6,656 nucleotides of DNA, taken from contig JADFOP010000065.1 in NCBI GenBank assembly GCA_022562795.1, forward strand, positions 1-6,656, read 5' to 3'. The notes under the pieces are model-generated. The model was not told where the DNA came from, did not search any database, and saw nothing but the letters and a program-made list of their open reading frames with translations. Shown here piece by piece: positions 1-6,656 of the stretch. Position numbers and translations under genes: made by a program. Source of the stretch: Nitrospinota bacterium. GTDB taxonomy: Bacteria > JADFOP01. Each line of letters starts with the position of its first letter. Within the stretch, counting starts at the first letter, position 1.

Positions 1-450
1 TTGTTGAGGCTCTTGGCCACATGGGGGTGATCTGACCCCAGGGTCTTTTCAAGAATTGCCAGCGCCCTTTTGTAAAGGGGCTCGGCCTCGGCGTACCGGC
101 CCTGGGCCTTATAGAGCCCCGCCAGGTTGTTCAGGCTTGTGGCCACATCGGGATGGTCCGGCCCCAGGGCCTTCTCCAAAATCGCCAGGGCCCGCTGGTA
201 GAGGGGCTCGGCCTCGGCGTACCGGCCCTGGGCCTCATAGAGCCCCGCCAGGTTGTTCAGGATCACGGCCACAGCTGGATGGTCGGGCCCCAGAGCCTTC
301 TCATAAATTTCCAACGAACGCTTAAAGAGAGGCTCGGCATCGCCGTAAAGGCCCTGAGCGTTGTAGAGCATTGCAAGGCGGTTCAGGCTCAGGGCAACGC
401 CCTGATGGTCGGGGCCAAAGGTGTGCTCGGCGACCTTCAGAGCCTCTTTG
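1..450 (-). repeat. Tandem 126-bp DNA repeats encoding TPR units
   Basis: The TPR-coding stretch is built of 126-bp direct repeats in phase with the 42-residue protein repeat. Copies starting at 77 and 203 are nearly identical over their first 59 bases (77-135 and 203-261), with one difference (t/c). The copy from about 329 is clearly more diverged, and another copy continues across the left edge. The gradient suggests recent unit duplication within the array. Confidence 0.85.
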
Positions 451-623
451 GCAAGAGGAATGGCCTCACGGTATTTCCCTTGTTGATATAACGCTTCGAC
501 CTGATCGTAGAGCGCCTGCCAGCGCGCCTCTTGCGCCAACGCGATGGAGCCAAAGGACAATCCCAAGACCACTATCAATGGAATGGTCATGACACTTGAC
601 ATCCGTCGCCTGTTTTGACTCAT
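1..623 (-). CDS. Secreted tetratricopeptide-repeat protein (kinesin-light-chain type), C-terminus beyond window
   Basis: Translating the minus strand from ATG at 623 gives 207 codons without a stop up to the window edge, so only the N-terminal part is present. Residues 1-30 form a signal peptide: basic start (NRRR), hydrophobic core (IPLIVVLGLSF) and an ALA|QE cleavage site. The mature part consists of 42-residue TPR units, each with a G-x-D-H motif (residues 70, 112, 154, 196) and an LNNLAGLY helix followed by Q-G-x-Y-x-E/D-A-E-P-L. This is the TPR_10/TPR_12 type, a protein-interaction scaffold, here probably periplasmic or surface-exposed. No catalytic domain is visible in the part present. 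The start is uncertain: in-frame GTG at 638 and ATG codons at residues 8 and 12 are alternatives, and the AGCAGG ahead of 623 is a weak ribosome site. It lies 176 bases downstream of the MetE-like gene on the same strand, so it may be a separate transcription unit. Family confidence is high; specific function is unknown. Confidence 0.9.
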   Translation of the reverse strand, partial: MSQNRRRMSSVMTIPLIVVLGLSFGSIALAQEARWQALYDQVEALYQQGKYREAIPLAKEALKVAEHTFGPDHQGVALSLNRLAMLYNAQGLYGDAEPLFKRSLEIYEKALGPDHPAVAVILNNLAGLYEAQGRYAEAEPLYQRALAILEKALGPDHPDVATSLNNLAGLYKAQGRYAEAEPLYKRALAILEKTLGSDHPHVAKSLN

Positions 624-744
624 GGCGAACCTGCTCACATCGTTACTCCAGCCATCAAAGGGTCGAGGCCTTTCCAATCCCTCAAGCCGCCCTACTCCTC
701 TTGAGCCGGAAATAGACGGGACTGGAAATATGTAATTTCTCAAC

Positions 745-758
745 ACGACCGAGGTCGT
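745..758. promoter_or_regulatory. Perfect 6-bp dyad (ACGACC-GA-GGTCGT) in the gap upstream of the TPR gene
   Basis: The 176-bp gap between the MetE-like stop and the TPR start contains ACGACC (745-750) and its exact complement GGTCGT (753-758), separated by two bases. There is no T-run on either side, so it does not look like an intrinsic terminator. It could be an operator for the TPR gene or a chance dyad. I see no convincing promoter hexamers in this gap. Confidence 0.25.
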
Positions 759-799
759 TCTTAGGTCCTATTCTCAATCCATGGACCAGCAAAGAGCAT

Positions 800-1909
800 T
801 CAGCCCCAGACCGCCCGGGCGGCCTCGACGACCCGCTTGAGCTTCCGCTTCTCGTCTTCGACCGAGATGAGATTGCCGACGATAGAAGTGGAGAACCCGC
901 ACTGGGGGCTCAGCGCCAGGCGCTCGAGAGGTATGAGTCGGCTGGCTTCTTTAATCCGGCCCGTCAGCTCTTCGAGCGGCTCCAGACGCGGCCTCTTCGT
1001 GCTGACCAATCCTAACACGACCGTTTTGTCTTCGGGAACGTCCCTCAACGGCTCAAAGGAGCCCGAGCGCTCATCATCGTACTCGAGCAAGAGCCGCTGG
1101 GCGCGTATCTTCCGGAAGATCGGTTTTGCAATCGAGTCGTAACCGCCTTCGGCCAGCCAGCGGCTCTCCTGGTTTCCGCGACAGATGTGAAATCCAAACG
1201 AAACCCCCGGGAATTGACCCATCACGGCGTTGTCCATCTCGATCCCCCGGCTGAGCCATTTGTCCAGGCTCCAGCCCTGCTCCTCGTAAAAGGCCCTCGT
1301 TTTGGGGTCGAGCAACAAAGCGTAGTGGGGCGCGTCGAGCTGGATGTAGGTCGCGCCCAGGCGAACTAACTCCGCAACTTCATCTCGCAGAATATCGACA
1401 ATATCGGCCAGGAAGCCCTCCAGCGTCGGATACGCCGAGGCGGAGCGCTCCGGCGACCAAAAGTTCACCCACATGCTCGGGCTCGGAAGCGTAATTTTTG
1501 GCGTTCGGGTCGTGCGGGCCCTCAAATATGTGAACTCCTCGGCCGAGAGGTGGCGCTTGCGGACGAGCTTCCCGACGACCCCCAGCGACGTCGGCCGATC
1601 TTTGCTCCAATCCCCCACGCTCTCATCGCCGCGCCACTCCCCCCACAAGAAGGCGTCTATATCGTACTCGCCGAAGCCGTCAACGGCCGCCGCCATCTGG
1701 CTCTGGAAGGACAACCGACGCATCTCGCCGTCGGTGACCACTTCGAGACCGGCCTCTTCCTGAAGCGCGATGGCCTCGTCAACCGCCCGGTCCTCGATTG
1801 CTTTAAACTCCGCCCGGCTCATCCGGCCCGCGCCCAACTCCTCTCGGGCCTTGAGAAGCTCCGGCGGGCGAAGCAGGCTTCCAACGACATCAGCGCGGGC
1901 CGAAATCAT
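800..1909 (-). CDS. MetE-core-like (cobalamin-independent methionine synthase II family) zinc methyltransferase
   Basis: This 369-residue protein belongs to the UROD/MetE-like superfamily and matches only the C-terminal, catalytic barrel of MetE (about half the usual 750 residues). The zinc-ligand set is complete: H241-x-C243 (FHICRGN), E276 (LLEYDDE) and C337 (SPQCGFS). QLDAP at 190-194 corresponds to the MetE QIDEP strand that contacts the amino-acid substrate. GSLLRP at 10-15 and TDGEM at 59-63 are typical of this short family. Members transfer a methyl or other alkyl group to a zinc-activated thiol; known relatives include core methionine synthases using methylcobalamin or another donor, and alkane-epoxide coenzyme M transferases. 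The donor and acceptor here cannot be read from sequence. It is cytoplasmic (no signal peptide). The ATG at 1909 follows a strong GGAGG site four bases upstream. It is the last gene of a same-strand series, 76 bases after the transporter permease, so it may be co-transcribed. Confidence 0.88.
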   Translation of the reverse strand: MISARADVVGSLLRPPELLKAREELGAGRMSRAEFKAIEDRAVDEAIALQEEAGLEVVTDGEMRRLSFQSQMAAAVDGFGEYDIDAFLWGEWRGDESVGDWSKDRPTSLGVVGKLVRKRHLSAEEFTYLRARTTRTPKITLPSPSMWVNFWSPERSASAYPTLEGFLADIVDILRDEVAELVRLGATYIQLDAPHYALLLDPKTRAFYEEQGWSLDKWLSRGIEMDNAVMGQFPGVSFGFHICRGNQESRWLAEGGYDSIAKPIFRKIRAQRLLLEYDDERSGSFEPLRDVPEDKTVVLGLVSTKRPRLEPLEELTGRIKEASRLIPLERLALSPQCGFSTSIVGNLISVEDEKRKLKRVVEAARAVWG

Positions 1910-1913
1910 ATTT

Positions 1914-1918
1914 CCTCC
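1914..1918 (-). promoter_or_regulatory. Ribosome binding site of the MetE-like gene
   Basis: On the minus strand GGAGG is followed by AAAT and then ATG at 1909. It is a full anti-16S match and fixes this start. Confidence 0.75.
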
Positions 1919-1985
1919 ATCAACAATACCGACGATGGACCTTCTCTCCCCTTCATGTGCGTGTCCGGCAACGTGCTCGGCTGTA

Positions 1986-3605
1986 TCACACCTCCGGCGT
2001 GACGGACCGCTGCAAGAGTGAGAATGCGCCGTCTATAACCAGCGCCAGCAGCGCCGCGAGCACGGCCCCCGTCAGGACCTCGGTCATGTTTTGGACCGAA
2101 AGCCCCGCCAGAATCGGTGTGCCGAGGCCGCCGGCGCCGATAAACGCAGCGAGCACCGCTGTGCCGACCGTGATGACCGCGGCGGTGCGAATTCCCGCCA
2201 GAATGACGGGGAGAGCGAGCGGCATTGTGACGTAACGCAACCGCTGCCACCCTGTCATACCCATCCCCTTGGCAGCGTCGAGCACGGGGGGGTCGACGTC
2301 CTCTATCCCCTGCTTCGTATTACGAATGATCGGCAGCAGCGCATAGAGGAACAACGCGGTGACCGCCTCGTTCCATCCGCCGCTGCTGGAGCCGGCGAAG
2401 AGCGGAATCATAAACACCAGAAGAGCAAGGCTCGGAATTGTTTGCAAGATGCCCGCGCCACCGATAGTCACCGCAGCAATTGCTCGGTTGCGAATTGCCA
2501 GCAAACCGAGCGGCACGCCAACCATTATGGCAAACGCCAAGGCGGTAAGCGTCATCGCCAAGTGCTCTCCAGTATACCGGGCCAGCTTGTATCGGTCGGC
2601 GGAAACCATCTCAAAGAAGCTCATCTCCCTGCGGCTTCGGAACCTTGAGGGAGCGGCAGTCCCTTTAGATACAGTGGCTTGTGTCGCCGGCGCAACAAAA
2701 CCGCGGTCCAGGAAATCGCGGACGACCTCTTCGACCGAACGACCCGCAACTTCGACCGCGTAATTGAGCCTGCGCATCGTCTCGTCATCGAAGCGGCCGG
2801 AAATCCGCCCAATCACGCCAAGCAGGGCGGCATCGTTGGCGACCTTCGGCCCATAGAGATACGAGGCGTCATAGGGCGGCCAGAAATTCCGGTCATCCTT
2901 GAGCACGACCATGTCGTAGAGGGCGATGAGCCCCTCGGTTGAGTAGACATCGATGACATCCGCCTCGTCGTTCTTGAAGAGCTCATAGGCGAGGCCGTGT
3001 TCGACGCCGCGTGGCGCCCCACCCAAACCGTAGGCCGCCCTAAGGCCATCCCATCCGTCGTCGCGGCCGAGAAACTCGTGCGTGACCGCAAAGCGAACGC
3101 CCACTCCCGTCGCATGAAGCCTGACCAGGTCGCTTATGGTGGAAACGTTGTGCTCGCGGGCTATGGCGCCGCGCAACCCGAGCGCATAGGTGTTGTTGAA
3201 ACCGAGCGGCGGCCCCCAGTAGAGGCCATGTTCCTCTAGCATTCCCCGCTCGACGGCCAGGCGCACCCCGGCCGAAGTGCGCTTCTTAGGCCCACGCTTG
3301 AGCGAAAGCAATGCCGTGCCGGTGTATTCAGGATAAATATCGATTTTGCCGGCTTTCAGCGATTCAAAAAGAATCGCCGTATTTCCCATGTTCATCTTGC
3401 GGATGACCGTTCGTCCCAGGTCGCGCTCAACTAATTGGGCTAAGACCTCGGCAAGGACCACTGACTCCGGAAATTTCTTGGCGGCCACAACGAGAGGGCG
3501 CTCGCGGCCGGCCTCCTGCGCTCGGATGGCCCGGCCGGGCGAGAATGCCAACGCAAAACCGAGCAACGCAGAGAGTACCGCCAAGGGTCGACGACGGTCA
3601 CGCAC
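1986..3605 (-). CDS. Osmoprotectant/quaternary-amine ABC transporter: substrate-binding domain fused to permease
   Basis: From GTG at 3605 the protein has 539 residues. Residues 1-29 resemble a signal peptide (DRRRP then LAVLSALLGFALAF, cleavage near RA|QE). Residues about 37-305 are an OpuAC/OpuCC-type binding domain for trimethylammonium compounds, with hallmark motifs IYPEYTGT (90-97), FNNTYALGL (136-144), VIDVYSTEG (217-225) and DDRNFWPPYDA (237-247); the tyrosines in these motifs are candidates for the aromatic cation cage. Residues about 348-531 are an OpuCB/ProW-type permease with several hydrophobic helices and an EAA coupling loop at about 443-462 (DAAKGMGMTGW). The domain order, binding domain first, is the reverse of the usual permease-first fusion. 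It pairs with the adjacent ATPase. Substrate class (betaine-like) is well supported; glycine betaine, choline, carnitine, hercynine and ergothioneine are all possible. An alternative ATG at 3626 overlaps the ATPase stop codon and would add seven residues. Confidence 0.92.
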   Translation of the reverse strand: MRDRRRPLAVLSALLGFALAFSPGRAIRAQEAGRERPLVVAAKKFPESVVLAEVLAQLVERDLGRTVIRKMNMGNTAILFESLKAGKIDIYPEYTGTALLSLKRGPKKRTSAGVRLAVERGMLEEHGLYWGPPLGFNNTYALGLRGAIAREHNVSTISDLVRLHATGVGVRFAVTHEFLGRDDGWDGLRAAYGLGGAPRGVEHGLAYELFKNDEADVIDVYSTEGLIALYDMVVLKDDRNFWPPYDASYLYGPKVANDAALLGVIGRISGRFDDETMRRLNYAVEVAGRSVEEVVRDFLDRGFVAPATQATVSKGTAAPSRFRSRREMSFFEMVSADRYKLARYTGEHLAMTLTALAFAIMVGVPLGLLAIRNRAIAAVTIGGAGILQTIPSLALLVFMIPLFAGSSSGGWNEAVTALFLYALLPIIRNTKQGIEDVDPPVLDAAKGMGMTGWQRLRYVTMPLALPVILAGIRTAAVITVGTAVLAAFIGAGGLGTPILAGLSVQNMTEVLTGAVLAALLALVIDGAFSLLQRSVTPEV

Positions 3606-3612
3606 CTTCGCA

Positions 3613-3622
3613 CACCTCCTTC
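3613..3622 (-). promoter_or_regulatory. Strong ribosome binding site deciding the GTG start of the fused transporter
   Basis: The minus strand reads GAAGGAGGTG, an essentially perfect Shine-Dalgarno, ending seven bases before GTG at 3605. It lies inside the seven extra codons that would be translated from ATG at 3626. This favours GTG, although the ATGA overlap at 3623-3626 could also allow coupled initiation at the ATG. Confidence 0.7.
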
Positions 3623-4363
3623 TCATTCGAGCGAAACGTGAAGCACGCTTCTAAGGAACGCTTCCACCCACGGGTCGGCGGGGTTTGCACGAAGGTCCCC
3701 GGGTGTAGCGACCTGGACGATCTTGCCCGCGCGCATCACGGCCACCCTGTCGGCCAGCTCCAGGGCCTCCGCAAGGTCGTGCGTCACAAAGACTGCAGTC
3801 GTCTGCTCGCCGGCTAGGAGCGATTTCAGCAGGGTGTGCATCTCCGCGCGCGTCAGCGGGTCCAGGGCGCCGAAGGGTTCATCCATAAGCAGGAGGCTGG
3901 GCCGGGCGGCAAGCGCCCTGACGATACCCACTCGCTGACGCTCGCCCCCAGAGAGCCGGGAGGGCATCCGGTCTCCAAAAGTCTCGGGTGGGAGCCCGAC
4001 CGCTTCGAGGAGCTCATCCACGCGCGCCTCCCTGGTCTCCCGTAGCCAGCCGAGGAGCCTCGGCACGGTGGCCACGTTTTGGCGAACCGTCCAATGGGGC
4101 ATCAGTCCAATCTCCTGGATGACGTAGCCGCACGCGCGCCGGTGGGAGATAACGTTGGCATTCCTGAGGTCGATTCCATCAAGCGTGATCGCCCCGGAAT
4201 CGGGCTCCTCAAGGCGGTTGATGCAGCGGAGCGTGGTGGTCTTGCCGCACCCGGACGGCCCGACCAGAGCCATCATCTCGCCCTCCGAGACCGTCAGAGA
4301 CAGACCGTCCAGCGCACCGGGGTGGCCGGGAAAATTCTTTACGAGGTTTTGAAGCTCAAGCAT
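3623..4363 (-). CDS. Quaternary-amine ABC transporter ATP-binding protein (OpuCA/ProV type, no CBS domains)
   Basis: This 246-residue ABC ATPase powers the adjacent transporter at the cytoplasmic face of the inner membrane. All motifs are intact: Walker A GPSGCGKTT (35-43), Q-loop Q83 in VIQEIGLMPHWTV, signature LSGGERQRV (137-145), Walker B LLLMDEP (157-163) with catalytic E162, D-loop GALDP, and H-loop H195 in VTHDLAEA. The QEIGLMPHWTV segment is characteristic of the betaine/choline/osmoprotectant ATPases. The protein stops soon after the ABC domain, so it lacks the C-terminal tandem CBS domains that in OpuA/OpuC-type ATPases (about 380-400 residues) sense ionic strength or nucleotides. 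Its TGA overlaps a possible ATG of the permease fusion (ATGA), indicating one operon and translational coupling. Upstream, a 71-base gap separates it from egtD on the same strand; the ribosome site before ATG 4363 (GAGAAAAGA) is weak. Confidence 0.93.
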   Translation of the reverse strand: MLELQNLVKNFPGHPGALDGLSLTVSEGEMMALVGPSGCGKTTTLRCINRLEEPDSGAITLDGIDLRNANVISHRRACGYVIQEIGLMPHWTVRQNVATVPRLLGWLRETREARVDELLEAVGLPPETFGDRMPSRLSGGERQRVGIVRALAARPSLLLMDEPFGALDPLTRAEMHTLLKSLLAGEQTTAVFVTHDLAEALELADRVAVMRAGKIVQVATPGDLRANPADPWVEAFLRSVLHVSLE

Positions 4364-4434
4364 TCTTTTCTCGGAGCGATACTATGTCAAAAAGCCTCTG
4401 GGTTTGGGAAAAGGGCCCCCTAATAAAGCGGACC

Positions 4435-5448
4435 TCAGGCCGGGGCGAGCAAGTTTAAGGAGAAGTAGCCCCTTTCATCCTGCCAGCTTTGGGATAAATC
4501 AAAGCCGGACTGAGAAGATAGATCGAGAATTTGCTCTCTGCTGTATTTATATGAATTTTCCGTATGAACCATCTCGCCTTGTTCGAATTGGAACGTCTTG
4601 TCCAATTCCTGAATGTGGACTTCCTGGTCACGCTCGCTGCGCAAATACATCTCTATCCGACTCTCATCCGCGTTATAAAAAGCAAGGTGGGAGAAACTTT
4701 TGAGAACAAAATTGCCTCCAAGCTCGCTATTTATTCGCCGAAGAAGGTTCAGGTTGAATTCAGCCGTAACGTTCTTCGAGTCATTATAGGCTGCCTCCAG
4801 TACGGACGCCTCTTTTTGCATATCGGCCCCGATCAACACATAATCACCGCCGCTCAGCTGGCGTCGGATTTCTCGGAGGAAGCCGGTAGCTTCGCTCAGA
4901 GTGAAATTACCGATGTTCGAGCCCAGGAAGAGCACCATCTTTTGCCCCAATATTTTTTCCTGGATTTTCCGAATACCTATTTTATACTCGGCCACGCACG
5001 CCGTTATTTCAAGCTCAGGGTATTGCCGAATAAGCCGTTTGGATACCCCAACGAGCATCGATTCAGCGAGATCGATTGGGAAGTAGTGTAGGGAGCCTTG
5101 CTCAGCGATAATGGCTTCTATGAGAAGACGGGTCTTTTGGGAATTACCGCTTCCCAGCTCGATGAGCCCAAGATTGCCCGTGGAGTAGCCCGCGATTTCA
5201 GGAGCAAACCTTTCTAGAATTGATAGTTCAGTTCGGGTCAGGTAATATTCAGGCAGATTGCAAATTTCCTCAAATAATTTTGAGCCGGCCTCATCGTAAA
5301 AATATTGGCACGGAATCCGCTTGGGATGCGCAGACAGCCCCTCAAGCACTTCCGTGGCAAAGTCGGATGTAGAGCGAGCTGAATGACTAAATTCAACTTT
5401 CAGCCGTGGTGTCAAGGATGAATCGGCTTCTCTCGGTGAGGAGCACAT
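4435..5448 (-). CDS. egtD: L-histidine N-alpha-methyltransferase (EgtD family; hercynine synthesis)
   Basis: This 337-residue SAM-dependent enzyme is of the EgtD/DUF2260 family, which trimethylates histidine to hercynine, the first step of ergothioneine synthesis. The family signature is at 49-74 (YFYDEAGSKLFEEI, then LPEYYLTRTE). The SAM-binding strand and loop are ELGSGNSQKT (97-106), with acidic D126 in PIDLAESML. FLGSNIGNF (174-182), Y221-N-D, and HTENSYK (295-301) carry the histidine-pocket residues. With a constant offset of 15, N181, Y221, E297 and S299 fall on the mycobacterial EgtD residues N166, Y206, E282 and S284, as I recall that numbering, so the active site appears intact. An in-frame TAA lies seven codons ahead of ATG 5448, so this is the longest start, although no good ribosome site precedes it. 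No egtB, egtC or egtE is in the window. The gene is AT-richer than the transporter genes that follow on the same strand. Confidence 0.92.
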   Translation of the reverse strand: MCSSPREADSSLTPRLKVEFSHSARSTSDFATEVLEGLSAHPKRIPCQYFYDEAGSKLFEEICNLPEYYLTRTELSILERFAPEIAGYSTGNLGLIELGSGNSQKTRLLIEAIIAEQGSLHYFPIDLAESMLVGVSKRLIRQYPELEITACVAEYKIGIRKIQEKILGQKMVLFLGSNIGNFTLSEATGFLREIRRQLSGGDYVLIGADMQKEASVLEAAYNDSKNVTAEFNLNLLRRINSELGGNFVLKSFSHLAFYNADESRIEMYLRSERDQEVHIQELDKTFQFEQGEMVHTENSYKYSREQILDLSSQSGFDLSQSWQDERGYFSLNLLAPA

Positions 5449-5611
5449 TGTGGATGTTGGCTGCCCTTATCAATACTAAGCTCAGATGAAGATGGCTAAA
5501 TCCTACCACATCAAGATGCAAGAGGAGAGGGGAAAATTACCGGCCTGTAGTCTGCTCTTGTTATACGGTGGCCTCCCCCTGAGCATACCCAAATCCGACA
5601 GGCTTTTATTC

Positions 5612-5629
5612 GGGCCGCGGGCCCTTTTT
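5612..5629 (+). terminator. Intrinsic terminator-like hairpin (GGGCC-GCG-GGCCC then five T)
   Basis: GGGCC (5612-5616), loop GCG, GGCCC (5620-5624) and TTTTT (5625-5629) form a short all-GC stem with a U-tract on the plus strand. The minus-strand reading has no T-run. No plus-strand gene lies to its left in the window, so its substrate is unclear: either a short untranslated transcript or readthrough from antisense transcription across egtD. Confidence 0.5.
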
Positions 5630-5664
5630 CCTCAATCCGTCGGTCTCATCATTTAGGGCTTATT

Positions 5665-5694
5665 TTGGCGGAAAAAATGTGCTAGTGTTAGTAT
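5665..5694 (+). promoter_or_regulatory. Candidate sigma-70 promoter of the Pal-like gene
   Basis: TTGGCG (5665-5670) and TAGTAT (5689-5694) are separated by 18 bases in an AT-rich segment about 55 bases ahead of the start codon. The -10 match is good and the -35 match moderate. An overlapping TATACT at 5692-5697 is an alternative -10 but lacks a good -35 partner. Confidence 0.4.
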
Positions 5695-5695
5695 A

Positions 5696-5708
5696 CTGTA
5701 ACTTACAG
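5696..5708. promoter_or_regulatory. Perfect 13-bp dyad CTGTAA-C-TTACAG, possible operator
   Basis: Two exact 6-bp arms flank one central base, immediately downstream of the candidate -10 and overlapping the expected transcription start. The position would suit a repressor site. No regulator gene is in the window, and the factor is unknown. Confidence 0.4.
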
Positions 5709-5734
5709 ACTCTGCACTTGGTGGACTAGATGCA

Positions 5735-5742
5735 AAGGGAGG
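5735..5742 (+). promoter_or_regulatory. Ribosome binding site of the Pal-like gene
   Basis: AAGGGAGG lies seven bases before GTG at 5750. It selects this GTG, which is also the codon giving a complete lipoprotein signal peptide. Confidence 0.75.
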
Positions 5743-5749
5743 TGGTCTA

Positions 5750-6265
5750 GTGAAGACCAATCGGACATGCACTCGATTGTGGTTTGCATCACTCGTCATT
5801 GTGGCCGTTGGCTTGGTCGGCTGTCAGGCGGCCTCTGCGCCCCCAAAGGAATGGCTGCCTAGGGCCAAGTCGTGGATGACGGCGCCGGCGCCGCCTGTTC
5901 GGGCGCCATCGGGCGTCGCGTTCGGATTCGCGGGAAACGTGCGCAATGTCTTCTTCGAGTTCGACAAGTCACGCCTGACTAGCGATGCCAGGGACACCCT
6001 CGAGGATAATGCCACCTGGCTCCGCGACCATTCGGACATCAAGGTCCGGATCGAGGGCCACGCCGACGAGCGGGGTAGCGTCGAGTACAATCTCGCCCTA
6101 GGCGAGCGGCGGGCCATGAGAGTTCGAAGCTATCTCATCTCATTGGGGATTGATTCCGCACGTATCTTCACCATAAGCTTCGGCGAAGAGAGGCCTGCGG
6201 CGCGAGGTCACAATGAGAGGGCCTGGGCGAAGAATCGCCGGGGCGAGTTTAAGGTCGCCCAATAG
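5750..6265 (+). CDS. pal: Peptidoglycan-associated lipoprotein (Pal/OmpA-C family)
   Basis: The 171-residue protein starts at GTG and carries a lipoprotein signal peptide with lipobox LVGC, so C25 is the expected lipidated residue; Q26 at +2 is compatible with outer-membrane sorting. A proline/alanine-rich linker (about 27-56) leads to an OmpA-like peptidoglycan-binding domain at about 64-169: VFFEFDKSRL (67-76), IEGHADERGSVEYN (101-114), LGERRAMRV (117-125), FGEERP (144-149) and NRRGEF (162-167). These include the conserved D106 and R120/R121 region that contacts diaminopimelate in Pal. It is expected to tether the outer membrane to peptidoglycan and to work with TolB. Neither tolB upstream nor cpoB/ybgF downstream is present, so it is not in the usual tol-pal cluster; it may be the sole Pal or a paralogue. 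It is transcribed divergently from egtD and converges with the small coiled-coil frame. Confidence 0.9.
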   Translation: MKTNRTCTRLWFASLVIVAVGLVGCQAASAPPKEWLPRAKSWMTAPAPPVRAPSGVAFGFAGNVRNVFFEFDKSRLTSDARDTLEDNATWLRDHSDIKVRIEGHADERGSVEYNLALGERRAMRVRSYLISLGIDSARIFTISFGEERPAARGHNERAWAKNRRGEFKVAQ

Positions 6266-6301
6266 GCTGGAAGACTTTTCGGGCTGATAAGCTCATACGT
6301 A

Positions 6302-6320
6302 CCCACAGAATTACCGTGGG
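6302..6320. terminator. Weak hairpin between convergent genes
   Basis: CCCAC (6302-6306) and GTGGG (6316-6320) can pair around a nine-base loop, 37 bases after the Pal stop codon. There is no clear U-tract (GATTTAG follows), and an alternative GGGGA/TCCCC pairing overlaps it. It is the best terminator candidate in this gap but remains weak. Confidence 0.2.
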
Positions 6321-6398
6321 GATTTAGCCACTCCCCCGTTAAGGCCTGTCGGATGGGTGTCACCCTCTATGAAGATGCCCGACTGCGTTGTCTGGCGA

Positions 6399-6623
6399 TC
6401 ATCCACCAGCTTTCCGGATGGCGTCCATCGCGGTCTCATAGAGCCTCTCAGGTAATGTTAACATCATTTGATTAAGGACCTGTTGCTGATTTTGTCGTAT
6501 TTTTTGCAAATCACGATTCGCCAATCGGGAGTCATCCTCCACAGAGGCTAGTTGTTGTTCCAAATCCTTGATATATCGCTCAAGCTCTGGTTGAGATGAA
6601 ATAACGCTTCCTTGCTCGACCAC
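6399..6623 (-). CDS. Small hypothetical coiled-coil protein, possibly the C-terminus of a larger gene
   Basis: From GTG at 6623 this encodes 74 residues that are highly charged and glutamine-rich. Residues about 12-50 (LERYIKDLEQQL through RQNQQQVLNQ) have heptad-like leucine/isoleucine spacing suggesting a coiled coil, followed by a short amphipathic tail (LPERLYETAMDAIRKAGG). No family is recognised. A GGAG a few bases before GTG 6623 supports a real start there. However, the same frame continues without a stop to the right edge (11 more codons), so the visible part may equally be the end of a longer protein. No signal peptide or membrane segment is visible. It converges with the Pal-like gene. 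Confidence 0.5.
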   Translation of the reverse strand: MVEQGSVISSQPELERYIKDLEQQLASVEDDSRLANRDLQKIRQNQQQVLNQMMLTLPERLYETAMDAIRKAGG

Positions 6624-6656
6624 AACCTCTCCAGTAATCCCCGACTTTAAACTAAA

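Follow-up and report, generated by a model that had tools for sequence, protein, structure and literature searches.

The question raised by this locus is why a gene for histidine methylation should share one co-directional set with a betaine-class importer and a methionine synthase-like enzyme. The window, by which we mean the whole stretch of DNA analyzed, is an entire contig of 6656 bp (C65 of 84); the genome assembly totals 2.15 Mb, with 97% completeness. At positions 800-5448 its minus strand carries egtD, followed by genes for an ABC ATPase, a fusion of binding protein and permease, and core-MetE (Table 1). This order and strand, already proposed in the initial annotation, were confirmed by domain profiles and gene coordinates, and of the gaps given there, the outer two (71 and 76 bp) proved exact, and the middle one (about 0-17 bases) is a 4-bp overlap.

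Table 1. Features of the window. The position of the Cys243 codon was computed from the start of the MetE-like gene (1909 minus 3 x 242).
Feature	Position	Strand	Basis or remark
egtD, L-histidine N-alpha-methyltransferase	4435..5448	-	TIGR03438, PF10017, PDB 4uy5/4pim
ABC transporter ATPase, betaine/choline class	3623..4363	-	PF00005; adjoins egtD/senA in related loci
Binding domain + permease fusion, quaternary-amine ABC importer	1986..3626	-	PF04069 + PF00528
Core-MetE zinc methyltransferase	800..1909	-	PF01717
TGT codon for Cys243 (HxC zinc motif) in MetE-like gene	1181..1183	-	TGA in Sec-encoding relatives

EgtD converts histidine and three SAM into hercynine. The window protein scores 374 bits against TIGR03438, well over the cut-off of 291, and is by this equivalog model a genuine EgtD, as had been called; the EgtD proteins of loci L013, L125, and L112 likewise exceed the cut-off, and the window protein matches the M. 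smegmatis EgtD structures 4uy5/4pim with an E value of about 1e-60. The top NCBIfam match of the ATPase is the proV subfamily, with a score of 267 bits that falls short of the cut-off (327).

A senA-senB pair lies on another contig (C66) of the same genome: its SenA scores 516 bits against NF041186 (cut-off 420), and its SenB 404 bits against TIGR04348 (cut-off 300). The genome also contains a selD fragment (C27:1-672, 307 bits) with an in-frame TGA at the selenocysteine (Sec) position. This selenium link was missed in the initial annotation, senA and senB being outside the window. Biosynthesis of the selenium antioxidant selenoneine was reportedly described in 2022, with three genes, and judged from gene content (SenA/SenB/SelD) the end product of the pathway is most likely selenoneine. 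SenB was not detected in the tested Methylomirabilota genomes, nor in the Tectomicrobia genome (106 bits vs. the cut-off of 300), and the product in those lineages may therefore not be selenoneine. Among genomes encoding a MetE-like protein, SenA was found in 17 of the 22 in which that protein is a close relative vs. none of the six in which it is a distant one (p = 0.001); it was not detected in the other five of the 22, so the role of the MetE-like protein may be wider.

Neighborhood comparison bore out the suggestion that these genes form a combined module. The egtD, ABC, and MetE set recurs with SenA in Methylomirabilota, Tectomicrobia, Poribacteria, and Nitrospinota (i.e., at least four phyla), and the order egtD-ATPase-fusion-MetE of the window is kept in two distant genomes, both Methylomirabilota. 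In L124 the order is again egtD-ATPase-fusion-MetE, and in L125 it is preceded by senA; L013, L016, L017, and L123 have egtD-MetE(Sec)-senA-ATPase-fusion; and L026/G001 has egtD-MetE-senA-senB, an order that is contiguous in the same-genus genome. Both Poribacteria loci (L112 and L113) have senA-egtD-ATPase-fusion, with MetE(Sec)-selD(Sec)-senB clustered at a separate place. The egtD genes of the recurring loci are mostly 34-47% identical to that of the window.

It might, of course, be chance that egtD has as neighbors an osmoprotectant transporter and a core methionine synthase of general function. The binding pocket is ProX-like (see below), there are core-MetE relatives at a distance from sen genes as well, and the ABC fusion was not found in the one same-genus genome examined (85% complete). 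Further, the GC content of the window egtD is 48% vs. 61-65% for its neighbors, and the window operon is thus a mosaic. However, the linkage of egtD, ABC, and MetE genes recurs in other phyla and therefore exceeds chance; the gene order varies among these loci, their egtD genes show such modest identity, and two distant genomes have the exact order of the window, making a fortuitous grouping improbable. Kinship comparisons at the family, order, class, and phylum levels were uninformative, the window's phylum being represented by three genomes. Overall, the four genes are very probably part of a multi-phylum module tied to selenium/hercynine metabolism.

The initial annotation had envisaged an EgtUV-like system that imports or recycles ergothioneine or hercynine beside its biosynthetic enzyme. 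In the fusion protein, the binding domain spans residues 44-307 and the permease residues 370-542. EgtUC is the best PDB sequence match to the binding domain (E value 1e-42; EgtUC/ProX family), which retains the aromatic cage and the Lys, Thr, and Arg that bind carboxylate; egtD is linked in several phyla, and certain other members of the wider cluster take up ergothioneine, at lower affinity. Nevertheless, alignment of the pocket residues gave the glycine-betaine ProX pattern and not that of EgtU. The specificity determinants of the Streptococcus pneumoniae protein are G244, F293, and Y337 (PMC9732360); the window protein differs at all three, having F52, Y101, and F143, and related module proteins also have F, Y, and F (in L124, which is partial, the first two sites are covered and are F and Y), which is the arrangement described for the glycine-betaine binder AfProX. 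In addition, EgtUC comprises residues 233-506 of EgtU, a C-terminal binding domain that follows the permease, whereas the fusion has the binding domain first. A tested EgtU protein did not bind hercynine. Membership of EgtU was rejected on G244, the F293/Y337 switch, and domain order; the fusion gave a low-confidence structure model (pLDDT 61), which was not used. There is only a slim chance that this is an EgtUV-like importer, and that part of the initial annotation found no support, whereas its EgtD, its module, its MetE-core enzyme, and its assignment of a quaternary-amine (betaine-class) ABC system, which belongs to the recurring module, all stood.

The MetE-like protein carries PF01717 and keeps every zinc and homocysteine residue expected of a MetE core. 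Its zinc residues (H241, C/U243, E276, and C337) and homocysteine residues (S11, E62, and D192) are invariant across 36 sequences and match the MetE positions listed in PMC7857596; the invariant S11/E62/D192 triad points to an amino-acid thiol as the acceptor. The AlphaFold model (pLDDT 93) has 1ypx and MesD 3rpd as its top structural matches, with Z scores of about 35 each, and the predicted fold is that of core MetE without the folate domain. Assignment to MesD or to another NCBIfam methionine synthase was rejected, all matched models scoring below cut-off.

Twelve close relatives of the MetE-like gene, drawn from at least six lineages, contain a single in-frame TGA each, always at codon 243, the zinc-binding Cys of the HxC motif. 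A GGU-loop hairpin lies 3' of the TGA in all 12 genes vs. three of 11 Cys genes (p = 0.0003); in 11 of the 12 it has the form CAGCC-GGT-GG(C/T)TG, 14 nt past the TGA, and in L015 it is CAGC-AGGTG-GCTG. SelB is present in 10 of the 11 Sec-MetE genomes tested and was not found in the remaining one, G011. ARAGORN found no tRNA genes near the Sec loci; Rfam detected a tRNA-Sec near senA in L125. The TGA at the zinc Cys, the GGU-loop hairpin, and SelB together lead to the prediction that these 12 relatives encode selenoproteins in which the second zinc ligand of HxC is Sec. That the TGA codons are instead pseudogene or sequencing artefacts, with no selenoprotein at all, would fit the fact that the carriers are nearly all draft assemblies or metagenome bins. 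However, 12 genes each have one TGA at the same catalytic Cys, the sequence after it has not decayed (identity to the window protein is 69-79% before the TGA vs. 66-75% after), a SECIS-like hairpin is present, and SelB and Sec-type SelD occur in the same genomes; we consider an artefact hardly credible. Reading of TGA as Trp, or general recoding, was also rejected, there being one TGA per gene and always at the zinc Cys.

The window gene itself has TGT (Cys) at codon 243 and no Sec codon, and its protein nests inside the Sec clade. Outside the window's genus, the protein appears to be mostly a selenoprotein, the whole constituting a predicted Sec/Cys family; both forms coexist in one subfamily, and that the relatives are predicted selenoproteins is not visible from the window alone. 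SelB was not found in the window's genome, though its selD bears a TGA where Sec is expected. That the Cys form arose through loss of the Sec machinery is not supported, given that selD and given G001, which has SelB together with a Cys-form protein. Sec at the zinc site of core-MetE in most of the closest relatives is unreported in the lists and papers searched: the 119 prokaryotic selenoprotein families inventoried in 2026 include no PF01717 entry and none of the core-MetE kind, and no literature match was found for Sec in MetE, COG0620, or PF01717, or for its linkage with selenoneine.

This enzyme could act directly on selenium or sulfur small molecules of the pathway, i.e., it may methylate or demethylate selenide, selenoneine, or ergothioneine on zinc (e.g., in forming or recovering Se-methylselenoneine), the importer returning the product. 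Sec as zinc ligand would suit this, as would the position of the gene, which adjoins selD(Sec) and senB in Poribacteria and in four other loci, as well as in G001, is flanked by egtD and senA. We nonetheless think it unlikely: the homocysteine triad is invariant, selenoneine use is shown for no known family member, and five close relatives belong to genomes without detectable SenA.

Our preferred reading, not far from evenly balanced, is that the window cluster would make up half of a module for the biosynthesis of hercynine/selenoneine, in which MetE and the importer supply or recycle methyl groups; the methyl-supply role of these two, taken by itself, is somewhat more doubtful. By analogy with the known families, EgtD would trimethylate histidine to hercynine at the expense of three SAM, SelD/SenC would make selenophosphate and SenB a selenosugar, and SenA would join hercynine and selenium into selenoneine. 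As in MetE, zinc would serve the MetE-like enzyme to activate an amino-acid thiol (homocysteine or its selenium analogue), which would then be methylated from some donor that is not methyl-folate. That methyl source, or an osmolyte, may be what the betaine importer takes up, and the two proteins would together refill the methionine/SAM pool drained by EgtD. Sec at the zinc site might give a better or more oxidation-resistant catalyst.

The MetE-like enzyme and the importer would be two more selenoneine partners beyond the three described genes and, because they recur across phyla, may represent missing steps (methyl supply, uptake, or product modification). If true, a Sec zinc ligand in a methionine-synthase-type enzyme extends Sec to zinc-thiol alkyl transfer, beyond its usual redox roles. 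Genes for Sec-MetE are prone to mis-annotation as truncated where TGA is read as a stop. It is nearly an even question whether an unlisted Sec-zinc core-MetE family forms, with EgtD, SenA/SenB, SelD, and the betaine-type importer, a selenium/methyl module of many uncultured phyla in which zinc-selenolate methyl transfer genuinely belongs to the hercynine/selenoneine pathway as one of its steps.

According to PMC9814287 and PMC10891094, the sen cluster (senA, senB, and senC) of Variovorax paradoxus directs selenoneine biosynthesis. The window's genome resembles it in encoding SenA and SenB equivalogs, with hercynine as the substrate, supplied by EgtD, and SelD/SenC accompanies senB in Poribacteria; the module differs in adding egtD, the binding-domain/permease ABC importer, and Sec/Cys core-MetE, and in members from Methylomirabilota and Tectomicrobia where SenB went undetected. 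With S. pneumoniae EgtU (PMC9732360), the importer shares the binding-domain subfamily and the aromatic cage, but not the three specificity residues or the domain order. Archaeoglobus ProX and OpuC-type binders have the same four-Tyr cage, F at the G244 position, and a Y63/F107-type pair, whereas the window binding domain is fused to its permease and sits in a hercynine/selenoneine module. Like MesA-MesD (PMC7857596) and the YxjH-like 1ypx, the core folate-independent methionine synthases, the window enzyme consists of the catalytic MetE domain alone with conserved zinc and homocysteine residues; unlike them, it falls below every NCBIfam equivalog cut-off, is linked to egtD/sen genes, and has Sec in place of the zinc-ligand Cys in most of its nearest clade. 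Finally, the methyl-selenium mlp gene clusters (PMC10418091) also tie UROD/MetE-superfamily methyltransferases to selenium genes, but theirs are MtaA-like corrinoid methyltransferases of anaerobes rather than core-MetE, and have no tie to hercynine.

The window occupies the whole of the 6656-bp contig C65, from a draft genome of 2.15 Mb that is 97% complete. The initial annotation had read four co-directional minus-strand genes, egtD, ATPase, binding-domain/permease fusion and MetE-like, and their positions and gaps were recovered: 71 bp separate egtD from the ATPase gene, which overlaps the fusion gene by 4 bp, and 76 bp lie between the fusion and MetE-like genes. The EgtD assignment was borne out by its equivalog score, and since egtD diverges from the Pal-like lipoprotein gene, it heads the run. 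Its GC content is 48% in the window and 52.5% in the only same-genus genome (L007, 8735-9739), with 61-65% for the other module genes; this clearly lower GC suggests that egtD arose separately from them in this genus.

Genes of the window
Gene	Position	Strand	Basis or remark
TPR-repeat protein	3-746	minus	Downstream of MetE-like; cut by contig end
MetE-like	800-1909	minus	PF01717, without folate domain (Pfam/NCBIfam)
Binding-domain/permease fusion	1986-3626	minus	OpuAC + BPD_transp_1 (Pfam/NCBIfam)
ATPase	3623-4363	minus	
egtD	4435-5448	minus	NCBIfam equivalog, 374 bits (cut-off 291)
Pal-like lipoprotein	5750-6265	plus	Divergent from egtD

The sole FGE-sulfatase protein of the window's genome is SenA (516 bits, cut-off 420), not EgtB, and SenB (404 bits, cut-off 300) directly follows it on a separate contig, C66, which the data do not join to C65; a selD fragment with TGA at the Sec position lies at the end of contig C27. 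In the same-genus genome, where the ABC fusion was not found, egtD, the MetE-like gene (74% identical to the window's), senA and senB are contiguous in one direction. Because SenA acts on hercynine in the published pathway, SenC/SelD to SenB to SenA (PMC9814287, PMC10891094), EgtD would be its hercynine maker; the hercynine and selenoneine steps are read from known families.

The MetE-like pair, scanned against GTDB contigs, hit 44 loci, around which egtD, senA, senB, ATPase and fusion genes were then placed, in mostly draft and metagenome assemblies. The linkage extends beyond the window: egtD-MetE-senA-ATPase-fusion occurs in Methylomirabilota (L013, L016, L123) and Tectomicrobia (L017), L011 shows egtD-MetE-senA where its contig ends, L125 has senA-egtD-ATPase-fusion-MetE, and L124 keeps the window's own order. 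Poribacteria have senA-egtD-ATPase-fusion, with MetE-selD-senB elsewhere (L112, L113, L009, L012); in L115, senA-senB face egtD-fusion-ATPase; and in Methylomirabilota, L130 and L134 carry egtD-senA-ATPase-fusion without MetE. The egtD genes are mostly 34-47% identical to the window's, so that the grouping has either persisted or been put together anew over long periods. Among 22 genomes encoding a close MetE-like protein, 17 have SenA (one as a contig-end fragment beside MetE) and in the other five it was not found, versus 0/6 with a distant one; SenA is common in Methylomirabilota (38/95 genomes above cut-off). Where SenB was tested for in Methylomirabilota and Tectomicrobia (genomes of L013, L016, L017, L123, L125), none passed the cut-off though SenA equivalogs were present, and these genomes may make an end product other than selenoneine; SenB adjoins SenA in other Methylomirabilota (L128, L129, L135). 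Apparent PhnD/PhnC/PhnE-type ABC transporter genes lie just upstream of senA in genome G050 (L148, 1648-4461).

The zinc- and homocysteine-binding residues of MetE (PMC7857596) are invariant across 36 sequences. For the MetE-like structure model (pLDDT 93), 1ypx and 3rpd (MesD) are matches at Z ~35, and most MetE catalytic halves at Z 32-34. The protein passed no NCBIfam equivalog cut-off. Given these residues and matches, its fold is core MetE and its acceptor site is intact. Twelve close genes (L008-L013, L015-L018, L022, L123; L016 and L123 are near copies) contain a single in-frame stop, always TGA at codon 243 (window numbering), where the zinc motif HxC has its Cys. The encoded proteins match the window's to a similar degree on either side of it, and a CAGCC-GGU-GGCUG-type hairpin begins 14 nt 3' of the TGA; the GGU loop occurs in 12/12 Sec genes versus 3/11 close Cys genes (p 0.0003). 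SelB was above cut-off in 10 of 11 Sec genomes tested, and most have Sec-type SelD. Selenocysteine is thus predicted at this position. In the tree, the window's Cys form groups within a supported clade (12 Sec and three Cys forms), which makes a Sec ancestor its simplest origin; genome G001 has the Cys codon, yet retains the GGU loop and SelB. SelB was not found in the 97% complete draft of the window's genome, but may have been lost in assembly gaps, because selD there contains TGA. Sec in MetE-like proteins is reported neither in a 2026 inventory covering 119 selenoprotein families (PMC13188914), which lists no member from MetE or PF01717, nor in the non-subscription papers searched by full text. 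A tRNA-Sec gene (RF01852; L125, 244-334) lies ~1.3 kb from senA in genome G051. An M20-family peptidase gene is directly upstream of MetE-like in two distant genomes (L018, 3054-4400; L019, 1980-3440). A 63% identical MetE-like gene on Rubrobacter radiotolerans plasmid NZ_CP007516.1 (L151, 6968-8113) has ars genes and a BCCT betaine transporter nearby; being from a named strain, it is a possible laboratory source.

The MetE-like enzyme would methylate the thiol or selenol of an amino acid held on its zinc and, together with the importer, would replace the methyl groups that EgtD uses up. In the main rival reading it would directly methylate or demethylate selenium metabolites.

The proposed EgtU-type importer of hercynine or ergothioneine is not supported by the binding domain: EgtU-defining G244, F293 and Y337 correspond to F52, Y101 and F143, and the remaining fusions of the module share F/Y/F (partial L124 covers two of these sites, as F/Y). 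L125 differs at two cage positions, with F for Y341 and D for Y419. The ligand is more probably a small betaine, with hercynine, ergothioneine or selenoneine as less likely candidates. Among known systems, EgtUC is the closest PDB match to the binding domain, but all three of its defining residues are absent, and EgtUBC has the reverse domain order; the EgtU paper (PMC9732360) gives the F/Y/F arrangement as that of glycine-betaine ProX. The MetE-like protein shares the zinc and homocysteine residues of MetE but lacks its folate domain.
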